From a virus: 64,000 nucleotides of DNA. The notes below the pieces were generated by a model. That model saw nothing but the letters and a program-made list of their open reading frames with translations, was not told the origin of the DNA and made no database searches. Location: the IMG/VR virus record IMGVR_UViG_3300033182_001261, positions 1-64,000 of that record; one strand, given 5' to 3'. Within the stretch, counting starts at the first letter, position 1. Each line of letters starts with the position of its first letter. The translations under genes were made by a program, and so were the position numbers. This document shows, piece after piece, positions 1 through 64,000 of this stretch.

Positions 1-2
1 AG

Positions 3-464
3 GTAAAAGGCAATCCAAAAAAGGATATCAAAAACGGTGATGATTTAGTTCTCAGTTTAATGGATAAAGGTAAGTCAAAAGAAAAGGAAATTCTAAAATC
101 TCTGAAAAAATATTATCCTAAATCAAAAGTGGTGAAAGAAGAAACTGTATCACCTAAAATGGCAGCATACCTAAATTTTCTAAACAGAAATATACAAGAA
201 GGTAAGAAAGATTATGAAACCCATCACAATACTTTTTCTTCTGCTATTGAAGAAGTGAAGGAGTTTGCTAAGAAAAACGGATATGAATTAGATGATGATG
301 ACCTTTTTCATAAAGTTGGAAGAGGTCCTAAAAAACCCTCAACAGGTAAAACAAACAGTTATCACCTTAAATTGATAAAGGGTGGTAAAGAAGATAGGAA
401 GCAATTACATTTTCAAGTTTATGGAATGAAGACTCAATATGAATTGAATATGTACATTTCATAG
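3..464 (+). CDS. Hypothetical phage protein, 5' end outside window
   Basis: The reading frame is open from the first bases of the window through the ATG at 60, with no stop, so this is the 3' part of a longer gene and the ATG at 60 is probably internal. The visible part is lysine-rich and ends in a hydrophobic, aromatic tail containing 'QVYGMKTQYELNMYIS'. Tails of this kind recur, as far as I recall, in internal or structural proteins of T4-like marine phages. No catalytic motif is seen. It lies 8 bp upstream of the RimK-like fusion gene and probably shares its transcript. Confidence 0.6.
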   Translation, partial: VKGNPKKDIKNGDDLVLSLMDKGKSKEKEILKSLKKYYPKSKVVKEETVSPKMAAYLNFLNRNIQEGKKDYETHHNTFSSAIEEVKEFAKKNGYELDDDDLFHKVGRGPKKPSTGKTNSYHLKLIKGGKEDRKQLHFQVYGMKTQYELNMYIS

Positions 465-472
465 GAATGGAA

Positions 473-1942
473 ATGAACAGAATATCACAATACAAAAGAT
501 ATCTTGATGAGAAAAGTGGTATACAGGAAAAAGAAGAAGTAGTCGAAGAGTTGCCTTTAATAGAGGAAGAAGTACTGAAACCTTCCGAAATTAAGTTACT
601 AGTTCTGACTTCTGCCAAGGATAGTGAAGAACCTACTGTAAATCGTCTAGAGAAAGTTTGTGAAAAAAGGAAAATAAAACTTTACAGAATTTCTTCCGAC
701 AAAGCTTACGCATCCAAAAAAGGTGAACTGAAGGAAACTTTAATCATTTACAACTATGATGGTGAAGGAAAAAGTTTAGAAATAGGTGCGAATGAAAATG
801 TAGTTTGTATAGCAAGAAGGACTGTGGTCACAAATAGAAACGCAGGTATTCTTCATAAGATGTTAGCAGACCACGGTGTTTTTTGTATTAACTCTCCTAA
901 GAGTGTACGAACAGCAAGTAATAAGTTTAGTGCTTATATAAACTTTGTCAATAATGATATCAATACACCAAAGACTTGTTTAGTCAGTGATATTGAATAT
1001 ATCGATGATGCTATTAAAGAGGTTGGGGATAAGTTTCCAGTTATCTTGAAGTTCACAGAAGGTCACGGTGGAAAAGGTGTTATGAAACTGGAATCAAGAG
1101 AAAGTTTGATATCAGTCATACAAGCTCTCCGAAGTGATGAAGAAAATTCTATAGAACTAATACTTCAAGAGTATAAGAAAATAAAAGATGACAGAAGAAT
1201 CCTAGTATTGAATAATAAAGTTGTCGCAGCTGCCAGAAGAATTAAAATGAAAAATGATTTTCGTACAAATGTTTCCCTTGGTGCTGATGTAGAACCATAT
1301 AAACCAACTAAAGAGGAAGTGGATTTGGCAATTAAAACTGCTAAATCTGTTGATTGCTATTACTGTGGTGTTGATATTATAAAGAGTGGTGGGGAATATT
1401 TTGTTTTAGAAGTGAATCCATCTCCTGGATCCAAATCACATTACTGGGATTTGGAGAAAAAATCTAACATAACAGGAACCAAATTGGTTGCCAAAGTAGT
1501 AGATAATCTAGTTGATAAAGATAATTGGAAATATCAAACAAGAGAAGTTGGAGTCATAGAGAATATAAAGTTTTTAGAGAATGGAATCGAACCTATGACT
1601 GCTAAAATGGACACAGGTAATAGTGGTCATAATGTCGTTGGTGTTACGGATTTAAAAGTAAATGGGAAAACTGCTGAATTTTATATAAAAGATACAAACC
1701 AAAAAATTAAAAAAGAAGTTCTTCCTGAAAAGTCTGTTATAAAAAATAACGGAGATGATAGTGAAGAAAGATATGTTGTCAAATTTGATATTAAAATTGG
1801 TGAAAAAGTATATAAAGATGTTCATTTTTCTCTTTCCAATAGAGATAATATGAATCACACTGTTTTAATTTCAAGAAGGTTCATGATAGATTCTAAAATG
1901 AGTGTTAATCCTAATAAAAAGTTCGTTTTAGGAGAATTATAA
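473..1942 (+). CDS. RimK-like ATP-grasp ligase fused to RimB-like retropepsin domain
   Basis: 489 aa. The middle is a RimK-type ATP-grasp domain: a glycine-rich ATP loop 'EGHGGKGVMKL', 'QEYKK', and the metal/ATP strand 'YFVLEVNPSPGSKSH'. RimK enzymes add glutamate to protein C-termini. The last ~140 residues begin 'MTAKMDTGNSGHNVV', with the aspartic-protease D-T-G triad, and end with 'TVLISRRFMIDSKMSVNP', matching the single-domain RimB/retropepsin-like family. In bacteria RimK and RimB are separate proteins; here they are fused. The start at 473 is preferred over 467 because AGGA at 463-466 then sits 6 nt away. The N-terminus 'MNRISQYKRYLDE' resembles the capsid-targeting tag of later genes. 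Substrate unknown. Confidence 0.8.
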   Translation: MNRISQYKRYLDEKSGIQEKEEVVEELPLIEEEVLKPSEIKLLVLTSAKDSEEPTVNRLEKVCEKRKIKLYRISSDKAYASKKGELKETLIIYNYDGEGKSLEIGANENVVCIARRTVVTNRNAGILHKMLADHGVFCINSPKSVRTASNKFSAYINFVNNDINTPKTCLVSDIEYIDDAIKEVGDKFPVILKFTEGHGGKGVMKLESRESLISVIQALRSDEENSIELILQEYKKIKDDRRILVLNNKVVAAARRIKMKNDFRTNVSLGADVEPYKPTKEEVDLAIKTAKSVDCYYCGVDIIKSGGEYFVLEVNPSPGSKSHYWDLEKKSNITGTKLVAKVVDNLVDKDNWKYQTREVGVIENIKFLENGIEPMTAKMDTGNSGHNVVGVTDLKVNGKTAEFYIKDTNQKIKKEVLPEKSVIKNNGDDSEERYVVKFDIKIGEKVYKDVHFSLSNRDNMNHTVLISRRFMIDSKMSVNPNKKFVLGEL

Positions 1943-1945
1943 ATA
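1938..1945 (+). promoter_or_regulatory. T4-late-like TATAAATA box
   Basis: TATAAATA overlaps the stop of the ATP-grasp gene and lies 32 nt before the next ATG, which has a good AAGGAG site. The box equals the T4 late promoter consensus; use as a promoter is inferred. Confidence 0.45.
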
Positions 1946-1977
1946 AGTTTATAATATTTTTCTTAAAGGAGAAAAAA

Positions 1978-2277
1978 ATGGCTTTATGGAAAAAAGAAGT
2001 GGGTGATTCCGCTGGAGAAAGACCAAACTGGTTAAGTGATGATGAGAAAGCAAGATGCTATTGTGATGATAGAGGATGGGTTTTAGTTCATCTAGATGGA
2101 ACTGAAGAAGTTTTAGTTGCTGGAAGTTCTTTGAATGAATTGACAGATTCTGCTGGAGATGATGCTGCTGAGAAGGCTTCTGCTGTTTCTGCAAAAGATG
2201 TACAGATGGAAGATAAAGATGGTGACGGTGTTAGAAATTACCAAGACATTGACGATTTAGATAGCACAAACAGTTAG
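1978..2277 (+). CDS. Small acidic protein with Ca-binding-like D-rich motif, probable virion protein
   Basis: 99 aa, very acidic. It begins 'MALWKKE', a start I associate with small T4-like cyanophage structural proteins. Near the C-terminus is 'DKDGDGVRNYQDIDD', a D-x-D-x-D-G pattern typical of EF-hand or thrombospondin-type calcium loops. AAGGAG lies 7 nt before the ATG. Function is not established; head decoration or fibre association are possibilities. Confidence 0.6.
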   Translation: MALWKKEVGDSAGERPNWLSDDEKARCYCDDRGWVLVHLDGTEEVLVAGSSLNELTDSAGDDAAEKASAVSAKDVQMEDKDGDGVRNYQDIDDLDSTNS

Positions 2278-2284
2278 ATATAAC

Positions 2285-2313
2285 TTGACAAACAAATAAA
2301 TTTAGTTTAAACT
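2285..2313 (+). promoter_or_regulatory. Sigma70-like promoter
   Basis: TTGACA (2285-2290), 17-bp spacer, TAAACT (2308-2313). It precedes the coiled-coil gene at 2347. Confidence 0.6.
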
Positions 2314-2346
2314 ATAAAAGTAGTTAATTTTTAATATGGAGGATTT

Positions 2347-2838
2347 ATGACAACTGCTAATAATACAACTATGGAAACAGAAGAAACGACAACTCCTGGA
2401 GTCGGTGGAATTGCCGATGTTACCAAACTTAAAAGAGAAAGTGTTGATGTTGTTGATTTAATGACAACTGAGAGAAATAAGTTAGTTGATGCCAATGAAA
2501 AAAACGTTGAAGTTTTTAATGATTTACAAAAAATTACTAATCAAATAGTAAGTAATTTGACTGCTTTGGATGGTGCTATAGCTGGGATTTCAGAATTTGT
2601 TGATGAAAATTCTACAGAAGATGATAAACATGTAACTCGATTAAAAGAGTTGCAAGATAAAAGAGTTAAAACTGTTGATGAATTGAAATCTGCTAATTCT
2701 AAAAGAACACTCTTAATAACTGCTATCCAAGCTACAGAAATTTCACTAAATGTTTTGAACGGTATTCTTAAATCTGCTGGATGTGATGATATTAGAAAAA
2801 GTAATTTGACAGGTCTCCAAGGAATAAATAATAAATAA
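2347..2838 (+). CDS. Coiled-coil protein of unknown function
   Basis: 163 aa, T- and E-rich N-terminus followed by about 120 residues of heptad-like helix ('VDLMTTERNKLVDANEKN', later 'LKELQDKRVKTVDELKSANSK'). No signal peptide, membrane segment or catalytic motif is visible. It has its own promoter and a GGAGG ribosome site at 2339. A structural or scaffold role is possible but unproven. Confidence 0.6.
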   Translation: MTTANNTTMETEETTTPGVGGIADVTKLKRESVDVVDLMTTERNKLVDANEKNVEVFNDLQKITNQIVSNLTALDGAIAGISEFVDENSTEDDKHVTRLKELQDKRVKTVDELKSANSKRTLLITAIQATEISLNVLNGILKSAGCDDIRKSNLTGLQGINNK

Positions 2839-2861
2839 AAAATTTACGGAGATCTTTATAA

Positions 2862-3248
2862 ATGATAGATTTAAATTCAGAAAATATTGAAAATTTCTCT
2901 GAAAATTCTTACAAAAATCCTCAGTGTGTTTGCGCTGAGGATTTTTATGAAGATATGCAAAGAATAAAATACGTTAAAAGATTATTTAATAAATACAGAA
3001 GAGGGGAAAAGTTAAAAACTAGATTGATTTTAAATCATATAATATGTTTTTATAATGTTTTTGATAAGTATTCTGCTACTAGGATATGGTTTTATAAAAT
3101 TGATAGAGAGTATTGGACTTATTTAAAGACTTTTCTGGAATACCTCTCTTTTATGCCAGTAGTTGTTCATAGTATCAATGGAGAAAATATAATTTCTGAG
3201 AATATAGAAATTGATGAAAATATATTAATAGATTTAGGAAAATTGTGA
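2862..3248 (+). CDS. Hypothetical protein
   Basis: 128 aa with no recognised family. The centre is rich in aromatic and basic residues ('YKIDREYWTYLKTFLEYLSF'). An ACGGAG site precedes the ATG. It ends overlapping the GTG start of the zincin gene, so the two are probably translationally coupled. Confidence 0.55.
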   Translation: MIDLNSENIENFSENSYKNPQCVCAEDFYEDMQRIKYVKRLFNKYRRGEKLKTRLILNHIICFYNVFDKYSATRIWFYKIDREYWTYLKTFLEYLSFMPVVVHSINGENIISENIEIDENILIDLGKL

Positions 3249-4489
3249 AATTTTTAAAAGAAAACATATTAAGTAACACTTTAAATTATATAGTTCTTTA
3301 TAAAATAATATCTAGGATGATAACAAACATAGAAGATACTCAAGCTTTTAAATTGGGTATAGTTGATAAGAAGGGTAAAATTCTAAGAAAAAGGAGAACT
3401 CTTAAGACGAGAGAAGAGAAAAATGCTCTAACTCGTTTAGATGTTTTTGTTTTCAATCTTAAAAGAATTTTAGGACCCTTAGGAAGATCAAAGTTGGCTA
3501 ATATAACAGCAGCTTTATTTTTACTTAAAGAGTGGAAAAATTTACCAGAAGATGGTGAAGAAAATAGGTTTATCCTTTTAGAGTCTGAATATAATCAATT
3601 TAAATTAACTTTAGATGAAGAAGATATGGAGATTATAGAAAAAATGTCTGAAACCTTAGAGGAAGACATTGTCAATGTCGTAGGTGATGGAGAACATATA
3701 GCAGGTATAACTGGAGACCCTCCTGTTAGAAAGAAAAAGAAAAAAGTAAAAAAGAAAGATGTTCCTGATGACACTAAAAATATTAAAAAGTCTGAAAAAA
3801 TGTACGAAGGTGCTACAAACATATCTATATCTAAAAAACAGATTAGAGGTGTCATAGGTTTAGCAAAATCAAAATTAGTTCTCAAAAATATTTCTGTTAA
3901 GAATATTGCCGATGAGATTGAAAAGGTTTTGAGAAGAAAATATGACATTGAAGTTTCTACAAAAAAATCAAGTAATGTTACCCAAGGATCTATTGTTATA
4001 AATGCTTATTATGATCCTGACAATGACCAAAAAGAAGATACTCCCATAGAAATAGAATTAGCAGTTTCGGATCCAGAAGTTGTCCTAAACTTAGACAATT
4101 CTATGTGGAACAAATTTGCTGACCAATTATCTGACGCAATTCAACATGAATATTTACATATGGTTCAGTATAGGAATAGAGATTTCACAAAACCTTCCAA
4201 GTTTAAACCGAGTAAAAATAGTACAGAGATTCCTGGATTTTTTAGAACTCAACAATACCTAGGAAATTCTGATGAAATAGAGGCTTACGCATTAAACATT
4301 TCTAACGAACTTCTAAATACATATAAGACAAGAAAAGTTGCTGTTGCTAAATTAAAAAGGTTGGATAAAAGTATTTTCAAGTCTTCACCAAACCTTATGG
4401 CATACTTTATGGCATTTCATTTTGACAGCAGACACCCAGTAATAAGAAAATTGTTAAAAAAAATCTTAATATATATTGAAAAAAAATAA
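3245..4489 (+). CDS. Predicted zinc metallopeptidase (HExxH)
   Basis: 414 aa, GTG start overlapping the previous stop (GTGA). Residues ~165-180 are a lysine run followed by a linker. The C-terminal half contains 'DAIQHEYLHMVQYRNR', an HExxH zincin core within a helix, followed by 'EIEAYALNISNELL', where the glutamate could be the third zinc ligand. I do not recognise the family. It sits directly before ftsH. Zinc binding and proteolysis are inferred from the motif alone. Confidence 0.6.
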   Translation: MKFLKENILSNTLNYIVLYKIISRMITNIEDTQAFKLGIVDKKGKILRKRRTLKTREEKNALTRLDVFVFNLKRILGPLGRSKLANITAALFLLKEWKNLPEDGEENRFILLESEYNQFKLTLDEEDMEIIEKMSETLEEDIVNVVGDGEHIAGITGDPPVRKKKKKVKKKDVPDDTKNIKKSEKMYEGATNISISKKQIRGVIGLAKSKLVLKNISVKNIADEIEKVLRRKYDIEVSTKKSSNVTQGSIVINAYYDPDNDQKEDTPIEIELAVSDPEVVLNLDNSMWNKFADQLSDAIQHEYLHMVQYRNRDFTKPSKFKPSKNSTEIPGFFRTQQYLGNSDEIEAYALNISNELLNTYKTRKVAVAKLKRLDKSIFKSSPNLMAYFMAFHFDSRHPVIRKLLKKILIYIEKK

Positions 4490-4504
4490 TATTTATTGTA
4501 TAAT
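4476..4504 (+). promoter_or_regulatory. Sigma70-like promoter for ftsH
   Basis: TTGAAA (4476-4481), 17-bp spacer, TATAAT (4499-4504), at the 3' end of the zincin gene and 37 nt before the ftsH ATG. Confidence 0.6.
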
Positions 4505-4540
4505 ATTAATATAGTACTACTTTATTTGATGGAGAAAGTG

Positions 4541-6430
4541 ATGAAAAAGACTATTATTGTTGTTTTGTTTGGATTGATTACAGCAGGTGTTGTAGGAATC
4601 CAGATGTTTTTAGGAAACCCTATTCACGATAAACCTTATTCTCATTTTGTTGAGAATGTTCGGTCAAAAAAGGTTGATGTTGTAACCATAAAAGAAAATC
4701 ATATACAATACAACATCGGGGATCATAAATTTCAAGTTGTTAGACCGAGAGGTGAATCTGGTTCAGTTAAAGAGTTGAAAGAGCATGGCATCTCGTTTTC
4801 AGTTGATGAAAAAAGAATTGATATTATTTCCCCTGTAACTCTTCTGCTATTCATGATATTTCTATCACTTTCCAGTTTTTTGATGTGGAGAGCGTATACT
4901 TTTATTAGAAGAGTTCTGGATAACATGAACTATATGAGGGGTGGTCCATTTGATGTTATCGCAGGTGGTTCTGGATCGAGTGGTCCAAGTTCTAAGGGTG
5001 GTCCTGGAGCACCTCCAAATTTAGAATCTGGTGCTAAATTCTTCGAACCAGAAAAGTCTGATGTGAAGTTTAAGGATATTGCTGGGAACGATGAAGCAAA
5101 AGATGAACTTCAGCAAGTAGTAGACTTCCTTCAAGATAATAAAAAATATAAGAAGATGGGTGCCAAATTACCTAAAGGTGTCATTCTCTATGGTCCATCG
5201 GGAACAGGTAAGACTATGTTTGCTAAAGCAATAGCAGGCGAATCTGGTGTTCCTTTTATGTATGTTTCTGGTTCTGAGTTTGTTGAAATGTATGTTGGTG
5301 TTGGTGCTGCTAGAGTTAGAGATATGTTCAATAAAGCAAGAGAAAATTCTCCTTGTGTGGTATTCATTGATGAGATTGATGCTGTAGGTAAGAGAAGGTC
5401 TGCTTCAGGAAGAGACTCTGAAAGAGACCAGACATTGAATCAGTTACTTGTTGAGATGGACGGTTTTGCTACTTCCGATTCTCAAGTTGTCATCATTGCT
5501 GCTACAAACAGATTGGAAACTCTTGATGAAGCATTATTGCGTCCAGGAAGATTTGATAAGCACATTTCCGTCGATTTACCTGACAAAGAAGGAAGAATTA
5601 AAATTCTAAATCTTCATATTGGCAAATTACCTTTACTAAATTCAGAAGTTGATATTGCTCGTCTTGCTAAAAAGTGTGTTGGATTTTCTGGTGCCGATTT
5701 AGCAAATGTGGTTAATGAAGCAGCACTCATAGCAGTCAAAGAAAGTTTAGAAGAAGTTGACCAAAACTGCCTTGAAATGGCAGTTGAAAAAGTTGCTTAT
5801 GGTTGCGAAATGAAATCAAGAAAGCAAGATGAAAAAGAACTTGAAAATACTGCTTGGCACGAGTCTGGTCATGCTATTCTCGGTCTTGTCTTAGATAACA
5901 ACGCAGAAATAGATAAAGTGACAATTGTTCCTAGGTCAAAAAGTTTAGGTCATGTTTCTTTCCTTTCAGAAGAAAAGCATTCGACTAAGAGTCAATTGCT
6001 AAACTCCATCTGTATATCTCTTGGAGGTAGAATCGGGGAAGAAATCAGATTCGGTGACTATACTCCTGGAGCAGTCTCAGATATCCGTAAAGCAACCAGT
6101 ATTGCTAGAAAGATGGTTACACGATGGGGAATGAGTGATTTGGGGTTATTGAACCTTGATAATATCTCTGACGGTTTTAGAACTCATGAAATGTCTGATG
6201 ATATGTTACAGAAGATTGATGCTAAAATCAAAGGAATTGTTGACGGTGAATATAAAAGGGCAAATAGTATTCTGAAAAAGAATAAAAAGTCTCTTAAACT
6301 TTTATCGGAAACTTTGTTAGATAAAGAAACTCTGACAGGTCAAGAAGTTGAATCTTTGCTTGCCGATATTTTAGTGAATATGGCAGATGAGTTAGTTATC
6401 AAAAAAGAAGATGAAAAGGTTGATGAATAA
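4541..6430 (+). CDS. ftsH: FtsH-type AAA+ zinc metalloprotease
   Basis: 629 aa, near full bacterial length. Two membrane segments (~4-22 and ~98-120) flank a periplasmic domain. The AAA module has Walker A 'GPSGTGKT' (~218-225), pore loop 'EMYVGVG' (Y where E. coli has F), Walker B 'VFIDEID' (~273-279) and the SRH 'RPGRFDKHI'. The protease domain has 'HESGH' (~440) and a later Asp in 'GAVSDIRKAT' (~514) as zinc ligands, so it looks fully active. The start at 4541 fits GGAGAAAG just upstream and leaves the hydrophobic segment at the N-terminus. FtsH degrades membrane and regulatory proteins in bacteria; a phage copy may remodel host proteolysis. Confidence 0.93.
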   Translation: MKKTIIVVLFGLITAGVVGIQMFLGNPIHDKPYSHFVENVRSKKVDVVTIKENHIQYNIGDHKFQVVRPRGESGSVKELKEHGISFSVDEKRIDIISPVTLLLFMIFLSLSSFLMWRAYTFIRRVLDNMNYMRGGPFDVIAGGSGSSGPSSKGGPGAPPNLESGAKFFEPEKSDVKFKDIAGNDEAKDELQQVVDFLQDNKKYKKMGAKLPKGVILYGPSGTGKTMFAKAIAGESGVPFMYVSGSEFVEMYVGVGAARVRDMFNKARENSPCVVFIDEIDAVGKRRSASGRDSERDQTLNQLLVEMDGFATSDSQVVIIAATNRLETLDEALLRPGRFDKHISVDLPDKEGRIKILNLHIGKLPLLNSEVDIARLAKKCVGFSGADLANVVNEAALIAVKESLEEVDQNCLEMAVEKVAYGCEMKSRKQDEKELENTAWHESGHAILGLVLDNNAEIDKVTIVPRSKSLGHVSFLSEEKHSTKSQLLNSICISLGGRIGEEIRFGDYTPGAVSDIRKATSIARKMVTRWGMSDLGLLNLDNISDGFRTHEMSDDMLQKIDAKIKGIVDGEYKRANSILKKNKKSLKLLSETLLDKETLTGQEVESLLADILVNMADELVIKKEDEKVDE

Positions 6431-7002
6431 TGTTTAAAGGATTGTTAGGACTCTTCGGGGGTTGGATAGGTAAACTTCCGAAGATAGATAGATTTTTAGG
6501 TTTGTTTGGTCTCAAAAACCTTTTATTGATAAGTGGTGTTGTAGGAACTTTTGCTGTTGCCTATTTCAGTGTTCAGAATTTTATAGATGTTATCTATAAG
6601 GAACATAGAAGAGTTTATGAGAAAATAACAACTCTTGAGAATGAAATTCTTGAGAAAGACATTCAGAATCAAAGTTTGAGTAAAAGGATAAACTCTTTGA
6701 GAACTCAAATGATGGTTCTCAATATGGGTTTCGAACAAGTTGCAGAAGCGTTGAACGAAATAATAAAAAATGAAAGAGAATCAAGAGAAAGTATTAAAAA
6801 ATTAGAGGACAGACTTTACCGAGAAAAAGAAGGTAAAAAGTCATTAGAAGAATTAGCAGAGAAAAAACCTAAAATGGTAGAGAAAATTTTTAATGATGAA
6901 ATGAAGCGGTTGAAAAGGTGTATTGAACTTTTCACTGGTTCAAAAAGAGGTGAAGATGAAAAGATTAATTGTACTGACATTTTTGGCAAGTCTGCTAATT
7001 AG
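6430..7002 (+). CDS. Inner-membrane coiled-coil protein, probable i-spanin
   Basis: 190 aa. One N-terminal membrane segment (~33-52, 'LLLISGVVGTFAVAYFSV') is followed by a long periplasmic coiled coil ('KITTLENEILEKDIQNQSL'). The lipoprotein gene begins inside its 3' end in another frame. That arrangement, membrane-anchored coiled coil plus overlapping lipoprotein, is the classic Rz/Rz1 spanin pair that fuses inner and outer membranes in lysis of Gram-negative hosts. Its ATG overlaps the ftsH stop (TAATG). No endolysin is visible nearby. Confidence 0.7.
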   Translation: MFKGLLGLFGGWIGKLPKIDRFLGLFGLKNLLLISGVVGTFAVAYFSVQNFIDVIYKEHRRVYEKITTLENEILEKDIQNQSLSKRINSLRTQMMVLNMGFEQVAEALNEIIKNERESRESIKKLEDRLYREKEGKKSLEELAEKKPKMVEKIFNDEMKRLKRCIELFTGSKRGEDEKINCTDIFGKSAN

Positions 7003-7351
7003 TTTAACAGGATGTAAAAAACGACGAGAGATAATCAAAAAACTACCACCAGAAGTTGGTGAATTAGTTGAACAAGGTAAACTCAAACCTGCTCTTAAAA
7101 TTCCTGAAAAGGATCCTGTAAAACTCCATGATGTGAATTTTATAGTGGTGACTGAAGAGAATATTGAAGAGGTGTTTTCAAAACTCAAAGAGGATGAGAA
7201 AGTTCCTGTTTTATTTTCTCTTGATGGGAAAGATTACAAACTAATTTCTCTGAATGTTAGACTTCTATTGGATTACATCAAGTATCAAAAAGTTGTTATA
7301 GGTTTATATAAAGATTACTACGAAAAAGACAAAAGTGTTGACAAAAAGTAA
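6956..7351 (+). CDS. Lipoprotein, probable o-spanin
   Basis: 131 aa. The N-terminus 'MKRLIVLTFLASLLISLTGC' is a lipoprotein signal peptide with lipobox L-T-G-C (Cys20). The mature part is basic, then carries 'NFIVVTEENIEEVFSKL' and 'LLLDYIKYQKVVIGLYKDYY', a region I recall from T4-like phage lysis accessory proteins. The start at 6956 uses AGAGG about 7 nt upstream. Overlap with the preceding coiled-coil gene supports an outer-membrane spanin subunit. Confidence 0.7.
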   Translation: MKRLIVLTFLASLLISLTGCKKRREIIKKLPPEVGELVEQGKLKPALKIPEKDPVKLHDVNFIVVTEENIEEVFSKLKEDEKVPVLFSLDGKDYKLISLNVRLLLDYIKYQKVVIGLYKDYYEKDKSVDKK

Positions 7352-7366
7352 TTTTTATTCTATAAT
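7338..7366 (+). promoter_or_regulatory. Sigma70 promoter of primase gene, leaderless geometry
   Basis: TTGACA (7338-7343), 17-bp spacer, TATAAT (7361-7366). Only 6 nt separate the -10 box from the primase ATG at 7373, so the predicted transcript starts at or next to the A of ATG. No ribosome site is present. Confidence 0.7.
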
Positions 7367-7372
7367 AAACTT

Positions 7373-8389
7373 ATGAGCATTTGGATTGAACAGAAGTATA
7401 TTGGATTACTATCCCCTAAGTTAGAAAAATTTCACAGAGTCAGAGAAAACCTTTGGACATTTAGGTGTCCTTATTGTGGAGACTCTGAGAAGTCTGAATC
7501 TAAGACAAGGGGGTATTTCCATTTAAGTACGGATCAAAGTTATTACATTTACAAGTGTCATAACTGTGGTTATTACACTTCTTTTACAAAGTTTTTACAA
7601 ACTCATGATTCTTTTCTATATCAAGAATACAAACTTGAGAATCTAAAAGAAACAAACCAGTTGAATAGGACTGAACCTGTTTATAAAAGCAAACCTGTAG
7701 AGTTTAACAATAAACTGAAAAGAAAAGTCAAAGAACTTCCTATGGTGAAGATGGATAATTTAGATGAGGAACATAAAGCAGTTCAATATCTGAACTCAAG
7801 GATGATAAATGATAAATATAGATGTAGATTCAGTTACACTGAAGACTTCAAAAGACTGATAGAACTAATCAGTCCAGATAAATCGAAAAGATTGAAGAGT
7901 GAGGAGAGAATTGTTATTCCCTTCTTCAATCGAAACAAAAAAATAACCCATATTCAAGGTCGTGCCCTTAATGATGATACTCTTAGGTATATTACTGTGA
8001 GTTTATCACAAGGTAGCAAGGTTTATGGACTCGACAGAATTGATAATACAAAACCAGTTTATGTTGTAGAAGGTATTTTTGATTCTTTGTTTTTAGAGAA
8101 CTGTGTTGCTATGACAGGTTCAGATTTGAATACAGAAGATTTACAAGATTGTGAATTGATATTTTTATTCGATAATGAACCGAGAAATAAGCAGATAGTT
8201 CAGAAAGTTGAAAAAATAATAGATATGGGTCATTCCATAGTATTGTTTAATGACACCTTCAGAGGTAAAGATATTAACGATATGATACAAAGTGGTCATA
8301 CCGTTGAACAGGTAAAAGAGTATATTGAAAATAACACTTTCAAGGGGCTCAAGGCGAAAATGAAATTTACAGAATGGAGAAAAATATGA
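7373..8389 (+). CDS. DNA primase, T4 gp61 type
   Basis: 338 aa, close to T4 gp61. The N-terminus has a zinc ribbon, 'CPYCGDS' and 'CHNCGYY'. The catalytic part has a TOPRIM fold: 'VYVVEGIFDSLFLEN' with the conserved Glu, 'AMTGSD', then 'LIFLFDNEP' with acidic metal ligands. It makes RNA primers for lagging-strand replication with a helicase that is not in this window. The promoter lies immediately before the ATG (see leaderless finding). It ends overlapping the next small gene. Confidence 0.9.
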   Translation: MSIWIEQKYIGLLSPKLEKFHRVRENLWTFRCPYCGDSEKSESKTRGYFHLSTDQSYYIYKCHNCGYYTSFTKFLQTHDSFLYQEYKLENLKETNQLNRTEPVYKSKPVEFNNKLKRKVKELPMVKMDNLDEEHKAVQYLNSRMINDKYRCRFSYTEDFKRLIELISPDKSKRLKSEERIVIPFFNRNKKITHIQGRALNDDTLRYITVSLSQGSKVYGLDRIDNTKPVYVVEGIFDSLFLENCVAMTGSDLNTEDLQDCELIFLFDNEPRNKQIVQKVEKIIDMGHSIVLFNDTFRGKDINDMIQSGHTVEQVKEYIENNTFKGLKAKMKFTEWRKI

Positions 8390-8556
8390 ACAAAGAGCAG
8401 GAAACAGACCTTAAAGAATCACTCGTCAGAACAAGAGATTTTCTAAATTTTTTAACAAATTATGAAGATTTACCTGCTTTTGTTAAATTGGATGCCAAAA
8501 GTTTGCTTAAACAGTTCCCAACAGATTACAATATCACAAGATTGTTTAACAAGTGA
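8386..8556 (+). CDS. Small hypothetical protein
   Basis: 56 aa helical acidic protein. The start at 8386 (ATGA overlap with the primase stop) is preferred over 8374 because GGAGAA lies 6 nt before it. No family recognised. It lies between primase and the IMPDH/GMPR gene in the same transcript. Confidence 0.55.
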   Translation: MNKEQETDLKESLVRTRDFLNFLTNYEDLPAFVKLDAKSLLKQFPTDYNITRLFNK

Positions 8557-8562
8557 GTTCAT

Positions 8563-9579
8563 ATGTTTATGCAAGCCTACACTTACGATGATATCCTTCT
8601 TGTCCCTAGTAAATCTCTATATTCTAGAAATGACCCAAGTTTAGAAACAAAACTTTCTAGAAATATATTCATAGATATTCCAATCACATCTGCTAATATG
8701 GATACTATTACGGGTTATGATTTGGCAAAAACCTTGAGTGAAATGGGTGGAGTTGGATTTCTACACAGAAATATGACGATTCAAGAAAACTGCGACTTAG
8801 TTAAGAAGTGTCTAAAAGAATGGCAAATCTATTGGAGTCCAGTGATTCCGACAATAGGAGTTTCTGGTAGTGAAAAGGAAAGAGCAGAACAACTTCTTGA
8901 ATTAGGAATTTCTGGTATTTGTATTGATATCGCAAATGCTTATTCTGACAGAGTTTCTGAAATGATTAAGTTTATAAGAAGTAAAAATCGACATGTTGAT
9001 ATTATAGCAGGAAATGTTGCCAGTGGTCCTGCTGCTCTCTTTCTGGCAAGTCATGGTGTTGATGCTATTAAAGTCGGAATTGGTCCTGGAAGTGTTTGTA
9101 CAACTAGAAGAATGACTGGTTTTGGAGTTCCTCAACTGACTGCTGTTAGAATGGTAAAATCGGCATTAGTTCAGAGTAAGTATTCTGATATTCCAGTTAT
9201 TGCTGATGGTGGTATCAAAAGTTCTGGTGACATTGTAAAGGCTTTATGGGCAGGTGCTAGTACTATTATGACAGGTAAATTGTTTGCGGGATGTAAAGAG
9301 GCAAATGACCCGAACTCATACAGAGGTATGGCATCCAATTCTGCGAGACAAGTTCTACTGAATGATGGTGATGTTAATACTGTTGCTGAGGAGGGTATTG
9401 CTATTGAAGTTGAAGATGCAGGAAGTGCTAAGGATGTGATAAACGAACTTTGTAATGGGATTCGTTCTGGTATGTCTTACGCAGGATGTAAATATATCAG
9501 TGAATTAACATTATCAGATGATGTTGTTGCTGTGGTACAGACGCAAAATGGTATTGTTGAAAGTGGGACGAGAAAATAA
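8563..9579 (+). CDS. IMP dehydrogenase / GMP reductase family enzyme
   Basis: 338 aa TIM-barrel enzyme without CBS domains. N-terminal '[12 protein letters not shown]', substrate loop '[11 protein letters not shown]' with the catalytic Cys at ~179, '[18 protein letters not shown]' and '[17 protein letters not shown]' are diagnostic of the GuaB/GuaC family. 'GSVCTTR', the short length and lack of CBS favour GMP reductase; 'IIAGNVASG' is closer to IMPDH, so the reaction is left open. Either way it rebalances purine nucleotides, fitting its position directly upstream of ribonucleotide reductase. Confidence 0.88.
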
Positions 9580-9602
9580 AAGGAAGAATAGGAGAAAAAA
9601 AG

Positions 9603-11972
9603 ATGTTATTACCATCACTTTATCAAGAATTTATCCACCTATCCAGATATTCTAGGTGGTTGGAAAATAAGGGAAGAAGAGAAACTTGGGAAGAAACCGT
9701 CGATAGATATATGAGTTTCTTTGACTCACACTTAATGGAAAAATATTCGTACAAGATTCCAGAGGAGACGTATAAAAAAGTTAGAAAATATATCTTAGAA
9801 CTCAAAGTGATGCCTTCAATGAGAGCATTGATGACTGCAGGTCCTGCTCTGAAAAGAGATAATGTTGCTGGATATAACTGCGCTTACACTGCTGTTGATA
9901 AACTACGTGCGTTTGATGAAATCCTTTATATTCTAATGTGCGGAACAGGTGTTGGATTCAGTGTTGAAAAATATCATACAAAGAAATTACCAACAGTCGC
10001 AGAAACATTTGAAGATTCTGACACCACAATTGTTGTAGGAGATTCCAAAAAAGGGTGGGCAAAAGCATATCGTGAACTTATTTCTCTTTTGATTTCTGGT
10101 CAGGTTCCAAAGATTGATTACTCAAAAGTAAGACCTGCTGGAGCAAGATTGAAAGTTTTTGGTGGTCGAGCCTCTGGTCCAGAACCATTAAGACAATTGA
10201 TGGAGTTTACAATCAGCACGTTTAGAAATGCTGCTGGAAGAAAGTTGTATCCAATTGAGTGTCATGATATCGTATGTAAGATTGCTGAGATTGTAGTTGT
10301 AGGTGGAGTAAGACGTTCTGCTCTTATTTCTCTATCTGACTTGAATGATGATAGAATGAGAAGTGCCAAATCAGGTCAATGGTGGGTTATTGATCCACAT
10401 AGAGCGTTAGCAAACAACTCTGTATGTTATCGTGAAAGACCTGATATTGGAACCTTCATGGAAGAGTGGTTATCATTATATCGTTCAAAGTCTGGAGAAC
10501 GAGGTATCTTCAATCGACAAGCATCAAAGAAAACAGTTGAAAAGTTAGATGGTAGAAGAGAAATGGAACATGACTTTGGAACTAACCCTTGCTCCGAAAT
10601 CATATTGAGGTCAAAAGAGTTCTGTAATTTATCAGAAGCAGTTGTTTCTAAAGATGATACACTTGAAACTCTGATGGAAAAGGTTGAAGTTGCTGCTATC
10701 ATAGGGACTTGGCAATCAACATTAACACACTTTCCATATTTGTCAAAGCAATGGAAAGAAAACTGTGAAGAGGAAAGACTTTTAGGAGTATCTCTCACAG
10801 GTATTATGGATAATGAATTGACTAACGGTAGGGGATTGAGACCTCTTAAAGAATTCTTACCTAAGTTGAGAGATAAAGCATTGAAGATGAATGAAAAGGT
10901 ATCTGAAGATATCGGAGTGAACCCTTCTGCTGCAATCACTTGTGTAAAACCTTCTGGATGTAATGATTTAGATAATACTGTAAAAACTAAAGATGGTATC
11001 AGAAGTTTCAGAGAAATATTTGAAGATAATGGTATTGATTTAGAATCCATGAAAGAAGATGAATGGTTTGATTTGAAGAAACCTGTTCAAGTTTATGATA
11101 TGAATAATGATCTTCAAAATGTTTCTAAACTTTATTGCAATGGAGTAAAAGAAGTTTATGAAATACAAATGGAAGATGGTGAAGTTTATAAATTCACAGG
11201 AAATCATAAACTTTTACTTTCAACTGGTGAATGGAAAAGAGTTGATGAGTTAGAAGAAGGTGATGATATAAAATCTTTCATGTCAGGAAGAGTTTTCAAC
11301 CTAATTGCTAAAATCAAAAAAATAGAACAAAAAGTTATGACTGTTGATATGGAAGTTGAAAACACTAATTCATATCAAATGGAAAATGGTATGGTTGCTC
11401 ATAACACAGTATCACAATTAGTAAATGCTGCTAGTGGTATTCACGCAAGACATTCTGAATATTATATCAGAACTGTTAGAGGTGACAAGAAAGACCCATT
11501 AGCGCAATTTATGGTTGAGATGGGTTTCCCGCATGAGGATTGTGTAATGAAACCAGAGCATCAATGGGTGTTCAGTTTTCCAGTCAAGTCACCTGAGAAT
11601 GCTGTATTCAGAAATGATATGTCTGCTATTGAACAGTTGGAATTGTGGTTAGACTATCAAAGATATTGGTGTGAACACAAACCTTCTGTGACAGTTTCTG
11701 TAAAAGAACATGAATGGTTTGAGGTTGGTTCTTGGGTATGGAAACATTTTGATGAAGTTTCCGGTGTATCCTTTCTACCAAGTTCCGACCATACATACAA
11801 ACAAGCACCTTATCAAGAATGCGGAGTTGAAGAGTATGAAGAACTTTTAGCAAAGATTCCTCAAGATGTTGATTGGTCTGGTTTAGAAAAATTTGAGAAG
11901 GAAGACAACACCAAAGGTGCGCAAACTTATAGTTGTACTGCTGGTAGTTGTGAGATAGTTGACCTTACGTAA
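9603..11972 (+). CDS. nrdJ: Class II (B12-dependent) ribonucleotide reductase with intein
   Basis: 789 aa precursor; about 640 aa after removal of a 149-aa intein, in the range of monomeric class II enzymes. Features: 'AGYNCAY' (Cys ~93) as a redox Cys, finger-loop 'NPCSEI' (Cys ~330, Glu ~332), 'NAASGIHARHSEYYIRT' typical of adenosylcobalamin-dependent reductases, and C-terminal Cys pair (778, 783) in 'SCTAGSC'. It reduces ribonucleotides to deoxyribonucleotides without a separate radical subunit but needs adenosylcobalamin. AGGAG lies upstream of the ATG. Neighbours (GuaB/GuaC-like, later dUTPase) make this a nucleotide-supply block. Confidence 0.9.
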   Translation: MLLPSLYQEFIHLSRYSRWLENKGRRETWEETVDRYMSFFDSHLMEKYSYKIPEETYKKVRKYILELKVMPSMRALMTAGPALKRDNVAGYNCAYTAVDKLRAFDEILYILMCGTGVGFSVEKYHTKKLPTVAETFEDSDTTIVVGDSKKGWAKAYRELISLLISGQVPKIDYSKVRPAGARLKVFGGRASGPEPLRQLMEFTISTFRNAAGRKLYPIECHDIVCKIAEIVVVGGVRRSALISLSDLNDDRMRSAKSGQWWVIDPHRALANNSVCYRERPDIGTFMEEWLSLYRSKSGERGIFNRQASKKTVEKLDGRREMEHDFGTNPCSEIILRSKEFCNLSEAVVSKDDTLETLMEKVEVAAIIGTWQSTLTHFPYLSKQWKENCEEERLLGVSLTGIMDNELTNGRGLRPLKEFLPKLRDKALKMNEKVSEDIGVNPSAAITCVKPSGCNDLDNTVKTKDGIRSFREIFEDNGIDLESMKEDEWFDLKKPVQVYDMNNDLQNVSKLYCNGVKEVYEIQMEDGEVYKFTGNHKLLLSTGEWKRVDELEEGDDIKSFMSGRVFNLIAKIKKIEQKVMTVDMEVENTNSYQMENGMVAHNTVSQLVNAASGIHARHSEYYIRTVRGDKKDPLAQFMVEMGFPHEDCVMKPEHQWVFSFPVKSPENAVFRNDMSAIEQLELWLDYQRYWCEHKPSVTVSVKEHEWFEVGSWVWKHFDEVSGVSFLPSSDHTYKQAPYQECGVEEYEELLAKIPQDVDWSGLEKFEKEDNTKGAQTYSCTAGSCEIVDLT
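10959..11405 (+). other. Mini-intein within ribonucleotide reductase
   Basis: Residues 453-601. It starts with Cys immediately after 'CVKPSG' and ends in His-Asn before Thr, so excision rejoins 'KPSG' to 'TVSQL', the uninterrupted reductase sequence. Internal marks are an N-terminal block with 'VKTKDG', a B-block-like 'FTGNHKLLL', and 'VDMEVENTNSYQMENG' before the C-terminal 'VAHN'. At 149 aa there is no room for a homing endonuclease. +1 residue is Thr. Splicing activity is inferred from complete terminal residues. Confidence 0.9.
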
Positions 11973-11974
11973 AT

Positions 11975-11982
11975 TATAAATA
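11975..11982 (+). promoter_or_regulatory. T4-late-like TATAAATA box
   Basis: TATAAATA 25 nt before the ATG at 12008, with TTTAGGAG between. Late use is inferred. Confidence 0.4.
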
Positions 11983-12007
11983 ACTCTATAGTCTTTAGGA
12001 GAATAAT

Positions 12008-12697
12008 ATGGATGAATATACAAAAGCTGCTGTCGCAAGACATGAAAGAGCAATAAAACAACTAAAAAAGAAAATTGCTACCGCTCAAGCACTTCACAAG
12101 TCAATGCCTGGAAAAACGGTGAAGCAAAGAAAAGAAAGAGACAATGTAAAATATAAAATGGAATCGGAATTACAGGATAAAGCATATTCCTTGAAACTTT
12201 CTCCGATGAATTGGTATATAATGAAAGCATATGCGGAATCAGGTCTTCCAAAGATTGCTGATGTAGCTAAAGAGTATATAGAAAATAATGACGAACCGAT
12301 TGATAAATCAAAAAAGAAAACTGCTAAAAAGGCAGCAACTCCAAAAAAGAAAACTGCTAAAAAGAAAACTGTAAAAAAAGGTGATCCTCCTAAATTCGCA
12401 GCATTGGAAAAGAAAGCACGTACATTTGCTTCAAATGAGAAAAAGTTGGAATACTATATGAAAAAGAAGGCAGTGGAATATTCCAAACTTGGAAACAAAT
12501 CTGCTGAAGAACAAAAACGAAGAAAGAAAGAATTCATAGAAGACAACGGTCCGAAAAGTGCAGGATGGCAAAAAAGACTTACAAAGTTGGGAGTCCTTGA
12601 AGCTAAATTGAAAAAACTGCGAAAGCTTTATGTTGCTTTTTACAAACTGGGTTTTGATGAAAAATATTTACTAAGTCTATTTAGAATAACAGATTAG
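12008..12697 (+). CDS. Lysine-rich, histone-tail-like protein
   Basis: 229 aa, strongly basic. The middle (~100-125) is a repeated K/T/A tract ('KKKTAKKAATPKKKTAKKK') like histone H1 or phage DNA-binding tails; flanking parts are helical and charged. No enzymatic motif. It could bind nucleic acid in the head or host, but that is inference from composition. TTTAGGAG precedes the start and a TATAAATA box lies upstream. Confidence 0.65.
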   Translation: MDEYTKAAVARHERAIKQLKKKIATAQALHKSMPGKTVKQRKERDNVKYKMESELQDKAYSLKLSPMNWYIMKAYAESGLPKIADVAKEYIENNDEPIDKSKKKTAKKAATPKKKTAKKKTVKKGDPPKFAALEKKARTFASNEKKLEYYMKKKAVEYSKLGNKSAEEQKRRKKEFIEDNGPKSAGWQKRLTKLGVLEAKLKKLRKLYVAFYKLGFDEKYLLSLFRITD

Positions 12698-12706
12698 GAG
12701 AGAATT

Positions 12707-13015
12707 GTGGATAACAAAGTTATAAATGAAATTTCGGAAATATTACAAGATATTCGTGAAGAAAAAGAATTAGATAAACTTATTGAATCTATCGAAAAGA
12801 TTGAAACTCTGAGTGAGGAACTTGATATAGAAGCTTACAGAAAACTGAAAAAATCCTTCTACAAAACGTTAAAAGATGTAGAAAATTTATACGACAAACA
12901 TTTTTTTAATTGGGATAAAGAGATGGCAGATTTTTTACACAGAAAAGATGGAGCTCAAGATTTGCCAAAAAGTTGGAAGATGGACGTTGAGTATAGTCTA
13001 ACAAAAATAGTATAG
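12707..13015 (+). CDS. Small protein with shared 'NEISEILQDIR' N-terminus
   Basis: 102 aa, GTG start with AGGAGAG upstream. The first 17 residues, 'MDNKVINEISEILQDIR', closely match the N-termini of the proteins at 34362 and 34785 ('MEKKTxxDxAxxLxEIR' pattern), suggesting a common short helix joined to different bodies. The rest is charged and helical. Function unknown. Confidence 0.6.
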   Translation: MDNKVINEISEILQDIREEKELDKLIESIEKIETLSEELDIEAYRKLKKSFYKTLKDVENLYDKHFFNWDKEMADFLHRKDGAQDLPKSWKMDVEYSLTKIV

Positions 13016-13036
13016 GAAAAACTTTTCTAAAAACTC

Positions 13037-13065
13037 TTGACACACACTCCTTTTTTTGTTATAAT
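13037..13065 (+). promoter_or_regulatory. Sigma70 promoter with conserved leader
   Basis: TTGACA (13037-13042), 17-bp spacer, TATAAT (13060-13065), followed by the AGTAATATAAGG leader and AAAAAGGAG before the ATG at 13093. Confidence 0.8.
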
Positions 13066-13092
13066 AGTAATATAAGGTAAAAAGGAGTTGAT

Positions 13093-13278
13093 ATGTCAAA
13101 TTTTACATTAGTAGTCATAAATGGTGAGAACCTAAATATATACAAACTAGATACCTTTAATGAATCTATCCAAAAAATAGTTGAATTGAGAGATTCTTAT
13201 AAAAACTTTGACACAAAAGAAATAAAATGGATTCTCTATAAAGGCAACGATATACTTGCCAGTAAGGATATAGAATGA
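13093..13278 (+). CDS. Small hypothetical protein
   Basis: 61 aa, first gene behind a strong promoter and a strong AAGGAG site. Contains an alternating polar/hydrophobic pattern ('FTLVVINGENLNIYKLDTF') suggesting a small beta-rich domain. No family recognised. Overlaps the next gene by ATGA. Confidence 0.6.
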   Translation: MSNFTLVVINGENLNIYKLDTFNESIQKIVELRDSYKNFDTKEIKWILYKGNDILASKDIE

Positions 13279-13433
13279 ATAGAATGACTAAACGTGAAAA
13301 AATTTTGGTAATATGGATGGTTATTATGACTTGGGGTCATATCGTCTATAACAGATTCTTGATTGAATCTAACACACTTTTCTTACAAGACTTATTCAGA
13401 GCATTTAGAAATTTGGCTAACTCTTTCACATGA
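13275..13433 (+). CDS. Small single-span membrane protein
   Basis: 52 aa starting 'MNRMTKREKILVIWMVIMTW', a basic N-terminus followed by one hydrophobic segment (~9-24). Start codon overlaps the preceding stop (ATGA) and the end overlaps the next ATG, giving a tight four-gene chain to the RuvC-like gene. Function unknown. Confidence 0.55.
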   Translation: MNRMTKREKILVIWMVIMTWGHIVYNRFLIESNTLFLQDLFRAFRNLANSFT

Positions 13434-13573
13434 TAAATCCAATAACTATTGAACATCCTATTTTTGTAATCAAACCTCATTCCGAAAGAAGAAAAGTTGA
13501 AGAGGTTGCTAAACCTAACAAAGATAGAAAGAACCTAAAAAATCCTAATTTTAGGTATGAATGGATAGCGTGA
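13430..13573 (+). CDS. Very small basic protein
   Basis: 47 aa, 'MINPITIEHPIFVIKPHSE' followed by a K/N-rich tail. The ATGA overlap at its start and a 13-bp overlap with the RuvC-like gene at its end support translation by coupling. No function can be assigned. Confidence 0.5.
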   Translation: MINPITIEHPIFVIKPHSERRKVEEVAKPNKDRKNLKNPNFRYEWIA

Positions 13574-14109
13574 TAATAGCAGGAATAGATTACAGCATGA
13601 GTTGTCCGTCACTCTGCATTTTCGATACAGAGAAAACTTTCTCATTCCAAAACTGCGATTTTTACTATCTAATAGATAAGAAAACAAAAATCATAGAAGA
13701 AGGGAATATACATGGTGAATATTATAAAAAAGATTTTGAAGATGTTAAAAGATTCGACTATCTATCAGACTGGACAATCAATATTCTTAAAAACAAAAAG
13801 GTCAATCACGTATATTTGGAAGGCTATTCCATGGGTTCTAGGGGTAGAGTCTTCCACATTGCAGAAAACACAGGTGTCCTCAAACAAAAAATCTACAAAG
13901 CAGGAATTACTTTCCAAGTTGTCCCGCCTTCAACGTGGAAAAAAGAAGTAGTTGGCAAAGGGAATGCTGACAAACAATATGTTTATGAATCTTTAGGTAT
14001 AGACTTGAAGACAATATTCAATTCCAAATCAATAACGAGTCCTATAAACGATATTGCTGATTCATATTTTATATGTGAATATGGGCTATTGACAAATCTT
14101 CCAAAATAG
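13561..14109 (+). CDS. RuvC-like Holliday-junction resolvase family nuclease
   Basis: 182 aa RNase H-fold protein of the RuvC type. Acidic metal ligands are visible in order: Asp in 'IAGIDYSMSC', Glu in 'VYLEGYSMG', and Asp in 'SPINDIADSYFI'; 'PPSTWKKEVVGKGNADK' matches the basic segment of phage and poxvirus resolvases. It would cut branched DNA during recombination and before packaging. It overlaps the preceding small gene. Confidence 0.8.
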   Translation: MDSVIIAGIDYSMSCPSLCIFDTEKTFSFQNCDFYYLIDKKTKIIEEGNIHGEYYKKDFEDVKRFDYLSDWTINILKNKKVNHVYLEGYSMGSRGRVFHIAENTGVLKQKIYKAGITFQVVPPSTWKKEVVGKGNADKQYVYESLGIDLKTIFNSKSITSPINDIADSYFICEYGLLTNLPK

Positions 14110-14117
14110 TTTATAAT
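14089..14117 (+). promoter_or_regulatory. Sigma70 promoter
   Basis: TTGACA (14089-14094), 17-bp spacer, TATAAT (14112-14117), inside the end of the RuvC-like gene and 31 nt before the GTG at 14149. Confidence 0.75.
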
Positions 14118-14148
14118 AGTTAATAAAGTATAAAAGAGGAGTTTTATC

Positions 14149-14976
14149 GTGCAACAAAGAATGGTAGATGCCGAAGGAACATATGTTTTTGGTACAAAAC
14201 CTGTATGGTCAGATGAAGAAGTCCATATAGAAGATAGTAGAGTATATAAAGCAATCAACTGGTATTCCTACAAGTATGATAAGTCTAATGTTAAAGATAT
14301 TTTAATAGAATATTTTCTAGAAGTGGAGCAGTCTGAATACTATGCCAAGCAGATAAAATCTTACGACGAATCTAGAATCAAATCAAGTATTGCGTGGATT
14401 TGTGATATGATTCTAAACGGTCTTATTTTAATTGACCCAGACTCAAAGTTTCTTGATAAAATAGAAGAACTTAAAAATAATCCTAAAAAGTTCTCAAAGA
14501 TTCAAGAAGAGGTTGTAGAGAAAGAAGAGAAACCTAAGAAAACATCTCCTATGATGAGAGTTAAGATGTTTTCTTGGAAGATAATATCCGAGATTGATAA
14601 AGAAATTGATGATTTTGTGATGAACAAATGTCAAACCGATTTCAATATTAAGAAATATTCCAAAACAATCAAACCTATTTACGGTAAAATGATATCAGAA
14701 AACTATAAAAGTTTATTAACAGAACTTGAGATTGCTGTGAATCGTGAAGATAAAGATGTTGAAGAAGCTTATTCCTTTATGAAGAGGTCTGAACTAAAAA
14801 AATACTTAAAGTTTGTTAAAGAGATAGTTGTTGTGTTCGGAACACTGAAAATGAAAAGAAAAAAGAGAAAGAAGAGTAAAACTAAAAAGACGGAATATAA
14901 AGCGAAAAATCTAAGAAAACCAAAAAAACAAGCAGCTAAACAAATAAAAGCAGTTTCAATAACAGATTTTATGTGA
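14149..14976 (+). CDS. Hypothetical protein with basic C-terminus
   Basis: 275 aa, GTG start chosen because AGAGGAG lies 8 nt upstream. The N-terminal ~110 residues look like a small folded domain ('KAINWYSYKYDKSNVKDIL', 'AWICDMILNGLILIDPDSK'). The last 45 residues are a very basic tail ('MKRKKRKKSKTKKTEYKA'). Lies between RuvC-like nuclease and RNase H, so a DNA transaction role is possible. Family not recognised. Confidence 0.6.
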   Translation: MQQRMVDAEGTYVFGTKPVWSDEEVHIEDSRVYKAINWYSYKYDKSNVKDILIEYFLEVEQSEYYAKQIKSYDESRIKSSIAWICDMILNGLILIDPDSKFLDKIEELKNNPKKFSKIQEEVVEKEEKPKKTSPMMRVKMFSWKIISEIDKEIDDFVMNKCQTDFNIKKYSKTIKPIYGKMISENYKSLLTELEIAVNREDKDVEEAYSFMKRSELKKYLKFVKEIVVVFGTLKMKRKKRKKSKTKKTEYKAKNLRKPKKQAAKQIKAVSITDFM

Positions 14977-14994
14977 CCCATAGGAGTATTTATA

Positions 14995-15858
14995 ATGATT
15001 CTAGTAGACTTCAATCAAGTGATGATGAGTAATATGATTGTTATGATAAAGAGGAATGATTACACACCAGAGTTTTTTAGACACTGGGTGTTAAACACTA
15101 TAAGGAGTTTCAACGTTAAATTTAAGAACACTTACGGTGAAATGATTATATGTTGTGATTCAAGGTCTTGGAGAAAGGAGTACTTTTCCTATTATAAGAT
15201 GGGCAGAAAACTTAAAAGACAGGAAGATGATATTGATTGGGATGCTGTATTCGGTGACTTCCATTCATTGGTTGAAGATTTGAATAAGTTCTTCCCATAT
15301 AAAGTGGTCAAAACTGATGGAGCAGAAGCAGATGATATCATAGCAACACTCACTAAACTTAACAGAAGTAATGAAAAAACTGTCATAGTTTCTAGTGATA
15401 AAGATTTTATTCAATTACACTCTGATAATATTAGACAATATTGCCCAAGAAAGAAAGAGATGTTTGCTAAACAGGAAATAAGTGATATTGGAAACTATCT
15501 TCTAGAGCATATAATAAAAGGTGATACGTCTGATGGTGTTCCGAATGTTCTTTCTGATGATGATGTTTTTGTAAATCAAGATAAGAAGCAATCGAGAATG
15601 ACCAAAAAGAGATTAGAAGAGATAAAAAATTCTATTATCCTAAATCAATCAACAAAGTATGATTCAAGGATAAGTAGAAATAAGAAACTGATTGATTTGA
15701 ATGAAATACCTTCTAATGTGATAGAAAATATTATGTCCTCATATAATGAAAGACGAGTTGGAAATATACAAAAAGCTTTCACTTATTTGGTGAAATACGA
15801 TTTAAAAGAGCTTATAAATAAAATCGAAGACTTTAAACCCCAAAGAAGTGAGGAATAA
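14995..15858 (+). CDS. rnh: RNase H / 5'-3' flap nuclease, T4 Rnh type
   Basis: 287 aa. FEN/T4 RNase H fold: 'LVDFNQVMMSN' near the start, 'MIICCDSRSWRKEYFSYYK', acidic cluster 'DGAEADDIIATL', and 'VIVSSDKDFIQL', followed by a helix-hairpin region ('DTSDGVPNVL'). In T4 this enzyme removes RNA primers and adjacent DNA from lagging strands, after which ligase seals; a ligase is encoded at 45.1 kb. TAGGAG precedes the ATG. Confidence 0.88.
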   Translation: MILVDFNQVMMSNMIVMIKRNDYTPEFFRHWVLNTIRSFNVKFKNTYGEMIICCDSRSWRKEYFSYYKMGRKLKRQEDDIDWDAVFGDFHSLVEDLNKFFPYKVVKTDGAEADDIIATLTKLNRSNEKTVIVSSDKDFIQLHSDNIRQYCPRKKEMFAKQEISDIGNYLLEHIIKGDTSDGVPNVLSDDDVFVNQDKKQSRMTKKRLEEIKNSIILNQSTKYDSRISRNKKLIDLNEIPSNVIENIMSSYNERRVGNIQKAFTYLVKYDLKELINKIEDFKPQRSEE

Positions 15859-15861
15859 TAT

Positions 15862-16332
15862 ATGATGAAGACTAAGAGTATACCCGAAATTTTAAAAGAA
15901 TGTGAAGCATTAAAAACTTCCAAAGAGAGAGTTGCTTTTCTAAAAAGCAACGATACTGCTACTTTGAGACAGATTATTTATTCTGCTTTCCACCCTGATG
16001 TTGATTTTATTTTTCCTAAAACGAGACCTGATTACACTGTGAATCCTGGACCAGTAGGTGTCTGTGAAACTCATTTATATAGGGAAGCGAGAAAGTTGAA
16101 ATATTTTATAACTAAATTTATTTCCCCTCAAGCAAAAACTTATAAGTTAGAAAATACTTTCATTGAAATGTTAGAATCTGTGCATGAAACCGAAGCAGAA
16201 CTACTCTTACAAATATGTGTGGATAGAAAATTAAAAACTAAAATTAAGTATAAAGAAGTTCAACAAGCTTTCCCAGAAATGTTACCAGAAGTTAAACCAA
16301 AACCGAGAAAATCTAAAAAGAAATCGTCTTGA
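15862..16332 (+). CDS. Conserved T4-like phage protein (DUF6433-like)
   Basis: 156 aa. 'MKTKSIPEILKECEALKT..ERVAFLKSNDTATLRQIIYSAF' then 'VDFIFP', followed by a helical bundle and a K-rich tail, fits a conserved uncharacterised protein of T4-like cyanophages that I recall as DUF6433. Located directly after RNase H, 3 bp downstream, so probably part of the replication operon. Function unknown. Confidence 0.65.
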   Translation: MMKTKSIPEILKECEALKTSKERVAFLKSNDTATLRQIIYSAFHPDVDFIFPKTRPDYTVNPGPVGVCETHLYREARKLKYFITKFISPQAKTYKLENTFIEMLESVHETEAELLLQICVDRKLKTKIKYKEVQQAFPEMLPEVKPKPRKSKKKSS

Positions 16333-16344
16333 AATGTGTTTTTT

Positions 16345-16352
16345 TATAAATA
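16345..16352 (+). promoter_or_regulatory. T4-late-like TATAAATA box
   Basis: TATAAATA 16 nt before the ATG at 16369; a TAGGAG site follows closely. Candidate only. Confidence 0.35.
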
Positions 16353-16368
16353 TATAGGAGTTTATATT

Positions 16369-16617
16369 ATGTTTTTTGAAATCTCTACAATAGTATTATA
16401 TCTAATAAGTTCCGGAATATTCCTCATCTGTGTTTTATTTTACATGGAATCTACGTCTTACCAAAAAGGTTTTAATGATGGGAGAGAAGGTGGATATTCT
16501 TTGGGAAACTCCATGGGATATGCCACTTGCCTTGATGAACTCAAAAATAAGGGTGTTATTAAAATTGACGACAATGGAAAAATTACTGGAATCAGTAAAA
16601 ATAATAAGAAAAAATGA
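16369..16617 (+). CDS. Small membrane-anchored protein
   Basis: 82 aa. N-terminal hydrophobic helix (~5-27, 'ISTIVLYLISSGIFLICVLF') then a soluble part with 'KGFNDGREGGYSLGNSMGYA', a G-rich helix motif seen in small phage membrane proteins. ATG at 16369 is preferred over the in-frame alternative at 16336 because TAGGAG is 9 nt upstream. Function unknown. Confidence 0.55.
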   Translation: MFFEISTIVLYLISSGIFLICVLFYMESTSYQKGFNDGREGGYSLGNSMGYATCLDELKNKGVIKIDDNGKITGISKNNKKK

Positions 16618-16662
16618 TTAAAAACGAAAAAATCTTTTCAGTAATTTTTGGGGGAAATTATT

Positions 16663-17874
16663 ATGAAAATGTTTTTGGTATATTCTCTTTTCTTCTTTTT
16701 AGCAGTTTCACATTCCTTTAGTGATAATGCTGTTTTTGAAAAAATAAAAAATGGAACTGTTGTAATTAAGATGATGTTAGGATCTGAGAGTCGACACACT
16801 TTTAAGAATGTTGGTTCTGGGTTTATAGTTGACTCTAAAAAAGGCTATGTTATGACTTGTGCTCATGTTCTTGCTGGATGGCACGAAAGAGACAAAGATG
16901 ACAGAACATTAGCAGTTGGTTTGTTTGATGGGAGAACTGTCAAAGCAAAAACTGTATTGATGTATTACAATAGAGATGTTGCAATAGTCAAGATGATACC
17001 TAACCAGTATGTAAAACTTCCTCTTCCAGATGATTATCAAGTCTCTTTTAGAAATTCTCACGACTTAGGAATGGGTGAAAAAGTTTTTGTTCTTGGTAAT
17101 CCTATGGGTATGCAGAGAATAATGACATCTGGTATTGTCTCAAGCTTAGGTAAAAGAGTTCAAATGCCTAATCCTACACTTTACGAAAATATGATTCAAA
17201 CTGACGCAACTATCACTGGTGGTAATTCTGGTGGAGCTCTTTTTGATGGTTCAGGAAATGTTATTGGATGTGTTGTAATATCACTCAAAGATATGTATGC
17301 TTTTGCAATTCCAAGTGGTCTTTTGATACAAGTCTGGGATACATTTCTAAGTAGAAAAGTTATAGAAGCACCAATGATAGGGTTTTCTGCTCGTGATTCA
17401 AACCCAAAAGATGATAAGAGAATAAACTATCAAAGTCATATGGGTGTCATTGTCAATAAAGTTCTAAAAGGTTCTCCTGCAGCAAAAGTTCTTAAAGCAG
17501 GTGATTATATTGTAAGTCTGGACGGTGATAGAACATATGCTTCATCAATTCTAAGAGCACTATTACATGATAAGTTTGTTGGGTCCAGTTTTCAAATAAC
17601 TTATTTCAGAGATGGTAAGATGGAAACATCAAAAATCAAAACAGTAAATTCTTATTTTGATTTGAGGCAGGAAGATATTGTTATCACCAAAGAAGATAAG
17701 AAAATCACTGAGAAGAAAATAAAAAGAAAAAACCTTCATATTGAAATATTTAAAAACTTATACGGTGTCCCAAAGATTAAGAGAAGTATAACAAGAAAAG
17801 ATAAGAAGAATAAGGTAACTCCTTATCAGAAAAAATATCGTGAAACTGTTATGAAGATGGGAAATTATATTTGA
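16663..17874 (+). CDS. Secreted HtrA/DegP-like serine protease with PDZ domain
   Basis: 403 aa. The N-terminus is a signal peptide ('MKMFLVYSLFFFLAVSHSFS'). A trypsin-like domain follows with a complete triad: His ~68 in 'TCAHVLAG', Asp ~105 in 'NRDVAIVK', Ser ~189 in 'TGGNSGGALF'. One PDZ-like domain (~260-326, 'VLKGSPAAKVLKAGDYIVSLDG') is followed by a basic tail. HtrA proteases degrade misfolded periplasmic proteins; a phage copy could act in the host envelope. The start at 16663 gives the signal peptide and follows GGGGGAAA. Confidence 0.9.
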   Translation: MKMFLVYSLFFFLAVSHSFSDNAVFEKIKNGTVVIKMMLGSESRHTFKNVGSGFIVDSKKGYVMTCAHVLAGWHERDKDDRTLAVGLFDGRTVKAKTVLMYYNRDVAIVKMIPNQYVKLPLPDDYQVSFRNSHDLGMGEKVFVLGNPMGMQRIMTSGIVSSLGKRVQMPNPTLYENMIQTDATITGGNSGGALFDGSGNVIGCVVISLKDMYAFAIPSGLLIQVWDTFLSRKVIEAPMIGFSARDSNPKDDKRINYQSHMGVIVNKVLKGSPAAKVLKAGDYIVSLDGDRTYASSILRALLHDKFVGSSFQITYFRDGKMETSKIKTVNSYFDLRQEDIVITKEDKKITEKKIKRKNLHIEIFKNLYGVPKIKRSITRKDKKNKVTPYQKKYRETVMKMGNYI

Positions 17875-17899
17875 CATTCTTTCCCTCATAGACTATAAT
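17871..17899 (+). promoter_or_regulatory. Sigma70 promoter
   Basis: TTGACA (17871-17876), 17-bp spacer, TATAAT (17894-17899), then a leader with GGGAGG before the ATG at 17920. Confidence 0.8.
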
Positions 17900-17919
17900 A
17901 ATATTATAGGGAGGAAAAA

Positions 17920-18480
17920 ATGAATATATTTGTTTTAGATCAAGATCCAGTTATTGCTGCTCAATTACAGTGTGATAAACATGCAGCAGGGAAAATGGCA
18001 TTGGAAAGTGCCCAGATGTTATGTACTGCTCACAGAATGTTAGATGGTGTGAGGGTGAGAAAACCTTCCAAGTCGGGTAAAACAACAGTCAATCACTACA
18101 TTCTACCAAATCATCCTTACGAGGATATACTATACAAAGCAGTTCATTTCAATCATCCATGCACAGTCTGGACAAGGGAGAGTTTAGAAAACTATGAATG
18201 GCACTACCGTCATTTTATAGCTCTATGCGACGAATACAGGTTTCGTTATGGTAAAATACATCTAAGTGACAAACTACTCAGGAATGCTCTTAAAACACCT
18301 CCTAAGAACATACCAAAGAAAGGTCTGACTCAATTCCCTCTTGCTATGAAGTCTAACCCAGAATGTATGTTTCCGCAAGACCCTGTAAAGTCATACAGAA
18401 TGTTCTATCAGACTAAGCAAGATAGGTTTTCTATGGTCTGGACCAAAAGAAATGTTCCCCTTTGGTTTAAAAAAAGGTAA
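17920..18480 (+). CDS. Conserved phage protein of unproven function
   Basis: 186 aa. 'MNIFVLDQDPVIAAQLQCDK', 'ALESAQMLCTAHRMLDG', 'FNHPCTVWTRESLENYEW' and 'TKRNVPLWF' define a family I have met widely in tailed phages, sometimes labelled a pyrimidine-dimer glycosylase, a label I could not verify from residues. Conserved His, Cys and Asp suggest an enzyme. It is the first gene behind a strong promoter. Confidence 0.7.
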   Translation: MNIFVLDQDPVIAAQLQCDKHAAGKMALESAQMLCTAHRMLDGVRVRKPSKSGKTTVNHYILPNHPYEDILYKAVHFNHPCTVWTRESLENYEWHYRHFIALCDEYRFRYGKIHLSDKLLRNALKTPPKNIPKKGLTQFPLAMKSNPECMFPQDPVKSYRMFYQTKQDRFSMVWTKRNVPLWFKKR

Positions 18481-18551
18481 TTATTTTTTTAATTTCTGCA
18501 ATTTTCAACTAAATATAATATGAAATATTTAAGATTTATGGTATATTAATT

Positions 18552-19316
18552 ATGGTGAGTTCGAAAGATAAAAGCATGACACCATTAAACGAAGAAGGAA
18601 TTTTAGTTCCTTACAGAGAAGGTTTTGTTAACTTATTGTTAGTTGAAAATAAGGAACAATGTAAATTAAATTTTATAGCAAAGTTTCGACAAATGAACTT
18701 TGAGGTTGAAACTTTTATCAACTGCTCAGAAGCTCAGAAAAGACTTGATGAGCAAGATGCCCCAAAAATAGATTTTTTAGTTATTGATGCTGATGTTATT
18801 AATGGGATAGATGGAATATCTTTTGCGAGAAGGTATAGAAACAAGTATCCTATTTTACTGATATCTTCTAAAGCAGAATCCTTAGATGAAGTGAAAGAGG
18901 AAGGTTTCGTAACTTTACATAAACCAGATGAGGATCACTTACTAGCAAACAAAATAAATAGAGCTAAGCATGAATTTGATGAAGCGCAAACTATAAAAGA
19001 AACAAAAGATGGTCTTGACAATTTGAAAGATGTGGTATATAATATACAAGACAATCTAAATGATATGTCTAATACTTTTGATAAAAATCTCTGTGAATTA
19101 AAAGAGATGGTTTGTGAATTGAAAGATTCTGGTGGAAACAACACTTTCTCAAAGATATTTCAATTTTCTAATGCAAAGGATATTTTATCAACAGTTAGAA
19201 GTTTTTTATCTGTGACAAAAACGTTTATATTTTTAATATTGATTATAATTTTTATTATGTTCTCTAATAGAATAGATTACGGACAAATTCTTAATTTTTT
19301 TAAGACTCTGTTTTAA
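18552..19316 (+). CDS. Membrane-anchored receiver-domain-like protein
   Basis: 254 aa. Residues ~28-150 resemble a response-regulator receiver: 'NLLLVENKEQ' (acidic pocket E rather than DD), 'IDFLVIDADVINGIDGISF' with a candidate phospho-Asp, 'PILLISSKA' (Ser switch) and 'VTLHKP' (conserved Lys-Pro). A coiled coil (~160-215) follows and a C-terminal membrane segment ('FIFLILIIIFIMFS', ~232-246). No output domain or kinase is visible. Single-Asp pocket means phosphorylation is uncertain; it may be a binding module. No clear ribosome site, so the start is tentative. Confidence 0.6.
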   Translation: MVSSKDKSMTPLNEEGILVPYREGFVNLLLVENKEQCKLNFIAKFRQMNFEVETFINCSEAQKRLDEQDAPKIDFLVIDADVINGIDGISFARRYRNKYPILLISSKAESLDEVKEEGFVTLHKPDEDHLLANKINRAKHEFDEAQTIKETKDGLDNLKDVVYNIQDNLNDMSNTFDKNLCELKEMVCELKDSGGNNTFSKIFQFSNAKDILSTVRSFLSVTKTFIFLILIIIFIMFSNRIDYGQILNFFKTLF

Positions 19317-19341
19317 TTTATAAAGAGTGAAAAGGTGTATT

Positions 19342-19689
19342 ATGGCGACAGATGAGTTTAAGCAAGAATATGTAGAAGTCTATTACAAAAATGATTTGAT
19401 TTATAGAGGGTTTCTGATAGGAATAGATGATAATCCTGAACTTGGAGAACAGAATTTTATAATATGTGGTATTCATGGTGAAGGTATAGTTATTCCTGTA
19501 GATGAACCTAATTGGGAAATAGTTGCTATATCCGACGAAAGTGAAATTACACCTTGGAAACTGATAAAAAAAGAGTTAGGAGTTATCTGTACAGAAAAGA
19601 CCGCCTATGAAATGTTGAGTATGGGTTTTTTTGCTGGATTTTCTATTGGTTTTTTGATGTTATTTGTCTGCTGTCTCCTGTTTTTCTAA
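19342..19689 (+). CDS. Small protein with C-terminal membrane segment
   Basis: 115 aa. Soluble beta-like N-terminal part ('VEVYYKNDLIYRGFLIGID') and a hydrophobic C-terminus ('FFAGFSIGFLMLFVCCLLFF'). ATG at 19342 is chosen over GTG 19327 because AAAAGG lies about 6 nt before it. Follows the receiver-like membrane protein and could share its transcript. Function unknown. Confidence 0.55.
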   Translation: MATDEFKQEYVEVYYKNDLIYRGFLIGIDDNPELGEQNFIICGIHGEGIVIPVDEPNWEIVAISDESEITPWKLIKKELGVICTEKTAYEMLSMGFFAGFSIGFLMLFVCCLLFF

Positions 19690-19703
19690 CATAAATAATA
19701 GTA

Positions 19704-20099
19704 ATGAAAAATTTTTACATTCATAAAGAAAAATTTAGAGAAGAACCTATATATTTTTGTGTAGACAGTCATTGTGACAGTTACTTCTGGGAAACAGAAT
19801 CTTTGGATTGCCCATTCACTTTTTGTGTCAATTTTAACACCAAAGAGTATATCTCTTCTATATCTAAATGGAAAGATGACATTGGTAAGAAAATATTTGT
19901 TTCGGATGAAGATAAATCTTGGGAAATGAGAAAATCTTTCCAAAAGTTTGACGAGAAAGAAATGTTAAGTTTCGTGAGTGATTCTTTTGATTCATTTCAT
20001 TCATATTATATGACCAAGATGAAAGAATATGTTGATAGAATATTTTCTAGTATTGGGAAAGATATTCAAGATTCTAATAATCCCCTAGATATGTTTTAA
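19704..20099 (+). CDS. Hypothetical acidic protein
   Basis: 131 aa, rich in F, S and D, with no recognised motif. There is no ribosome site; CATAAATA ends 6 nt before the ATG, one of several genes with this geometry (see leaderless finding). Confidence 0.55.
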   Translation: MKNFYIHKEKFREEPIYFCVDSHCDSYFWETESLDCPFTFCVNFNTKEYISSISKWKDDIGKKIFVSDEDKSWEMRKSFQKFDEKEMLSFVSDSFDSFHSYYMTKMKEYVDRIFSSIGKDIQDSNNPLDMF

Positions 20100-20109
20100 G
20101 GAGAAGTTT

Positions 20110-20268
20110 ATGAAAATTTCTAGTTTGATGAGAGTTCTAGCTTTCATGGTTGGTGGTCAATTTTTATTGTCTGCTCTCGGTGTTTATAACCCATCTCTAT
20201 GGTTTCTAGCTGGATGGATTTTATGTATGATTGACCATTCTTTGGAAAACAACTCATTGAGGTGGTAA
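20110..20268 (+). CDS. Small two-segment membrane protein
   Basis: 52 aa, preceded by AAGGAG. Two hydrophobic stretches: 'LMRVLAFMVGGQFLLSALGV' and 'LWFLAGWILCMI'. Ends just before the TTG start of dUTPase. Too short to assign a role; a holin-like or membrane-anchoring function cannot be decided. Confidence 0.5.
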   Translation: MKISSLMRVLAFMVGGQFLLSALGVYNPSLWFLAGWILCMIDHSLENNSLRW

Positions 20269-20269
20269 A

Positions 20270-20716
20270 TTGAGATTTGAAATTCATTATAGAAATGACC
20301 AAGTAAAAGAGTATTACAAAAATTCTGGAATACAAACAGTCGGTTCTGCTGGATTTGATTTAGTTTGTGTTGAAGATTTAGTTTTTGATAAATTTGGTGA
20401 ACTACAAATGATTGATTTGGGTATCATTATAAAACCACCTAGAGGACATCATTCTTTGGTTATGCCTAGAAGTTCTACTTTTAAAAAGTATGGGTTAATG
20501 CAATCTAATTCTGTTGGTTTGATTGATGAGGATTACTGCGGACCAGAAGATTATTGGATGTTTCCTGTTTTATATCTAAGACATGGAACCACATCTATAC
20601 CTGCTGGAACTAGATTAGCACAATTTATTTTTCAGAAGACTAATAAGATTACTAAGATTTATGAGTTTAATCCTGATGGTGATTCAAGAGGAGGGTTTGG
20701 AAGCACAGGAAACTAA
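20270..20716 (+). CDS. dut: dUTPase (trimeric Dut type)
   Basis: 148 aa with all five dUTPase motifs in order: 'GSAGFDL', 'MPRSS', 'GLIDEDYCGPED', 'GTRLAQFIF' and the C-terminal P-loop-like 'RGGFGSTG'. It hydrolyses dUTP to dUMP, keeping uracil out of phage DNA and feeding dTMP synthesis. TTG start with GAGGTGG about 5 nt upstream; no ATG in frame before motif 1. Confidence 0.93.
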   Translation: MRFEIHYRNDQVKEYYKNSGIQTVGSAGFDLVCVEDLVFDKFGELQMIDLGIIIKPPRGHHSLVMPRSSTFKKYGLMQSNSVGLIDEDYCGPEDYWMFPVLYLRHGTTSIPAGTRLAQFIFQKTNKITKIYEFNPDGDSRGGFGSTGN

Positions 20717-20726
20717 ATAATATTTG

Positions 20727-21251
20727 ATGGGTAACAATTTAAAAAATACAAATGTTGGTAAACTGAGGATTGAGTATGAAGGTGAAGTTCATGAGTTCAA
20801 TTCCTTCAATTCACCGTTTGTTTGTGAAAATTGTGAAAATGACCCCAACTGTAAAATTGTTATAGATGGTTTCAGTGAAGAACCTATTGATTTGCAGACT
20901 ATTAAGAAGCATCAAAGGGAGTTTAAGTACGAATCTGTTTATTTTTACGGAGAAGCTTACACTATGGATATTTTGGTTTTTGAGATAAGAATAGTGAATT
21001 CTTATGCTTTTACTATTCTATTATCAAGAGAGTCTCCTTTTTCAGAAATTCATATGGATTTTCATGAAATAACATCCCCGACAGTTATGACCCCTAAATT
21101 CATACATCAAAAAATATTAGAAAGTATTGTCTGTTCTGCTAGAGAAGTTGAAATTTTCCAAAAGGTTTTAAAATTAAAAAGACCTGATAAAGATAAAAAT
21201 AAAGGTTTACATCTAAATTTTCAAGATTCTATAAAGGATTTTATGATATGA
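20727..21251 (+). CDS. Hypothetical protein, 'IEYEGEVHEF' family
   Basis: 174 aa. Starts with 'VGKLRIEYEGEVHEFNSF', similar to the proteins at 24975 and 25551 ('LKIQYEGEVYKF'), so three related proteins bracket the sugar cluster. Contains 'CENCENDPNCK', a possible Cys cluster. ATG at 20727 chosen over TTG at 20724. Function unknown. Confidence 0.55.
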   Translation: MGNNLKNTNVGKLRIEYEGEVHEFNSFNSPFVCENCENDPNCKIVIDGFSEEPIDLQTIKKHQREFKYESVYFYGEAYTMDILVFEIRIVNSYAFTILLSRESPFSEIHMDFHEITSPTVMTPKFIHQKILESIVCSAREVEIFQKVLKLKRPDKDKNKGLHLNFQDSIKDFMI

Positions 21252-21257
21252 GGTTTT

Positions 21258-21971
21258 GTGAAAAATTATATAGTATGTTTAAAATGGGGAAATAAGTACG
21301 GACCAGAGTATGTAAATAGACTTTACAATATGGTCAGTCGTAATTGTACAATCCCTTTTGAATTTGTATGTTTTACTGAAAATGGTGAAGGTATATCGAA
21401 AGATGTTCGAGTTTTACCTCTACAGACAAAATCTGGAGTACAAGGATGGTGGTATAAACCGATGTTTTTCTCTTCAGAATTACCTTTAAATGGAAATATA
21501 CTTTTTATGGATTTAGATGTTATTGTTTTTAGGAATATAGATAAACTCTTCACTTACAATCCTGAAAAATTTTGTATCATTAAAGATTTCCCTATTCCTG
21601 GAAAAAATAGAACTTTCAGTAAAATGAATTCAAGTGTTTTTAGACTGCAGACAGGTCAGAATTCTTTTATATATGATGAATTTATTAGTGACCTTTCTAT
21701 AACAAAAAAATTTCACGGAGACCAAGATTGGATTTATCATAAACTCCAAGATAAGGAATATGAATTTTGGCCTGAATCTTGGATAAAAAGTTATAAATGG
21801 GGAATGCTAAATACTGTTAGAGTTAATCCCTATAAAAATTTAAAAGGTGAAATTGTTTATAAATCTGACATAAAACCAAAAATAGAAGAAGATACTTGTA
21901 TATCAGTTTTTCATGGCCAACCTAGTCCGCACAATTGTATAGATGAATGGGTTAAGGAGAATTGGATTTAA
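21258..21971 (+). CDS. Glycosyltransferase, GT-A fold with D-x-D
   Basis: 237 aa. 'NGNILFMDLDVIVFRNID' carries the D-x-D motif that binds a metal and a nucleotide sugar in GT-A transferases; 'FHGDQDWIYHKL' and 'CISVFHGQPSPHN' match conserved later elements of a GT8-like group. GTG start after GAGG. First gene of a five-gene sugar cluster whose acceptor is unknown. Confidence 0.75.
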   Translation: MKNYIVCLKWGNKYGPEYVNRLYNMVSRNCTIPFEFVCFTENGEGISKDVRVLPLQTKSGVQGWWYKPMFFSSELPLNGNILFMDLDVIVFRNIDKLFTYNPEKFCIIKDFPIPGKNRTFSKMNSSVFRLQTGQNSFIYDEFISDLSITKKFHGDQDWIYHKLQDKEYEFWPESWIKSYKWGMLNTVRVNPYKNLKGEIVYKSDIKPKIEEDTCISVFHGQPSPHNCIDEWVKENWI

Positions 21972-21972
21972 T

Positions 21973-22863
21973 ATGAAAAATAAAATTTTAAGTTTCCCTA
22001 AAGAATATTTGAATATTAGATATGCTAAAACTCATTTTGATTTTTTTATCAGTTATGCTAAATTGGCAGGTTATAAAATTGAATTTTCTGAGAATAGTCC
22101 AAGTAAAACTTTCGGTGAGGGTATAGTTTACACCGAAGATAACTGGGGGTTTGCTTGTTGTATAAACGGTAAACAGTTTTTTGTGAATATATCGGACCAA
22201 TATGATTTACCTATTCAATCAGAATATTTGAAAAATTTTTCAAATATAAAGTTTTTTAAATATCAGAAATCAGAAAGATTAAACGATAATTCAATCCCTT
22301 TAGGTCCTCCAATCTGTTTTAATACTTTTAGACCTCCAAACTTAAAGGATTTCAATAATATTGAAGAGTATTTTAAATTGAGAGAATCTTTTGTTTTTTC
22401 TCCAGGAGATAAAATTCTATGCAAACAAAGACCCTACGGTGATGCTACTAGAAGAAGACTCATTGTTAAATCAATGATTATGGAAAATTTCGAAAATCAT
22501 GATTTAAATTACTCCGTAATGAATCAAGTTAATTTTTGGAACATATCTCAAAATTGTTTAACATCGGTTTGTGTTCCAGGGCACAGAAATAATATGGTTG
22601 ATAGAGGGCATATGGAACTTATAGGTTTAGGGGTTTGTACTATATCCCCTAATGTCGATACCATTTTTTGTTATGATAAGGTTTTGGAACCAGATGTTCA
22701 TTATATTAGATGCAAAGACGATTATTCTGATTTGACTGAAAAAATTAAAATGCTTCAGAAAGATAAAAAGTTATCTAAACAGATAGGTGATAATGCAAGA
22801 GATTTTTTTGACACTTATTATAAACCAGAAAAATATTTCGAGTGGATTGAGATGTGTTTATGA
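21973..22863 (+). CDS. Glycosyltransferase-like protein, GT-B C-terminal half
   Basis: 296 aa. The C-terminal half resembles group 1 transferases and CgeB-like proteins: 'CVPGHRNNMVDRGHMELIGLG', then 'DVHYIRCKDDYSDLTEKIK' and 'DNARDFFDTYYKPEKYFEW'. ATG at 21973 follows directly on the previous gene. Overlaps the GT25 gene by ATGA. Confidence 0.6.
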   Translation: MKNKILSFPKEYLNIRYAKTHFDFFISYAKLAGYKIEFSENSPSKTFGEGIVYTEDNWGFACCINGKQFFVNISDQYDLPIQSEYLKNFSNIKFFKYQKSERLNDNSIPLGPPICFNTFRPPNLKDFNNIEEYFKLRESFVFSPGDKILCKQRPYGDATRRRLIVKSMIMENFENHDLNYSVMNQVNFWNISQNCLTSVCVPGHRNNMVDRGHMELIGLGVCTISPNVDTIFCYDKVLEPDVHYIRCKDDYSDLTEKIKMLQKDKKLSKQIGDNARDFFDTYYKPEKYFEWIEMCL

Positions 22864-23558
22864 ATGATGTTATCGATAAAATATATTGTATAAATTTACC
22901 TCAAAGTCAAGATAGGTGGAAAAAAGTATCTGCAAGTTTCGAGAATCTAGGTTTGGGAAATAAATTAAATAGAATAGAAGCAGTTAAACCTCCACAAAAT
23001 TTCTTTCTCCCCAATCAAGTTAGAAACACTCAGTTAGGGTGCACTTTAAGTCATCTAAAAACTTTGGGAACATCTCTTAAAGAATCTGAAGGTAATATAT
23101 TGGTTGTTGAAGATGACATTTCCCCTTCAGATGAATGTAATAAAATTGTTAGTGATGTTATTAAAAATCTTCCTAAAACTTGGTCAATTTGTTACTTTGG
23201 GGGACAACCCAGAAAACCTTTAAACTTATATAAAAAATCTGAAAATATTAATATATATCGAGCAAAAGGAATTATCGGAGCTTATGCGTATGCTGTAAAT
23301 TTTAATTATATAAAAAGTTTATTTTCCTATACTATAAGTTCATTGTCCACAAATTCTTACAGAAATTCTGAAGGTTATTTAAATTATTCTGGAGTTTATG
23401 ATTATATTTTATTGGAATTTGCTGCAGGAACAGAATCTTTTATAACTTACCCTTTAGTTTTCAAACCTTTCCCTGCTGTAAGTACTATAACAGGGCAGGA
23501 CTACTCTCAAAAAGATTTGGACAATTTAATTGAAAATAGATGGAAATGGGTTAAATAA
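22860..23558 (+). CDS. Glycosyltransferase family 25 (LPS type)
   Basis: 232 aa. 'DKIYCINLPQSQDRWKKV', 'NTQLGCTLSHLKTL' and 'NILVVEDDISPSDE' are the ordered motifs of GT25 enzymes, which act on lipooligosaccharide or collagen in other organisms. Coupled to the previous gene through ATGA. An upstream in-frame GTG at 22854 is the alternative start. Confidence 0.8.
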   Translation: MNDVIDKIYCINLPQSQDRWKKVSASFENLGLGNKLNRIEAVKPPQNFFLPNQVRNTQLGCTLSHLKTLGTSLKESEGNILVVEDDISPSDECNKIVSDVIKNLPKTWSICYFGGQPRKPLNLYKKSENINIYRAKGIIGAYAYAVNFNYIKSLFSYTISSLSTNSYRNSEGYLNYSGVYDYILLEFAAGTESFITYPLVFKPFPAVSTITGQDYSQKDLDNLIENRWKWVK

Positions 23559-23573
23559 TGATAGGATGTAATT

Positions 23574-24317
23574 ATGATAGAAATGAAGAATTTAGAAAAA
23601 AATAATAAAAAATTGGCTATTTGTATGACTGCGTATAATACTGAAGATTATATTTTAGAAGCAATAGATTCTTTAAATAATCAAAAACTTCCAGATTCTT
23701 GGGAAATAAGATTTTATATAGGTGTAGATTCGTGTAAAAATACTGCTGGAATTTTAGATAAAAATAGAATCTCTTATTATTGGTCATCCGAAAATGTTGG
23801 TACATATATTTTAACAAATTCTCTTTTACAGAAATCTGCTGAAGATGGTTGCGACGCTTTCTTGAGATTTGATTCTGATGATATAGCTTTTGAAAATTTT
23901 ATATATAATGGAATTTATCACATAGAAAAGTCTGGGTATGTTAGAGGTTTTTATGAAGGTTTTAGTGGAAAAAATTTCCCCAAAAACCCTCGATTTTTAA
24001 GAAGACATCATGGTGCAGTCTTTTTTAATAAAAATGTATTAAATCTTCTTGGAGGATATCATGAGTATAGGGTTAGTTGCGATGCTTGGTTTAATTTTAG
24101 AGCTGAGAAATCCGGATTTAAATCCAATGTCACTTATAATAAGCCTTGTTTTTTTTATAGATTACATCAAAAATCCTTAACGAAAAATCCTCAGACTTCC
24201 ATGAAATCCGATTTTAGAAGAGAGGTGGAAATAAAATTAAAAAAATCTTTGAGTGAGGGGGAAATAAAAATTGAAAACCCTGTCACGGCGGATTTAGAAT
24301 ATAGGAATATGAAATGA
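23574..24317 (+). CDS. Glycosyltransferase family 2
   Basis: 247 aa. 'LAICMTAYNTEDYILEAIDS', 'VGVD'-like strand, 'SENVGTYILTNSLL' and 'FLRFDSDDIAFENF' give the GT2 fold with the catalytic metal Asp-x-Asp region. Residues 'GGYHEYRVSCDAW' fit the acceptor side. Donor and acceptor unknown. Confidence 0.8.
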   Translation: MIEMKNLEKNNKKLAICMTAYNTEDYILEAIDSLNNQKLPDSWEIRFYIGVDSCKNTAGILDKNRISYYWSSENVGTYILTNSLLQKSAEDGCDAFLRFDSDDIAFENFIYNGIYHIEKSGYVRGFYEGFSGKNFPKNPRFLRRHHGAVFFNKNVLNLLGGYHEYRVSCDAWFNFRAEKSGFKSNVTYNKPCFFYRLHQKSLTKNPQTSMKSDFRREVEIKLKKSLSEGEIKIENPVTADLEYRNMK

Positions 24318-24958
24318 GATATAAATTTGTAGATATAGGATGTGGACATCAAAGTGTCTCGACGGATATTTTCGGAACAGATGTCTATGGTGTGTTAGTT
24401 GAACCTATAAAAGAATATTTGGAAGTTCTTCCTTCTGGTAAAAATATAATAAAAGTTAATGCTGCTATATCGGAAAAAAATGGTGAAATAGATTTTAATG
24501 CGTTTATAGCAAAAAACCCCAAATATTATTCTAATCAAGAAATTACCAAAATTAAAAATAACCCTAAATTGTTAAGGGAGTATGTTAAAAATTTTTCGCA
24601 TTCGGGTCAAAGTTCTATAAAAAATATTGAAAAGTTGTTGAAAGTTACCACTAAAATAAAAGTGAAATCGTATGATCTTAAAACATTTTTTGAGAAATAT
24701 GATATTACAGAAATAGACTATTTAAAAATAGATGTTGAAGGATATGAAGAAGAAATTTTACAACAATTATTGATAATGCTGGAAAAGGGAAGTATTAAAA
24801 TTAACAATCAGATAAAGTATGAATTTAACCATCTTTCTGATGAAAAAAATCTTAATAAGATAACTGAAAGAATAAAACAATTTGGTTTTGATGGGTGTAT
24901 AGTTTCCTCACCTCCTTGGAATACAGATATGGTTTTAAATAGAAAAATGAATTCATGA
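24314..24958 (+). CDS. FkbM-type methyltransferase
   Basis: 214 aa. 'KFVDIGCGHQSVS' (SAM loop), 'GVLVEPIKEYL', 'KVNAAISEKNGEIDF' and 'IDYLKIDVEGYEEEIL' are the FkbM signature. These enzymes O-methylate sugars or related hydroxyls, so it probably caps the glycan built by the four preceding transferases. Overlaps the GT2 gene by ATGA. Confidence 0.85.
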   Translation: MRYKFVDIGCGHQSVSTDIFGTDVYGVLVEPIKEYLEVLPSGKNIIKVNAAISEKNGEIDFNAFIAKNPKYYSNQEITKIKNNPKLLREYVKNFSHSGQSSIKNIEKLLKVTTKIKVKSYDLKTFFEKYDITEIDYLKIDVEGYEEEILQQLLIMLEKGSIKINNQIKYEFNHLSDEKNLNKITERIKQFGFDGCIVSSPPWNTDMVLNRKMNS

Positions 24959-24974
24959 TTCCATTTGTAATACT

Positions 24975-25325
24975 ATGAATATAGGAAATAGAATATTAGT
25001 TGAATATCAATACGCAAAGTATGAATTTGAAATATTCCCTTCACATCTAAGTCACGATTTTTTATTATACAGGTCAACCTCTTCCCACTATTATATTAAA
25101 GAGGTTAGGAAATATTACTATATGATTTTCTGTATAAATACTGATAAGAAATGTTTTTATTTTGGAATAACCCCAGAAGACGCCGTCATAACAGACCAGA
25201 ATTTTTATGTATTAAACATTTCACATGAGGATGTAGAATCTAAACATGGAACCGAATATCAATTTTTACAATTTGTCACATATCAATTTGGAAGTCTTTC
25301 TGAGTATTTAAATTACAGTATATGA
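24975..25325 (+). CDS. Hypothetical protein, 'VEYQYAKYEFE' family
   Basis: 116 aa. Begins 'MNIGNRILVEYQYAKYEFEI', resembling proteins at 20727 and 25551. No ribosome site is visible. Ends in an ATGA overlap with the next gene. Function unknown. Confidence 0.5.
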   Translation: MNIGNRILVEYQYAKYEFEIFPSHLSHDFLLYRSTSSHYYIKEVRKYYYMIFCINTDKKCFYFGITPEDAVITDQNFYVLNISHEDVESKHGTEYQFLQFVTYQFGSLSEYLNYSI

Positions 25326-25549
25326 AAAGGACTCCTAAAGATATCACGATACAATATTGTAAAGAGTCTGGATGTCCAGTACAGAAATCTATTGATAATC
25401 ATAGGGCACAAGATGGTTCTGAAGATGAAATTAAAATGATAAAGTATGCATACTGTGTTAGATGTGATGTTTATAAAATGCGAAAGTGGATGGAAAGTAA
25501 AGGTATAACATTAAATGATGAAGATGACCTGCCTATAAATTTTTTGTAA
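25322..25549 (+). CDS. Small Cys-containing protein
   Basis: 75 aa with 'YCKESGCPVQ' and 'YCVRCDVYKMRKW', four cysteines that could bind a metal. ATGA-coupled to the previous gene and adjacent to a GTG start downstream. No family recognised. Confidence 0.5.
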   Translation: MKRTPKDITIQYCKESGCPVQKSIDNHRAQDGSEDEIKMIKYAYCVRCDVYKMRKWMESKGITLNDEDDLPINFL

Positions 25550-25550
25550 A

Positions 25551-25949
25551 GTGAATATTTTAAAGATACAATATGAAGGTGAAGTTTACAAGTTCAAAAG
25601 ATTAACCTCTTTTGAAGTTTATTACATTTTAGAAACCCCTATTAACGATAAAAAAATATTCTTCTCCTATAATTTGATTTTCGAAATAAATAAACTTTCA
25701 ATGATGATGGAAAATCAATATGAATTTAAATCAGGATATCTGATTTCTGGTATAACATATGATGATTATCCCACTAGTAAAATCAAAAAAGTTCTATGTA
25801 AATCTAATTTCCCTGCTAAATCGGACTTTGATATATGTAATGTAACTCAAAAAAAATTTATAGATTTTTGTCAGAGAAACTTTTATTTAATGCTTTCAGT
25901 TGTCAATAAAGTTAATACTTCTAATTCGCATATCAACCAAAAACTATAA
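25551..25949 (+). CDS. Hypothetical protein, 'IQYEGEVYKF' family
   Basis: 132 aa, GTG start. 'LKIQYEGEVYKFKRLTSF' matches the start of the protein at 20727, marking a small paralogous family of three around the sugar genes. Function unknown. Confidence 0.5.
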   Translation: MNILKIQYEGEVYKFKRLTSFEVYYILETPINDKKIFFSYNLIFEINKLSMMMENQYEFKSGYLISGITYDDYPTSKIKKVLCKSNFPAKSDFDICNVTQKKFIDFCQRNFYLMLSVVNKVNTSNSHINQKL

Positions 25950-25952
25950 ATA
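25945..25952 (+). promoter_or_regulatory. TATAAATA box 5 nt before ATG
   Basis: T4-late-like box overlapping the preceding stop. Five nt separate it from the ATG at 25958, predicting a leaderless transcript. Confidence 0.5.
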
Positions 25953-25957
25953 TAGGT

Positions 25958-26185
25958 ATGGAAGAAGAAACTCCAAAACCAGATTCAAAAAGCAGATGGC
26001 AAAATAGGAGAAGGATGGCTTGGATTGCCCTCACTTCTATCTTAGTCGTTACAGTTTTGGCATTCTTCGTTGTTGCTGAGTCCCGATTGAAACTATTAGG
26101 AGATGTTATCAACATGTTCTACTTATCAATGGCATCAATCGTTGGAGCATATGTTGGATTCGCAACTCTTGACAAAAAGATATAA
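25958..26185 (+). CDS. Small two-span membrane protein, holin candidate
   Basis: 75 aa. Charged N-terminus 'KPDSKSRWQNRRRMAW', then two hydrophobic segments ('IALTSILVVTVLAFFVV' and 'NMFYLSMASIVGAYVGFATL'). Similar small proteins occur in T4-like marine phages. Size and topology suit a holin, but the gene is not next to an endolysin. Late-type box immediately upstream. Confidence 0.55.
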   Translation: MEEETPKPDSKSRWQNRRRMAWIALTSILVVTVLAFFVVAESRLKLLGDVINMFYLSMASIVGAYVGFATLDKKI

Positions 26186-26195
26186 GAGGTTTATT

Positions 26196-26375
26196 ATGAT
26201 AATAGTGCCAAAAGGAAAAGTTAAAGTATGGTGCGAGTCTTGTAATGGAAGAGGGTCTTTTGTATCCTCTTTAACAGAAATATTGAATATCTGTGAAGAT
26301 TGTGATGGTCAAGGATATATTGAAAAACAAATATCAGATTTTTTTGAGGTGGATAAAACAAAAATTGAAGGTTAA
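26196..26375 (+). CDS. Small DnaJ-type zinc-finger protein
   Basis: 59 aa with two CxxCxGxG repeats, 'CESCNGRG' and 'CEDCDGQG', the half-module of the DnaJ zinc-binding domain. The real start is 26196, after AAGAGG; the long frame from 26103 is not needed. A separate J-domain protein is encoded at 32.4 kb. May bind zinc and unfolded protein or nucleic acid. Confidence 0.65.
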   Translation: MIIVPKGKVKVWCESCNGRGSFVSSLTEILNICEDCDGQGYIEKQISDFFEVDKTKIEG

Positions 26376-26377
26376 CT

Positions 26378-26914
26378 ATGAAAAATTATAGTGTTTTAGA
26401 TTTTCTAGAAGAGAAAAAAGAAGAAGCAAAGAAAGATACAGTCCAAGATAAGGATATCAAAGATAGAAAAGGTTCTCAACCTAAGAAGTACTACAAAGGT
26501 CTTGCTAAATCAACAAAAGAGAAACGTGCTGCTCATTTTAAAAAGGGTGCAGCAATGAGTGATGATGACCCAAGAGCATATAAGAAAGCTCCTGGAGACG
26601 CAAGAGCGAAAACAAAAGAATCAGAATACACCAAAAAGTATAAAGAGAAGTATGGAGAAGAAGTTGAAAATGATTCTGATATACTACTAGAGAATCCTGA
26701 TAAATCTCTCAAGAAGAAAGCAGAGAAGTCTGGGATTGCGTTCTCAATACTGAAGCAAGTATATAAGAGAGGTGTTGCTGCGTGGAGAACAGGACATCGT
26801 CCTGGAACTACTCCTGAGCAGTGGGCGATGGCTCGCACTAACTCGTTTATTGTTGGAGGTAAGACGAGAACAACTGCTGATGCTGACTTATGGAAGAAAC
26901 ATAAGGGGAAATAA
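26378..26914 (+). CDS. Basic protein with capsid-targeting-like N-terminus (DUF5824-like)
   Basis: 178 aa. N-terminus 'MKNYSVLDFLEE' fits the recurrent Y-x-[VIL]-x-D-[FY]-[LI]-x-E tag. The C-terminal ~70 residues, 'GIAFSILKQVYKRGVAAWRT' then 'GTTPEQWAMARTNSFI', belong to a conserved phage domain that I recall as DUF5824. The rest is K/E-rich. Proposed internal head protein; cleavage would follow the glutamate near residue 12. Confidence 0.7.
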   Translation: MKNYSVLDFLEEKKEEAKKDTVQDKDIKDRKGSQPKKYYKGLAKSTKEKRAAHFKKGAAMSDDDPRAYKKAPGDARAKTKESEYTKKYKEKYGEEVENDSDILLENPDKSLKKKAEKSGIAFSILKQVYKRGVAAWRTGHRPGTTPEQWAMARTNSFIVGGKTRTTADADLWKKHKGK

Positions 26915-26915
26915 A

Positions 26916-28538
26916 ATGAAAAAGAGAAGATACTTTTTAGAAGATTACATTACAGAGGCGTCATTATCAGCTAAAGAGGTTGCTAAAAGGGGTAATCTTA
27001 AAATATTTTTAAGAAAATGGGTAGAAGGTGAACCTTTCGAAAAAACGGATGGTTCTCAAATCACTCTTGTTAAACCTTCCATACCTGATTTTAAAAATGA
27101 ATATTGGCAGTTTCGGAAAGATGAAACGAAAAATGATTTAAATCCAGAGAGACAACTCTATGCGCATATAACAGGGCAACTTAAAGGAGGTGTTGATATA
27201 CCGACTACTGATGGAGGCACTGTTAGATTGAGTAAGTTATTAAAAACATCCGAATTTGGAGGAGCAGGTGGTTCCAAAGGACCTTCTGGAGAAGATTGGG
27301 AAGCAATGATTGCTGTTGGTTTAGCAGTCATCGATGGGAAATCAGGGAAAACTCTCCCTGATGAGTGGAAAAGAGTTGAAAAATATTGGGGAAATGATGA
27401 ATTGAGAGAACAGGCAATGAATTTAGCAAATTCTTTTAAGAGTTCTGGATACTCTCCAATGAAACAAACTGGAAGTGGTAAGGGTGGTTCGGCAGTTTCT
27501 TCTATTTGGAAGAAATTATATGAAAAACACGGCGGTGGAGGAAAAATGAACAGTACTCCAAAAACAGATGTTATTGGTGGAGGTGTCAAAATATCTCTCA
27601 AAAAAGTTGGAGGTTCTCAGGCTATGAGTTCTAAAAACCAAGAAGCTTTTGCAACTTTTGAAGCAGCAATGTTATTATATGGAGAAAAATATCCAGGAGA
27701 AGTGAATAAAATATTAACATCCTTAAAAAACGATGTTTTAGATTTTGAGAGAAGTGGATATAAAGGAACTATAGGACAACTCAAAAAAGACCTTAAAGCA
27801 GCAGAGAGTGATCCAAGTAAATTTACTAAGAGTGAGTTGACTAAACTTAAATCTTATAAAGATGATATGGATGCTTCCTACAAAAACGCAGATAAATTAA
27901 CGAAACTAGTCAACGATATATTCCAAAAAAGTCCTAGGATGAAACAATTGTTTTTATTTGAAGCTTCTTCTGGGTCTGTTAAATTTGGAGATAAATCCAA
28001 CTCAAGAGCAGATAGATTAGTTGAGTTTGACCCAGAAAAAGGTAAAATAACTGCTGATTGGGATATTAAAACTCCAGATTCAATTGCATCGATTATGAGT
28101 AAATATAAAATTTACTTTGCTTTTAAAACTAGTGGAGATTCACCTTATATTTCACTAAGAGGGAGTATGTTGGCGTCATTGGGTGAAAGTGCTGAATATA
28201 CAGAAGATTGTCCAACTTTTTCATCAATTATTAAAGAGGCATTTAATGAAAATGAATTTGGAAGAACCTTATTATCAGAAGAATATAGTCAATTGGATGA
28301 GTTTCAATTGTTCCAAAAGATTAAATCAAAAGTTTCGGATATTAAATCAAAAGTTTTAAATAGTAAAGTGGTACAAAAGTTTTTACAAATATGGGAACGG
28401 ATAAAACAGAAAATGTCAAAGGCTTTTGATTGGATTATAAAACAAGGAAAAATGGCATTAAGTTATTTGTTGAAGTTTTTTGGAATGAAACCTTCAAGAG
28501 TTAGAGTGAATGGACCAATAGAGTTATTTACGGAGTAA
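26916..28538 (+). CDS. Large protein with capsid-targeting-like N-terminus and TSEFGG domain
   Basis: 540 aa. Starts 'MKKRRYFLEDYITEASLS', with I-T-E just before Ala as in T4 internal proteins. Residues ~100-120 hold 'LLKTSEFGGAGGSKG', a motif shared with the inverted gene at 28543 and, in my recollection, with PD-(D/E)xK-like phage proteins. The middle is charged and helical; the C-terminus is basic and amphipathic. Start 26916 is chosen because the tag and GGGGAAAT then fit; the longer frame from 26772 lies in the previous gene. Confidence 0.65.
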   Translation: MKKRRYFLEDYITEASLSAKEVAKRGNLKIFLRKWVEGEPFEKTDGSQITLVKPSIPDFKNEYWQFRKDETKNDLNPERQLYAHITGQLKGGVDIPTTDGGTVRLSKLLKTSEFGGAGGSKGPSGEDWEAMIAVGLAVIDGKSGKTLPDEWKRVEKYWGNDELREQAMNLANSFKSSGYSPMKQTGSGKGGSAVSSIWKKLYEKHGGGGKMNSTPKTDVIGGGVKISLKKVGGSQAMSSKNQEAFATFEAAMLLYGEKYPGEVNKILTSLKNDVLDFERSGYKGTIGQLKKDLKAAESDPSKFTKSELTKLKSYKDDMDASYKNADKLTKLVNDIFQKSPRMKQLFLFEASSGSVKFGDKSNSRADRLVEFDPEKGKITADWDIKTPDSIASIMSKYKIYFAFKTSGDSPYISLRGSMLASLGESAEYTEDCPTFSSIIKEAFNENEFGRTLLSEEYSQLDEFQLFQKIKSKVSDIKSKVLNSKVVQKFLQIWERIKQKMSKAFDWIIKQGKMALSYLLKFFGMKPSRVRVNGPIELFTE

Positions 28539-28542
28539 TGAA

Positions 28543-29736
28543 TTATTTGTTAGGTTTTATATTACCTTCATTATCACAAATATGAGTTATTTTCCGACCA
28601 CCCTTAGAAAATATTGAAAATCTCATTCCCCTGATGCCGAAATCGGATCGAACTCCTTTTGCATTGGGGTTTAATATTTTTTCAGAAGAGCCCTTTTTCA
28701 TAGCCATTAAGTAAGGTTCGTAATCACCTGTAAGAGGAGTTCCGTTCAATTTCATAGGACCACTTGATTTCAATAAATATACATCACCTTGTTTTTTTAG
28801 TTTTGGGTCTCCTTGTAATATTGCATGGACATTATTTTCACCTTTAATTGAATTGTAATTTGGTCCGTAGGTAGCTCTACAAGAAAGTAAATTATTTTCA
28901 ATTTTTTTAGCTATTGTGAACCCTGTTTGCATATGCCATTTAGGATTATCTGTGGTATATTTTTTAACTTTTTCTATGAAATAGAGAACTTCTGGATCAT
29001 TTGATATAATTTTACCTGCTTTTGAACTCATTCCACTCCATTGACCAAAATCTTTTGCGTGACTGCCTTTTTTATGTGATATGTGCACTTCATTAACCAA
29101 TTTTCCATTTTTATATGAAACCAAAGTTAGGTCGGATTTAGGGGTTCCTGAGACTTTATTAACACCGACGATATTTTTAAATATATCTTGACCAATTTTA
29201 ATATCTATTCCATATGTTAATTTATTTTCTTTTTTTACGATATCGCATATCATTTTATTAAAATCATTAATAAAATCCTTCTCACCAGACTCACTAGCAG
29301 TAGGGTTATTTAAAATGTATGATGATAGTTTTTGCTCCTCTTTTATCAAAGATATTTGTCCCCATTCTATGTTACCTTTTTTCGTTGAAGATTTTGAATC
29401 TATTCCCCCAAATTCAGAAGTTTTTAAGATATTTCCTGTGGATATTTTCACCGAATCTTTACAGACCCACATTTTAGCCGATTTTGTTTCTGGTGGTAGT
29501 ACACTTTCAAATTTTGTTTTGAATTTTTCAAAACTCATGGTTTTTTTAATTTCTATAACAGTCTCTTTTCCTTTCCCCACTTTAATTATCATTTTATTAA
29601 ATACAAATTTTAATGATTTCCCAACGGAGATTGGTTTTATTAAATCTACAGGTATTTCTTTTGTTGCTTTTTCATGAATCACTTTCAAATTATTATTATA
29701 TCTTTTATTGAAGTGACTCCAAGTTAATCCTGCCAT
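28543..29736 (-). CDS. PD-(D/E)xK-like nuclease candidate, inverted gene
   Basis: 397 aa, the only leftward gene in the first 36 kb. Contains 'ILKTSEFGGIDSK' (shared with 26916) and 'GTPKSDLTLVSYKNG' then 'NEVHISHKKGSHAKDFGQWSG', which reads as the D...[EQ]-x-K strand pair of a restriction-type nuclease fold (Asp in 'KSDL', E/H-I-S-H-K). It has an AGGAG site, ends 4 bp from the convergent neighbour, and does not carry the capsid tag. It may be an anti-host or anti-phage nuclease acquired as a unit. Confidence 0.6.
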   Translation of the reverse strand: MAGLTWSHFNKRYNNNLKVIHEKATKEIPVDLIKPISVGKSLKFVFNKMIIKVGKGKETVIEIKKTMSFEKFKTKFESVLPPETKSAKMWVCKDSVKISTGNILKTSEFGGIDSKSSTKKGNIEWGQISLIKEEQKLSSYILNNPTASESGEKDFINDFNKMICDIVKKENKLTYGIDIKIGQDIFKNIVGVNKVSGTPKSDLTLVSYKNGKLVNEVHISHKKGSHAKDFGQWSGMSSKAGKIISNDPEVLYFIEKVKKYTTDNPKWHMQTGFTIAKKIENNLLSCRATYGPNYNSIKGENNVHAILQGDPKLKKQGDVYLLKSSGPMKLNGTPLTGDYEPYLMAMKKGSSEKILNPNAKGVRSDFGIRGMRFSIFSKGGRKITHICDNEGNIKPNK

Positions 29737-29784
29737 ATAAACTCCTATTTTTATTTATTAGAAGTATAACATAAGTAAAAATAC

Positions 29785-29813
29785 TTGACAATACCTTTCA
29801 AATAGTATATTAT
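29785..29813 (+). promoter_or_regulatory. Sigma70-like promoter
   Basis: TTGACA (29785-29790), 17-bp spacer, TATTAT (29808-29813); TATAAATA overlaps just downstream (29812-29819 region). Serves the gene at 29845, divergent from the inverted nuclease-like gene. Confidence 0.65.
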
Positions 29814-29844
29814 ATAAATATATTCATAACAGAGGGTGAATGTA

Positions 29845-30255
29845 ATGTCCATTAAAAGAATATATAGTGTAAGAGACTTTCTGAATGAGGATTCTGAAAA
29901 AGTTGATGAGTTCTTTATTCGTAGTATGAAGAAAAGACCAAAACCTAAATATAACGATGAGGATCGTTTTGTTCCCGATGATAAAGATATTGATTATGAT
30001 AAGTTGATAAGTTTTGACAGAAACAGAGTTAATAAGATATCGAGTGTCATTTCCGCTTACCTACACAGATATTCTTCAAACTCGAAAAAGAAAGAAGATA
30101 CCATATACTTACATTTTCAACCCACTATTCGTTCATCTTTTGAGGATGTCAAGAAGCAACTCTCAAAACTAAAAAATGTTCTGAAAATAAAAAGTATAAG
30201 AGTGATGAATAGTTTAATCATGGTCACTCTTAAAAACCAACACAAATATGCGTAA
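29845..30255 (+). CDS. Basic protein with capsid-targeting-like N-terminus
   Basis: 136 aa. 'MSIKRIYSVRDFLNEDSEK' matches the tag (Y-S-V-R-D-F-L-N-E). The body is charged, with 'ISSVISAYLHRYSS' and a C-terminal beta-rich segment. ATG at 29845 preferred over GTG 29836 on AGAGGG spacing. Ends TAATG-overlapping the next gene. Function after injection unknown. Confidence 0.6.
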   Translation: MSIKRIYSVRDFLNEDSEKVDEFFIRSMKKRPKPKYNDEDRFVPDDKDIDYDKLISFDRNRVNKISSVISAYLHRYSSNSKKKEDTIYLHFQPTIRSSFEDVKKQLSKLKNVLKIKSIRVMNSLIMVTLKNQHKYA

Positions 30256-30482
30256 TGAATAAGAAAATTCTGAAAGAAGTGAATGAAGTTGCATGTGAAA
30301 TTATTCGTGGAGATTGTGATATAAATAAAACTAGCAAGGTTTATAAAAAGTTGATAAAAGAGATAGACAGGTTAGAGAAAAAGAAGAAAAAGACTAAGCA
30401 TACTATTGATTTGATAACTTCCGCAAAAAAGTTAGCAGAAACTATGAAAGTTTATATAGATGTGAGTGGAATTATAAAATGA
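30255..30482 (+). CDS. Small helical basic protein
   Basis: 75 aa, highly charged coiled-coil-like protein ('KKLIKEIDRLEKKKKKTKH'). Start overlaps the previous stop. No motif. Confidence 0.5.
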   Translation: MNKKILKEVNEVACEIIRGDCDINKTSKVYKKLIKEIDRLEKKKKKTKHTIDLITSAKKLAETMKVYIDVSGIIK

Positions 30483-30494
30483 AAAGAGAATGAA

Positions 30495-30701
30495 ATGAAG
30501 CATGGTAGAAGGGCGCAACAACAAAGAAGAAAACTACGTAATAAGATTGTAGAACAATCTAATAATTCACATACCAAAGAGAGTTTAATAGGAAATTCTG
30601 TTGAAGAGTTGAAAGAAATACTCGAAAGATTTTCACTCACAAAAGAAGAATCCTCAGATATTTCTTCAATCATACCAGAACAGGAAATAGACAAAGAATA
30701 A
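30495..30701 (+). CDS. Small basic protein
   Basis: 68 aa: an Arg/Lys/Gln-rich start ('MKHGRRAQQQRRKLRNK') and an acidic C-terminal helix. May bind nucleic acid by charge only. Followed directly by the next ATG. Confidence 0.5.
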   Translation: MKHGRRAQQQRRKLRNKIVEQSNNSHTKESLIGNSVEELKEILERFSLTKEESSDISSIIPEQEIDKE

Positions 30702-30968
30702 ATGGAATCAGGTAAGTTAAATATGGATTTAAAAGGCAACCCTTATCAATGGGTTAAAACAAACAACCCTAATATTTATAAGTTAGAAACAAACTTATCT
30801 ACTCAGAATTGTAAAATTCGAAGAGATATTGAATCGAATGATATAGAGATGATTGAACTGAATCAAGGTCCAAAATTCACCAACAGAATGTTGATAGACA
30901 ATAAAAGAATTGATAGGTTTGTATTAAATCTCGGAGAAATCACGGCAGAGTGTAAGAATTTGATATAA
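30702..30968 (+). CDS. Small hypothetical protein
   Basis: 88 aa, begins immediately after the previous stop codon. 'DLKGNPYQWVKTNNPNIYKL' suggests a small beta domain. No family recognised. Confidence 0.5.
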   Translation: MESGKLNMDLKGNPYQWVKTNNPNIYKLETNLSTQNCKIRRDIESNDIEMIELNQGPKFTNRMLIDNKRIDRFVLNLGEITAECKNLI

Positions 30969-31088
30969 CACACAAAAAAGTCTAAATTAGATATTTTTTT
31001 GTAAAAAATATATATTTAAATATACCAATAAATATATGTTTGGGGTATCGCGAGCAGTTCGGCATTCCGAAAAAAACCAGAGGTTTAT

Positions 31089-31700
31089 ATGAAAATGTAT
31101 AAAATACAAGACTATTTGACTGAACAGGAAAACGGTTTTCTAATATACTGCGATATGGACGGAGTACTCACAAATTATGACGGTCATTTCATTGAATATT
31201 ATCATAATCAGTTCCGAGAAACTGAACTATATCTAAAAGACTCTGATAGTTATCCTGAGTTTCCAAATGCTAAAACTGCAAATGATATCACAGGCAATCT
31301 ACACAAGAAAAAGAAGTATGAGGTTGCTAAAAAAGCGTCGAAAGAATTCTGGAGTGATATGCCTTGGCATCCGGATGGTAAAGCATTATGGAAAGCAATC
31401 AAACCACTCAACCCTATAATTCTATCAACTCCTGCTGCGAGCAAAAATAGTGAAGATGGAAAAAGGGAATGGGTCAAAACTCAACTCAAAATATCAACAG
31501 TAATTTTGAGTTCTAACAAATATGAATATGTGAAAGATAATCTATTCGTCCCAAAAGGAAAAGAAAACTATAAAAGAATTCTGATTGACGATACACCAAA
31601 GAAGATATCAGGATGGAATTCCGCAGGAGGAATAGGCATTCTACATAAATCCTCAAGAGACACAATATCAAAACTTAAAAAACTAGGAGCAATCAAATGA
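31089..31700 (+). CDS. HAD-superfamily phosphatase with capsid-targeting-like N-terminus
   Basis: 203 aa. The first 12 residues 'MKMYKIQDYLTE' match the tag. Directly after comes HAD motif I, 'IYCDMDGVLTNYDG' (nucleophile Asp and acid/base Asp), motif II around 'PIILSTPAAS', and motif IV 'RILIDDTPKKI'. HAD enzymes of this size include 5'(3')-nucleotidases. If packaged, it could act on host nucleotides on entry. AGAGG site upstream. Confidence 0.75.
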   Translation: MKMYKIQDYLTEQENGFLIYCDMDGVLTNYDGHFIEYYHNQFRETELYLKDSDSYPEFPNAKTANDITGNLHKKKKYEVAKKASKEFWSDMPWHPDGKALWKAIKPLNPIILSTPAASKNSEDGKREWVKTQLKISTVILSSNKYEYVKDNLFVPKGKENYKRILIDDTPKKISGWNSAGGIGILHKSSRDTISKLKKLGAIK

Positions 31701-31843
31701 TTTCATCTATATGTACACTATCAATTATTATATTAGTATCAGTTATCCTTACAAATGTTCAAATGAAAGCAAACAGAAGGATGAAGCAATTAGAGAATTC
31801 AAGAATTGTGAAAGAGGTGATAGATGAGATAAATAATAAATAA
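31697..31843 (+). CDS. Small membrane-anchored protein
   Basis: 48 aa, ATGA-coupled to the HAD gene. One N-terminal membrane helix ('ICTLSIIILVSVILTN') then a charged helix. Function unknown. Confidence 0.5.
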   Translation: MISSICTLSIIILVSVILTNVQMKANRRMKQLENSRIVKEVIDEINNK

Positions 31844-31860
31844 GAGATGAAAGGAATATC

Positions 31861-32100
31861 ATGGAAGAAGATGGTCATAACCCAATTTGGACACAGATTC
31901 CCAATTTAAGTGGTTGGGAATATGACGCAGCTGCCGAAAGGAAGCATACATATTCTGATAGCCCCGGAACTATAACTGGTGGAGTTAGACAATATACCAC
32001 CGCATCAGGAAATGTTTGCGAAACTTATATTAGATGTAGACAGATAGAACATCCTACAAGAATCTTAGGGGAAGTTAGTAAAACGTATTACGATAAATAA
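31861..32100 (+). CDS. Small hypothetical protein
   Basis: 79 aa with an AAAGGA site. 'HNPIWTQIPNLSGWEYDAA' and 'SGNVCETYIRCRQI' suggest a compact beta fold. Ends in tandem stops that also form the GATAAATA box before the next gene. Confidence 0.5.
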   Translation: MEEDGHNPIWTQIPNLSGWEYDAAAERKHTYSDSPGTITGGVRQYTTASGNVCETYIRCRQIEHPTRILGEVSKTYYDK

Positions 32101-32104
32101 TAGT

Positions 32105-32287
32105 ATGATAACATTCTTACTATGCTTTATAATAATTATTCTACTCACCAATACCATCATAACTCATATTGAAATAAAAAGAATGCTTAAGTTGTTGAAT
32201 GATGAAAATCCAGATGAGTTCAAAGAGAAAATCAAAGAGTTCAAAAACGAATACAGAACATTCATTAAACGATGGGGAAAGTTCTAA
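32105..32287 (+). CDS. Small membrane-anchored protein
   Basis: 60 aa: N-terminal membrane helix ('MITFLLCFIIIILLTNTII') plus charged helix. No ribosome site; GATAAATA ends 5 nt before the ATG. Similar in layout to the protein at 31697. Confidence 0.5.
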   Translation: MITFLLCFIIIILLTNTIITHIEIKRMLKLLNDENPDEFKEKIKEFKNEYRTFIKRWGKF

Positions 32288-32303
32288 CATATTATAAATA
32301 TAC

Positions 32304-32332
32304 TTGACAAGACCTACTTTATATACTATAAT
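32304..32332 (+). promoter_or_regulatory. Consensus sigma70 promoter
   Basis: TTGACA (32304-32309), 17-bp spacer, TATAAT (32327-32332), then a TATATAAGGTTGAG leader and AAAGGTGAG before the J-domain gene. Confidence 0.85.
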
Positions 32333-32363
32333 AATTATATAAGGTTGAGTAAAAGGTGAGAAC

Positions 32364-32678
32364 ATGAAAAGACAATACAGACTCGAAGACTTCCTCATAG
32401 AGATGTCTGCCTCAGAAGCAGAACAAATTCTTGGACTCTCTGGTAGCTACTCAGCAGCACAAGTTAAAAGTTCCTATAAAAAGATGTCTCTGAAACATCA
32501 TCCTGATAAAGGTGGATCAACAGAGATGATGAAAAAAGTCAATGCTGCATACTTCGAAAATAGATTATATAGTGATAGTGTAAGATGGAAAGAAATGGAA
32601 TTCATAAAAGTTGATCCAAAAGAACTAATTCCTGAAGATTCCATAAAAACTTTCTACCTTTGGTATAAAAATAGATAG
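32364..32678 (+). CDS. J-domain co-chaperone with capsid-targeting-like N-terminus
   Basis: 104 aa. 'MKRQYRLEDFLIE' is the tag (L-I-E then Met). Then a complete J-domain: 'EAEQILGLSGSYSAAQVKSSYKKMSLKHHPDKGG' split by the HPD tripeptide that stimulates Hsp70, and 'MKKVNAAYFENRL'. It would recruit host DnaK. The tag suggests delivery with the DNA, while the consensus promoter suggests early synthesis too. Confidence 0.8.
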   Translation: MKRQYRLEDFLIEMSASEAEQILGLSGSYSAAQVKSSYKKMSLKHHPDKGGSTEMMKKVNAAYFENRLYSDSVRWKEMEFIKVDPKELIPEDSIKTFYLWYKNR

Positions 32679-32692
32679 GAGAATTTTTTATT

Positions 32693-33115
32693 ATGAAGAT
32701 GAAAACTGTGATGGAGATAGGACAAATATTTCATAAATTACCAACAATTGAAAGAAATCATACGGATTGGAATGAAGTGGTGTTTGCAGCAATCAAGCTT
32801 GATATTAAAAAATTACTTCCTAAAACTTATAGGAAGTGGTCACTAGTCGAATGTGATGAAAATTATGGAATTTCCAGAAATCAGAATTCAATTGAAATAT
32901 TATATGTTAATACTGTTCATAGTTGCGAGATGAGATTTGAAATTTCTTCAACAATGGGAAGAACCACAAAAGATGGATACGCATACTTCGAATCGCAATG
33001 GACATATGGTAATAAAGACGAAGGAATAAGACAAAATTGGGTTATTTTTCGAGATGCTTCAGTGGCAACAATCAAAAAAGATTTAGACGCTGGTCAAAAA
33101 CTAATTAAGAAGTGA
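32693..33115 (+). CDS. Small protein, paralogue of 34785
   Basis: 140 aa. 'KKLLPKTYRKWSLVECDENYG' and 'NSIEI' align with 'KKQVPKRYKNWNLDSVNEKFG' and 'NAIEI' at 34785, giving a clear within-window paralogue. AGGAG upstream. Function unknown. Confidence 0.6.
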   Translation: MKMKTVMEIGQIFHKLPTIERNHTDWNEVVFAAIKLDIKKLLPKTYRKWSLVECDENYGISRNQNSIEILYVNTVHSCEMRFEISSTMGRTTKDGYAYFESQWTYGNKDEGIRQNWVIFRDASVATIKKDLDAGQKLIKK

Positions 33116-33120
33116 TTTAT

Positions 33121-33351
33121 ATGAAAACTAAAATCAGTAATGAACTCCTACAAGAGATACTCACCACAACAGAAGAAATAAGACAACTTCAGAGACAAAT
33201 AAAGACGAATGCGGAAGGTCTAGCAACCAAACTGAATAAAGAGATAAACGAATTGGAACTCATTCAAAACCCTTCCGAAACCCTTCAGAAGTATATCATG
33301 TCATCTAGAAACCTACTAAGGGAGATACAGAGAATCCCAAAATCTATTTAA
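33121..33351 (+). CDS. Small coiled-coil protein
   Basis: 76 aa. ATG at 33121 preferred over the GTG at 33112. Helical and Q/E/K-rich ('EILTTTEEIRQLQRQI'). No family. Confidence 0.5.
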   Translation: MKTKISNELLQEILTTTEEIRQLQRQIKTNAEGLATKLNKEINELELIQNPSETLQKYIMSSRNLLREIQRIPKSI

Positions 33352-33366
33352 TTCATAAATAAATGT

Positions 33367-33552
33367 ATGCCAGATTTTAGAGACCAAGTAAAGCATACAA
33401 TCAGATCCGTCCAAAGGCAGTTAGAGTTCCTTATACTTGAAATAGAAAATGTTCCCACTCTGAAAAAGGAAACAGAAGAACTCAAAGAATTCAAAAGAAA
33501 ACTGACAAAACTCCAGATTAAAGGTCTCCCCAGAACAATAATAAGAAAATAA
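33367..33552 (+). CDS. Small coiled-coil protein
   Basis: 61 aa, helical and charged ('HTIRSVQRQLEFLILEIEN'). No ribosome site; CATAAATA ends 5 nt before the ATG. Function unknown. Confidence 0.5.
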   Translation: MPDFRDQVKHTIRSVQRQLEFLILEIENVPTLKKETEELKEFKRKLTKLQIKGLPRTIIRK

Positions 33553-33566
33553 TTTTCCAAAACCCC

Positions 33567-33595
33567 TTGACAAGACCTCCCCTTCCTGTTATAAT
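33567..33595 (+). promoter_or_regulatory. Consensus sigma70 promoter with conserved leader
   Basis: TTGACA (33567-33572), 17-bp spacer, TATAAT (33590-33595), then ATTAATATAAGG and AAAAGGAG. Same cassette as on the leftward strand. Confidence 0.88.
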
Positions 33596-33625
33596 ATTAA
33601 TATAAGGTAAGAAAAGGAGATACAA

Positions 33626-33970
33626 ATGGAAAAACCTTTAGACTTTTATGAAAGCACAGTAATGAATCTGCTTTCAATCAGTGAGGAAATACTTGACACA
33701 AAAAAGACTGATGAAGGAACAAACCTTAAAAACTTCAAAAGTCTCCTCAAAGAAGAATTCAAGTTCGACAAAATGAAACCACTCAATGATATCCTCAAAG
33801 AGTTAGAAAAAGAAAACTTAATAGTAATAATGAGAGGAACAAGAATCAGAACCTCAAAAGATGGAATGTTTCATACTGAAGAAAGATACAGTGAAGTTTA
33901 TTCAAGAGAAAGAATTGATAGGATAGCAGAATCCAAAAACACAATTATAGTAACAGGAAGAAGAAAGTGA
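33626..33970 (+). CDS. Small early protein
   Basis: 114 aa behind a consensus promoter and AAAGGAG. Mixed helix and beta ('LIVIMRGTRIRTSKDGMFH'), possibly winged-helix-like but not decidable. Overlaps the next gene (GTGA). Confidence 0.5.
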   Translation: MEKPLDFYESTVMNLLSISEEILDTKKTDEGTNLKNFKSLLKEEFKFDKMKPLNDILKELEKENLIVIMRGTRIRTSKDGMFHTEERYSEVYSRERIDRIAESKNTIIVTGRRK

Positions 33971-34185
33971 GAGACAAAAGTAGATTGGAATATAGAGTAT
34001 ATGACGAGGAGGATATCCTTATAGGCAAAGTCTTAAGGGATAATGATGGAATGTATCAATTCATAGTCAATGATAAAGAAAGAATATGTAAAGGTCTCCT
34101 AGTTCCAAATCTTAGGTCAGTTCGAATAGGTATTGAATTGATGTATGGTATTAAGAAAGTCAGGATAGAGGAGTATTACGGATGA
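33967..34185 (+). CDS. Small early protein
   Basis: 72 aa, GTG start overlapping the previous stop. 'RLEYRVYDEEDILIGKVLRD' suggests a small beta domain. Coupled by ATGA to the next gene. Confidence 0.5.
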   Translation: MRDKSRLEYRVYDEEDILIGKVLRDNDGMYQFIVNDKERICKGLLVPNLRSVRIGIELMYGIKKVRIEEYYG

Positions 34186-34325
34186 AAAACAATAAGAAAG
34201 GAAAAGAGAAAAAAAGAAGAGGAAGAGTTCAAGTTAACTTCAATACAGGACAAAGAGTCCATAAGTCCAAAAAAGACTATAAAAGAAACAATAAAGTGGA
34301 TATCCCAAATAACAAAGAAGAATAA
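34182..34325 (+). CDS. Very small basic protein
   Basis: 47 aa, K/R/N-rich ('KKRRGRVQVNFNTGQRVHKS'). ATGA-coupled. The 'FNTGQRVHKSKKDY' pattern recurs in small phage proteins as I recall. Function unknown. Confidence 0.5.
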   Translation: MKNNKKGKEKKRRGRVQVNFNTGQRVHKSKKDYKRNNKVDIPNNKEE

Positions 34326-34361
34326 ATAAATAGGTATACAAACAAACAAGGATATAATATT

Positions 34362-34757
34362 ATGGAAAAGAAAACATTAATCGATTTAGCAGACTTATTG
34401 AATGAAATAAGAAACCCTCAAACAGAAATAGCAGAAGAGCATCGAGAAGAACTCGAAGAAGCTCGACAAATATCTCAAGGCGCTATAGCACCAAGTGATA
34501 TAGCACCAAGTGATATGGCAAGAATCAAAACACTTGAAAAGCTTTTCACAGCATCTTTCGAAGAATTTCATGCAAGTATTCACGGTTCTATAGTGGATCT
34601 AAACTTCAAAGGACCGAAAAGTGCTGGTGGCAATTTACTCATGGCAGAAGAATGGTTATGGATCTCAAAACAAATAAAGAAGTTGAAGATTCGATGGATT
34701 CAAATCTATAGGACTAGAGTAAGTGTAGGATTAGAATCAATAAACGAATACGATTAA
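34362..34757 (+). CDS. Small early protein with shared N-terminal helix
   Basis: 131 aa. 'MEKKTLIDLADLLNEIRN' matches the N-termini at 34785 and 12707; the body is different. Residues ~45-53 contain 'GAIAPSDIAPSDMA', encoded by a 15-bp tandem repeat. AAGGATAT lies upstream. Function unknown. Confidence 0.55.
   Translation: MEKKTLIDLADLLNEIRNPQTEIAEEHREELEEARQISQGAIAPSDIAPSDMARIKTLEKLFTASFEEFHASIHGSIVDLNFKGPKSAGGNLLMAEEWLWISKQIKKLKIRWIQIYRTRVSVGLESINEYD
34482..34511 (+). repeat. 15-bp in-frame tandem repeat
   Basis: Two copies of ATAGCACCAAGTGAT inside the gene at 34362, adding five residues (I-A-P-S-D) without shifting the frame; likely recent slippage. Confidence 0.6.
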
Positions 34758-34784
34758 ACGAATACGACTATTAGGAAAAAGACA

Positions 34785-35210
34785 ATGGAAAAGAAAACTA
34801 TCAACGATATAGCAGAAATCCTACAAGAGATAAGAACGCTCCAAGAAAACGAGAATCCAGAATTTGAAAAAGAATTCACTACACTCAAAAACAATCTAAA
34901 GAAACAAGTCCCAAAGAGATATAAGAATTGGAATTTAGATAGTGTGAATGAAAAATTCGGAGAGAGAAAAGGAAGAAACGCAATAGAAATAGACTATTCA
35001 CATAAGAGCAGTGAAGAAATAATGGTAACATTTATACTTTCAACAAAGACTGCACTCATAGGTAAATTCAGAGATGGCCATATATGGTTACATGTAGAAT
35101 ATATGAATGGTGAAGATGGAGAATACTTAGCAGAGGAATGGATAAAACCAAAAGATGCTAATATAAAAACTATTCAGAAATATTTAGATATAGCAGAGAA
35201 AAAAGGGTGA
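34785..35210 (+). CDS. Small early protein, paralogue of 32693
   Basis: 141 aa. N-terminal helix 'MEKKTINDIAEILQEIR' (shared with 34362 and 12707) followed by a domain related to 32693 ('VPKRYKNWNLDSVNEKFG'). So helices and bodies have been shuffled among these small genes. Function unknown. Confidence 0.6.
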   Translation: MEKKTINDIAEILQEIRTLQENENPEFEKEFTTLKNNLKKQVPKRYKNWNLDSVNEKFGERKGRNAIEIDYSHKSSEEIMVTFILSTKTALIGKFRDGHIWLHVEYMNGEDGEYLAEEWIKPKDANIKTIQKYLDIAEKKG

Positions 35211-35221
35211 TCCTTAAGTGA

Positions 35222-35272
35222 GTGATTGATGAAATCCTATGCTTTGCTACTAGTCGTCCATATGAGTACTAA
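35222..35272 (+). pseudogene. 3' remnant of a gene related to 35462
   Basis: A short frame ending 'CFATSRPYEY', identical to the C-terminus of the gene at 35462, lies in the first copy of a 71-bp repeat. The body of the gene is missing, so this is a relic of a tandem duplication. Confidence 0.5.
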
Positions 35273-35310
35273 TAATAAACAATAAAAGGACATTATAATG
35301 AAAGAAGAAC
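35240..35310 (+). repeat. 71-bp direct repeat, copy 1
   Basis: Near-identical to 35603-35673. It spans the end of one gene, the gap with its ribosome site, and the first codons (ATGAAAGAAGAA) of the next. Confidence 0.75.
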
Positions 35311-35393
35311 TCGGTAAATCAACATCTAAACAAGTCCTCAACAAATACAAAAGCAAGATAGAAGGTATGGACGTAAGAGTAAGTAAACTATAA
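35298..35393 (+). CDS. Very small protein after repeat copy 1
   Basis: 31 aa, 'MKEELGKSTSKQVLNKYKSK'. The ribosome site and first four codons are shared with the glycine-rich gene at 35661 through the repeat; the rest differs, so it may be a truncated or replaced copy. Confidence 0.4.
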   Translation: MKEELGKSTSKQVLNKYKSKIEGMDVRVSKL

Positions 35394-35400
35394 AAACCTA

Positions 35401-35429
35401 TTGACAATCATATCCTTTTATGTTACACT
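35401..35429 (+). promoter_or_regulatory. Sigma70-like promoter
   Basis: TTGACA (35401-35406), 17-bp spacer, TACACT (35424-35429), with an AATAACATAAGAGAAGGAG leader before the ATG at 35462. Confidence 0.7.
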
Positions 35430-35461
35430 AATAATAACATAAGAGAAGGAGATATAACATA

Positions 35462-35635
35462 ATGACAACAGAAAGAGTAAAAGAGTTAGTAGAGTTCTAT
35501 GAAGACAAAGTTAAAAGAGAGAAAGACGAAGAACAAAGAAAAGTTTGGCAAAGAATACTAAATGCTTGGACAGTTGAGTTATGGCAGAGAGAACATAATT
35601 ATTGCTTTGCTACTAGTCGTCCATATGAGTACTAA
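35462..35635 (+). CDS. Small charged early protein
   Basis: 57 aa, first gene behind the 35401 promoter, AAGGAG upstream. Helical and charged ('VEFYEDKVKREKDEEQRKVW') with C-terminus 'YCFATSRPYEY' encoded by the repeat. Function unknown. Confidence 0.55.
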   Translation: MTTERVKELVEFYEDKVKREKDEEQRKVWQRILNAWTVELWQREHNYCFATSRPYEY

Positions 35636-35673
35636 TAATAAACAATAGAAAGATATTATAATGAAAGAAGAAC
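35603..35673 (+). repeat. 71-bp direct repeat, copy 2
   Basis: Second copy of the repeat at 35240, with a few mismatches just before the ribosome site. Confidence 0.75.
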
Positions 35674-36005
35674 ATGTAATACTTTTCGGAGATTATAAAA
35701 CTTTACAAGAAGATGGGATAGGTAATGGAGAATCTTCTGGTTGTGGGTATAATGGGATAGGTATAGGAAAAGGTAGGTCTATAGGTGGTAATGGTTCTAT
35801 GCTACAATCCCCATTAGATGAAGGTCACTATTATGATGTAGACTTTGATATCTTTAATCCAGAATATAAAGAAAAGTATAAGATGTCTTTAGGTTTAGGT
35901 GTAGGACTAGCTATAGGGTCAGGGTTAAGTAATCAACAATTGTTTCGTGAAAAATATGAAAGATTCATAGGTGATGGTGCCAGAAGAATAAAAGAAAACA
36001 GATAA
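35661..36005 (+). CDS. Glycine-rich small protein
   Basis: 114 aa. Two stretches of G-x-G repeats ('GIGNGESSGCGYNGIGIGKG' and 'GLGVGLAIGSGLS') resemble the glycine-rich cluster at 55.8-56.9 kb on the other strand. Last rightward gene before the convergent zone. Function unknown. Confidence 0.6.
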   Translation: MKEEHVILFGDYKTLQEDGIGNGESSGCGYNGIGIGKGRSIGGNGSMLQSPLDEGHYYDVDFDIFNPEYKEKYKMSLGLGVGLAIGSGLSNQQLFREKYERFIGDGARRIKENR

Positions 36006-36077
36006 TGCTATTCTGAATATATGAAATGCTTTTTTATATAGGAGGAGTCGAGTTTAGTCTGTATGTATCGCAAGGCT

Positions 36078-36089
36078 CGCACGCGTGCG
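36078..36089. repeat. 12-bp GC palindrome
   Basis: CGCACGCGTGCG is a perfect palindrome in a region otherwise rich in A and T. A related CGCATGCG occurs at 39575-39582 in the partner zone. Confidence 0.7.
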
Positions 36090-36114
36090 CACGAAAAATT
36101 TTCTCTAATATGGC

Positions 36115-36138
36115 TTGACAAATGCTCCAAAGTGTGAT
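36115..36138 (+). promoter_or_regulatory. TTGACA-N12-TGTGAT element, copy 1
   Basis: TTGACA, 12 nt, TGTGAT. Nearly identical over 26 bp to copy 2. The spacer is too short for a sigma70 promoter and no -10 box lies 17 bp on. Confidence 0.5.
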
Positions 36139-36162
36139 TGGAAAAATAATTCAAAATAATGC

Positions 36163-36186
36163 TTGACAAATGCTCCAAAGTGTGAT
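36163..36186 (+). promoter_or_regulatory. TTGACA-N12-TGTGAT element, copy 2
   Basis: Same element with an identical 12-nt spacer (AATGCTCCAAAG), 48 bp after copy 1. Confidence 0.5.
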
Positions 36187-36209
36187 TCCGAATTATTTTC
36201 CGAAAGCAC

Positions 36210-36233
36210 TTGACAAAGACCACACATTATGAT
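36210..36233 (+). promoter_or_regulatory. TTGACA-N12-TATGAT element, copy 3
   Basis: Same half-sites with a different spacer (AAGACCACACAT), 47 bp after copy 2. Confidence 0.45.
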
Positions 36234-36473
36234 ATGCCACAAGCACTCCCAAATGTCAAGAAAAAAATACGGTGAATACGCATCATTTTTCGAAAAGAGA
36301 AAAAACGACGAGTATGGGATATAGATCCTCTCTTCGATTGACTCGCCGTAAAACGTTTCCTTTTCAGCAACAATCTGGGTCCGTATAAGGAAAGTGTCTT
36401 ATGTTACACTATCATTCCCCTTCATACTGCCTATTTCGGCAAACGTTTCTCAATATTGTTTATAAAATATCTC

Positions 36474-36698
36474 TCATACTACTCTCCTTTTCAAAAAAGA
36501 CTGAATCAAAAGTTTAGCATCATCCATAGTTGGAGTAATGAAGGTCATTTCAGAAACCTTCACCTCATACTTGTCTGCATGGATTGGTGTGATGGAAGCA
36601 ACCAGTTCAAGACTATTGACATCGTGAAAAGTTTCCACCCTATTTGGGATTACACCGTGAACACCGTGAAGTTCGAAACCTTTTATAATATTTTCCAT
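36474..36698 (-). CDS. Small early protein
   Basis: 74 aa with TAGGAGAG upstream. Alternating pattern ('LELVASITPIHADKYEVKVS') suggests a small alpha/beta domain. Last gene of the leftward operon before the convergent zone. Function unknown. Confidence 0.55.
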   Translation of the reverse strand: MENIIKGFELHGVHGVIPNRVETFHDVNSLELVASITPIHADKYEVKVSEMTFITPTMDDAKLLIQSFLKRRVV

Positions 36699-36707
36699 CT
36701 TACTCTC

Positions 36708-36899
36708 CTACCTTACTTCTACTTTCCCACCCATATAACCTAACACATAAGTTGGAGAAGTATCCCCAATCTTTTCCTTCAATTTAAATATTCTCTGCTT
36801 AATAGCATACGACTTTCTCTCATCCCCACAGAACGTTAATAAGTACTTCTGGGACTTCTCTATCTGTTCCTTAATCTTTTGAATTTCTTTTTTATCCAT
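36708..36899 (-). CDS. Small early protein
   Basis: 63 aa, 'MDKKEIQKIKEQIEKSQKYL', a charged helix plus a short G-rich tail. Start 36899 fits AAAGGAG and the promoter at 36942-36970; the longer frame would begin upstream of the promoter. Function unknown. Confidence 0.6.
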   Translation of the reverse strand: MDKKEIQKIKEQIEKSQKYLLTFCGDERKSYAIKQRIFKLKEKIGDTSPTYVLGYMGGKVEVR

Positions 36900-36941
36900 T
36901 TTGTTCTCCTTTAGTAACCCTTTTCTTAACCTTATATTAAT

Positions 36942-36970
36942 ATTATAACAGGAAATAGTACTTTTGTCAA
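36942..36970 (-). promoter_or_regulatory. Consensus sigma70 promoter with conserved leader
   Basis: Reading leftward: TTGACA, 17-bp spacer, TATAAT, then ATTAATATAAGG and AAAAGGG. Drives 36899 and 36698. Confidence 0.88.
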
Positions 36971-37044
36971 GGGGTTTTCGAAAAAAAGTCCAACTATTTC
37001 CAAAATGGAAACAGTTCGATCCAAATATTTCCGCGCGTAGGAAA

Positions 37045-37088
37045 AGGACTCCTAAACATATCCACCGCAGATATATCCTAGGAGTCCT
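37045..37088. repeat. 10-bp inverted repeat with 24-nt loop
   Basis: AGGACTCCTA (37045-37054) and TAGGAGTCCT (37079-37088) are perfect complements between a broken gene and the promoter at 36970. Possible transcript structure or operator; no U-tract follows. Confidence 0.5.
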
Positions 37089-37131
37089 AATAAGGTTAAA
37101 AAGGCACCATAAAAGGAGATTATGGAGTGTG

Positions 37132-37314
37132 TTATATAATGATGATAGGTTCTCGATCCTCTGCCATTTTCGGATAATGATCACTGTGAGTTATGTCACG
37201 TGACTTATCGAAGTATATCCGTTGGCGTATCGTACCATCATTATAAAATCTGACAATCTTATCTAAGGATCCGTCATCGTCTTAGACTTTTACTTCTTTT
37301 GGATCTATTCTCAT
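37132..37314 (-). pseudogene. Small gene interrupted by one in-frame TAA
   Basis: ATG at 37314 overlaps the upstream stop (ATGA). Ten codons ('MRIDPKEVKV') are followed by TAA at 37282-37284, then the same frame stays open for 49 codons ('DDDGSLDKIVRFYNDGTIRQ', later 'HSDHYPKMAEDREP'). The downstream part resembles MORN-like small proteins such as 54193. Either a nonsense mutation, a suppressed stop, or a sequence error. Confidence 0.6.
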
Positions 37315-37550
37315 ATATCATTTTCCTTTTGAACTTCATAAAACATAGCATTGAGAAACTCAATTGCATGTTTTCCTACAACCCAAGTATCTTTATCCTC
37401 AAAGAACATATTACCAACAGTTCTCATATCATAACCTTCTTCTGCTTCAATGAAGAAGGCAAGAGTATAACAGGTATCGCTATTCCACTTAACAAGTTCA
37501 TATTTTTTGTTTATTTTATCAAAACGGAACTCTACATCACGTAGTCTCAT
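37311..37550 (-). CDS. Small early protein
   Basis: 79 aa. Start 37550 ('MRLRDVEFRFDKINKKYELV') follows AGAG and fits better than the longer frame, which runs through the previous gene. Contains 'DTWVVGKHAIEFLNAMFYEV'. Overlaps the interrupted gene downstream. Function unknown. Confidence 0.55.
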   Translation of the reverse strand: MRLRDVEFRFDKINKKYELVKWNSDTCYTLAFFIEAEEGYDMRTVGNMFFEDKDTWVVGKHAIEFLNAMFYEVQKENDI

Positions 37551-37551
37551 A

Positions 37552-37875
37552 TTAGTCTCTATCCCTAAACCACATCTCACGTGGCATATCACCTGTCTGG
37601 TAACCGAGTCGATCAGTGTCATATTTATAGTTGTATGTCTTAGGGGATACTTTTCGATTAGCTACGATCCCCTTACGAGCTCGTTCTTCTTTCTGTGCTT
37701 TACAATGAGCAGCCCATTTGTCAATTTCTTTTATAGCCTTTTCTCTATACTCAGCATTTCTTTTTTCTCGGGCTATCTTTAATTGCTTCTGCCACTCGAG
37801 ATTTTCTAATCTATCTTTTTCTTTTTGTTCTGGTGTTCTTGTATCTTGTTTTCTTATTATCCATTGCATACTCAT
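37552..37875 (-). CDS. Charged coiled-coil early protein
   Basis: 107 aa, first gene of its operon, AAAGGAG upstream. K/E/R-rich helix ('EKDRLENLEWQKQLKIARE') followed by a polar tail ('KYDTDRLGYQTGDMPREMWF'). Function unknown. Confidence 0.6.
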   Translation of the reverse strand: MSMQWIIRKQDTRTPEQKEKDRLENLEWQKQLKIAREKRNAEYREKAIKEIDKWAAHCKAQKEERARKGIVANRKVSPKTYNYKYDTDRLGYQTGDMPREMWFRDRD

Positions 37876-37907
37876 AATGATCTCCTTTTCTTTAACCTTA
37901 TATTAAT

Positions 37908-37936
37908 AGTATAACATATATGCGAGGGGTTGTCAA
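37908..37936 (-). promoter_or_regulatory. Sigma70 promoter with conserved leader
   Basis: Leftward TTGACA, 17-bp spacer, TATACT, then ATTAATATAAGG and AAAAGGAG. Drives 37875, 37550 and the interrupted gene. Confidence 0.85.
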
Positions 37937-37960
37937 TAGGTTTTGAGAAAATAATTCGAA

Positions 37961-38080
37961 TTATTTTCTAGAGGGTACATCCAAAGGTAACCCTTTACTT
38001 ATTCTTTTTTCTATATAAATTTTCCAATTGGAAAAATTAGTATCCTTTACAACACTCTTATTTGTTTCACTCTTTTTCAT
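37961..38080 (-). CDS. Very small early protein
   Basis: 39 aa, 'MKKSETNKSVVKDTNFSNWK', with AAAGGAG upstream and its own promoter. The first residues resemble 38396 ('MKSETNFKSG'). Function unknown. Confidence 0.5.
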   Translation of the reverse strand: MKKSETNKSVVKDTNFSNWKIYIEKRISKGLPLDVPSRK

Positions 38081-38111
38081 TTCGATCTCCTTTTCTTTAT
38101 CTTATATTAAT

Positions 38112-38140
38112 ATTATACTATATTTCTCAACAAAAGTCAA
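38112..38140 (-). promoter_or_regulatory. Sigma70 promoter with conserved leader
   Basis: Leftward TTGACT, 17-bp spacer, TATAAT, then ATTAATATAAGA and AAAAGGAG. Drives 38080. Confidence 0.82.
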
Positions 38141-38147
38141 GGGGTTT

Positions 38148-38396
38148 TTAGGAATAAACTACAGAAATTTCTTCCTCACCCTCCCTAGTCAATCCTAGAC
38201 CATGAGGATTATCGAAAGCTCTTTCATAAGCCATCCAAGCAAACTTTCTAAACCTAGACACATATGTTTCCTCAAAGGAATCACCCTTGAAGTATCCAAC
38301 ATACCAAGTGACTTTACCACAGTCGTTGACCTTCTTCATTCCGAATTCCTTCTCACCTTTAACAAAACCACTCTTGAAATTTGTTTCACTTTTCAT
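38148..38396 (-). CDS. Small early protein
   Basis: 82 aa. 'VNDCGKVTWYVGYFKGDSF' and 'RFRKFAWMAYERAFDNPHG' suggest a compact alpha/beta domain. AAGAGG upstream, own promoter. Function unknown. Confidence 0.58.
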   Translation of the reverse strand: MKSETNFKSGFVKGEKEFGMKKVNDCGKVTWYVGYFKGDSFEETYVSRFRKFAWMAYERAFDNPHGLGLTREGEEEISVVYS

Positions 38397-38425
38397 AATA
38401 ACCTCTTTTCTAACCTTATATTAAT

Positions 38426-38454
38426 AGTATAACACATATATGAGACATTGTCAA
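38426..38454 (-). promoter_or_regulatory. Sigma70 promoter with conserved leader
   Basis: Leftward TTGACA, 17-bp spacer, TATACT, then ATTAATATAAGG and AAAAGAGG. Drives 38396. Confidence 0.85.
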
Positions 38455-38460
38455 GGGTTT

Positions 38461-38628
38461 TCAAGAATTATTTTGAATTGCCCTGATTAATTGTCCATAT
38501 AAGTGGTCAAGTATTTTTAAGTTAATATCGAACTCCACCTTAGAGGAAACGGAGTTGTTCAATCTCTCACCATACTCCCGCACACGCACTCTTAATTCAT
38601 CTGTTGTTAGATATTCTGGTTTTTCCAT
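38461..38628 (-). CDS. Small early protein
   Basis: 55 aa, 'MEKPEYLTTDELRVRVREYG', helical and charged. AAAAGGAG upstream and own promoter. Function unknown. Confidence 0.55.
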   Translation of the reverse strand: MEKPEYLTTDELRVRVREYGERLNNSVSSKVEFDINLKILDHLYGQLIRAIQNNS

Positions 38629-38657
38629 ATTCACTCCTTTTTTAATCTTATATAACT

Positions 38658-38686
38658 ATTATAACAGGAAATAGTACTCTTGTCAA
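38658..38686 (-). promoter_or_regulatory. Consensus sigma70 promoter
   Basis: Leftward TTGACA, 17-bp spacer, TATAAT, then AGTTATATAAGA and AAAAAAGGAG. Drives 38628. Confidence 0.85.
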
Positions 38687-38704
38687 GGGGTTTTTACAAA
38701 TTAA

Positions 38705-38899
38705 TTAAACTTTTTCACACTCTGTTGCTAATGTAGTACCACAAGAACAGATCCTTAATTCTAAATCGTAAGTTCTGTATTTCCCTGTCTTAAATGTGGA
38801 AAGGTACTTTGTCATCTGCTCATAGTCATTCCTTGTGGGAAACTTCCTAGAACAAGCAGTACACGCCTTATATACAACATCAACTAGTTCCTTATTCAT
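38705..38899 (-). CDS. Small Cys-rich, zinc-ribbon-like protein
   Basis: 64 aa with five cysteines: 'KACTACSRKF' (CxxC) and 'RICSCGTTLATEC'. The spacing fits a small zinc-binding fold, perhaps a transcription or translation modulator, but no specific family is recognised. ATGA-coupled to 38896. Confidence 0.55.
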   Translation of the reverse strand: MNKELVDVVYKACTACSRKFPTRNDYEQMTKYLSTFKTGKYRTYDLELRICSCGTTLATECEKV

Positions 38900-39033
38900 G
38901 ATTCCATCCTTTTCAATACCATATATTCACGCATACTCTTGTAGAACACTTCCTTTCTATTAATAATTTTCTTCGGATTAGCATAAAAAGCATCTCTCAT
39001 ATTCTTTTCATATAACTTAATTAAGTTTTTCAT
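38896..39033 (-). CDS. Very small basic early protein
   Basis: 45 aa, 'MKNLIKLYEKNMRDAFYANP', basic and helical, AAGGAGAG upstream, first gene after a consensus promoter and coupled to the Cys-rich gene. Function unknown. Confidence 0.5.
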   Translation of the reverse strand: MKNLIKLYEKNMRDAFYANPKKIINRKEVFYKSMREYMVLKRMES

Positions 39034-39070
39034 CTCTCTCCTTAAGTAACCTTTTTCTTTATCTTATATT

Positions 39071-39099
39071 ATTATAACAGGATATAGGGGTCTTGTCAA
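39071..39099 (-). promoter_or_regulatory. Consensus sigma70 promoter
   Basis: Leftward TTGACA, 17-bp spacer, TATAAT, then AATATAAGATAAAG. Drives 39033 and 38899. Confidence 0.85.
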
Positions 39100-39143
39100 G
39101 GGGTTTTGTGAAAAAAGATGAAATATTTTTAATTATTTTTCCA

Positions 39144-39167
39144 ATCATACTTTGTTGGACTTGTCAA
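39144..39167 (-). promoter_or_regulatory. TTGACA-N12-TATGAT element, copy 4
   Basis: Leftward copy. The spacer AGTCCAACAAAG and the downstream TGGAAAAATAATT resemble copy 1, so the 36.1-39.2 kb segment is flanked by inverted copies. Confidence 0.5.
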
Positions 39168-39644
39168 GTGCTTTTAGGACTTTTTTTTGATTTTTCGTGT
39201 TTTTTGGTGTTCGTTCGCACCTGTTCATTTTGAAACACTTCCGAACTGTTCGCAGTGTTCGCAAATGACTGTCTATCTGCTTTGGGTACTTGCTATATGG
39301 GGCTTAAGAACGTACCTGTCTTCCTCTCACTCTCAAAAACCTTTCTCCCATATACAAAATATTCTACAATGCACGCGCAGGAGAAAGGAGAAAACAGAAG
39401 TTTTATATATACATTTGGAAATGTTTTATGAGTACTGTGAAAAAATTTAAATTTTTGCAAAAAATCCTAGCATATAGGCTGCCGCATCGCACTCTGAAAC
39501 ATTTCGAAAATAAGACTGTCATGTGGCACCCACCCCAGTACCCCAATTTGGAAAAAATTTTAGCAAAAAATTCTCGCATGCGTGAGAGACTCTAAAACTC
39601 TCGGAACGATAAATACTAAACCCTCTCAAATAACGAAAGAGAAC

Positions 39645-39807
39645 CGAATCTAGTGCACAAAGGAAACATAACAAAAAACAACACTAGACCCGATTCTCGG
39701 AAATGGTTTAAAGGACTTCGGGACAAAAGGGTAAGATATCAACTGGTCGGAGATAAGAGAGGAGATAAACCAGTATAATAAGAGATAGAAGAGAGTTCCC
39801 GAAGCCC
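39645..39807 (-). ncRNA. Candidate structured RNA or double terminator
   Basis: Two structured parts follow the gene at 39814. First, CTTCGGGA (39716-39723) pairs with TCCCGAAG (39797-39804), with a nested ACTGGT/ACCAGT pair (39742-39747, 39769-39774). Second, CTAGTG (39650-39655) pairs with CACTAG (39682-39687), flanked by GAATC/GATTC. No clean U-tract. Function is conjecture. Confidence 0.3.
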
Positions 39808-39813
39808 AGTATA

Positions 39814-39987
39814 TCAAAATATTTCTAACATTCTCTTTTTTATCTCCATAGAACGAGTCAACTCGTCTAATCTTTCCTCTGTCATAACGTCTGCGGAACA
39901 TTCTAGAGGGGTTTCTACAATCTCAACACCAAGAACCTTTTCCATATATTCATCATCTACTACGTGTTCAAAAAATCTATCATTCAT
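39814..39987 (-). CDS. Small acidic early protein
   Basis: 57 aa, 'MNDRFFEHVVDDEYMEKVLG', with an AGGTGGAG site and its own promoter at 40010-40038. Acidic and helical, a size and charge common among phage inhibitors of host proteins, though no target is evident. Confidence 0.58.
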   Translation of the reverse strand: MNDRFFEHVVDDEYMEKVLGVEIVETPLECSADVMTEERLDELTRSMEIKKRMLEIF

Positions 39988-40009
39988 TTCTCCACCTTTC
40001 TATAATATT

Positions 40010-40038
40010 ATTATACTATATTCTGGAACTTTTGTCAA
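40010..40038 (-). promoter_or_regulatory. Consensus sigma70 promoter
   Basis: Leftward TTGACA, 17-bp spacer, TATAAT. Drives 39987. Confidence 0.82.
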
Positions 40039-40075
40039 CAGGTTTTGTGAATTTATTTCTTTCTTTCGTAGGATT

Positions 40076-40594
40076 TTAAAATTCTTGTTCAGACATCATA
40101 TACCAAAAGCTCGAACCAACGACACGATTCAGATTGTAAAACCAAACAGGAACGACAACGTTCCCATTCTCTGAATAAGATAGAACACTGTTAGGAACCC
40201 AAAACTCATCAGCAAACTGTGTGGCCATTGCAGTTTCATGGGATACGTGTTCTTTGGTAGACTTCAACATTATATGCATCTGCATTCCTTTGGAAGTCTC
40301 TTTCAGAAATGTTACTGGAATCTTAACACCACCAGCTTTTCGACAAGCAGATTTTGAAAATACGAAAGCCGCACCTTTCGTTGAAGTGCTTGTGAATATG
40401 TTCTCATCAGTGAATATAGCATGATTCACCATCTTTTTCATTTCTGACCAAGGTTCTTCTTCACAATTCGGGAACTCTTCGTTATATATCTTTCCCCCTA
40501 ATCTCGTCAACGTTGACAAAGCAATCCCATCTACATTTCTTTCTTCAATAATTTTCCGATACATTTCCACCATAAAGATTAATCTAGAACTCAT
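40076..40594 (-). CDS. Fourth component of AAA/VWA module, copy A
   Basis: 172 aa, directly downstream of AAA ATPase A. Its C-terminal part, 'ETAMATQFADEFWVPNSVLS' then 'YSENGNVVVPVWF', aligns with the protein downstream of AAA ATPase B (60265: 'DDVWIPKSLLTYTE', 'LPFWW'). This conserved placement after both ATPases argues for a functional partner. The N-terminal ~100 residues are absent from copy B. No known family recognised. Confidence 0.65.
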   Translation of the reverse strand: MSSRLIFMVEMYRKIIEERNVDGIALSTLTRLGGKIYNEEFPNCEEEPWSEMKKMVNHAIFTDENIFTSTSTKGAAFVFSKSACRKAGGVKIPVTFLKETSKGMQMHIMLKSTKEHVSHETAMATQFADEFWVPNSVLSYSENGNVVVPVWFYNLNRVVGSSFWYMMSEQEF

Positions 40595-40630
40595 TCACAA
40601 ACCTTTCACATTTACAACGTTTTTACAATA

Positions 40631-41794
40631 TTAGTTTTCGAACCATGCTTTGGTGTCACCAGATTGGACAACCAATGATTCATCTTCTTCTTCAACTTCT
40701 TCTGTAACTTCTGAAATCTTTCCGTACAGGTCTACAAAACTGTCTCTTGTGATATCATCAAAACGATTCACAGTAAGTTTGATAGATTCTTCAACATCCC
40801 CAAAGATTTTATACGTTTGTAAGATAGAGATTAAACGACGAGTTGTTATCAAATCATTTATCGCACCACTTTCGAAACTATCTCTTGTGATTGTCGCCCA
40901 CTCTACAAGATTTTCGGTGATGACTTCCGCCTCTTCATCGAGAACACCAATTTGATTCTTCCAAAACTTTCTCAATATCTTATTCTCAATTGATTTACTT
41001 GGATAGGATTGTACAACTGTTATCGGGAATCTTTCAAGGAACGACTCATTCAGGAACCCAGTCCCATAAAACTTTCCAAGTTCGTCACCCTGACCCTTTG
41101 TATTAGCAGTAGCAAAGATTGTAAATCCTTCAGCAGGTTTCACCCAACGATTTACTTTCTTTAAGAAAACTCCCTTACCTTCAAGAACTGACTGGATACA
41201 CATTATTTTGTTAGATGCCAAATCAATCTCGTCAAGCAGGAGCACCCCACCCCTTTGCATTGCTTTTACAATTGGTCCATCGAACCATATAGTTTCACCA
41301 TTCACCAGTCGGAACCCACCTAGTAAATCATCTTCATCAGTTTCAATAGTAATGTTGACTCTATACAACTCTCTAGAAAGATTCGCACAAGACTGCTCTA
41401 CCATCATTGTCTTACCATTACCAGAGAGACCAGTAATAAACAATGGGTGAAATACTCTAGACTCAATAATCTTCTCAATAGTCTTGTAGTGTCCCCATGA
41501 GATATAGTTCTCATCTACTTCTGGAGTGAATGCAAGACTTTCGGGAGTTGATTTCAGTTCTTCGGTGTTCTTTGCCTTTTCAGAATTCTTAGAGGGGGAT
41601 TTCGAAGATTTTGGAAATATATATAATCCCCTTTTGGTTGATTTGTCACATAGAGTGATAACCTTTCTCAAAAGTTTGTCAATACTTTCAGAGTCGATAC
41701 CAATCTCTTCCGAAAAACTTCTCAAGTCTTTCCTTGTGACTTCCTTGCCAGAGAATTCCTCTGAGAGCATACCAAAGAACTTTTCAAATTTCAT
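40631..41794 (-). CDS. CobS/MoxR-like AAA+ ATPase, copy A
   Basis: 387 aa. Residues 1-110 are a variable helical domain. The AAA+ core has Walker A 'GLSGNGKTMM', 'ETDEDDLLGGFRLVNG' (CobS-like insert), Walker B 'GGVLLLDEIDLAS', sensor 1 'IFATANTKGQGDE' and Arg finger region 'NESFLERFP'. MoxR/CobS ATPases work with VWA proteins to load metals or remodel complexes; phage copies are often named cobS. About 60% similar by eye to copy B. A VWA partner lies upstream at 46472, separated by other genes. Confidence 0.85.
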   Translation of the reverse strand: MKFEKFFGMLSEEFSGKEVTRKDLRSFSEEIGIDSESIDKLLRKVITLCDKSTKRGLYIFPKSSKSPSKNSEKAKNTEELKSTPESLAFTPEVDENYISWGHYKTIEKIIESRVFHPLFITGLSGNGKTMMVEQSCANLSRELYRVNITIETDEDDLLGGFRLVNGETIWFDGPIVKAMQRGGVLLLDEIDLASNKIMCIQSVLEGKGVFLKKVNRWVKPAEGFTIFATANTKGQGDELGKFYGTGFLNESFLERFPITVVQSYPSKSIENKILRKFWKNQIGVLDEEAEVITENLVEWATITRDSFESGAINDLITTRRLISILQTYKIFGDVEESIKLTVNRFDDITRDSFVDLYGKISEVTEEVEEEDESLVVQSGDTKAWFEN

Positions 41795-41817
41795 ACTTTA
41801 CCTTTTCACTTATACTA

Positions 41818-41846
41818 ATATTAACATATTAGGGATTGTTTGTCAA
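41818..41846 (-). promoter_or_regulatory. Sigma70-like promoter for AAA ATPase A
   Basis: Leftward TTGACA, 17-bp spacer, TAATAT. Weaker -10 than others. Confidence 0.6.
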
Positions 41847-41945
41847 TGAGTTTTTATATTATTTCTAAATATACTTATATGGCTTTGTAAGTTCTGTTTT
41901 CAGCATTTACCTGCGAATAGTAGGTGGGACGAAACCCACTGGTGA

Positions 41946-42104
41946 CTATGACTTTTGTACCAAGGTGTTCCAGATTCTTTTTCTACCTTTTCTATCCTGT
42001 CGTTTCCAATTCTTCCACCACATATCATCTGGTCTACGATTATAAACCTCTTTGTATACGTCACTAACATCCATATCATCAAAAGGGAATTCATTCAAAA
42101 GCAT
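41946..42104 (-). CDS. Very small protein
   Basis: 52 aa, 'MLLNEFPFDDMDVSDVYKEV' followed by a W/K/R-rich end ('MWWKNWKRQDRKGRKR'). AAAGGACTTT upstream. This frame is preferred over the overlapping frame 41900-42094 on start site and composition. Function unknown. Confidence 0.5.
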   Translation of the reverse strand: MLLNEFPFDDMDVSDVYKEVYNRRPDDMWWKNWKRQDRKGRKRIWNTLVQKS

Positions 42105-42129
42105 AGTAAAGTCCTTTTCAAGTTTATAG

Positions 42130-42336
42130 TTAATTTATAACACGTTCTTTTGATTTGTCGTCTTCATCTTCTTCTATTTCATCGGGTATCTCTTCAACGT
42201 TATTGATAGCTTTAAGAACTATCTCTTCTATTATATCATCCGAAACTGATATATGGTTAGAATTAAAGAAGTCACTCCACTCTTTCTTTAAGGACTCCTC
42301 TAATTTTTTTTCAGATTTGGAATTATTTTTTCTCAT
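42130..42336 (-). CDS. Small acidic early protein
   Basis: 68 aa, starting 'MRKNNSKSEKKLEESLKKEW' with an acidic C-terminus (runs of E and D). Start 42336 follows AAAGAGA; a longer frame reaches 42438 but runs into the divergent gene. Function unknown. Confidence 0.5.
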   Translation of the reverse strand: MRKNNSKSEKKLEESLKKEWSDFFNSNHISVSDDIIEEIVLKAINNVEEIPDEIEEDEDDKSKERVIN

Positions 42337-42350
42337 AGTCTCTTTTTTTG

Positions 42351-42358
42351 TATAAATA
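42351..42358 (+). promoter_or_regulatory. T4-late-like TATAAATA box
   Basis: TATAAATA 30 nt before the rightward GTG at 42389, with TAGGGG between. Gives a rightward island in the leftward half its own late promoter. Confidence 0.55.
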
Positions 42359-42388
42359 TATTTATATTCTTTAGTGTAGGGGTTTAAA

Positions 42389-43120
42389 GTGAGATATAAC
42401 ACTAATTTTTCAAGGTTTATAGAAACCATAGGATTCAATCAGTATCCTGATTATTATTGCAAATACAATCAACTAGCTGTTGGTCAAGGGTTCATCATAC
42501 CAAGTTACCAAAACCAAACAGCGGATTTCAAAACTAAAACAGGAGAAGATTTTTGTTTAAGTAGAAAATTCATTGATTTGAAATGTAACATTTTCGTCAA
42601 AACACAGGACGGATTCACACGTTCACATAACGTTGGTAGAAATGTAGGTTTAATGTTAAACTCTTTCAGTTACACTTCCACTAACAACCACTACAAGAAG
42701 TTTAGTAGAAAAGAAATAGATGAGAACCTCCTACTGTTTCCAATCAAGTATGCTTACAATATGAATAAGACTGATATTCATTCCATAAGAATAGGTGATG
42801 TTATAGTTGCTAATTCCTTTTGGGAAGATATCGATAAAAAATATTCAGAGTATTATAATGATTGCCCAGAACAAATAAACCCACACTTCATATGCGGTGA
42901 AGTTGTAGAAATACATAAAAGTAAACTGACACAAACTTGCACATATAAAGTTCAGACCTCCAAAACCGAGAAGAAGTTTTTTGATGTTAAGGTAACACTT
43001 TCGGACATATTTAACTTCAACTCAGCAAACTATACTAGTGTTTACAGATTAGATAAAACTATTAGAAGAGGGCATGTAAAAGTTAAACTCTTCTTGAATA
43101 TGAATTACTGTATGGAATGA
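42389..43120 (+). CDS. Hypothetical protein, rightward island
   Basis: 243 aa, GTG start after TAGGGG. 'NQLAVGQGFIIPSYQNQTAD', 'IDLKCNIFVKTQDGFTRSHN' and 'IHSIRIGDVIVANSFWEDID' give a mixed alpha/beta pattern with no recognised family. A late-like box precedes it, suggesting virion or late function. Ends overlapping the convergent gene by 16 bp. Confidence 0.6.
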   Translation: MRYNTNFSRFIETIGFNQYPDYYCKYNQLAVGQGFIIPSYQNQTADFKTKTGEDFCLSRKFIDLKCNIFVKTQDGFTRSHNVGRNVGLMLNSFSYTSTNNHYKKFSRKEIDENLLLFPIKYAYNMNKTDIHSIRIGDVIVANSFWEDIDKKYSEYYNDCPEQINPHFICGEVVEIHKSKLTQTCTYKVQTSKTEKKFFDVKVTLSDIFNFNSANYTSVYRLDKTIRRGHVKVKLFLNMNYCME

Positions 43121-43668
43121 TAATAGGATTTAAAGTTACTGTATGATCTATACTCTTCTTTTGGAATTTGATCTGAAGGTATGTGCGCATAAAACGTGAC
43201 GTTTTCATATTTCGAGATAACCTCTTTCCATCTAGGAACCCAGTAGGAATTTAAATTTCTTTTTCTAGTTCTAGGGACCAGATTGTCCATCTGACTGTGA
43301 AAGTTGTCTTCATATAAAGAGTTGATTCCCCATAAGTGAATTTCTTTTAAATCACTATAAGTTTGACAAACATAGTCAACTGCTATGAGACCAGAGTTGT
43401 ACCAAGACTTTCTTTTATAAACACCTTCCCATTTTCCATGGAGTTTTTTTGATTGACTAACTTTGTAAGTGTCTGGTGGACACCAAATCCTTTTAAGGTT
43501 TATTTTCTTATCACCTATTATCCTAGCAGGTTGAGGATCTATTATAGAAACTATGTCCCACTCAAATCCATGTTGAGGTATATTACAACAGATAACCAAA
43601 TCATAATTTTCATCATTTCTAGAATAAAGATTATTTGATGATCCATTACCTATCAAGCATATTTTCAT
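43105..43668 (-). CDS. Hypothetical protein, possible sugar-linked enzyme
   Basis: 187 aa. 'MKICLIGNGSSNNLYSRNDE' suggests a Rossmann-like N-terminus, followed by 'YDLVICCNIPQHGFEWDIVS' and 'WYNSGLIAVDYVCQTYSDLK', reminiscent of small phage glycan-related proteins (DUF115-like), but not firm. No ribosome site; a TATAAATA box lies 8 nt before the ATG. Confidence 0.5.
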   Translation of the reverse strand: MKICLIGNGSSNNLYSRNDENYDLVICCNIPQHGFEWDIVSIIDPQPARIIGDKKINLKRIWCPPDTYKVSQSKKLHGKWEGVYKRKSWYNSGLIAVDYVCQTYSDLKEIHLWGINSLYEDNFHSQMDNLVPRTRKRNLNSYWVPRWKEVISKYENVTFYAHIPSDQIPKEEYRSYSNFKSYYHSIQ

Positions 43669-43676
43669 AATAAAGA

Positions 43677-43684
43677 TATTTATA
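43677..43684 (-). promoter_or_regulatory. TATAAATA box just before ATG
   Basis: Leftward T4-late-like box 8 nt upstream of the ATG at 43668, so the predicted mRNA has almost no leader. Confidence 0.5.
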
Positions 43685-43967
43685 CTAAACTTAACTTTCT
43701 GATAGCCAGTTCTTTAGAATATCTATCTTTATCATTTATCGACTTGAACAATTTTTTATTTTCTTTGATTCTAAATTTCACACTTGGATTCAAAGACTTA
43801 ATCTTTTCTAAGAAAGTTCTAGCATCGAAATCCAAATCTAGAAAAACTTTAGGTCCTTCAATTCTAGATTGAGATGAGATTTCATCTTGAATATTAAATT
43901 TGAAAACATCCTTTAATTTAACTTCTAACCAAGAGTGACCCATTTCATAAAAAATATTAAATTCCAT
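43680..43967 (-). CDS. Small 'GHxWLEV' polyvalent-type protein
   Basis: 95 aa. 'EMGHSWLEVKLKDVFKF', 'DEISSQSRIEGPKVFLDLDF' and 'DARTFLEKIKS' match a small domain found in phage and plasmid polyvalent proteins (the G-H-x-W-L-x-V ... D-x-D-A-x-x-F pattern). Start 43967 follows AAAGGAG and a promoter at 43997-44025. Role unknown; may be linked to anti-restriction or establishment. Confidence 0.6.
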   Translation of the reverse strand: MEFNIFYEMGHSWLEVKLKDVFKFNIQDEISSQSRIEGPKVFLDLDFDARTFLEKIKSLNPSVKFRIKENKKLFKSINDKDRYSKELAIRKLSLV

Positions 43968-43996
43968 ATTTGTCTCCTTTTTATCCTTATATAATA

Positions 43997-44025
43997 AGTA
44001 TAACAAATGTGAACTACTATGTCAA
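43997..44025 (-). promoter_or_regulatory. Sigma70 promoter with conserved leader
   Basis: Leftward TTGACA, 17-bp spacer, TATACT, then TATTATATAAGG and AAAAAGGAG. Drives 43967. Confidence 0.82.
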
Positions 44026-44041
44026 TACCTTTTACAAAAAA

Positions 44042-44323
44042 TTAATCTATTCTTAAATTGCTCCATTTCTTCAACTTCTCTCTTTTAGATTTGGAATTCT
44101 TTATCAATTCATTTTTGTTTATTAGTCCATATTCTTGTAAAAGGTCAATCATACAAAGCAAGTCTCCGATTTCTCTTGAAAGACTTCCAACCTCTTCATC
44201 ATTTCTTCCGAATCTAATAATCTTAGAAGCTTCTACAGTAGCTTCTGCGCACTCCTCCATAAAGATAACTAACAGTTCTTCTTTCTCATCAATCGAAATA
44301 TTTTCAGTAGCATACTTTTTCAT
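44042..44323 (-). CDS. MazG-like nucleotide pyrophosphohydrolase
   Basis: 93 aa, all-alpha. 'VIFMEECAEATVEASKIIRF' carries the E-E-x-x-E metal motif and 'SREIGDLLCMIDLLQEY' the E-x-x-D motif of MazG-like NTP-PPases. Such phage enzymes hydrolyse dNTPs or alarmones. AAGGAG upstream. Confidence 0.78.
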   Translation of the reverse strand: MKKYATENISIDEKEELLVIFMEECAEATVEASKIIRFGRNDEEVGSLSREIGDLLCMIDLLQEYGLINKNELIKNSKSKREKLKKWSNLRID

Positions 44324-44339
44324 ATGAACTCCTTTTGAT

Positions 44340-44347
44340 TATAAATA
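44340..44347 (+). promoter_or_regulatory. TATAAATA box just before ATG
   Basis: T4-late-like box ending 4 nt before ATG 44352 (10 nt before ATG 44358); no ribosome site. Predicted leaderless late transcript. Confidence 0.5.
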
Positions 44348-44351
44348 TTAA

Positions 44352-44762
44352 ATGATTATGATTAAACTTCTACTCGCTTTGCTTATAAAACACGCTATAT
44401 GTGATTTGTATTTACAAAACAAGAGAAACCCTACGGATAAATCAAAATACATAGGTGAATGTCACACTCACTATCTTGACCATTTTTTACTAACCCTTTT
44501 AGTTTGTTACATCTTCTTGATTCCACTTGAAATCTGTTTTGTATTATCTTCAATTGATTACATTGCTCACTGGCACATAGATTACACAAAAACTAAAATA
44601 ATAAGATTTTTTAGAATTAACTTGAACAGTATAGTTTTTTGGTTATTACAAACCATCGATCAAATATTACATTACTCAACTTATTTCCTAATAGTGTATA
44701 TAGTTCAGAACAACTTATCATTTCATCACATCTTCAAAAAATTTATTTCTCCTCTTTTCTAA
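44352..44762 (+). CDS. DUF3307-like membrane protein
   Basis: 136 aa, three or four hydrophobic segments. 'KHAICDLYLQNKR', 'HTHYLDHFLLTLL', 'SSIDYIAHWHIDYTK' and 'LQTIDQILHYSTYF' keep the H/D/Q pattern of the DUF3307 membrane family. ATG 44358 is an alternative start. Rightward gene in the leftward half, with a late-like box. Function unknown. Confidence 0.6.
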   Translation: MIMIKLLLALLIKHAICDLYLQNKRNPTDKSKYIGECHTHYLDHFLLTLLVCYIFLIPLEICFVLSSIDYIAHWHIDYTKTKIIRFFRINLNSIVFWLLQTIDQILHYSTYFLIVYIVQNNLSFHHIFKKFISPLF

Positions 44763-45098
44763 AATTTCAAATTCTTTACTTTTAGGAAAAATCACCTTTA
44801 AGAATCTGTATCTATCATCTTCAATTTTAGTAAACTTCATTCCTTTGAAATTTGTTAAAAATATAGTCACATGAGTTCTTTTATAATAAACACTCAACTT
44901 AAAATAATTAACCATCTCAATCAATCTCTGTAAATCAAAAGTTTTCGGTATGATTATAAACTTTTCTGATTTTTCACAAGCTTCTGAAATTTTCTTAAGA
45001 ACTGTCAAATTGTGTTTGTCAAAAATTAGAGATTTCTGCTCTTCTTCCATTTCATCTATTTTACTGGAAAGTTTCTTAAAAAAATTCTTAGGTAACAT
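44718..45098 (-). CDS. Hypothetical protein
   Basis: 126 aa, helical and charged ('KKLSSKIDEMEEEQKSLIF') with a beta-like centre. Overlaps the convergent DUF3307-like gene. No ribosome site; a TATAAATA box lies 5 nt before the ATG (see leaderless finding). Confidence 0.5.
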   Translation of the reverse strand: MLPKNFFKKLSSKIDEMEEEQKSLIFDKHNLTVLKKISEACEKSEKFIIIPKTFDLQRLIEMVNYFKLSVYYKRTHVTIFLTNFKGMKFTKIEDDRYRFLKVIFPKSKEFEILEKRRNKFFEDVMK

Positions 45099-45103
45099 AA
45101 ACG

Positions 45104-45111
45104 TATTTATA
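45104..45111 (-). promoter_or_regulatory. TATAAATA box 5 nt before ATG
   Basis: Leftward T4-late-like box with a 5-nt gap to ATG 45098. Confidence 0.5.
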
Positions 45112-46417
45112 ATTTTTCACCATCATCAAAACCTCTAAAAGTTTTAAATCTAGGGAACCTAAGAGAGTATGTTCCGTCTTGATTTTGTGATATTGAATCA
45201 GCTCGAACTTCAACAACCTTTCCGATAAGAGTTTCTCTAGCATTCCAGAAGTCTTCTCTATCTTTATCGGTTAACCCACTTCCGACATTGACTTTTATTT
45301 TCTTACCATCATCAACTCCATGACATATTAATGCTCCGAGTCTACCCTTATTCTTTCCTGTACCTTCTTCGAGACCCACAACATCTAAAGAAACTTCAAT
45401 AAAAGGTTTCATTTTCAACCAAGAACTGGATCTATCACATTCATACGGTCCCATAGTATCTTTTATCATAACTCCTTCATAACCACCATCAACTGCTTGT
45501 TTATTGATTTCAGAAAACCTATTCTGACCTTCATCGGTATCTAAGTCAACTTCTTCCCAATCTAAAGCAGTTACATGTTCTAAAACGTCTTCATTTTCTT
45601 CGATCCAATCTTTTAGTATATTACTCCTAACCTTCTGTGGAATCCCCCAATATCCCTTCTTAAAATGTTTCAGAGGAAGAGTATCAAATAGATGTAGTAC
45701 GGCATCTTCCAAATTAACATTAGATTTTCTGTGAACTTGTTTCATCAGGTCTTGGAAATTAGAACTCATCACTTCACCGTCCAAAACAAAAGGTTCTTGG
45801 TCAGGTTTCTTGTCAAAACATTTTTGTATTTCCGAAGCAATAGTTTTGAAGTTATGAAACTCCTTACCATTTCTACTAAGCATTTTAACACCAGATTTTT
45901 CAACAATGACTATAACCCTAACTCCGTCCAGTTTAACTTCTACTTGTTTTTTTCCTTTCATTTTGTTTTGGTGGTTTGATGAGTCTTTCGCTAACTGACA
46001 TCTAAAAACAGGAACAGTATACTGAGGATACTTCTTAGCAACCTTATTGACAGTCTTTTCACTTACACCGCACTTCAAATCTTTGGTTAAAATTCTTCTG
46101 TAAAAATAATTCCATTCATCCATTTTACATTTTTCTGACAAAGATTTTACAGCGTCTCTTGCATCATTACCTGTCAACTCTCTTAAAGAAAGTTTATTTG
46201 CCAATTCAACAAATTCATTCCAAGTGATACCTTCACCGTCAGAAGTGGATTTAGGAACCTGTTTGATTCCATAAGTGACCATAGGATCCAATGCTAGTCG
46301 AACTCCTTGAAAGAATTCGTCCAAGCCCTGACTCATATAGTTTTCAAGGATACTTTCTTTTTCGTTTCTACTATTTGTTCCTTCTAACTCTTTTACAATT
46401 TCTGAATAGTTTTTCAT
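45107..46417 (-). CDS. ATP-dependent DNA ligase
   Basis: 436 aa. Adenylation motif K-x-D-G in 'VEVKLDGVRVIV' (Lys ~162), 'MLSRNGKEF', 'VLDGEVMS', 'YEGVMIKDTMGPYE' and 'SSWLKMKPF' give the ordered nucleotidyltransferase motifs; the C-terminal OB part ends with 'VEVRADSISQ' and 'LRFPRFKTF'. Seals Okazaki fragments and nicks as T4 gp30 does. Lies inside the copy-A AAA/VWA locus, between VWA and AAA genes. Confidence 0.92.
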   Translation of the reverse strand: MKNYSEIVKELEGTNSRNEKESILENYMSQGLDEFFQGVRLALDPMVTYGIKQVPKSTSDGEGITWNEFVELANKLSLRELTGNDARDAVKSLSEKCKMDEWNYFYRRILTKDLKCGVSEKTVNKVAKKYPQYTVPVFRCQLAKDSSNHQNKMKGKKQVEVKLDGVRVIVIVEKSGVKMLSRNGKEFHNFKTIASEIQKCFDKKPDQEPFVLDGEVMSSNFQDLMKQVHRKSNVNLEDAVLHLFDTLPLKHFKKGYWGIPQKVRSNILKDWIEENEDVLEHVTALDWEEVDLDTDEGQNRFSEINKQAVDGGYEGVMIKDTMGPYECDRSSSWLKMKPFIEVSLDVVGLEEGTGKNKGRLGALICHGVDDGKKIKVNVGSGLTDKDREDFWNARETLIGKVVEVRADSISQNQDGTYSLRFPRFKTFRGFDDGEKL

Positions 46418-46438
46418 ATTATCTCCTAACCTATTATA

Positions 46439-46467
46439 AGGATAACAAATATAGAGGTGTTTGTCAA
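46439..46467 (-). promoter_or_regulatory. Sigma70-like promoter for ligase
   Basis: Leftward TTGACA, 17-bp spacer, TATCCT, then a TAGGAG-containing leader. Confidence 0.65.
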
Positions 46468-46471
46468 TAGA

Positions 46472-47659
46472 TTAAGACAAAAAAGTTACCAACTCTGAAA
46501 GAATTTTTTTTGATAGTTTCATGGAAACATGATTGTTAGTGAATTTGTTTTTAATCTGGTTTAGACTCTTTTTAGATTTTTCTGGAATCATTATCTCATT
46601 CTCATAATTTTCCATCTCGAAATTGGCAACAGAAAAATAAGCATCATATCCTCTATAATCATATTTTGTCTGGTCATTCGAGCAACCATTTATAAAAAAA
46701 CATATAGTGTTTCCACCAACACATTTTTTATAGAACTTTAAGATTGATTCTGTATCTAAAACCTTTGTTCTGAAATATTGACCAGAAAGAGGATCATAGG
46801 AATTTATATTGATAAGTCTTTCAGAATTTCCCCTCCAAAGGTCATAACTAGCACCACCAGAACTTTTATTGCTTCTAGGGTCACTTAGTGATGACCTATT
46901 AGATTCTCCGTCGGTTAAAACTACTGTGTTTAGAACTTCTATTTTAAAATCCTCTTTGAACTTTAATGATATCTGTCTAAGGACAAGTAAACTATCGTTT
47001 AGGGGTGTTGTTGATGTTGGTATATCACCTTGATGGGCCAACTTAGAAGAACTCTTATCATATGACCCAGCACTTATATATCCAGTTTTCTTAGAGAAAT
47101 CAACACCATCTTTACCAGAAGATACTGCTAGCAGATATGTACACATCATCTCATGGTCATTTTTATTCATTTCAGAGTTTAGCCATTCTCTCATATTGAA
47201 ATATCTTCCGAATTTCAAGCAACTCTTTTTATTTAAATATTTCAAATCACTAGTAGTGTCTATATATCTTTCACTCATTGAATTAGAATCATTGAATCCT
47301 AAGACCTTGTATTTAATTCCAACTTTTCTACAAAATTCTGTTAATAAGATTGACTGTTTAATGGAATCTGAATACTTCTTTCCTCCCATTGAAGATGAAC
47401 AGTCCACCAACATTATAACTCCGTGATTTTTGCCATCTTTGTTTATTTCAGATTTTCGAAATATGTTTTCACTCCATTTAAACTTATGAAGTGACTGAGT
47501 GTTTATAACCCCTGTTTTATTAAACTGAGTTTTTCTAAATTGTTCTGCTTTCTTTCTTCTCTCAAATTCAAGAGCCATGTGGTTAAGTATGGAAGAGTTT
47601 TTTGATTTGAAGTTTGCCCAATCTTTCCTAGTCTCAATCAACCACTGATTCTTTTTCAT
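46472..47659 (-). CDS. VWA-domain protein, copy A
   Basis: 395 aa. MIDAS motif 'IMLVDCSSSMGG' (D-x-S-x-S), a later 'TSTTPLNDSLLVLR' (MIDAS Thr) and 'VVLTDGESN' (MIDAS Asp). N-terminal ~80 residues are basic and helical. The order and motifs match copy B (61896). Together with the HEVSH protein it corresponds to the two halves of phage CobT-like proteins. It begins 3 bp after the upstream gene. Confidence 0.85.
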   Translation of the reverse strand: MKKNQWLIETRKDWANFKSKNSSILNHMALEFERRKKAEQFRKTQFNKTGVINTQSLHKFKWSENIFRKSEINKDGKNHGVIMLVDCSSSMGGKKYSDSIKQSILLTEFCRKVGIKYKVLGFNDSNSMSERYIDTTSDLKYLNKKSCLKFGRYFNMREWLNSEMNKNDHEMMCTYLLAVSSGKDGVDFSKKTGYISAGSYDKSSSKLAHQGDIPTSTTPLNDSLLVLRQISLKFKEDFKIEVLNTVVLTDGESNRSSLSDPRSNKSSGGASYDLWRGNSERLININSYDPLSGQYFRTKVLDTESILKFYKKCVGGNTICFFINGCSNDQTKYDYRGYDAYFSVANFEMENYENEIMIPEKSKKSLNQIKNKFTNNHVSMKLSKKILSELVTFLS

Positions 47660-47661
47660 AT

Positions 47662-48693
47662 CTATTTCTTTCTAAAGTTGTCGGAACGCAATTCCCTAAG
47701 GTCAACTTTCGAACCCCTTTTCATTATCTTGTAAACTTGTTTTAGAACTTCTTTTGAGTCTGTGTATACATACCCTTCCATATCAATTACAGGAACCTCA
47801 GAACTGAAATGAATTTTACTAGTAGCATTTTCTTCATTAACTAACTTACCTTCATTATCTCTGAAATTTTTATCAGTTATAGACTCTGGTAAATTTTGTG
47901 ATTCTTCACCTGCCTTATTCGTGGAACTAGACTTTTGATTTTGTTCCTTATCGGATTTTTCTGAGGAGGGGTCATCTTCACCTCCATCAGAATCATTTCC
48001 TTCTCCTTGAGAGTCTTCCGATTCCTGTTCAGATTTTTGACTTGAACCGCTTTCATCCTCGGAACCATCTTTCGATTTCCCTTGACTCTTTATAGTATCA
48101 TCACTTTCCTGTTTCTTATCTAACTCATCTTTACAATATTCAAAAAGTTCTTTTGCCAACTTGACAACATCATCCCAAGTTTTTAACTTGTTCAATTTTT
48201 CTTCGAAGTGTCTCTCTTCGTTTTTTATATTTACATTTGATGCTAGTTTACCTAACTTTGCTCTAACATTCAATCTATCTATCAAGAGCATGTTATCAAG
48301 TTCTTCTTGGGAGTATTCTTTAATACCGAACATGTCCTCATCAAAAAGTTTTTTATATCCTGTTATATAAGACTTTTTGAGTCCTGGAAATTTTCTCTGA
48401 ATCATTTTCTCGATTCTGGCATCCTCAACAATATTCAAAAACCCTTTGAACTTTTCATCCTGCTCTTCGTCTGTTGCTGAATGATACCCTTCAACAGGAG
48501 TGTTTAGTGCGTGTGAAACTTCATGTGATATTAAGAGGTCATAAACATCCTCACCTAAATCTACATAGTCTGGGAGATAGAGGATTCTATTTTCAATATC
48601 AAATGCTGCAGTTCTATAATCTCCATGGACTATATCAACATTTTCAGTTGCCATTAGTTTAGCAAGAGTTTCTTTATAATCTAATTTTTTCAT
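47662..48693 (-). CDS. HExxH peptidase-like partner of VWA protein, copy A
   Basis: 343 aa. 'DVYDLLISHEVSHALNTP' has an HExxH zinc-site pattern and 'LNIVEDARIEKMIQRKFPGL' provides a likely third-ligand glutamate. The C-terminal ~120 residues are very acidic and Ser-rich ('SEDESGSSQKSEQESEDSQG'), as in CobT. Begins 'MKKLDYKETLAKLMATENVD'. No ribosome site; CATAAATA ends 6 nt before the ATG. Whether it cleaves protein or only binds metal is unknown. Confidence 0.8.
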   Translation of the reverse strand: MKKLDYKETLAKLMATENVDIVHGDYRTAAFDIENRILYLPDYVDLGEDVYDLLISHEVSHALNTPVEGYHSATDEEQDEKFKGFLNIVEDARIEKMIQRKFPGLKKSYITGYKKLFDEDMFGIKEYSQEELDNMLLIDRLNVRAKLGKLASNVNIKNEERHFEEKLNKLKTWDDVVKLAKELFEYCKDELDKKQESDDTIKSQGKSKDGSEDESGSSQKSEQESEDSQGEGNDSDGGEDDPSSEKSDKEQNQKSSSTNKAGEESQNLPESITDKNFRDNEGKLVNEENATSKIHFSSEVPVIDMEGYVYTDSKEVLKQVYKIMKRGSKVDLRELRSDNFRKK

Positions 48694-48733
48694 TATTAAT
48701 ATTTATGTTTTGTTCACCAATACCATTCCGAGT

Positions 48734-48844
48734 TCATTCCCATCTCCTTTTAATTATTTCCCATAAGTCTTCTATAAACAATGTTCCAATTGTCCAAAAG
48801 TCTTGTAAAGTGTCCAGTATCAAATCCAGAATCTCACGGAACAC
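48734..48844 (-). CDS. Possible 36-aa peptide
   Basis: GTG directly after the stop of the HD gene opens a 36-codon frame, 'MFREILDLILDTLQDFWTIG', amphipathic and acidic/aromatic. An AAAGATGGG site lies upstream. Small size makes it uncertain. Confidence 0.35.
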   Translation of the reverse strand: MFREILDLILDTLQDFWTIGTLFIEDLWEIIKRRWE

Positions 48845-49420
48845 TTACATACCCATCTTTCCTAACACCTTGTTAATACTTCTGGTCATTTTTAATAAAG
48901 ACTTATTCTCGAAAAACAAACCTCTTATAAAAAACATTTCAGTTAAACTTCGGTAATACCATTGCTGTTCTTTTTTTCCAGCATTGAATACGAGAAATAC
49001 TGAATCTCCAACTTTCAACCACTGTTCGAACGTTTCTGTAATATTGTGTAACTTATCTGCAGACGCTACTGCGATGGATTCTTCTGGTGCGTCTGTTAGG
49101 TTTTTAATATATCTAACTTTTCTCTCTGTCCAAGAAAGTTCTGGTGACATATCCGCAGTCACATACTTTACTATTTTTTCAACCTCTTCTCCGAATCCAA
49201 TTCTTATATCATTCAATGTTACATCAGTATCTTCAACTGTATCATGAAGCAGTCCTGCCACAATACAATCTTCTGAATATCCATTTTTATGGAGTATTCT
49301 TGCTACTTCCATACAATGACTGACATAAGGTTTTTTTGTTCCCTTCCTAACTTGCCCATCATGAGCTAGTTTTGCAAATCTCAAAGCTGATTGTTGTATT
49401 CGTGTTTCCAAAAATTTCAT
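48845..49420 (-). CDS. (p)ppGpp hydrolase-like HD protein (SpoT/MESH1 type)
   Basis: 191 aa. 'AHDGQVRKGTKKPYVSHCME', 'VAGLLHDTVEDTDVT' and 'VASADKLHNITETF' are the ordered HD-domain motifs of RelA/SpoT and MESH1 hydrolases (H...HD(T)VED...ADKLHN). It lacks synthetase and regulatory domains, so it would remove the stringent-response alarmone, or another nucleotide, during infection. Sits in a small-gene operon upstream of the copy-A module. Confidence 0.82.
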   Translation of the reverse strand: MKFLETRIQQSALRFAKLAHDGQVRKGTKKPYVSHCMEVARILHKNGYSEDCIVAGLLHDTVEDTDVTLNDIRIGFGEEVEKIVKYVTADMSPELSWTERKVRYIKNLTDAPEESIAVASADKLHNITETFEQWLKVGDSVFLVFNAGKKEQQWYYRSLTEMFFIRGLFFENKSLLKMTRSINKVLGKMGM

Positions 49421-49427
49421 ATCAATC

Positions 49428-49652
49428 CTAGAAGTAATAGTTTCTGACCATTTCTAACTTTTTGGATAAGTTGGTTCTATTGATTAACCTGATATTACTA
49501 GGAGTCACCTTTACAATATCATTGTCTTTTAGAGACTTAATAACTGCCAAAACATCATTATATCGATATCCTGTATAGTTTGGAACAACGTAACCATTTT
49601 TTTCTAAATCATCAACCAATCTTTTTAGAATTTCTAATTTCACACTTTTCAT
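49428..49652 (-). CDS. Small winged-helix-like protein
   Basis: 74 aa. 'KLEILKRLVDDLEKNGYVVP' and 'LKDNDIVKVTPSNIRLIN' are compatible with a small helix-turn-helix. Start 49652 follows AGGAGAGAG. Not firmly assigned. Confidence 0.5.
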   Translation of the reverse strand: MKSVKLEILKRLVDDLEKNGYVVPNYTGYRYNDVLAVIKSLKDNDIVKVTPSNIRLINRTNLSKKLEMVRNYYF

Positions 49653-49662
49653 AATCTCTCTC

Positions 49663-49824
49663 CTAATAATTCTTAATGACAAATTCATCCATATCAATGT
49701 TTGGGTAAAATACGTATTCTATACTTTTTCTTTCCCCATCATCTCCATAAGTTATAATAGTTTTTAATACACCTCCATCTTTTTCAATTGACTGTTCTAA
49801 AATAGTATTTGGAATGTTTTTCAT
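49663..49824 (-). CDS. Very small early protein
   Basis: 53 aa, 'MKNIPNTILEQSIEKDGGVL' with 'TIITYGDDGERKSIEYVFYP', a beta-hairpin pattern like the MORN-type small genes. Start 49824 after GGGAGAG and promoter 49855-49883. Function unknown. Confidence 0.55.
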   Translation of the reverse strand: MKNIPNTILEQSIEKDGGVLKTIITYGDDGERKSIEYVFYPNIDMDEFVIKNY

Positions 49825-49854
49825 TTTCTCTCCCTTTCTTAACCTTATATTAAT

Positions 49855-49883
49855 ATTATAACAGGAAAGAAAGGTGTTGTCAA
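49855..49883 (-). promoter_or_regulatory. Consensus sigma70 promoter with conserved leader
   Basis: Leftward TTGACA, 17-bp spacer, TATAAT, then ATTAATATAAGG and AAGGGAG. Drives 49824 and probably 49652-47662. Confidence 0.88.
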
Positions 49884-49921
49884 GGGGTTTCGAAAAAATA
49901 TTTCTACTCCCCCTCAACTTT

Positions 49922-50452
49922 TTAATAGTATGCTTCAGACTTTTTAAGTCTTATGGAATTCGAGTTACGATTAACTCTACCGAATCTCAGTGTATCAGAT
50001 TCCTTTTCAGATAGTTTATTACTAGACTTCTGCAAAAGATTACTGAATTCACGTTTCTCAGCATTCACCCGATTCTGAACTTGCTGCTCAGTTAAAACTC
50101 TCGGACGAGATTTACTGAACAAACTTCCTAAACGGATATCCAATTCACCTTCATATACAGTCCGTATGGAAGCAATAAATGAATCAAAATCAAATCCAAC
50201 ATCAGGAGTCACCGATACAACAGATACACGATTCTTATCCCAATATTTCAACATCTCCTTCTTAGCAGACTTATAAGACCTACCAGAAGAGGAAGCTTCC
50301 TTATCAAGAACATCATACATAGAATCCCACACATAAGGACTTGCAGTAATACCAATCACAATACAAGCACCTTTACTAGTCACACTGAAACGAATTTCAG
50401 GATATCTAACACTCAACAAATCCTTCACACAATTTACATTTTTAATACTCAT
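49922..50452 (-). CDS. Hypothetical protein
   Basis: 176 aa. N-terminal alpha/beta region ('IRFSVTSKGACIVIGITASP', 'NRVSVVSVTPDVGFDFDSFI') and a basic C-terminal tail. AGGAG upstream. No family recognised. Confidence 0.55.
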   Translation of the reverse strand: MSIKNVNCVKDLLSVRYPEIRFSVTSKGACIVIGITASPYVWDSMYDVLDKEASSSGRSYKSAKKEMLKYWDKNRVSVVSVTPDVGFDFDSFIASIRTVYEGELDIRLGSLFSKSRPRVLTEQQVQNRVNAEKREFSNLLQKSSNKLSEKESDTLRFGRVNRNSNSIRLKKSEAYY

Positions 50453-50461
50453 AACAATCTC

Positions 50462-50674
50462 CTATTTTTTAAAGTTCCTCATCTTAGAAATCAAACGTCT
50501 TTGACGATAAACGGCCTTATCCCTTTTAATACCAAATACCCTAACAAGAATCTCAGGGAAATCCTGATCATCTATCTGAATATCACTACTGAACAACAAT
50601 TCCATAATATCTCTCTCAATACAAGGAAGAGAATCAAGGAACACATACGCATCATTAAAACTGAAATCTCTCAT
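50462..50674 (-). CDS. Small early protein
   Basis: 70 aa, helical, with a basic C-terminus ('KRDKAVYRQRRLISKMRNFK') possibly a sigma4-like or DNA-contacting helix but undecided. First gene after promoter 50724-50752. Confidence 0.55.
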   Translation of the reverse strand: MRDFSFNDAYVFLDSLPCIERDIMELLFSSDIQIDDQDFPEILVRVFGIKRDKAVYRQRRLISKMRNFKK

Positions 50675-50723
50675 AACAATCTCCTATAAATTACTTGGGT
50701 CTTACCCTTAACCCTATATTAAT

Positions 50724-50752
50724 ATTATACCTTTTTTACCACCCTTTGTCAA
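50724..50752 (-). promoter_or_regulatory. Consensus sigma70 promoter with leader
   Basis: Leftward TTGACA, 17-bp spacer, TATAAT, then ATTAATATAGGG. Drives 50674 and 50452. Confidence 0.85.
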
Positions 50753-50770
50753 TAGGTTTTGAAAAAATAA

Positions 50771-51044
50771 TTAATATGTTGTTTTAACTATTCTTCCGTC
50801 CGGACTCAAAACCACTGTTACATCTCTCCAATCTTTATTAAGCATTCCTGGATACTTGATACTTAATATAAGATTCTTCATCAATAACACACTTAATTCC
50901 TAGAAACCCATCTTCCCCAATAGTCTGAAATCTGCTACCACAATATATTGCTGCTTCAATCATTTTTTGAGAAACATTTCTATCTGGATTCACCATTCTT
51001 TCTTTTGCGTGTATACTCATTTTTTTATCCATTAAACACATCAT
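50771..51044 (-). pseudogene. Small gene frameshifted by a 7-bp tandem duplication
   Basis: The frame from 51044 ('MDKKMSIHAKERMVNPDRNV') stops at 50838 after 'YIKYQVSRNA'. At 50851-50864 the sequence GATACTT is tandemly doubled. Removing one copy joins 'DEESYIKYPG' to 'MLNKDWRDVTVVLSPDGRIV' and 'KTTY', stop at 50771, giving a plausible ~88-aa protein with a DUF4258-like end. So this copy appears broken by slippage; the truncated product may still be made. Confidence 0.65.
50851..50864 (-). repeat. 7-bp tandem duplication (GATACTT x2)
   Basis: The exact duplication that shifts the reading frame of the gene at 51044. Confidence 0.85.
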
Positions 51045-51100
51045 AATCTCCTACATGGTTCTCCTCTATTACAAATGGTTTTTTTTAACCCTATATCTTT

Positions 51101-51128
51101 ATTATAATGAAATTTCGAAGTGTGTCAA
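51101..51128 (-). promoter_or_regulatory. Sigma70 promoter
   Basis: Leftward TTGACA, 16-bp spacer, TATAAT; the one promoter here with a 16-bp spacer. Drives 51044. Confidence 0.75.
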
Positions 51129-51135
51129 TAGGTTT

Positions 51136-51143
51136 TATAAATA
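51136..51143 (+). promoter_or_regulatory. T4-late-like TATAAATA box
   Basis: TATAAATA, 18 nt and AAAAGGA before the rightward ATG at 51162. Serves the two-gene virion/protease island. Confidence 0.6.
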
Positions 51144-51161
51144 TTTTTAAAAGGAATTATT

Positions 51162-51722
51162 ATGTCTTTAAATTTTCCATCAAACCCTACAAATGGCCAA
51201 GAATATATCGATAATAATGGGAAGAAGTGGCAGTTTTCTGAATACAGTTGGAAACCTTTCATTTCTCCAGTAACACTTTTTAACGAAAGAACTGAAATCA
51301 ACACATCCAATATGGTAGTTTTGGATCCTAACAGTAATTACGATTCCGAAATGCAATCCCCTAATAAAAAACTCAACTCTCAAGAAATTCATGCAGGGTA
51401 CATTGAAGGTTATAAAAGTTACTCACTGTTAAAATTTACACCCAACCAAAGTGATTTGTGGGTAACTCTTTATACAGATTTAGAATCTATGAAATCGGAC
51501 ATTTCGAGACCCTTTACACAAGACCCTATACCTGCATCAGGGGTAATCTCGGAGTTTTCTTCGAATTCAAATCAAAGTATAATCATAACTCCGACGACAA
51601 TTGGGTTTAATGCAGATGATGTTCCAAGCAATAAAATTTATCTCAAGATTGTGAATATATCAGATTCCCAATTAACTTCTGATTATAGTTTAACTCTAAC
51701 AATACTTCAGATGGAAAAATAG
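51162..51722 (+). CDS. Probable virion or tail-fibre protein
   Basis: 186 aa. 'LNFPSNPTNGQEYIDNNGKK' with 'WQFSEYSWKPF' is a short repeat-like motif found at the start of phage fibre and structural proteins. The rest is beta-rich and S/N/T-rich. Good AAAAGGA site and a late-like box. It ends 1 bp before the subtilisin-like gene, implying joint expression. Confidence 0.65.
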   Translation: MSLNFPSNPTNGQEYIDNNGKKWQFSEYSWKPFISPVTLFNERTEINTSNMVVLDPNSNYDSEMQSPNKKLNSQEIHAGYIEGYKSYSLLKFTPNQSDLWVTLYTDLESMKSDISRPFTQDPIPASGVISEFSSNSNQSIIITPTTIGFNADDVPSNKIYLKIVNISDSQLTSDYSLTLTILQMEK

Positions 51723-51723
51723 C

Positions 51724-53394
51724 ATGAAGAGGGAATACATTATAACTCTAAAAAATAAATCTGACCTAAAGAAGTTTTATGAAGAAATGGAAAGTTTAGG
51801 AGGAGATCACCACATCCCTAAAAGAGAGGTTGAACTTAAAGATAGGAGACCGCTCAGTAGGAACACACATTATTTTTTAACAGATGATGAGGTTCAACTA
51901 TTAAAAAATGATGAAAGAATTTTAGATATAGAACTAACTCCAGAAGAAAGAGGATTAAAAATTGTAAGAAGAGATTCATATGTTGTATCTGGAGATTTTG
52001 ATAAGTCTCCAAATGAAGATTCAGATATTAATTGGGGAATCTTACATTGCGCAGGAACAGAAACTCAGAAAAGGAAAGGTGTTTTTGGAATAGATGGAAC
52101 AGAACAAGTTACTGATACCATCTCCGTTTTTGATGATGGATCAAACGTTGATGTTGTTATAGTAGATGATCCAGTAGCATATGACCATCAAGAATTCCTT
52201 GACCCTGATACAGGGGAAAATAGATTCGTTCAATACCAGTGGTTTAACGAACTAGACCAATATATGGTTGATTTAGATACAGTTGAATCAGATCAAAACT
52301 ATCAAAATTTTATGGATACAAATTCAACTAATATACCATACTACAACTGTTCGGAATTATATGGTGAAAATTTATATCACGGAACCCATGTCGCAGGAAC
52401 AGCAGTCGGAAAAACACAAGGATGGGCTAGAAAGTCTAATATATACTCTATAGCAGTTTTAGGTTCAGATAATATGGGGAATGATATTCCCCCTTTAAGA
52501 CTTTTTGATTACCTGAAAGCATTTCACAAAAATAAACAAATAAACAGTGAAACTGGAAAAAGAAATCCAACAGTTACAAATCATAGTTGGGGATATTCTG
52601 CTGAAGTTGCAATATCAAATCTCTCAGAAATAACCTCTGTTAACTTTAGAGGAGTTTTGCATAACAATAATGGATGGTCAAAATCCGATCTATTGAATAA
52701 TTTTGGAATATACATTACAGGTGAAGAGGGTGATTATATTTTATATATACCGGTTAAAGTGACCAGTGTTGATGTTGACGTTCAAGATGCTATTGAAGAC
52801 GGTGTTATAGTTATTACCGCAGCAGGAAATGATAACTATTTTGGAGTTCCTGTAGGTCATCAAGATTATGATAACACTTTATCAATAACAAATTTTGGAA
52901 CGTATTACTATAATAGGGGAGGGTCTCCAGGATCAACTCCTGATTCTATTAATGTCGGAAGTTTATCTGCCAACAAAGATTTCAGAAGAGCAAGATATTC
53001 AAATTACGGTCCGATAGTTAATGTATTTTCTCCTGGAACAAACATACTATCTTCATCACCTCAGGAACTAGGAAACAACTACTATAGAGTTCTATCAGGA
53101 ACTTCGATGGCTTCCCCACAAGTTGCTGGAATAATAGCATGCTTTTGTTCCAATAAGTCTGATATGAACAATTACAAATGCATTCAATACATAAACGAAT
53201 TTGGTGTTTATGATGAAATCGAAAAAGATGTTTTTGGTGGTGGATTCGTTGATGAAACCAACTTTAAAGAATCCGTAAACTTAACAGTTTTTGCTAAAGA
53301 TAGGAGACTTTCATACACCTTACTATATTTCAACGAATCTCCCAGAAAAAGTTATGGAGTGTTATACCCCAGAAAAAACAAAGGTAAAAAATAA
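51724..53394 (+). CDS. Subtilisin-like serine protease (S8)
   Basis: 556 aa. Catalytic triad in S8 order: Asp ~148 in 'VDVVIVDDPV', His ~222 in 'YHGTHVAGTAVG', Ser ~461 in 'LSGTSMASPQVAG', plus oxyanion 'ITAAGNDN'. An N-terminal ~90 residues ('YIITLKNKSDLKKFYEEMES') may be a propeptide. No signal peptide. Paired with a virion-like protein behind a late promoter, so it is probably a virion-associated or head-maturation protease, or one acting on surface material. Confidence 0.88.
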   Translation: MKREYIITLKNKSDLKKFYEEMESLGGDHHIPKREVELKDRRPLSRNTHYFLTDDEVQLLKNDERILDIELTPEERGLKIVRRDSYVVSGDFDKSPNEDSDINWGILHCAGTETQKRKGVFGIDGTEQVTDTISVFDDGSNVDVVIVDDPVAYDHQEFLDPDTGENRFVQYQWFNELDQYMVDLDTVESDQNYQNFMDTNSTNIPYYNCSELYGENLYHGTHVAGTAVGKTQGWARKSNIYSIAVLGSDNMGNDIPPLRLFDYLKAFHKNKQINSETGKRNPTVTNHSWGYSAEVAISNLSEITSVNFRGVLHNNNGWSKSDLLNNFGIYITGEEGDYILYIPVKVTSVDVDVQDAIEDGVIVITAAGNDNYFGVPVGHQDYDNTLSITNFGTYYYNRGGSPGSTPDSINVGSLSANKDFRRARYSNYGPIVNVFSPGTNILSSSPQELGNNYYRVLSGTSMASPQVAGIIACFCSNKSDMNNYKCIQYINEFGVYDEIEKDVFGGGFVDETNFKESVNLTVFAKDRRLSYTLLYFNESPRKSYGVLYPRKNKGKK

Positions 53395-53407
53395 CACTCC
53401 ATTAAAA

Positions 53408-53569
53408 TTATTTTATTAATTTTCTAATTCTTTTCCTAGCAGCTTTTGACCTAGTTCTGCGATTACTTGAAAGAATTTCCTTTTTCAGTTTTCTTAATAC
53501 TCTTTCTTTTCTATCCAAAGTCTTAATCAGACTTTCTAATTTTTTAATTTTATCTGAAAGTTTCAACAT
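53408..53569 (-). CDS. Small basic coiled-coil protein
   Basis: 53 aa, 'MLKLSDKIKKLESLIKTLDR' followed by a K/R-rich tail ('TRSKAARKRIRKLIK'). A weak AGGAATATT site. Convergent with the protease gene, 13 bp away. Function unknown. Confidence 0.5.
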   Translation of the reverse strand: MLKLSDKIKKLESLIKTLDRKERVLRKLKKEILSSNRRTRSKAARKRIRKLIK

Positions 53570-53635
53570 AATATTCCTATTTACAATTATATCCAGAGTT
53601 TGGATAGAAATTAAAATAACTATCTACCATATTCA

Positions 53636-53893
53636 TTATTCACCTCTATGGATTAATACGTGTGGACTTCTAAACTCTATAACTGGATACTTTCCACCAT
53701 TACATTGTTCTGCTATCAAATCAAAAGAAACCTTCTGCACATTTTCACAATAGTATACACCATCTTCTGCGTGTATGACATATCTTTCCCCTTGGTCCGG
53801 ATCGATCCTACCTATAATCATAAGATAGGTGATATAAAGAAATGAAATCACCAGAACCCATAAAAAATTTTTAGTTAACTTCTTGAAGTCCAT
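53636..53893 (-). CDS. Small membrane-anchored protein
   Basis: 85 aa. Start 53893 'MDFKKLTKNFLWVLVISFLY' gives a basic N-terminus and one membrane helix, then a soluble C-terminal domain ('YVIHAEDGVYYCENVQK'). Overlaps the end of 53871-54011. A 19-codon frame follows (53577-53636) but is too short to call. Function unknown. Confidence 0.5.
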   Translation of the reverse strand: MDFKKLTKNFLWVLVISFLYITYLMIIGRIDPDQGERYVIHAEDGVYYCENVQKVSFDLIAEQCNGGKYPVIEFRSPHVLIHRGE

Positions 53894-54011
53894 ATTCCGG
53901 ATCCTCCTGTTCCATTTCATACATGCAATCCAATTCATGTTCAGTGTATCCGTAAGTTTCGCGATACCTAACATAACCCTCAAATGTTTCGAAATCATTA
54001 ATAGAGACCAT
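53871..54011 (-). CDS. Very small acidic protein
   Basis: 46 aa, 'MVSINDFETFEGYVRYRETY' then 'GYTEHELDCMYEMEQED', acidic. Start overlaps the preceding gene's end; its own end overlaps the membrane gene's start. A conserved-looking but unassigned small early protein. Confidence 0.5.
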   Translation of the reverse strand: MVSINDFETFEGYVRYRETYGYTEHELDCMYEMEQEDPEYGLQEVN

Positions 54012-54183
54012 TATTATCCTCCTCATTGTCGTAAGTGTATTCGAATTCTTTTAAGAAATTTCCTTGACTATCAAAAAGTTGTTTACTCTTATATCTTCCA
54101 TCAGGATGAAGTTTGTAAACACTTGTAAAATATTTCCCTACAATAGCTTCCGTTCTATACTTTCTCTTTTTTCTTCTCTCCAC
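53998..54183 (-). CDS. Small MORN-like early protein
   Basis: 61 aa, GTG start after AAGGAGGGG. 'YKLHPDGRYKSKQLFDSQGN' and 'FLKEFEYTYD' follow the alternating MORN-like hairpin pattern seen also at 54193 and 55559. Function unknown. Confidence 0.5.
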   Translation of the reverse strand: MERRKKRKYRTEAIVGKYFTSVYKLHPDGRYKSKQLFDSQGNFLKEFEYTYDNEEDNNGLY

Positions 54184-54192
54184 ATCCCCTCC

Positions 54193-54408
54193 TTAATAGT
54201 TTGACCACTTGTCATTATCTCTAATCCAATACCTAATCCTGACTCCATCTTGATAATAGTCCGTTCGCAAAACTTCACCTTTCTCATCTAGGAATCTAAC
54301 TTCGCAAAGTTCTCCATCAACATAGAATAGTTTCATATTATCTTTCTCAACCATTTCAATAGTTGGTTCATACACCTCTTCCTCTGAAAGATTTTCTTTC
54401 ACTTTCAT
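54193..54408 (-). CDS. Small MORN-like early protein
   Basis: 71 aa, start 54408 after AGGAG. 'KLFYVDGELCEVRFLDEKGE' then 'VLRTDYYQDGVRIRYW', two hairpin repeats of the MORN type. Related in pattern to the interrupted gene at 37132. Function unknown. Confidence 0.5.
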   Translation of the reverse strand: MKVKENLSEEEVYEPTIEMVEKDNMKLFYVDGELCEVRFLDEKGEVLRTDYYQDGVRIRYWIRDNDKWSNY

Positions 54409-54416
54409 ATGATCTC

Positions 54417-54737
54417 CTAGTTCCAAACCCCATCAATGTAAAAGGGTTTTATTTTTTTATATCCATTTTGAGATGCCCTTTGTCCACTCTGATAAGGTTT
54501 TCCTCCATTTTGAACTTTGGAAGTTATGTGAAGAACTTTCCCACTCGGTTGGTTCTTATAATCTTTCCATTGAACGACCCAACAAGCAACTTGGTCATCA
54601 GAATATTTCCCGATAACTTTCACTCTTGCATTGTCTCCAGATTTAACTCCAGAAGGTTTGACCGAAGAGTCCCCATAATACCAAGTCATGTGGGAACCAT
54701 CTGGAAAAAATACTGCTGAATAATTCACTTTTTTCAT
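54417..54737 (-). CDS. Small beta-rich early protein
   Basis: 106 aa. 'VFFPDGSHMTWYYGDSS' and 'ARVKVIGKYSDDQVACWVVQ' suggest a small beta-barrel (SH3-like) fold. Start 54737 after AAAGGAG and promoter 54768-54796. Function unknown. Confidence 0.55.
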   Translation of the reverse strand: MKKVNYSAVFFPDGSHMTWYYGDSSVKPSGVKSGDNARVKVIGKYSDDQVACWVVQWKDYKNQPSGKVLHITSKVQNGGKPYQSGQRASQNGYKKIKPFYIDGVWN

Positions 54738-54767
54738 TTCGGTCTCCTTTCTCAACCTTATATAACA

Positions 54768-54796
54768 ATTATAACAGGAAATAAAGAGAGAGTCAA
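54768..54796 (-). promoter_or_regulatory. Sigma70 promoter with conserved leader
   Basis: Leftward TTGACT, 17-bp spacer, TATAAT, then TGTTATATAAGG and AAAGGAG. Drives 54737 through 53636. Confidence 0.82.
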
Positions 54797-54814
54797 TAGG
54801 TTTTGGAAATTAAT

Positions 54815-54961
54815 TTAGAAATTTTTTAGTATAGCACTGAGGATTACACTGAATACACCTAAAATAAAAACCCATTCGAAGAAACCAACACCTAAGTATT
54901 TCAAATCTTCTAAAGATTCTTCATTAAAGGATAATCTATCTTTTTTATCTTTTATTTTCAT
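54815..54961 (-). CDS. Very small membrane protein
   Basis: 48 aa: charged N-terminus 'MKIKDKKDRLSFNEESLEDL' then one membrane helix ('FEWVFILGVFSVILSAI'). No clear ribosome site; downstream of the tRNA. Function unknown. Confidence 0.45.
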   Translation of the reverse strand: MKIKDKKDRLSFNEESLEDLKYLGVGFFEWVFILGVFSVILSAILKNF

Positions 54962-55042
54962 TTGCTATTTTGGGAGACTTGACCAGAGAAACAAAAACCA
55001 AGATTTTTCATTTTCATTCATAATATTTTCCATAAAAATAAA

Positions 55043-55116
55043 CGGACGTGACGAGACTCGAACTCGCGACCCCCTGCGTGACAGGCAGGTACTCTAACCA
55101 ACTGAGCTACACATCC
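55043..55116 (-). tRNA. tRNA-Asp (GTC)
   Basis: 74 nt cloverleaf on the minus strand. Acceptor GGATGTG pairs with CACGTCC (one G-T wobble), discriminator G, D-arm 'AGCTCAGTTGGTTAGAGT', anticodon arm CCTGC-CTGTCAC-GCAGG with anticodon GTC, T-arm GCGAG-TTCGAGT-CTCGT. CCA is not encoded. A TATAAATA box lies 7 nt upstream (55124-55131). Confidence 0.95.
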
Positions 55117-55123
55117 TTTTTAA

Positions 55124-55131
55124 TATTTATA
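55124..55131 (-). promoter_or_regulatory. T4-late-like TATAAATA box before tRNA
   Basis: Leftward TATAAATA 7 nt from the tRNA 5' end; transcription would start at about the mature 5' end. Confidence 0.4.
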
Positions 55132-55182
55132 TTTCAGACTATAATCAAAATACAGAATTGTAAAAAAATTGTAAAAATGCAT

Positions 55183-55380
55183 CTACCATGCTTCGTAATA
55201 AAGGATACCGCAAAGGTCTGTTTCTGAAATTCGACCTTCCTTTTTAAGCTCTTCCAAAGCATTTTCAATATCCTTTATTTCGTAATCGTCCGAGAATTTT
55301 ATCATAATATCATCAAAGTTTGGATTAATTTGTTCGTCTCCTAATTTTTTAATCCAACTATATATAGTTTCTTTTAGCAT
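55183..55380 (-). CDS. Small helical early protein
   Basis: 65 aa. 'KETIYSWIKKLGDEQINPNF' and 'DIENALEELKKEGRI' look like a small winged-helix or helical bundle. No ribosome site; AATAAATA ends 5 nt before the ATG. Function unknown. Confidence 0.5.
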   Translation of the reverse strand: MLKETIYSWIKKLGDEQINPNFDDIMIKFSDDYEIKDIENALEELKKEGRISETDLCGILYYEAW

Positions 55381-55388
55381 ATTTTTAT

Positions 55389-55559
55389 TTATTCTTTATC
55401 TTTTCTTTTTGGGCAGTTCCTGCAAGGGTTGTCAAAATAGTAATCTTGAGCCTCATCACACCACTTCATTTGCCTAACAACTCCATTAGTAACATCAATA
55501 CAATTTGAATCCAATAGTATAGCACCGCATGGTCTTATAATTCTTTCATTTCCCGACAT
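55389..55559 (-). CDS. Small Cys-rich protein
   Basis: 56 aa with five cysteines: 'IRPCGAILLDSNCID', 'MKWCDEAQDYY', 'NPCRNCPKRK'. Four could bind zinc or an Fe-S cluster. Starts in TAATG overlap with the previous gene, AAGGAG upstream. Function unknown. Confidence 0.55.
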   Translation of the reverse strand: MSGNERIIRPCGAILLDSNCIDVTNGVVRQMKWCDEAQDYYFDNPCRNCPKRKDKE

Positions 55560-55753
55560 TATATCTCCTTTTTATAATCAATATCTTGTAATAAGACTCC
55601 ATCCTCATCATAAGATTCCCATTTATCAATTTTCAGAATTCTAACTTTTCCAGTCTCTTTCAATTGACCATTTGAGTGATATGTTTTCCATATAAACTCA
55701 TCTTCAGTTGAACCTTTTTGTAAGGAACCTATTTGCTTATACCATTTTTCCAT
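55559..55753 (-). CDS. Small MORN-like early protein
   Basis: 64 aa. 'WKTYHSNGQLKETGKVRILK' and 'WESYDEDGVLLQDIDY' are MORN-type hairpins (Y-x-x-x-G-x-L). Coupled to the Cys-rich gene. Function unknown. Confidence 0.55.
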   Translation of the reverse strand: MEKWYKQIGSLQKGSTEDEFIWKTYHSNGQLKETGKVRILKIDKWESYDEDGVLLQDIDYKKEI

Positions 55754-55791
55754 ACATAAATTCTTTTGCTATTTCTTTTATCTTATCTTTT

Positions 55792-56160
55792 TTAGTTTTC
55801 TTCTTCCCACCATCCATATTCTGGTAAAGGATCAGCAAAATAACAATTATCATAATCTTCTGGAATCCAAAAACCATATCCGTATCCCTTTCCTAATGCT
55901 ACTCCATTACCCTCACCGCAGTGATTCGGATTGTCTAGGTCTCTATGATCCCCCTCATAAGATAGAGTTAGTTCCCCATACCATTCCCCAGTATTATAGT
56001 CTTGTCTAGTTATAATCCACTGGATTAATTCAAAACCGTCACCAGTCCTTCCATATGATGCTTCTCCCCAACCAAACCCTCCAATTTCCCCAGTTTCAGG
56101 ATAATAATTCCGTAGTGTTGAAATTGTTTCAAAAGTGCATTTATTTTTCTTTGTACTCAT
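55792..56160 (-). CDS. Glycine-rich small protein, family member 1
   Basis: 122 aa. Start 56160 preferred on GGATGGA spacing. 'GEIGGFGWGEASYGRTGDGF' and 'GEGNGVALGKGYGYGFW' show the G-x-G pattern of the cluster; aromatic residues are frequent. Overlaps the next gene. Function unknown. Confidence 0.55.
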   Translation of the reverse strand: MSTKKNKCTFETISTLRNYYPETGEIGGFGWGEASYGRTGDGFELIQWIITRQDYNTGEWYGELTLSYEGDHRDLDNPNHCGEGNGVALGKGYGYGFWIPEDYDNCYFADPLPEYGWWEEEN

Positions 56161-56392
56161 AGTTCCATCCATATCCTTGACAGACTCCTGTTCCTGACCC
56201 TGTTCCTTGATTATGCCTACCTATATATCCCGACCCATTAGCGTTTCCTGTTGCATAATCTTCTCCTGCATCCGTGTATCCTGATTTACATCCCCCTCTT
56301 CCGTCAGAGTTACCAGAACCTCTTCCACTTTCATTGGGCCATCCTCTTCCTTCAGAGTATCCCATTCCATATTGAGGTTTATTAATCGTCAT
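56141..56392 (-). CDS. Glycine-rich small protein, family member 2
   Basis: 83 aa, over a quarter Gly. 'GMGYSEGRGWPNESGRGSGN' then 'GTGSGTGVCQGYGW', with two Cys. Overlaps both neighbours. Function unknown. Confidence 0.55.
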   Translation of the reverse strand: MTINKPQYGMGYSEGRGWPNESGRGSGNSDGRGGCKSGYTDAGEDYATGNANGSGYIGRHNQGTGSGTGVCQGYGWNYEYKEK

Positions 56393-56594
56393 AATAATCT
56401 ATACCAGAACCTTTTGCTATTCCGGCACCACATCCATCTTTTTCCCATTCGTCACCATAGAAAAAAGTTTCACACCTTGGAACAGAATCGTACCCTTCTG
56501 GACAACCTGTTCCGTATCCTACTGATTGCCCATCACCCCATCCGATGAATTCAATATTATCATCGTTATCACATATGGGATCAAATATATTCAT
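56382..56594 (-). CDS. Glycine-rich small protein, family member 3
   Basis: 70 aa. 'GWGDGQSVGYGTGCPEGYDS' and 'KDGCGAGIAKGSGIDYYDD', with four Cys. Same spacing of G-x-G blocks as its neighbours. Function unknown. Confidence 0.55.
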   Translation of the reverse strand: MNIFDPICDNDDNIEFIGWGDGQSVGYGTGCPEGYDSVPRCETFFYGDEWEKDGCGAGIAKGSGIDYYDD

Positions 56595-56604
56595 ACATCA
56601 TTCC

Positions 56605-56886
56605 TTACGAGACTTTTCCAAAAAATTCATACTCTTCTGAATATAACTTGGGAGGGTCTGCCAAACAGATTATACCATGCCTATCATGCTCATATCCGGA
56701 ACCAGTGGACATACCTCTGCCATATCCAGTATCAACCCATTCTTCATACTGCGATTTCATCTCAATACCTTCACCATCAGAGCACCCCTTTCCACATCCA
56801 TTAGAGAACATGCCAGAACCTCTAGCAGAACCCCCTCCGAATGTTGAAAAAATCCCATCATAATAACTATGATTGCGAAACTTCAT
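56605..56886 (-). CDS. Glycine-rich small protein, family member 4
   Basis: 93 aa. 'GGGSARGSGMFSNGCGKGCS' and 'GYGRGMSTGSGYEH'. Start 56886 fits the overlap with the upstream gene. Function unknown. Confidence 0.55.
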   Translation of the reverse strand: MKFRNHSYYDGIFSTFGGGSARGSGMFSNGCGKGCSDGEGIEMKSQYEEWVDTGYGRGMSTGSGYEHDRHGIICLADPPKLYSEEYEFFGKVS

Positions 56887-57217
56887 GGGAATATTCCTCA
56901 CAAGAGTAAATAATATCCCTAGCATATTCAGTAAGAGGTCCGAGTTCCTCCCATCCGTTCAGCACTTTATACTCCTCTGGAAGCATAACAGTGCTTTCAG
57001 AAGGATTTGACATCCCATTTACGGACAAGTCAGAACAATCAACTGCTCCAACCCATCTTCGGATCCGTCTGGAATTCTCAAGGACAAGAATATTTCCCTG
57101 AGCTCCGATTTGTGATAGTTTTCCAACGAAAACTCCTGCCATATTAGAACGAACTAATATGTACTTTCCGATAAAACTTTTTACCCATCCATTTTCAATT
57201 TCATTTATTTGCATCAT
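56867..57217 (-). CDS. DUF6948-like conserved phage protein
   Basis: 116 aa. 'ILVRSNMAGVFVGKLSQIGA' and 'LENSRRIRRWVGAVDCSDLS', then a Pro/Glu-rich end, match a conserved phage family that I recall as DUF6948 ('VRSNxAGVFxG...ARRxWxWxGA'). Start 57217 after GAGGATT. Function unknown; next to the glycine-rich cluster. Confidence 0.65.
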   Translation of the reverse strand: MMQINEIENGWVKSFIGKYILVRSNMAGVFVGKLSQIGAQGNILVLENSRRIRRWVGAVDCSDLSVNGMSNPSESTVMLPEEYKVLNGWEELGPLTEYARDIIYSCEEYSHEVSQS

Positions 57218-57317
57218 AATCCTCATTAATATTCATAAAGTCTAGAAACGCCAACCCAAAACATAGAAGGCATAAAATAAAACAGTTCATACTCACAATC
57301 AATAAAAATACATTCAT
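57201..57317 (-). CDS. Very small membrane protein
   Basis: 38 aa, 'MNVFLLIVSMNCFILCLLCF' membrane helix with a short acidic tail, first gene after promoter 57347-57375; overlaps the DUF6948-like start. Function unknown. Confidence 0.5.
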   Translation of the reverse strand: MNVFLLIVSMNCFILCLLCFGLAFLDFMNINEDYDANK

Positions 57318-57346
57318 TATAATTTCCTTTTATCTAAACTAATATT

Positions 57347-57375
57347 AGTATATTATAAAAGAGGGATAATGTCAA
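57347..57375 (-). promoter_or_regulatory. Sigma70 promoter
   Basis: Leftward TTGACA, 17-bp spacer, TATACT. Drives 57317 through the glycine-rich cluster. Confidence 0.8.
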
Positions 57376-57382
57376 TAAGTTT

Positions 57383-58732
57383 TTAAAAAAAACTTTCCAA
57401 ACTAAAAGTTTTTTCAACTTCGAAAAATTTAGACCACATATCTTCCCCATTTTGGACAAATTTAGGATCGGCAAAAGCAGGAATGCTGTGTTCTATCCCA
57501 CAAGGAATTCCTAATGCTAAATCAATATAGTCTTGTGCTATTTTCTTTCTATCAAACTGCTTAATCATTTCAAAGTTATTGTTTGCTATTCTCTCATACT
57601 CTTCTTTTGTGATTGTCAAAAAATCGTTAATAGCATCTGCGTATTGTTTTGGAGTATAGTCATACTTCAACATCAAATAATTTTCGTCAGGAGTAAATAA
57701 AGACCCTACCCCATCCTCATTACACGATATACCAAGATTGACAGCAATAGGAACTGTTCCCATTCTCATTGCTTCAACCAAAGTTCTGTTGAAATGTTCT
57801 CCGTAAGTTTTAGACCAAGTTGAATCAATAAAGAACATTGACTCTCTCAATATTGAATCTCTTCTATTTTCTGATATGAATCCGATATATTCCATACCGT
57901 AGGTCAAAGCATTGTCCCATATCTTATTCCCTAGAAGTTCTTGCGAAGCATCTGGGTCTCTTTGTAAGGAGCAGTAATACTCTTCCTTACATTTGTCTTT
58001 GGACGTCATATATGCCCTCTCAATACCGTCCCCACCAACAATAACATCACAATAATTCAGATGAGGGACACAAGAAACTAAATCATCAACCCTTTTCATT
58101 TTCTTAAAAGTCTGGAGTGAAAAAATTTGTCTCTTACGATTCCCAAAATTTATATCTGGATTCACATCACTAATATCTTGAGGATTCAGAATCATTGACC
58201 TAGGAATATCCATAAACTCTGCCGACTTATAAGCAGAATCGTGGACACAAGCAACACCAGAAAGACTATTCTTGAATTTATAAACCCAAGGGTACAATTT
58301 CTGTAAGTTGCCATCATGGACTATCATAACCTGTTTTGATTTCACACTTTCAATCATTGGCAACCAAGTTGTATTCTTTTTGGAACTCTTATTCTTGAAT
58401 CCGAATATACTTTCCCATATTACAATATCATGCTGATTAGCCATTCGAACAAAATCATCCACACTATCTTGATTGAGAAAGGAATAATAGTTTGTCATCC
58501 ACCCTTTACCTTGATGGACAGGAATTCCTGTTCCTGGACCGATTTCATATTCGTTCTGTAAAAGTTCATCAACATTTTGAATATTCACAGTTTTAGGTTT
58601 CTGTGTTGATGGTTTTAGGAAAGCGAAAGTGACTTCATGCCCCAAATCTTTTAATCCTGCTATTAACTGCTCTGTGTGATTTATAATGCCACCATAGTTG
58701 TAAAATTGGTGGACTGGAACTAATATTTTCAT
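57383..58732 (-). CDS. Glycosyltransferase, GT4-like (GT-B)
   Basis: 449 aa. N-terminal 'MKILVPVHQFYNYGGIINHT' donor/acceptor loop, middle 'QIFSLQTFKKMKRVDDLVSC', and C-terminal 'GTVPIAVNLGISCNEDGVGS' of group 1 transferases, though the usual E-x7-E is loose ('NRTLVEAMRMG'). It overlaps the dioxygenase gene upstream by 4 bp, so the two are coupled. In phages this pairing usually means sugar addition to a hydroxymethylated base. Confidence 0.8.
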   Translation of the reverse strand: MKILVPVHQFYNYGGIINHTEQLIAGLKDLGHEVTFAFLKPSTQKPKTVNIQNVDELLQNEYEIGPGTGIPVHQGKGWMTNYYSFLNQDSVDDFVRMANQHDIVIWESIFGFKNKSSKKNTTWLPMIESVKSKQVMIVHDGNLQKLYPWVYKFKNSLSGVACVHDSAYKSAEFMDIPRSMILNPQDISDVNPDINFGNRKRQIFSLQTFKKMKRVDDLVSCVPHLNYCDVIVGGDGIERAYMTSKDKCKEEYYCSLQRDPDASQELLGNKIWDNALTYGMEYIGFISENRRDSILRESMFFIDSTWSKTYGEHFNRTLVEAMRMGTVPIAVNLGISCNEDGVGSLFTPDENYLMLKYDYTPKQYADAINDFLTITKEEYERIANNNFEMIKQFDRKKIAQDYIDLALGIPCGIEHSIPAFADPKFVQNGEDMWSKFFEVEKTFSLESFF

Positions 58733-60189
58733 AAACCAAGAAATCCTTCAAGTGTTGGTGATTCTTCTTTTAGCGCTTCGGGATGATACTTCTCTAATAT
58801 ATCACTTCCCATCTTTTCTGTCAAGTAGTCATACCATTCTTGCTCATACCACATATTAGGAGATACTCCATTCCAACTTTCTCTCCATAAAGGATGATTT
58901 TGATTCATTCTTCTATCATCCACAAATTGTCTTCTTGTCTTTTCATATTCCCATGAACCTAACACCTTCATATCTTCACGGAAATAAAAGACCAAGGACA
59001 TTCTCAAAAAATCTTCCTCACCAGAATCAGGTGCTTCTATTGGAGTATTAGCATGTATAATCCTCATATTGTCTATTAGGAGTAAATCTCCTGGACGAAC
59101 ATTGATGGCAGCACGAACTTCTGGAGTGACAAGATATCCACCTTTCCAGTTTTTACCTTCTTTTGTCACAACCGTCAGATTGGAAAAACCATCATTCAAA
59201 GAACCTGCATCACGATGACATGCCATTCTAGCATTTCTATCAGCAGAAGTAGTATTCACTGTTATAGTTGTAAATACTGTATCCTCACCTATTAGAAACT
59301 TTTTATCTAGTTCATTAGTATATCCATTCTGGACACCCCATCGAACAGGCATTAATCTCTTAAATTCGGAGTTCAATTTTCTAGCAAATGGGAAAGACTT
59401 TGCGAACTTTTCCATATTCCTTTCTGTGTAAGCAACGGCTCTGCCATATGGTATTCTAGGATACCTGCCATAATACCCTGCGATACCAGACCATATTGGA
59501 TTCGCATAAACAGTTATGGAAATATATTTCTTCTTAAACTCTTCAATATACTTCTTTGCTTCTTGCACATCCATACTTTTCAACAAAGGGATAAGTTTAT
59601 TATCAAAGAATCCAACATACCTATTTCTCATAAGTCTGTCTTTATTGTCAGGATCACCAAAATCACGTGCAACCCTATAACCAATCCAAGTCATATACCT
59701 TGCTTTTGAGGAATCAATATCACCAGATTCATGCTTTTTCCTGATAGATTCTAGGACATCCGAACCATCCAAAGATTTCGGTTGACCATCCTCAAAATAT
59801 TTTATAACTTCTGCTTCATATGGAGAAACATAATCTCTCAGACTGTTTTCGTGACCATTCCCTGCAGCATATCCCCGATTATCAGAAACTACCGCAGCAT
59901 CATAAAGTCCTTCATAAGCACCTTTCTGCTCTTCTTCTGTAAAGACATTTTTTCTAAACTTAAATGCTACCCTATCTTCTGTCAAAGAATCTTTATCCCA
60001 AATATCATTTGATGGTAAATAAAAATCAGCGTCAGAATCTATCAGAATATCATAAAAAGATTCATCAGGAAAATTACCGAGAACAGTTTCATCCTTTTTT
60101 ATGAATTCTGCCACATAAACATCTTGACCCTCATCACCTTTGAATTTTTTCCAGACGTTTCCGTTAATTTCAATTGTTTCTATTTTCAT
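58729..60189 (-). CDS. TET/JBP-like 2OG-Fe(II) dioxygenase
   Basis: 486 aa. The core carries 'TVFTTITVNTTSADRNARMA' followed by 'CHRDAGSLNDGFSNLTVV' (iron ligands H-x-D), 'KGGYLVTPEVRAAINVRPGD', 'MRIIHANTPI' (second His) and 'DFLRMSLVFYFRED' (2OG-binding Arg). This is the TET/JBP pattern for oxidising a methyl group on pyrimidines in DNA. The start at 60189 follows TATAAT by 6 nt, so the longer GTG start at 60207 would lie inside the promoter. DNA as substrate is inferred from the family and the coupled glycosyltransferase. Confidence 0.8.
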   Translation of the reverse strand: MKIETIEINGNVWKKFKGDEGQDVYVAEFIKKDETVLGNFPDESFYDILIDSDADFYLPSNDIWDKDSLTEDRVAFKFRKNVFTEEEQKGAYEGLYDAAVVSDNRGYAAGNGHENSLRDYVSPYEAEVIKYFEDGQPKSLDGSDVLESIRKKHESGDIDSSKARYMTWIGYRVARDFGDPDNKDRLMRNRYVGFFDNKLIPLLKSMDVQEAKKYIEEFKKKYISITVYANPIWSGIAGYYGRYPRIPYGRAVAYTERNMEKFAKSFPFARKLNSEFKRLMPVRWGVQNGYTNELDKKFLIGEDTVFTTITVNTTSADRNARMACHRDAGSLNDGFSNLTVVTKEGKNWKGGYLVTPEVRAAINVRPGDLLLIDNMRIIHANTPIEAPDSGEEDFLRMSLVFYFREDMKVLGSWEYEKTRRQFVDDRRMNQNHPLWRESWNGVSPNMWYEQEWYDYLTEKMGSDILEKYHPEALKEESPTLEGFLGL

Positions 60190-60195
60190 ATCAAT

Positions 60196-60224
60196 ATTAT
60201 ACACCATAAGTTAAATCATGTCAA
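60196..60224 (-). promoter_or_regulatory. Consensus sigma70 promoter, leaderless geometry
   Basis: Leftward TTGACA, 17-bp spacer, TATAAT, then six nt (ATTGAT) to the ATG at 60189. No room for a ribosome site. Confidence 0.8.
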
Positions 60225-60236
60225 TAGGGAAATAAG

Positions 60237-60258
60237 GGGGAGACTTTCGTCTCCCCCG
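60237..60258 (-). terminator. Hairpin terminator with GAAA loop
   Basis: GGGGGAGAC pairs with GTCTCCCCC around a tetraloop that reads GAAA leftward; 9 GC-rich pairs followed by TTATTT. It lies just past the stop of 60265 and before the next promoter, so it ends the copy-B AAA operon. Confidence 0.85.
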
Positions 60259-60264
60259 CAAAGG

Positions 60265-60585
60265 TCATTCAGTGGTATCTGTCAGGTTTCTAAGTTGGGT
60301 AGGAGTGAGAGGAGAGAGAACTCTGGAGTTGTTACCACTTAGACCTTTAGTATTTTCTTTTGTTTTCTTAATCCACCAGAAAGGTAGAGATAATAAATTC
60401 ATTTTTTCTGTATACGTTAACAAACTTTTAGGAATCCAAACATCATCAAAGAGGAAAGCTCTTGGAGTTTCTCTCATAGATTTTTCTTGTAAAACCTCTT
60501 TTGTTACAGGTAAAACAACATATTGTTCCGACTTCTTTGATGCTCTTCTCTTTTTTTCAATAACATAATAATCTACTACATTCAT
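60265..60585 (-). CDS. Fourth component of AAA/VWA module, copy B
   Basis: 106 aa. 'LFDDVWIPKSLLTYTEKMNL' with 'LPFWWIKK' aligns with the C-terminal part of 40076. Start 60585 after AAAGG, 19 bp downstream of the AAA gene. Lacks the N-terminal domain of copy A. Followed by a strong terminator. Function unknown; consistent position supports partnership with the ATPase. Confidence 0.65.
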   Translation of the reverse strand: MNVVDYYVIEKKRRASKKSEQYVVLPVTKEVLQEKSMRETPRAFLFDDVWIPKSLLTYTEKMNLLSLPFWWIKKTKENTKGLSGNNSRVLSPLTPTQLRNLTDTTE

Positions 60586-60604
60586 AATAGTCAAACCTTT
60601 CAAA

Positions 60605-61819
60605 TTATTCCGAATCCTCGGACTCTTCTGTATCATCGGTTTCTGCAAACTCAATAGCAGAAACCTTTTTGAATAAATCAATAAAACTCATTTTAGTTAC
60701 ATCATCAAATCTGTTTAGATTCAACTCAATAGACTTTTGAACATTACCAAATATACTATATGCTTTCATTATGAAAACCAACCTTCTAGTAGTAATAAGG
60801 TCATTTAAGACCGATTCATTGTAAGAGGATCTAGTTATATTTGCCCAAGCAACCAAATGTTCAATCAAAGTATTGACTTCCTCAGAAGACTCTACTCCTA
60901 GACTATCCCAAAACTTAGATAGGATTTTAGTCTCCACTCCCTTTTTGGGATATGATTGTTCAACAGTCACAGGAAATCTTTCTAGAAATGCTTCATTCAA
61001 GAATCCTGTTCCAACAAACTTCCCATGCTCATCACCCTGACCCTTAGTGTTAGCAGTTGCGAACACTTGAAAACCGTGAGCAGGTTGGACGAACTGGTTT
61101 ATTTTCTTCAAGAAAACTCCCTTACCTTCAAGGATTGGTTGAAGACACATAATGTCATCAGATGCTAAGTCAATCTCATCAAGAAGAAGCACAGCACCTG
61201 TTTTCATTGCCTTTACGACTGGGCCGTCAAACCAAACAGTTTGACCATCTACTAAACGAAATCCCCCTAGCAAATCGTCCTCATCAGTTCTGCAGGTGAT
61301 ATTAACACGATACATATCACGACCATTCTTGGCACATGCTTGCTCAACCATCATTGTCTTGCCATTACCAGAAAGACCAGTGATGAAGATTGGGTAAAAC
61401 ATTTTAGACTTGATGACAGCATCAACAGTCTTATATTCCCCCCATCGAACATAGTTTTTATCGACATTAGGAACATAACTGATTTCAGATGTTTCTGCGT
61501 TTGGAGTCACAACTTCTTTGACAGGAGTTTTGGAAACTTTTTTAGAAACTTTTGGTTTCGAAGCAGATTTGCCATTACTCAGGAAGTTATCAAAAACTGA
61601 CACTTCTGGGATTTGATATTCTCCTCTACCCACTTTATTTGCCCCTTCCACTCCCCAAAGAGTAGCAATCATATCATTGATTTGAGGTTCAGTTAACGTG
61701 CCATCAGACCTTCTAGCAATATCTTTAAGATATGCTGACTTATAGGTATCTCCAGCAGAAACCTCATTGAATAATTCATTTACAAAGTTTTTACAATAAT
61801 TTAGTTTTTTCTCTCTCAT
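60605..61819 (-). CDS. CobS/MoxR-like AAA+ ATPase, copy B
   Basis: 404 aa. Variable N-terminal domain (~1-140), then Walker A 'GLSGNGKTMM', 'RTDEDDLLGGFRLVDG', Walker B 'AVLLLDEIDLAS', sensor 1 'VFATANTKGQGDE' and 'NEAFLERFP', nearly the same as copy A. Start 61819 after AGGAG; the longer frame crosses the promoter at 61862-61890. Located directly between VWA copy B and the fourth component, the undisturbed form of the locus. Confidence 0.87.
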   Translation of the reverse strand: MREKKLNYCKNFVNELFNEVSAGDTYKSAYLKDIARRSDGTLTEPQINDMIATLWGVEGANKVGRGEYQIPEVSVFDNFLSNGKSASKPKVSKKVSKTPVKEVVTPNAETSEISYVPNVDKNYVRWGEYKTVDAVIKSKMFYPIFITGLSGNGKTMMVEQACAKNGRDMYRVNITCRTDEDDLLGGFRLVDGQTVWFDGPVVKAMKTGAVLLLDEIDLASDDIMCLQPILEGKGVFLKKINQFVQPAHGFQVFATANTKGQGDEHGKFVGTGFLNEAFLERFPVTVEQSYPKKGVETKILSKFWDSLGVESSEEVNTLIEHLVAWANITRSSYNESVLNDLITTRRLVFIMKAYSIFGNVQKSIELNLNRFDDVTKMSFIDLFKKVSAIEFAETDDTEESEDSE

Positions 61820-61861
61820 GATAATCTCCTGTATGTTTGTTTTTTCTACCCTTATATTATT

Positions 61862-61890
61862 AGTATAACAGATACTGAACCCTATGTCAA
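61862..61890 (-). promoter_or_regulatory. Sigma70 promoter for AAA ATPase B
   Basis: Leftward TTGACA, 17-bp spacer, TATACT, then AATAATATAAGGG. Confidence 0.82.
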
Positions 61891-61895
61891 CCCTT

Positions 61896-62978
61896 TTATG
61901 AAATAATATCAATAAATTTCGAAAGAAGCACTTTTTGATTATTTTTGTTAATATTATTAGTGTTAAACTTTTTCTGCAACTCTTCTACAGAATCAATATG
62001 TCCATCAAATTTAGTCTTTTTACTTGAACCATAAACATTGTCATAACTAAAAGTGTAATAATTATCATAACCTAGATAGTTTTCTTTTATATGAATAGGT
62101 TCTTCTTCATACCAGTAATTCACTATGTTAAAACTGATTACATTTCCACCGACAACTTTTTTATAGAAATTCAACAAACCTTCAAGACTGTTGGCATTGG
62201 AAGTCCTATAAACAGATTTTGTTAAAGGGTCAAATGAAGATAGTTTAGTATAGGAACCTTGGCCATTTGAAGAAACGAATCGTGTAGGATTCGAATCTCC
62301 GTCAGTTAGAGTGATAGTGTTTAATATATCAATATTTTCATCTTTTTTGAATTTCAAAGCCACTTGTCTCAAAAGAAGAATGCTGTCAAGAAGTGGAGTA
62401 GATGAGTTTGGACCATCGTGCTGATTAATTGACCTATGCTTTTTTGTTTTGAATAACATATAAGTGGACATAAAGTCATGCTGACTCAGTGATTGTTCAT
62501 GACTAAACCACTCTCTTAATACTGGGAGATAGTTAAGTTCTAGATGTTTTTTAGAACCACAATTTTTATATTCAATCTCTCCACCTCTTGCTGAATATCT
62601 ACCATCACTAAACCCCATAACTTTATATTTGATTCCTGCTTTTCTACAAAACTCAACCAACATAAGAGTTTGCTTAATAGTATTCTCAAACTTCTTCAAT
62701 TGTTGCATAGAACCTGAACAATCAACAAGCATAATCATTCCGTGATTTTTACCCTCAGGAACTATTTTTCTGGTCTTGAACAGTTTTTCATTCCACTTGT
62801 AAGTGTGAAGAATTCTCTCGTTGATAACACCTGTATCTTTTTTTCTTATTCTTTTTGATATACTGGCAGACTTTTTTCTTTCGAAATCTAAAACCATCTT
62901 AGTTATGGATTGTTTATTTTCTTTTTGGAATTTTTTCCATTTCTTATTCCACTTGATATACTCTTGTTGATTTCTCAT
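61896..62978 (-). CDS. VWA-domain protein, copy B
   Basis: 360 aa. MIDAS 'IMLVDCSGSMQQ', 'SSTPLLDSILLLRQ' and 'TITLTDGDSN' parallel copy A throughout, including a basic N-terminus. AGGAG and own promoter upstream. Metal-dependent protein binding is expected from the intact MIDAS. Confidence 0.86.
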   Translation of the reverse strand: MRNQQEYIKWNKKWKKFQKENKQSITKMVLDFERKKSASISKRIRKKDTGVINERILHTYKWNEKLFKTRKIVPEGKNHGMIMLVDCSGSMQQLKKFENTIKQTLMLVEFCRKAGIKYKVMGFSDGRYSARGGEIEYKNCGSKKHLELNYLPVLREWFSHEQSLSQHDFMSTYMLFKTKKHRSINQHDGPNSSTPLLDSILLLRQVALKFKKDENIDILNTITLTDGDSNPTRFVSSNGQGSYTKLSSFDPLTKSVYRTSNANSLEGLLNFYKKVVGGNVISFNIVNYWYEEEPIHIKENYLGYDNYYTFSYDNVYGSSKKTKFDGHIDSVEELQKKFNTNNINKNNQKVLLSKFIDIIS

Positions 62979-63010
62979 TTTTAGTCTCCTTTTTCTACCC
63001 TTATATTAAT

Positions 63011-63039
63011 AGTATAACCTATATCCGAAACTTTGTCAA
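63011..63039 (-). promoter_or_regulatory. Sigma70 promoter with conserved leader
   Basis: Leftward TTGACA, 17-bp spacer, TATACT, then ATTAATATAAGGG and AAAAAGGAG. Drives VWA copy B. Confidence 0.85.
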
Positions 63040-63045
63040 GAGTTT

Positions 63046-64000
63046 TTACCAATTATATTCTTCTGCTTTTTTCATCCAACCCCTAACCTCCTTTTCTATT
63101 TTTCTCCAATCATCATAGAAATACTTTTCCTCAACCACTGGCAAATCTAATGAAGTGCTTTGTTGCCAAGACCTTACAGATTCTTCCCTATTATAAAGTT
63201 CATCCTCTTTATCTCTAAAATTTTTATCAGTTTCTGAAAAAGGTAGGTCATTATCAAAGTCATTTTTATTTGGACCACTGTTCTCTTCATTTAATGATTG
63301 AGGTTCACCACTTTCCTGTTTTTCCTCTGTTTTTTCATTTTGTTCATCTTCACCAGAGTCACTGAATTTAATATTCTGAGATTTATCTGTTGAGGATTTT
63401 GGTTCACCTTCTCCATTTTCCTGCTTCTGCTTTTCTTCATCCTTTCTCTTCTTTTCTTCTTTACAGTATTCGAAGAGTTTTTCTGCCAGAGATACAACAT
63501 CTTCCCAAGTTTTGAGATTTGACATTTCTTTAATATATTCTCTTTCCTCTTGTGTAAATTCAACTCCGCAGTTGAGTTCTCCTAATTTCGAATGTAGGTT
63601 GAGTCTATCAATCAACAACATTCCTTGAAGTTCATCCTGACTCATATTCCGAACTCCGAAGAAATCATTATCAAAAAGTTCTTTGTAACCTATCTTGAAT
63701 GAACTTCTCAGTCCAGGAAACTTATCTTGTATCATCCTTTCAATTCTAGCATCTTCAACAACATTCAGAAAACTTTTGAAGTTTGCTCCTTTTTCGTCTA
63801 TTGCTGTGTGCCATCCCTCTTTCGGTGTATTGAGAGCATGTGAAACTTCATGCCCTATTAAAAGGTCATAAACATTTTCAGAAAGGTTTGCGAATTCTGG
63901 AAGAAACAGAGTTCTGGACTCCAAATCAAATGCGGCTGTTGGGTAATGTTGTCTATGAACAACAGAAATATTTTCCTGAGACATTAACTTACCGACGATA
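63046..64000 (-). CDS. HExxH peptidase-like partner of VWA protein, copy B (5' end outside)
   Basis: The ATG at 63984 is not the true start: upstream codons to the window edge read 'IVGKL', aligning with 'TLAKLM' of copy A, so the gene continues past 64000. 'DVYDLLIGHEVSHALNTP' and 'LNVVEDARIERMIQDKFPGL' repeat the copy-A zinc-site pattern; the acidic linker ('SDSGEDEQNEKTEEKQESGE') is also kept. C-terminus ends 'RGWMKKAEEYNW'. Confidence 0.82.
   Translation of the reverse strand, partial: IVGKLMSQENISVVHRQHYPTAAFDLESRTLFLPEFANLSENVYDLLIGHEVSHALNTPKEGWHTAIDEKGANFKSFLNVVEDARIERMIQDKFPGLRSSFKIGYKELFDNDFFGVRNMSQDELQGMLLIDRLNLHSKLGELNCGVEFTQEEREYIKEMSNLKTWEDVVSLAEKLFEYCKEEKKRKDEEKQKQENGEGEPKSSTDKSQNIKFSDSGEDEQNEKTEEKQESGEPQSLNEENSGPNKNDFDNDLPFSETDKNFRDKEDELYNREESVRSWQQSTSLDLPVVEEKYFYDDWRKIEKEVRGWMKKAEEYNW

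Follow-up and report, generated by a model that had tools for sequence, protein, structure and literature searches.

The DNA analysed here, hereafter the window, comprises 64,000 bases and represents positions 1–64000 of a 77,326-base virus record (IMGVR_UViG_3300033182_001261), which is probably a fragment. On its minus strand, an open reading frame of 492 amino acids (58729–60207) is followed by a second one of 449 amino acids (57383–58732), and the stop of the first and the start of the second overlap by 4 bp (ATGA, 58729–58732). A preliminary description had interpreted this pair as a TET/JBP-like dioxygenase coupled to a GT-B transferase and thus as a probable DNA hypermodification system. 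Both open reading frames and their overlap are confirmed, with the exception that the start assumed for the first gene, 60189, is a later in-frame ATG. The first protein matches the Pfam family Tet_JBP (PF12851) with an E-value of 3.7e-13 and 49.5 bits, compared to a cut-off of 34.9, and PHROG_24024 with an E-value of 1.1e-137. The iron-binding residues His331 and Asp333 (H-x-D, 59209–59217, minus strand), His385 and the 2-oxoglutarate-binding Arg402 are present and were found invariant in 23 of 23 aligned sequences as well as in 119 of 119 sequences of a larger set. The second protein matches Glycos_transf_1 (PF00534) with an E-value of 8.5e-9 and 35.6 bits, compared to a cut-off of 26.4. Its residues Glu312 and Glu320 fit the E-x7-E motif that is probably typical of retaining GT4-type enzymes. 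In contrast, neither TAGT (PF20691) nor the glucosyltransferase families of T4 were among its Pfam matches up to an E-value of 1.

Models of both proteins were compared with known structures. The TET model (mean pLDDT 74) is most similar to TET2 in complex with DNA (Z 18.1, r.m.s.d. 3.8 over 263 residues), followed by NgTet1 (Z 17.5), CMD1 (16.8) and CcTet (16.4), whereas ALKBH3 and a 2OG-Fe(II) oxygenase follow at 12.5 and 12.4, respectively. The model of the glycosyltransferase (GT; pLDDT 83) displays a GT-B fold. Here the best match, T4 α-glucosyltransferase with HMU-containing DNA (Z 25.4, r.m.s.d. 3.6 over 329 residues), is tied with PimA (25.3) and closely followed by many GT4-type enzymes, HepE being among the matches with Z-scores of 24–25. 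Therefore, the fold alone does not prove a DNA acceptor.

The association of the two genes is conserved. Among 44 loci holding this GT, including the window, 42 also hold the TET, and in the remaining two the GT is located at a contig end. The GT directly follows the TET in 27 of the 42 loci, 11 of which show the same 4-bp overlap, while one or two genes lie in between in 14 loci and the GT precedes the TET in one. The pairing occurs in several genomic settings. In the largest group of relatives the gene order is gp43 polymerase, UvsX, gp41 helicase, TET and GT, with the families tested on one locus, and it is in this neighbourhood that T4 keeps its hydroxymethylase and β-glucosyltransferase genes. 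The best match of the window's GT (71% identity) and of seven other open reading frames of the window is found in one locus of the set (L054), whereas the best match of the TET (62%) is found in another (L049).

The preliminary description noted that no DNA methyltransferase is visible in the window and left open whether thymine or 5-methylcytosine is modified. For the C5-cytosine methyltransferase family PF00145 this absence holds for the entire 77,326-base record, but as the record is probably a fragment, a methyltransferase elsewhere in this phage is not excluded. Moreover, no match to PF00145 was obtained in 45, 44 and 36 records of the clade, 125 in total, among them the complete genomes of C48C1, DLP6 and Cr30 and IMG/VR contigs of 165, 147 and 103 kb, while the search was positive in 10 of 14 control genomes. 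However, nearly all of these records are IMG/VR contigs, most of them shorter and many clearly fragments, the three complete genomes show no tblastn match to this GT, and two of the 125 records were brought in by the GT and show no TET in the locus examined. As a control among phages, loci of the Melnitz type were used. Phage Melnitz-3 carries polymerase, C5 methyltransferase (PF00145, 7.4e-55) and TET in a row, and of 71 Melnitz-type loci 66 hold the methyltransferase, 64 of them within 1.5 kb of the TET; in the other five the contig starts at the TET. A second group, the small-genome P12024L/HTVC112P type, gave a PF00145 match in only 1 of 50 records, and this match was partial. These phages could thus not serve as a positive control, and TETs without a C5 methyltransferase are not confined to the present clade. 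A thymidylate-synthase-type enzyme (PF00303), which could make hydroxymethylated nucleotides, was found in 1 of the 45 records searched for it (Cr30), so that hydroxymethylcytosine made at the nucleotide level is disfavoured as far as this family and these records are concerned. For DLP6, a trial of 18 restriction enzymes has been reported (PMC5349666), from which nothing can be concluded here.

Differences are also observed at the predicted substrate pocket. An alignment of 119 TETs of the clade (of 123, excluding those of 400 amino acids or less) with 62 methyltransferase-linked TETs (from 71 loci, excluding frames of 300 amino acids or less) shows Arg410 (58978–58980 in the window, minus strand) in 119 of 119 members of the clade, in contrast to Asp in 59 of 62 of the methyltransferase-linked group. 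Likewise, Asn387 is found in 119 of 119, in contrast to Val in 62 of 62. Position 410 appears to correspond to TET2 His1904, a presumed base contact, although the underlying profile alignment is weak (E-value of 1e-4 for the whole TET2 chain). An arginine could donate a hydrogen bond to O4 of thymine, and an aspartate could accept one from the amino group of cytosine, but this is an inference. The two P12024L/HTVC112P-type TETs and the TET of S-CBWM1 in the same alignment also possess Arg and Asn at these positions. However, Asp336, which aligns by spacing with NgTet1 Asp234, a probable cytosine contact whose exchange in NgTET D234A is described as inactivating (PMC11404850), is conserved in 80 of 119 members of the clade and in 62 of 62 of the methyltransferase-linked group, and is replaced by Ser in the window and 38 others. 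This does not look purely thymine-like.

Both proteins terminate in peptides resembling the C-terminus of the phage DNA polymerase, which in T4 gp43 (...KASLDFLFG), as in gp55 and gp33, binds the sliding clamp gp45 (PMC2988020). The polymerases of the related phages end in ...SLEDFFG and the like, the TETs in ...SLEEFFG and the GTs in ...LESLFG or SLDEFFG. In the window, the putative clamp-binding peptides are TLEGFLGL in the TET (58732–58755, minus strand) and SLESFF in the GT (57386–57403, minus strand). With one fixed pattern, applied only to open reading frames whose stop lies inside the locus, the tail is found in 37/37 polymerases, 42/42 GTs and 112/121 TETs, in 8/9 and 4/4 members of two TAGT clusters, in 17/41 ADDT and in 11/33 GNAT proteins. 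All open reading frames other than TET, GT and polymerase give 58 of 1787, 40 of which are the TAGT, ADDT and GNAT hits, and shuffled tails give 0.3 and 0.6%. After removal of identical proteins the counts are 33/33 for the polymerase, 32/32 for the GT, 97/103 for the TET, 7/8 and 4/4 for TAGT, 15/36 for ADDT, 10/29 for GNAT and 17/1468 for the others. The pattern is neither fully specific nor fully sensitive, since it occurs in 4 of 4 members of a cluster whose tested member is a baseplate hub, but in only 7 of 33 members of the cluster holding the gp55 of DLP6, a known type of clamp client. The remaining hits are 2 of 33 kinases and 5 single open reading frames. Nine of 121 TETs lack it. Among other TETs, it is found in 2 of 54 of the P12024L/HTVC112P type and in 45 of 65 of the Melnitz type, whose methyltransferases show it in 0 of 66. 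T4 α-glucosyltransferase co-purifies with gp45 without possessing such a tail, and clamp binding was reported not to be what mostly sets the level of α-glucosylation (PMC13216743). Clamp binding of the TET and the GT is thus likely, but predicted rather than shown.

Within eight genes of 123 TETs lie this GT (42), ADDT (41), TAGT (11, not counting the second TAGT cluster) or none of these (30, among them cut contigs), with one locus having both ADDT and TAGT. The ADDT-type loci also carry a P-loop kinase (PF18751), a GATase_6 protein, a GNAT and sometimes ParB_N, the assignment of all these clusters, as of the polymerase, resting on one to three tested members each. On a tree of 101 TETs (of 123, without duplicates and TETs under 400 amino acids) the three caps require at least 15 changes over the 77 rows labelled GT, ADDT or TAGT, here with both TAGT clusters included. 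The tree is a quick one with open forks and some long branches; its starred branches force at least 7 changes for GT, 13 for ADDT and 5 for TAGT, each against the rest, and TAGT is not clearly clustered (40 of 500 shuffles as low). The simplest reading is one common hydroxymethyl handle with exchangeable caps, of which this GT is one option.

Taken together, the two genes probably form a post-replicative DNA hypermodification operon of a phage related to T4-like phages, which supports the interpretation of the preliminary description. In this model, the TET/JBP enzyme, tethered to the clamp behind the replication fork, oxidises the 5-methyl group of a pyrimidine in newly made phage DNA to hydroxymethyl, and the GT-B enzyme caps it with a sugar, probably with retention, giving a product that would protect against host nucleases. 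DNA as the substrate is inferred with high confidence. Because no cytosine-5 methyltransferase was found in the clade, the methyl group is most likely that of thymine, so that the product would be a glycosylated 5-hydroxymethyluracil, a base-J-like nucleotide. This assignment is inferred without chemical evidence and is only somewhat more likely than not; that the window's phage itself carries such a base-J-like thymine is about as likely as not. If true, thymine hydroxylation followed by glycosylation, known from kinetoplastid base J, also exists in phages, which bears on the proposed phage origin of TET/JBP enzymes, gives a source of enzymes that write on unmethylated DNA and predicts that phage DNA modification is coupled to replication through the clamp.

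The principal alternative, less likely but possible, is a cytosine route in which a host C5 methyltransferase, an unrecognised phage enzyme or one encoded outside the recovered fragment makes 5mC, which the TET converts to 5hmC for capping by the GT. Such a route would agree with the published work on phage TETs, which concerns 5mC to 5hmC (PMC11404850, PMC12730594), with the position of Melnitz-type TETs next to a C5 methyltransferase and with the retention of Asp336 in most of the clade. However, 0 of 125 records of the clade, mostly fragments but including three complete genomes, hold PF00145, the pocket differs at positions 410 and 387 from that of the methyltransferase-linked TETs, and reliance on host methylation would be expected to restrict the modification to the sites of the host. 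Since the GT belongs to the broad GT4-type superfamily, with many non-DNA enzymes among its structural matches, it might also be a mere neighbour acting on a host surface glycan or a virion protein, while the TET oxidises DNA. This appears unlikely in view of the conserved pairing, the polymerase-like tail in 42 of 42 GTs, the exchange with ADDT and TAGT caps and the presence of T4 α-glucosyltransferase among the tied best structural matches. Least likely, neither enzyme acts on DNA and the pair serves a metabolic or RNA-modifying role, with the oxygenase acting on RNA or a small molecule. Although 2-oxoglutarate oxygenases are versatile and weak sequence matches to clavaminate synthases were detected, the similarity of the predicted fold to TET2, NgTet1, CMD1 and CcTet above AlkB-type oxygenases, the polymerase-like tails and the replication operon in relatives speak against it.

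Phage TETs and their glycosyltransferases are known (Burke et al. 2021; PMC11404850; PMC12730594), while jumbo phages have been stated to lack TET/JBP (PMC7824862), which does not bear on the present phages. Neither polymerase-like clamp tails of phage TETs nor a methyltransferase-free TET-GT pair was found described in the openly licensed papers searched, although Burke et al. 2021 and Iyer 2013 may contain part of this. The published phage TET systems with C5 methyltransferase, represented here by the Melnitz-type loci, share with the present pair the TET/JBP family and its residues, capping enzymes nearby and, in 45 of 65 Melnitz-type TETs, the C-terminal tail. They differ by the C5 methyltransferase, which was not found in the present clade, by Asp instead of Arg at position 410 and Val instead of Asn at position 387, and the present GT has no Pfam match to TAGT, although other loci of the clade do have TAGT-type proteins. 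With the kinetoplastid base J pathway (JBP1/2 and JGT) the pair shares the predicted logic of thymine hydroxylation in DNA followed by glycosylation of hydroxymethyluracil, but here the enzymes are those of a phage and the GT has a predicted GT-B fold.

T4 provides an example of DNA glucosylation by a GT-B enzyme, its α-glucosyltransferase, which binds gp45, and its modification genes lie near gp41, uvsX and gp43. However, T4 makes hmC at the nucleotide level, whereas no PF00303 homologue was found in 44 of 45 records examined here, and T4 α-glucosyltransferase lacks the polymerase-like tail. Finally, the thymidine hypermodification of ViI, M6 and phiW-14 is paralleled in the present clade by a 41-member ADDT cluster (Pfam tested on three members), which lies beside TETs of this clade together with a P-loop kinase cluster. 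In those phages, hydroxymethyldeoxyuridine enters as a nucleotide (PMC6449724), whereas here a TET would make it inside DNA.

Two copies of a CobS-like AAA ATPase (phrog_249) with a split CobT/peptidase-like pair (phrog_459) lie in one record, at 40631-41794 with 46472-48693 and at 60605-61912 with 61896-63999 of the window, one copy being situated just upstream of the TET. Downstream of the GT, short Gly-rich ORFs of unknown function are located on the same strand (window 56141-56925).

In several loci, TET and GT are separated by a 282-aa protein without a confident family match (cluster c46, 8 members), as observed for example at 9008-9856 of locus L005. In three other loci, this position is occupied by a small nucleotidyltransferase (cluster c33), of which the tested member is heptose adenylyltransferase-like, and which is a possible sugar-donor enzyme. 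In the polymerase-linked loci, the GT is followed by a 230-aa protein, likewise without a confident family match, which belongs to a cluster of 31 (11357-12049 in locus L014). Moreover, an 85-aa protein of unknown function encoded in locus L003 (63-320, -) also ends in a polymerase-like tail (KLEEFFLL) and might be a further clamp client.

A UDP-galactopyranose mutase is found two genes after the TET in phage C48C1 (locus L043, 12438-13448), suggesting a galactofuranose cap in that phage. The TET relatives of isolated phages, DLP6 AAY80_030, Cr30 gp129 and S-CBWM1 gp009, are annotated as 'SNF2 DNA repair protein', which looks like a misannotation.
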